Positions 1-5,720 of a stretch of DNA of 5,720 bases are shown piece after piece. Both the position numbers and the translations under genes were made by a program. Each line of letters begins with the position of its first letter. The first letter of the stretch is position 1. A model generated the notes under the pieces. The model was not told the DNA's origin. It saw nothing but the letters and a program-made list of their open reading frames with translations, and did no database searches. The stretch comes from Nitrospirae bacterium CG2_30_53_67 (lineage in GTDB: Bacteria; CG2-30-53-67): NCBI GenBank assembly GCA_001873285.1, contig MNYV01000066.1, forward strand, positions 1 through 5,720, read 5' to 3'.

Positions 1-20
1 AAGAGTGGGTGAAAACATCA

Positions 21-111
21 GGGGTCAAGGGGTCAAGGATTCCAGGGGTCAAGTGAAGTGCTTTTTAAAAACTCAAGGGTCCGAGGGGTTAAGGGGCTTA
101 GGGTCCAAGTG
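21..111 (+). repeat. Degenerate octamer repeat arrays, forward orientation
   Basis: Two short arrays have an 8-bp period. The first is GGGGTCAA (21-28), GGGGTCAA (29-36), GGATTCCA (37-44), GGGGTCAA (45-52), then GTG. The second is GGGTCCGA (77-84), GGGGTTAA (85-92), GGGGCTTA (93-100), GGGTCCAA (101-108), then GTG. Both end in CAAGTG, as does the array at 5524-5558. The 19 bases at 29-47 recur exactly at 5524-5542, so this belongs to a dispersed repeat family. An octamer period does not preserve a reading frame, so the open frames across it are not genes. Function unknown. Confidence 0.85.
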
Positions 112-155
112 AAAAGCATAGAAAAAACTGAAAGGTAACAGAAATCAAAAAAACC
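112..155. other. A-rich spacer between repeat arms, no gene seen
   Basis: This A-rich stretch lies between the forward octamer arrays and the inverted ones. I see no ribosome binding site, convincing reading frame, promoter or strong hairpin. The forward arrays end CAAGTG at 111 and the reverse array begins CACTTG at 155, so the spacer is the centre of a large imperfect palindrome. By analogy with the right-hand element it may be where a small gene once sat, but nothing recognisable remains. Confidence 0.5.
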
Positions 156-222
156 ACTTGAATCCTTGAACCCTGGAACCCTTGAACCCTGGATCTCTAT
201 AGGTTCTTGAATCCTCGAACCC
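155..222 (-). repeat. Octamer repeat array, inverted orientation
   Basis: This is the reverse-complement form of the upstream arrays. It starts with CAC and continues TTGAATCC (158-165), TTGAACCC (166-173), TGGAACCC (174-181), TTGAACCC (182-189) and TGGATCTC (190-197). After a short gap come TTGAATCC (207-214) and TCGAACCC (215-222). With 21-111 it makes an imperfect inverted repeat that could fold as a hairpin in single-stranded DNA or RNA. The last units form the outer part of the long inverted repeat that bounds the gene block. Confidence 0.8.
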
Positions 223-248
223 TTCTTATCCAATAGATGGGAGAAGAA
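206..248 (+). repeat. Left copy of long imperfect inverted repeat bounding the gene block
   Basis: The reverse complement of this segment aligns with 5496-5540. The inner 12 bases, TTCTTCTCCCAT in right-hand orientation, are identical. By my hand alignment 36 of 43 aligned positions match, with one 2-base gap in an A-run. The outer part runs into octamer repeats, but the inner 20 or so bases do not resemble the octamers, so the match is more than shared repeat units. All six intact genes lie between the two copies. Confidence 0.7.
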
Positions 249-298
249 GCAAAAAAGGTTTCTCAAATGATGATCCTTTTATAAGGAGATGGATCCTT

Positions 299-1222
299 AT
301 GTCCAAAAAAATTCGTAACAACCCGCTCAACCTCCATTTAAACCGGAGAAACTTCATCAAAGGCACGGCCATGGGCATTGCCGCATCCGCTCTGCCGCTG
401 AAAAACGCGGACGCCTCGTTCTTGGACGTCTTTTTCCAGAAGCATTTCAGGGAAATGAGCAAGCAGGAGATCCAGGAGGTCCTTGACCGTTTCGAGAAAA
501 CTTATTCCGAAGAGTATGGAAAAAAGGTTTCAGTCAAGGCGACACCTCCCCTTCCGGATGTCCTCTTCGGGTATGGATTGGACCTTTCGCGCTGCATCGG
601 CTGCCGCCGCTGCGTCTATGCCTGCGTCGGGGAGAACAATCAGTCACGGGACCCGCAGATCCACTGGATTACGGTCCTTCGCTTCAAGAACGGGGAAAAA
701 TGGGTGGATCTCGAAAACTCGGAGTCCTATTACAATCCTGCCCAGGTGCCTGAGCCGGACCATTTCTATATGCCGGTGCAATGCCAACAGTGTGAGAATC
801 CGCCCTGCGTCCGGGCCTGTCCCACGCAGGCCACATGGAAGGAACCGGACGGGATCGTGGTGGTGGACTATAACTGGTGTATCGGATGCCGCTACTGCAT
901 GGCTGCCTGCCCTTACGGGGCGCGGCACTTCAACTGGGCCGAGCCGAATATCCCGCCGGACGAACTGAATCCTGAGACCCATTATCTCGGCAACCGCCCC
1001 AGATACAAGGGTGTGGTTGAAAAGTGCACCTTCTGCATCCAGAGAACCCGTGCCGGGAAGTATCCTGCCTGTGTGGAGGTCTGTCCCGTGGGGGCAAGAA
1101 AATTCGGGAATCTGCTGGATCCGAAAAGTGAGATCCGTTACTGCATCGAAAACAAGCGCGTCTTCCGCCTGAAAGAAGATTTGAATACCTATCCAAAATT
1201 TTATTACTTCTTTGCAACCTAA
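299..1222 (+). CDS. Tat-exported periplasmic ferredoxin, four [4Fe-4S] clusters (DsrO/HybA-like)
   Basis: A 307-residue electron-transfer protein predicted to act on the periplasmic side, passing electrons between a membrane quinone module and a redox partner. A twin-arginine signal is visible: NRRNFIKG at residues 15-22, a short hydrophobic stretch, and an ADA cleavage site near residue 39. Four complete cluster motifs follow: C99/C102/C105/C109, C162/C165/C170/C174, C194/C197/C200/C204, and C243/C246 with C258/C262 after an 11-residue gap. This spacing is typical of DmsB/HybA/DsrO-type subunits. No C-terminal membrane anchor is seen. The ATG has TAAGGAG (282-288) upstream. The next gene, 27 bp downstream, is the expected NrfD-type membrane partner. 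No molybdoenzyme, hydrogenase or cytochrome gene is in the window, so the exact complex is unknown. DsrO-like is the closest description, but a true Dsr role is not shown. Confidence 0.9.
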   Translation: MSKKIRNNPLNLHLNRRNFIKGTAMGIAASALPLKNADASFLDVFFQKHFREMSKQEIQEVLDRFEKTYSEEYGKKVSVKATPPLPDVLFGYGLDLSRCIGCRRCVYACVGENNQSRDPQIHWITVLRFKNGEKWVDLENSESYYNPAQVPEPDHFYMPVQCQQCENPPCVRACPTQATWKEPDGIVVVDYNWCIGCRYCMAACPYGARHFNWAEPNIPPDELNPETHYLGNRPRYKGVVEKCTFCIQRTRAGKYPACVEVCPVGARKFGNLLDPKSEIRYCIENKRVFRLKEDLNTYPKFYYFFAT

Positions 1223-1249
1223 ACATTTTTTGGACGAGAGGAAACAGCG

Positions 1250-2476
1250 ATGGCTGAAATCATCCGAAACTTTTTCAAGGCATTGAAACAGATCACCATC
1301 GGGGACCGAAAATATTACATGTGGCTCGCGTTCCTCGGCTTCTTCATCTTCATAGGCCTGGCGGCCTACTTCCAGCAGATCAATCGGGGACTGATCGTCA
1401 CGGCCATGAGGGATCAGGTCTCCTGGGGGCTCTACATCTCCAACTTCACCTTCCTCGTGGGTGTGGCCGCTGCAGCGGTGGTCCTGGTCGTCCCGGCTTA
1501 CATCTACAACTTCAAACCCATCAAGGAGATCGCCATTCTCGGGGAGATGCTCGCCACCACGGCGGTCATCCTCTGCATTCTCTTTGTCATGGTGGACCTG
1601 GGGCAGCCCACACGGATCTGGCACATCCTCCCTTTTATCGGCGCCATGAACTTTCCGAGTTCTCTCCTGGCGTGGGACGTGGTGGTCCTCTCCGGCTATC
1701 TCATCATCAATTTGACCATCTTTCTTTACGCGCTCTATAAGCTTTCTCTGGGCAAGGAGTACAGCCTTCAACTCATTGCGCCCCTCATCATCCTTTCCAT
1801 CCCCTGGGCCGTGGGAATCCACACGGTCACGGCCTTTCTCTATAACGGCCTATCGGCCCGGCCCTACTGGAACGCTTCGATCCTGGCGCCGAGATTCCTG
1901 GCCTCGGCCTTCTGCTCGGGTCCCGCGATCATGCTGATTCTCTTCCAGATCATCCGCAAGGTCTCGCGTATTGATATCGAAGACAAGGCCATCTTCAAGA
2001 TTGCGGAACTCATCGCCTATGCCATGTGTCTCAACCTCTTCCTCTTCGGGGCGGAGGTCTTCAAAGAGTTCTATTCCGGAAGCATCCATCTGGCTCCCAT
2101 GAAGTACCTCTTCTTCGGGCTTCACGGCCATACCAGCATGGTCCCCTGGATGTGGTGGTCCGTAATCCTGAACATCACCGCTCTTGTCCTCTTTCTGACC
2201 CCCAGTACCCGTGAGAATTTCCTCACCCTCAATACCGCGTGTATCTGCATGTTGATGGGGATCTACATCGAGAAAGGGATGGGCGTCGTGGTCCCGGGCT
2301 TTGTGCCTACAACCCTCGGAGAGATCTATGAATACTCACCGACCAATTATGAAATCCTGATTACCATGGGGATCTGGGCCCTCGGCGCCTTGATTTACAC
2401 CCTGATGCTGAAATTCGCCATCCCTGTTTACACCGGCGAACTTCGCTTCGAGTCCAAAAAAAACAAAACTGCTTAG
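1250..2476 (+). CDS. NrfD/PsrC-family membrane subunit, DsrP-like quinone-interacting protein
   Basis: A 408-residue integral membrane protein with about ten hydrophobic segments (roughly 22-42, 60-88, 95-116, 143-165, 172-198, 210-238, 250-272, 285-316, 323-340, 368-390). The length and helix number fit the long DsrP/HmcC branch of the NrfD family better than the shorter eight-helix PsrC/NrfD type. Family-like features are WGLYISNF near 59-66, DLGQPTRIWH at 116-125, an acidic GAEVFKEFY at 267-275, and a final helix after SPTNYE at 363-368. Members of this family bind quinol or quinone and exchange electrons with a periplasmic ferredoxin subunit, here encoded just upstream. GAGG at 1238-1241 sits 8 bases before the ATG. 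No haem ligand pattern is assigned. This pair very likely forms one complex. Whether it oxidises quinol or reduces quinone cannot be told from sequence. Confidence 0.9.
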   Translation: MAEIIRNFFKALKQITIGDRKYYMWLAFLGFFIFIGLAAYFQQINRGLIVTAMRDQVSWGLYISNFTFLVGVAAAAVVLVVPAYIYNFKPIKEIAILGEMLATTAVILCILFVMVDLGQPTRIWHILPFIGAMNFPSSLLAWDVVVLSGYLIINLTIFLYALYKLSLGKEYSLQLIAPLIILSIPWAVGIHTVTAFLYNGLSARPYWNASILAPRFLASAFCSGPAIMLILFQIIRKVSRIDIEDKAIFKIAELIAYAMCLNLFLFGAEVFKEFYSGSIHLAPMKYLFFGLHGHTSMVPWMWWSVILNITALVLFLTPSTRENFLTLNTACICMLMGIYIEKGMGVVVPGFVPTTLGEIYEYSPTNYEILITMGIWALGALIYTLMLKFAIPVYTGELRFESKKNKTA

Positions 2477-2529
2477 ATATCAGTTCGTTTCATGAGAAAA
2501 ATATTTTTTATTGAATTATTATTTTTCTA

Positions 2530-2558
2530 TTGACAATGATTTTCAATTTCAGTATTAT
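2530..2558 (+). promoter_or_regulatory. Sigma70-type promoter of the fur gene
   Basis: TTGACA at 2530-2535 is a perfect -35 element. A 17-base spacer is followed by TATTAT at 2553-2558 (5 of 6 to TATAAT). Transcription would start near 2565, giving a leader of about 30 bases that includes the ribosome site GGAG at 2585-2588. The surrounding 2477-2560 region is AT-rich. It separates the regulator from the NrfD gene and supports independent transcription. Confidence 0.8.
2532..2550 (+). promoter_or_regulatory. Fur box in the fur promoter
   Basis: The 19 bases GACAATGATTTTCAATTTC match the classical Fur box GATAATGATAATCATTATC at 14 of 19 positions by direct comparison. The site starts inside the -35 element and fills the spacer, so a bound repressor would block RNA polymerase. 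This predicts iron-dependent autoregulation of the downstream Fur-family gene, which is common in the family. Confidence 0.75.
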
Positions 2559-2596
2559 CTGTATAAACAGACTGTTTCAATTTTGGAGAAATCCCC

Positions 2597-3028
2597 TTGT
2601 TGAAGAAGATGCTCGAGCAATTCCAGAATTATCTCTCATCCAAAGGCCTGCGCATGACCGGTCAACGGGAGCTGATCGCCCGCACCTTTTTTGAAAACCA
2701 GGGGCATATGGGCGCCGAAGAACTCCATCATCGTGTTCAGAAGATCTCCACCCAAGTCGGCTATGCCACGGTCTACCGCACTTTAAAACTTCTCTCGGAC
2801 GCCGGTCTCGCCGCCGGCAGGAGCTTCGGCGGCGGTTTTACCCGTTATGAACCGGACAACCAGATTGAGCACCACGACCATCTGATCTGCACCCGATGCG
2901 GCAGGATCATCGAATTTGAAAACGACCGCATCGAATCGCTTCAGAAATCCGTTGCCGGTCAATACCGGTTCAAAGTCACACATCACGTCATGGAGCTTTA
3001 CGGCGTTTGCAGCAAGTGCCGTTCTTAG
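2597..3028 (+). CDS. fur: Fur-family ferric uptake regulator
   Basis: A 143-residue metal-dependent repressor. The N-terminal winged helix includes the recognition helix motif YATVYRTLKLL at residues 56-66. The C-terminal dimerisation and metal domain has HHDH at 92-95 and two Cys pairs, C98/C101 and C138/C141, forming the usual structural zinc site. H37 is also present at the position used by Fur/PerR proteins for the regulatory metal. The start is TTG: GGAG at 2585-2588 is 8 bases upstream, and the first in-frame ATG (2609) is too far from it. A second TTG follows directly at 2600, so the start could be one codon later. Fur boxes in its own promoter and before the next gene favour iron sensing over Zur, PerR or Nur, though peroxide sensing is not excluded by sequence alone. 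Confidence 0.9.
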   Translation: MLKKMLEQFQNYLSSKGLRMTGQRELIARTFFENQGHMGAEELHHRVQKISTQVGYATVYRTLKLLSDAGLAAGRSFGGGFTRYEPDNQIEHHDHLICTRCGRIIEFENDRIESLQKSVAGQYRFKVTHHVMELYGVCSKCRS

Positions 3029-3035
3029 TTTTTTT
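3000..3035 (+). terminator. Possible weak intrinsic terminator at the end of fur
   Basis: A hairpin of about 9 bp (3000-3008 with 3014-3022, two G-U pairs, loop GCAGC) lies in the last codons of the gene. After a 6-base gap it is followed by seven T residues at 3029-3035. The stem is partly wobble-paired and the T-run is displaced, so efficiency is doubtful. It would help separate fur from the porin operon, which has its own promoter. Confidence 0.3.
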
Positions 3036-3044
3036 ATTCTATTT

Positions 3045-3072
3045 TTGATAATGATTTTCATTATCTTATAAT
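3045..3072 (+). promoter_or_regulatory. Sigma70-type promoter of the porin/flavoprotein operon
   Basis: TTGATA at 3045-3050 (5 of 6 to TTGACA), a 16-base spacer and a perfect TATAAT at 3067-3072. The expected start point, about 3078-3080, falls on the GGAGG ribosome site of the first ATG (3088). Transcripts from this promoter would therefore be almost leaderless for that start, which affects the choice of porin start. GATAAT at 3047-3052 could act as an alternative -10, but its -35 is poor. Confidence 0.7.
3047..3065 (+). promoter_or_regulatory. Near-consensus Fur box before the porin operon
   Basis: GATAATGATTTTCATTATC matches the classical 19-base Fur box at 17 of 19 positions and is almost perfectly palindromic. 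It occupies the same place in its promoter as the fur site: it begins at the third base of the -35 hexamer and covers the spacer. It is the stronger of the two sites and predicts that the downstream operon is repressed when iron is sufficient. Confidence 0.9.
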
Positions 3073-3087
3073 CATGGAGGTCTCGAT

Positions 3088-4347
3088 ATGTCTTTCATAA
3101 ATAAATCAGGAGAGGTCAGAGTGTCCGCATATCCCGCATCCAAGGTGATGCCGTCCGTACCCAGCTTATCCGTTTCGGGATCTGTGCCGGCATCTATAAT
3201 GAGAATCACCAAGAATATGATCTTCATCTTTTTACTCATTCTGATCTCTGCCGTCCCTGCTTTTGCGGACAGGCTTTCCGACATGGAAGAGAAAATCGAA
3301 CACCTCACAAATGAACTGGAGGAGTTAAAGATGGAACGCACCGAGGATGAATCCAAGATCCACTTCCACGGTTATGGCGAGCTGCACTACAACGCCATTG
3401 AAAGTGACGAGAATGAGATGGACATGCATCGAATGGTGATCGGCCTGACCTACAGCTTCACGGATCGGATTATCCTCGACGCAGAGGTGGATTTTGAGCA
3501 TGCCGCTCAGGAAATGGAACTTGAATTTGCACACCTTGACTTCCTGATCAACGACGCATTCAACATCCGTGCCGGCGCCATCCTGATGCCGGTAGGGTAC
3601 CTGAACGAGTATCACGAACCGCCGCTTTTCTACAGCGTGGAGCGGCCTTATGTCCAGAAGTACCTCATTCCCACTTCATGGCAGGAGGGAGGCGCCGGAA
3701 TCTTCGGTGAGATCATGCCGGGACTCCGTTACCGAGCCTACATCGTAGGCGGTTTGGATGCATCCGGCTTTACTGCAAAAGACGGCATCCGAAAGGGAAG
3801 GCAGAAGGTGTCAGAGGCCAAGGCCGAGGACCTCGCTTTTGTGGGGAGACTGGAGTATGTGGGCCTGCCCGGCCTCCATCTGGGGGCTTCCTTTTATACC
3901 GGCGGGGCTGCGCAGGACGATCCCTCCCTGGGAGACGCAGACGTCACCCTGGCCGAAGTGGACGGCAAATACCGCATCGGCAATCTGGAACTGATCGGGC
4001 TCTATACCCGGACCGATATCGGCGATACGGACAAGATTTTTGCCGCAACCGGCCAGGCCGTGGGCGAAGAACAGACAGGCTGGTATACTGAGGCCGCCTA
4101 CCACATTCCGTTTTCATCGTCCAAGAAGGAGTTGGTCGTCTTTGCCCGGCGTGAAGAATTCGATACGCAAAAGGAGCTGAGTTCCGGCCTCACCAAGGAT
4201 CCCGCCAATGACCGGGAGGTTACGACCACGGGGCTGGCCTACTATCCCATACCCGAAGTGGCGATCAAAGCTGATTATGAGATGTGGAAAGACGGGACAG
4301 AAAATGACTTCAATGTGTTTAACCTCGGCGCAACGTATATGTTCTAA
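3088..4347 (+). CDS. Fur-controlled outer-membrane porin-like beta-barrel protein
   Basis: A 419-residue frame. From residue 38 a clear signal peptide runs to AFA at 58-60, followed by a charged heptad-like coiled-coil stretch (about 61-90). From about 91 there are alternating polar/hydrophobic strands typical of a beta-barrel, ending in aromatic-terminated LGATYMF, the usual outer-membrane assembly signal. The architecture (signal, short coiled coil, barrel) resembles porins of the phosphate-selective OprO/OprP type, but substrate and exact family are not identified. No TonB box or plug domain is seen, so it is not a classical siderophore receptor. Start choice is open: ATG 3088 has GGAGG at 7 bases; GTG 3121 has AGGAGAGG at 3108-3115; ATG 3199 begins the signal peptide directly but lacks a good ribosome site. 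A near-consensus Fur box lies just upstream, implying induction by iron limitation. Confidence 0.8.
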   Translation: MSFINKSGEVRVSAYPASKVMPSVPSLSVSGSVPASIMRITKNMIFIFLLILISAVPAFADRLSDMEEKIEHLTNELEELKMERTEDESKIHFHGYGELHYNAIESDENEMDMHRMVIGLTYSFTDRIILDAEVDFEHAAQEMELEFAHLDFLINDAFNIRAGAILMPVGYLNEYHEPPLFYSVERPYVQKYLIPTSWQEGGAGIFGEIMPGLRYRAYIVGGLDASGFTAKDGIRKGRQKVSEAKAEDLAFVGRLEYVGLPGLHLGASFYTGGAAQDDPSLGDADVTLAEVDGKYRIGNLELIGLYTRTDIGDTDKIFAATGQAVGEEQTGWYTEAAYHIPFSSSKKELVVFARREEFDTQKELSSGLTKDPANDREVTTTGLAYYPIPEVAIKADYEMWKDGTENDFNVFNLGATYMF

Positions 4348-4377
4348 ACCATTATGATGGCAGACCTCTGCTACAGG

Positions 4378-4413
4378 GAGAGGCAGGCGCTTTGCTGCCG
4401 ATCTCTGCGGCAG
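4378..4413 (+). promoter_or_regulatory. Two mutually exclusive RNA hairpins before the FMN-protein gene
   Basis: The 84-base gap between porin and FMN-protein genes contains overlapping inverted repeats. Hairpin A pairs 4378-4386 with 4395-4405 (9 bp, bulge at 4400-4401). Hairpin B pairs CTGCCG 4395-4400 with CGGCAG 4408-4413. They share 4395-4400, so only one can form. Hairpin B ends 7 bases before the ribosome site GAGG (4421-4424). A run of A, not T, follows, so it is not an intrinsic terminator. It may stabilise the transcript or tune translation. Confidence 0.35.
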
Positions 4414-4431
4414 AAAAAATGAGGAAACCGA

Positions 4432-5004
4432 ATGAATCAAGCAATGGCTGTTCACATATCATTTTCGACATTGTTCACCCTTGTTTTAGGGTGCACTCTC
4501 GTTTCCGAGGGCCGGGCCGAGGTCTATTTAACCCAGGAGCAGGCTTTGAAGATCGCCTTCCCCAAAGCCGAAGAGATCGAAACGGTTACGCTTTCCTTAG
4601 ACCGGGAACTTAAAATACGTATTGAGAAGCGGGCACAAACTCCCGTCCGCTTCTCAGAAATACCTGTCTATATTGGGAGGACTCAAGGGCAGCCGATTGG
4701 ATATGCCATGATCCACGATGTCAAAGGCAAGGCCCGCCCCATCACCTATATGGTGGTGATCAACCCGCAGGGCCGGGCGGCGCGCGTAGAAATCCTGGCT
4801 TATCGGGAATCCCATGGCTATGAAGTCCGCTATCCGTCTTTCCTCAAGCAGTTCTTCGGGAAGTCGCTCGCGGATCCGATCCGAAACCATCAGGATATTC
4901 TAAACATCAGCGGGGCCACGATCTCCTGCCGGGCCATTGCCGACGGAGTCAGGCTCCTGCTCGGGGTGTGGGAGGAATTCTACGGCAAGGAGGTTGTCCC
5001 ATGA
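4432..5004 (+). CDS. Exported FMN-binding protein with covalent flavinylation motif (NqrC/RnfG-like domain)
   Basis: A 190-residue protein with a hydrophobic N-terminal export signal (about 7-28). It could be cut after GRA (27-29) or, less surely, be a lipoprotein at C21 (VLGC). The C-terminal half fits the small FMN-binding domain found in NqrC, RnfG and many extracytosolic flavoproteins. QPIGYAMIHDVKG (87-99) and ITYMVVINPQGRAARVEIL (104-122) form the sheet region, and D155 precedes S160-G161-A162-T163. In characterised members the Thr of SGAT receives FMN through a phosphoester bond made by the transferase ApbE; no apbE gene is in the window. GAGG at 4421-4424 supports the ATG. The stop overlaps the next start (ATGA, 5001-5004), so the two products are probably translationally coupled partners. 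Expected role: a one- or two-electron flavin carrier in the periplasm or on the membrane face. Confidence 0.85.
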   Translation: MNQAMAVHISFSTLFTLVLGCTLVSEGRAEVYLTQEQALKIAFPKAEEIETVTLSLDRELKIRIEKRAQTPVRFSEIPVYIGRTQGQPIGYAMIHDVKGKARPITYMVVINPQGRAARVEILAYRESHGYEVRYPSFLKQFFGKSLADPIRNHQDILNISGATISCRAIADGVRLLLGVWEEFYGKEVVP

Positions 5005-5489
5005 AACCCCTGAATGGCAACGGACCCAATCCGGCCCTCAAGGCAGCAACGGGATTCCTGCTGCTCTTTCTCCTGTCCGGCATCCTTGTTTCGGTCGCAC
5101 ATGGAATCCAGAAGATCGGCTTTCTGCCGGAGACGGTTTCGGCCCACTACCTGGGATCAGACGAGGCCATGGTCTACCCCAAGGAGCTTCCGGAATTGAT
5201 GGAGTCCACCCACGTTCATCTCTTCATGATCCCCCTGGTCTTTTATATCCTCTGCCATCTTTTTGCCCAGACCCGGGTCTCCAAGAGATGGAAGATCACG
5301 GTGATCGTCCTGACCTTCGCCAACATCGCCGGGACCCTGGTCACCCCGTACCTTATCCGGTTCGTCTCTTCCGGTTTTTCCTGGCTGGTTCCCTTTCATG
5401 ACGCGGTCTTCGTCCTCTCCGCTCTCTTGCTCACCTTCGAGCCTCTGCGCGCTATCTTTCAAAACAGGGGCTGCGGTTCCGGAGAATAA
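5001..5489 (+). CDS. Four-helix membrane protein of unknown family, histidine-rich, coupled to the FMN protein
   Basis: A 162-residue integral membrane protein with four hydrophobic segments near residues 14-33, 70-90, 97-118 and 128-146. Basic residues in the 92-98 loop and the C-terminus, with an acidic 44-68 loop, predict both ends in the cytoplasm. Histidines H34, H71, H73 and H133 fall at the predicted periplasmic ends of helices 1, 2 and 4, and H86 lies near the inner end of helix 2. Such placement would suit a b-type haem or metal site, but I do not recognise the family and no haem motif is proven. The start is ATG 5001, with AAGGAGG at 4987-4993 spaced 7 bases. The upstream in-frame ATG at 4968 lies inside the flavoprotein gene without that spacing. 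The ATGA overlap suggests it anchors the flavoprotein or exchanges electrons with it. Confidence 0.8.
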   Translation: MKPLNGNGPNPALKAATGFLLLFLLSGILVSVAHGIQKIGFLPETVSAHYLGSDEAMVYPKELPELMESTHVHLFMIPLVFYILCHLFAQTRVSKRWKITVIVLTFANIAGTLVTPYLIRFVSSGFSWLVPFHDAVFVLSALLLTFEPLRAIFQNRGCGSGE

Positions 5490-5495
5490 ATATGG

Positions 5496-5540
5496 TTCTT
5501 CTCCCATTTAGTGGGTAAAAAAAGGGGTCAAGGATTCCAG
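5496..5540 (-). repeat. Right copy of long imperfect inverted repeat bounding the gene block
   Basis: This aligns with the reverse complement of 206-248: 12 identical bases at the inner end, 36 of 43 aligned positions overall, and two extra A residues in the A-run at 5517-5523. It begins 6 bases after the stop codon of the last gene. No strong stem followed by T residues is seen here, so it does not look like a conventional terminator for the operon. Confidence 0.7.
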
Positions 5541-5558
5541 GGTTCAAGGGGTCAAGTG
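5524..5558 (+). repeat. Octamer repeat array at the right edge
   Basis: GGGGTCAA (5524-5531), GGATTCCA (5532-5539), GGGTTCAA (5540-5547), GGGGTCAA (5548-5555), then GTG. The first 19 bases are identical to 29-47. The array supplies the last codons and stop of the - strand four-helix-bundle remnant. A matching inverted piece begins at 5708 (ACTTGGCCCCTG), so the remnant sits between inverted arms. Confidence 0.85.
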
Positions 5559-5705
5559 TTTGTTTTCCAGTGACTTGATCAGTGCCTTGAGCATCCACTC
5601 AACCTCCTCGATATCACTCTTAAGTCTTTTTGTTATTTTATAAATCTCCAAACATAATTGATATGACTGGGGCCTTTCCTTTAACTCCTTGTAGTATTTG
5701 AGCAC
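5544..5705 (-). pseudogene. Internally deleted four-helix-bundle (S23-type) protein gene
   Basis: Read on the - strand, this 53-codon frame has a GTG start at 5705-5703, but the frame stays open to the window edge, so the true start may lie outside. It begins VLKYYKELKERPQSYQLCLE, continues IYKITKRL, and then runs straight into a C-terminal-like helix, SDIEEVEWMLKALIKSLENK. From memory of the S23/four-helix-bundle family (about 115-125 residues), the first part matches helix 1 and the second part helix 4. Helices 2 and 3, with their arginine-rich and NIAEG-type region, are missing. The stop lies in the octamer array. It is best read as an in-frame deletion remnant, though a tiny two-helix protein could still be made. 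Such genes are often found near repeats of this kind; their cellular role is poorly defined. Confidence 0.6.
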
Positions 5706-5720
5706 TTCACTTGGCCCCTG
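5701..5720 (-). repeat. Inverted repeat arm at window edge, cut off
   Basis: The reverse complement of these 20 bases matches 43-62 at 19 of 20 positions (one C/T difference). It is the start of the opposite arm of the right-hand repeat element and overlaps the possible start of the four-helix-bundle remnant. The element continues beyond the window. Confidence 0.7.

Follow-up and report, generated by a model that had tools for sequence, protein, structure and literature searches.

Candidate flavinylated assimilatory iron reductases have been described in PepSY-, MsrQ-, NqrB/RnfD-like, DsbD and P19-associated systems (Meheust 2021, PMC8238504). A further link between flavinylation and iron involves the small, histidine-containing DUF4405/FezC proteins; FezC is modelled as a homodimer and DUF4405 is described as a six-helix protein (Huang 2024, PMC11334425). 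Cyc2 is a fused cytochrome-porin with the signature P-x-F-x-R-[QK]-[TY]...CxxCH (PMC8406198). In 2004 a hypothetical porin under Fur regulation was described from Geobacter metallireducens and Desulfuromonas under the name psp (Rodionov 2004, PMC545781), with weak similarity to PF07396, upstream Fur boxes and a proposed role in iron transport; in Desulfuromonas there are two boxes at -139/-86, 53 bp apart.

The locus described here, from Nitrospirae bacterium CG2_30_53_67, has a porin gene followed by genes for an exported FMN_bind flavoprotein and a small four-helix inner-membrane protein (4TM), together referred to as the trio. The kind of system is already known. Like the candidates of Meheust 2021 (PMC8238504), the trio combines an ApbE-type flavoprotein, an iron-transport context and a proposed periplasmic ferric reduction; unlike them, it includes the porin as part of the unit, none of their membrane partners is present, and its 4TM protein matches none of their Pfam models (no NapH, MsrQ, PepSY, DsbD, NqrB/RnfD or DUF4405 domain is among the Pfam matches of 80 members). 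The trio would extend the flavinylation-iron link of the PepSY-, MsrQ- and P19-type clusters (PMC8238504) with another membrane partner. The 4TM protein resembles DUF4405/FezC (PMC11334425) in its size, conserved histidines and link to flavinylation and iron, but has four helices and not six. It has no PF14358 match and showed no similarity in a profile comparison with a crude DUF4405 set contaminated by cytochrome b. The trio also resembles Cyc2 (PMC8406198) in coupling a 16-strand OprP-like porin to a periplasmic electron carrier with one cofactor, but the trio porin lacks haem and has a separate flavoprotein as its carrier; control by Fur points to uptake rather than Cyc2-like respiration.

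The porin of the window family is very probably the psp of Rodionov 2004, as both have a weak PF07396 likeness, Fur boxes and, in the Desulfuromonadales loci through which the likeness was judged, the 53-bp spacing of a double box (PMC545781). The porin part of the original prediction had thus already been published. In the available part of the 2004 report psp is described alone, with the flavoprotein, 4TM and wide distribution absent from the description (PMC545781), and its two partner genes appear to be previously undescribed; no work on them was found in the open-access literature, and subscription papers could hold some.

The window is the whole stretch analysed, the 5,720-nucleotide contig MNYV01000066.1 (G000:C66), and encodes a DsrO-like ferredoxin, a DsrP-like NrfD protein, fur and the trio (Table 1). 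The open reading frames first given for the porin (3088–4347), FMN_bind (4432–5004) and membrane protein (5001–5489) are correct, as are the ATGA overlap of the last two (5001–5004) and the absence of a TonB receptor from the window. None of the three genes is disrupted, and each evolves under purifying selection, with dN/dS values against sister genome G001 of 0.16, 0.36 and 0.27 for the porin, FMN_bind and 4TM respectively. A plasmid search gave no match. The DsrO- and DsrP-like genes (299–2476) precede fur and have a counterpart at L023 3652–6697; in G001 they come after a gene with several CxxCH motifs, and this arrangement suggests an Nrf/Qrc-type quinone-cytochrome complex adjoining the iron locus. 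Degenerate GGGGTCAAGG / CCTTGAACCC repeats are present at both contig ends (12–111, 147–190, 223–251, 5493–5566 and 5701–5720), with part of them in inverted orientation between the two ends (44 nt, 86%), and probably explain why the assembly stops at these points. On the minus strand, a 53-residue open frame (5560–5720) has no Pfam match, and we take it to resemble the small four-helix-bundle proteins often found with such repeats.

Table 1. Positions of the trio, fur and associated sites in the window.
Feature	Coordinates	Strand	Remarks
Fur-box-like site before fur	2532..2550	+	14/19; conserved in sister genome
fur	2597..3028	+	FUR family PF01475, E 1.4e-34; best NCBIfam matches are ferric uptake regulators
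Fur box GATAATGATTTTCATTATC	3047..3065	+	17/19; orthologous to the fur-feoA intergenic box of G001
Dead 5' end of feoA	3085..3186	+	From alignment with L023 (G001)
Outer-membrane porin, psp-like	3199..4347	+	Native start; SD-preceded ATG 3088 adds 37 in-frame residues
Exported FMN_bind protein, 190 aa	4432..5004	+	SGAT; putative flavinylated Thr163, codon 4918–4920
4TM inner-membrane protein, 162 aa	5001..5489	+	Invariant E68, H71, H73, F75, H86 on TM2

An alignment of the 4TM protein, used as the only query against 84,980 species genomes, yielded 252 relatives. The best 80 of these 252 loci were analysed with up to 10 kb on each side, using six-frame searches with profiles built from the family; about half are Methylococcales, and the counts are not independent events. 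Because the loci were picked by 4TM alone, the counts of FMN_bind and porin neighbours are unbiased by those two genes. FMN_bind is found near 4TM in 79 of the best 80 loci, usually as the next gene, and the sole exception (L083) begins 310 bases from a contig end. The porin is present in 67; in eight of the 13 loci where it is missing, the contig extends less than 1.3 kb ahead of the FMN or membrane gene. As a rule the genes share a strand and run in the order porin, FMN_bind, 4TM. Record titles include Nitrospirae, Methylococcaceae, Methylomirabilota, Desulfuromonadales, Myxococcales, Planctomycetes, Omnitrophota, Latescibacterota, Armatimonadetes and others; within the window family, G003 lacks 4TM and the FMN_bind partner alike. 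The original prediction was open to refutation by a lack of co-conservation in other genomes and withstood this check; with the association extending over many phyla, the three genes almost certainly constitute one conserved module. One locus with FMN_bind, 4TM and ApbE, and in which the porin was not detected, is from a metagenome-assembled genome titled Klebsiella pneumoniae (L046, CAMAWH010000011.1), a title that is probably wrong.

The FMN_bind protein of the window matches PF04205 at 36.6 bits (cut-off 22) and contains the motif S160-G161-A162-T163, which agrees with [S/T]GA[S/T], as expected of the exported protein with an ApbE-type motif first proposed. Among the relatives in the best 80 of 252 loci, 79 match PF04205 (E <= 0.01), G161, S165 and E126 are present in all 80, and T163 in 79. 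The usual flavinylation motif is Dxx[ST]GAT, and most relatives in the alignment show this form. The window lineage has D-I-x-N-I-S-G-A-T, with Asp at -5 from the Ser, two residues further back than usual, and Leu at -3. Judging from the sequence, covalent flavinylation of T163 by ApbE is likely. An ApbE with a lipoprotein-like N terminus is encoded elsewhere in the window genome (G000:C17, E 1e-95), and ApbE is in the cluster or fused to FMN_bind in ~17 of the best 80 of 252 loci. Natural FMN_bind-ApbE fusions, with substrate and flavin transferase in one protein, are present in L037, L039, L049, L055, L058, L061 and L063.

The AF2 model of the 4TM protein (pLDDT 90.5) has four transmembrane helices and a periplasmic helix. 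Five residues are found in 80 of 80 sequences (best 80 of 252), all on TM2: E68, H71, F75 and H86 on one face and H73 on the opposite one. By the positive-inside rule E68, H71 and H73 are placed near the periplasm and H86 toward the cytosolic end. With all of the invariant histidines on TM2, a bis-His haem would need a dimer or another ligand. There is no match to a Pfam or NCBIfam family, no match in a fold search of the PDB was significant, the structures returned being generic helix bundles and MAPEG enzymes, and a profile search against PDB sequences returned nothing. The unrecognised histidine-bearing four-helix protein of the original prediction is thus confirmed; it is a family with no entry in either collection, and both it and the composition of the module seem to be new.

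The modelled porin is a barrel with an N-terminal helix, of the trimeric-porin type, and its closest folds are the 16-strand OmpC/OmpF/OmpT and OprP, so that the predicted structure agrees with an outer-membrane barrel protein as first proposed. It scores 16.3 bits against PF07396, below the cut-off of 20.9; this family is matched by 13 of 45 porin relatives (best 3e-13).

The link to iron, which initially rested on one box, now also draws on adjacency to feoAB/fur, on Fur boxes enriched in unrelated lineages and on a neighbouring DtxR-feoB pair. All four other trio genomes of the window family (G001, G002, G004 and G005) have fur, feoA and feoB upstream of the trio, and in L063 an FMN_bind-ApbE fusion is followed in turn by 4TM, a DtxR-type regulator and FeoB. 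Tabulation of neighbours, suggested with the original prediction for apbE, feoB and Fur boxes, adds to the ApbE count above Fur-family genes in 11 and FeoB in seven of the best 80 of 252 loci within 10 kb of the trio, where roughly one locus each is expected by chance (a rough estimate taking 20 kb out of a 3.5-Mb genome); several of the seven FeoB-bearing loci are close relatives. As FeoB is near the trio in so few loci, the importer is not fixed. Fur-type sites, matching AAATGAnAATnATTT at 11 or more of its 13 specified positions, lie upstream of the porin in 45% of loci, compared with 4% for the remaining genes of these loci (Mann-Whitney p 2e-11, or 4e-8 with the TGAWAATNATTWTCA core, both optimistic because loci are related); with this consensus, roughly half of the loci show weak boxes or none. 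Paired Fur boxes, 53–54 bp apart, occur in five Desulfuromonadales trio loci. These sites predict Fur control and iron regulation of the trio, and linkage of the module to iron is highly probable.

A CDF-type cation efflux gene, mostly convergent, is near the 4TM gene in eight loci (L042, L043, L044, L047, L051, L031, L034 and L085) and is the next gene in six. A di-haem peroxidase gene, MauG/CcpA-like by our own reading of the sequence, is near the trio in 12 loci (e.g. L091 10586–11902), mostly from methanotrophs, which have a high copper demand. Both would suit a module that reduces or mobilises another metal or metals, such as Cu, Mn or Co, with Fur control reflecting general metal or redox stress. 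This is unlikely, as the named neighbours in several lineages are fur, feoA and feoB, and a scan for Fur boxes found matching sites ahead of the porin.

The reading we favour, and regard as rather likely, is a flavin ferric-reductase module under Fur control that supplies Fe(II) for uptake. Fe(III) or a small ferric complex would enter the periplasm via the psp-type porin and be reduced there by the FMN_bind protein, with its FMN linked to T163 by ApbE. The 4TM protein, possibly a dimeric b-type cytochrome, would supply electrons from the membrane quinol pool by a path including H86 at the cytosolic end of TM2 and the E68/H71/H73 cluster at its periplasmic end. Electron flow would thus be outward, the resulting Fe(II) would pass to FeoB or another importer, and all components would be raised when Fur is released. 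Reduction or mobilisation of a metal at the envelope, as in the original prediction, gains from the co-conservation and the iron linkage. Two corrections apply: the box belonged to feoA, and the porin had been published as psp.

Methanotroph genomes contain homologues of 4TM (profile E-values down to 4e-16) whose TM1–TM2 loop carries an inserted CxxCH domain between the periplasmic YxG motif and TM2. They are present in 40 of 61 genomes searched from the order of Methylobacter (loci L139, L140, L141, L142, L143–L172) and retain Y50, G52, H71, H73, F75 and K98, with E68 and H86 absent, a loss that counts against the favoured reading; no Pfam family covers their membrane part. Some adjoin cytochrome-porins that match the Cyc2 signature or are one residue off (L140, L141 and four of 30 further loci). 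Retention of H71, H73, F75 and K98 in the CxxCH homologues suggests that the scaffold works with a periplasmic redox carrier, and the use of one scaffold with c-type haem in one branch and an FMN partner in the other provides the strongest sequence-based argument that 4TM transfers electrons, supporting a putative electron-transfer role.

Since Cyc2 is an Fe(II) oxidase, these neighbours could also point to inward flow, with the flavoprotein and 4TM oxidising a substrate admitted by the porin, either Fe(II) or an organic donor, and passing electrons to quinone. We consider this improbable, as Fur repression at plentiful iron has the wrong sign for an iron oxidase and the Cyc2-like signature is in none of the 80 trio loci (best 80 of 252). 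The fullest form of the ferric-reductase reading is a hitherto unrecognised, TonB-independent iron-acquisition system of about 250 species in many phyla, comprising a porin, an ApbE-flavinylated periplasmic reductase and a new small membrane electron-transfer family, the scaffold of which recurs with a c-type haem next to Cyc2-like porins; the prospects of this being correct are evenly balanced.

In the window genome the near-consensus Fur box reported before the porin is real but belonged to feoA, and was moved to the porin by a deletion. It is the best match in the window to the 19-bp Fur consensus, and this exact site was never matched within three mismatches in 200 dinucleotide shuffles; the site before fur probably serves fur autoregulation. 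Alignment with G001 shows that the box, the Shine-Dalgarno sequence and the following ~100 nt are the start of feoA, with the start codon changed from ATG to ATA and a 4-bp insertion creating an early TAA. The junction between this relic and the porin gene is at 3187–3195. Approximately 3.2 kb is missing relative to G001; this segment holds the remainder of feoA, the whole feoB, a second, small barrel gene and a gene that we take from its sequence to be DUF2325-like; the local feoAB is deleted and a second, distant feoB is kept on G000:C90. An assembly join of intact copies was rejected because the lost start codon and early stop resemble an old pseudogene. Also rejected was a porin-proximal box ancestral to the trio in the window lineage, as the box is that of feoA and none lies directly before the G001 porin; G005, unlike G001, has its own Fur box directly before the porin. 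The AAGGAG before ATG 3199 is lost in the window genome; translation could begin in frame at 3088, with 37 extra residues, or at 3199, which lacks a good ribosome site. ATG 3199, encoding M38 of the long frame, is probably the native start, as in the sister genome. That the cluster is a degrading remnant, in which the deletion took feoAB and the porin's own ribosome site, would fit the dead feoA, the lost AAGGAG and the N-terminal extension from 3088, but is very unlikely given three open genes with the low dN/dS values above, a porin now directly behind a strong Fur box and good SD, and an extension before the signal peptide that, although long, need not block export.

Many bacteria that have Feo and a small siderophore gene set depend on ferric sources for their ferrous iron, and the extracytosolic reduction this demands is mostly unexplained. 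The module would be a compact answer, testable in the culturable methanotrophs Methylobacter tundripaludum and Methylovulum miyakonense. It gives partners to a Fur-regulated porin that has been unexplained since 2004, and 4TM defines a membrane protein family absent from Pfam and NCBIfam.
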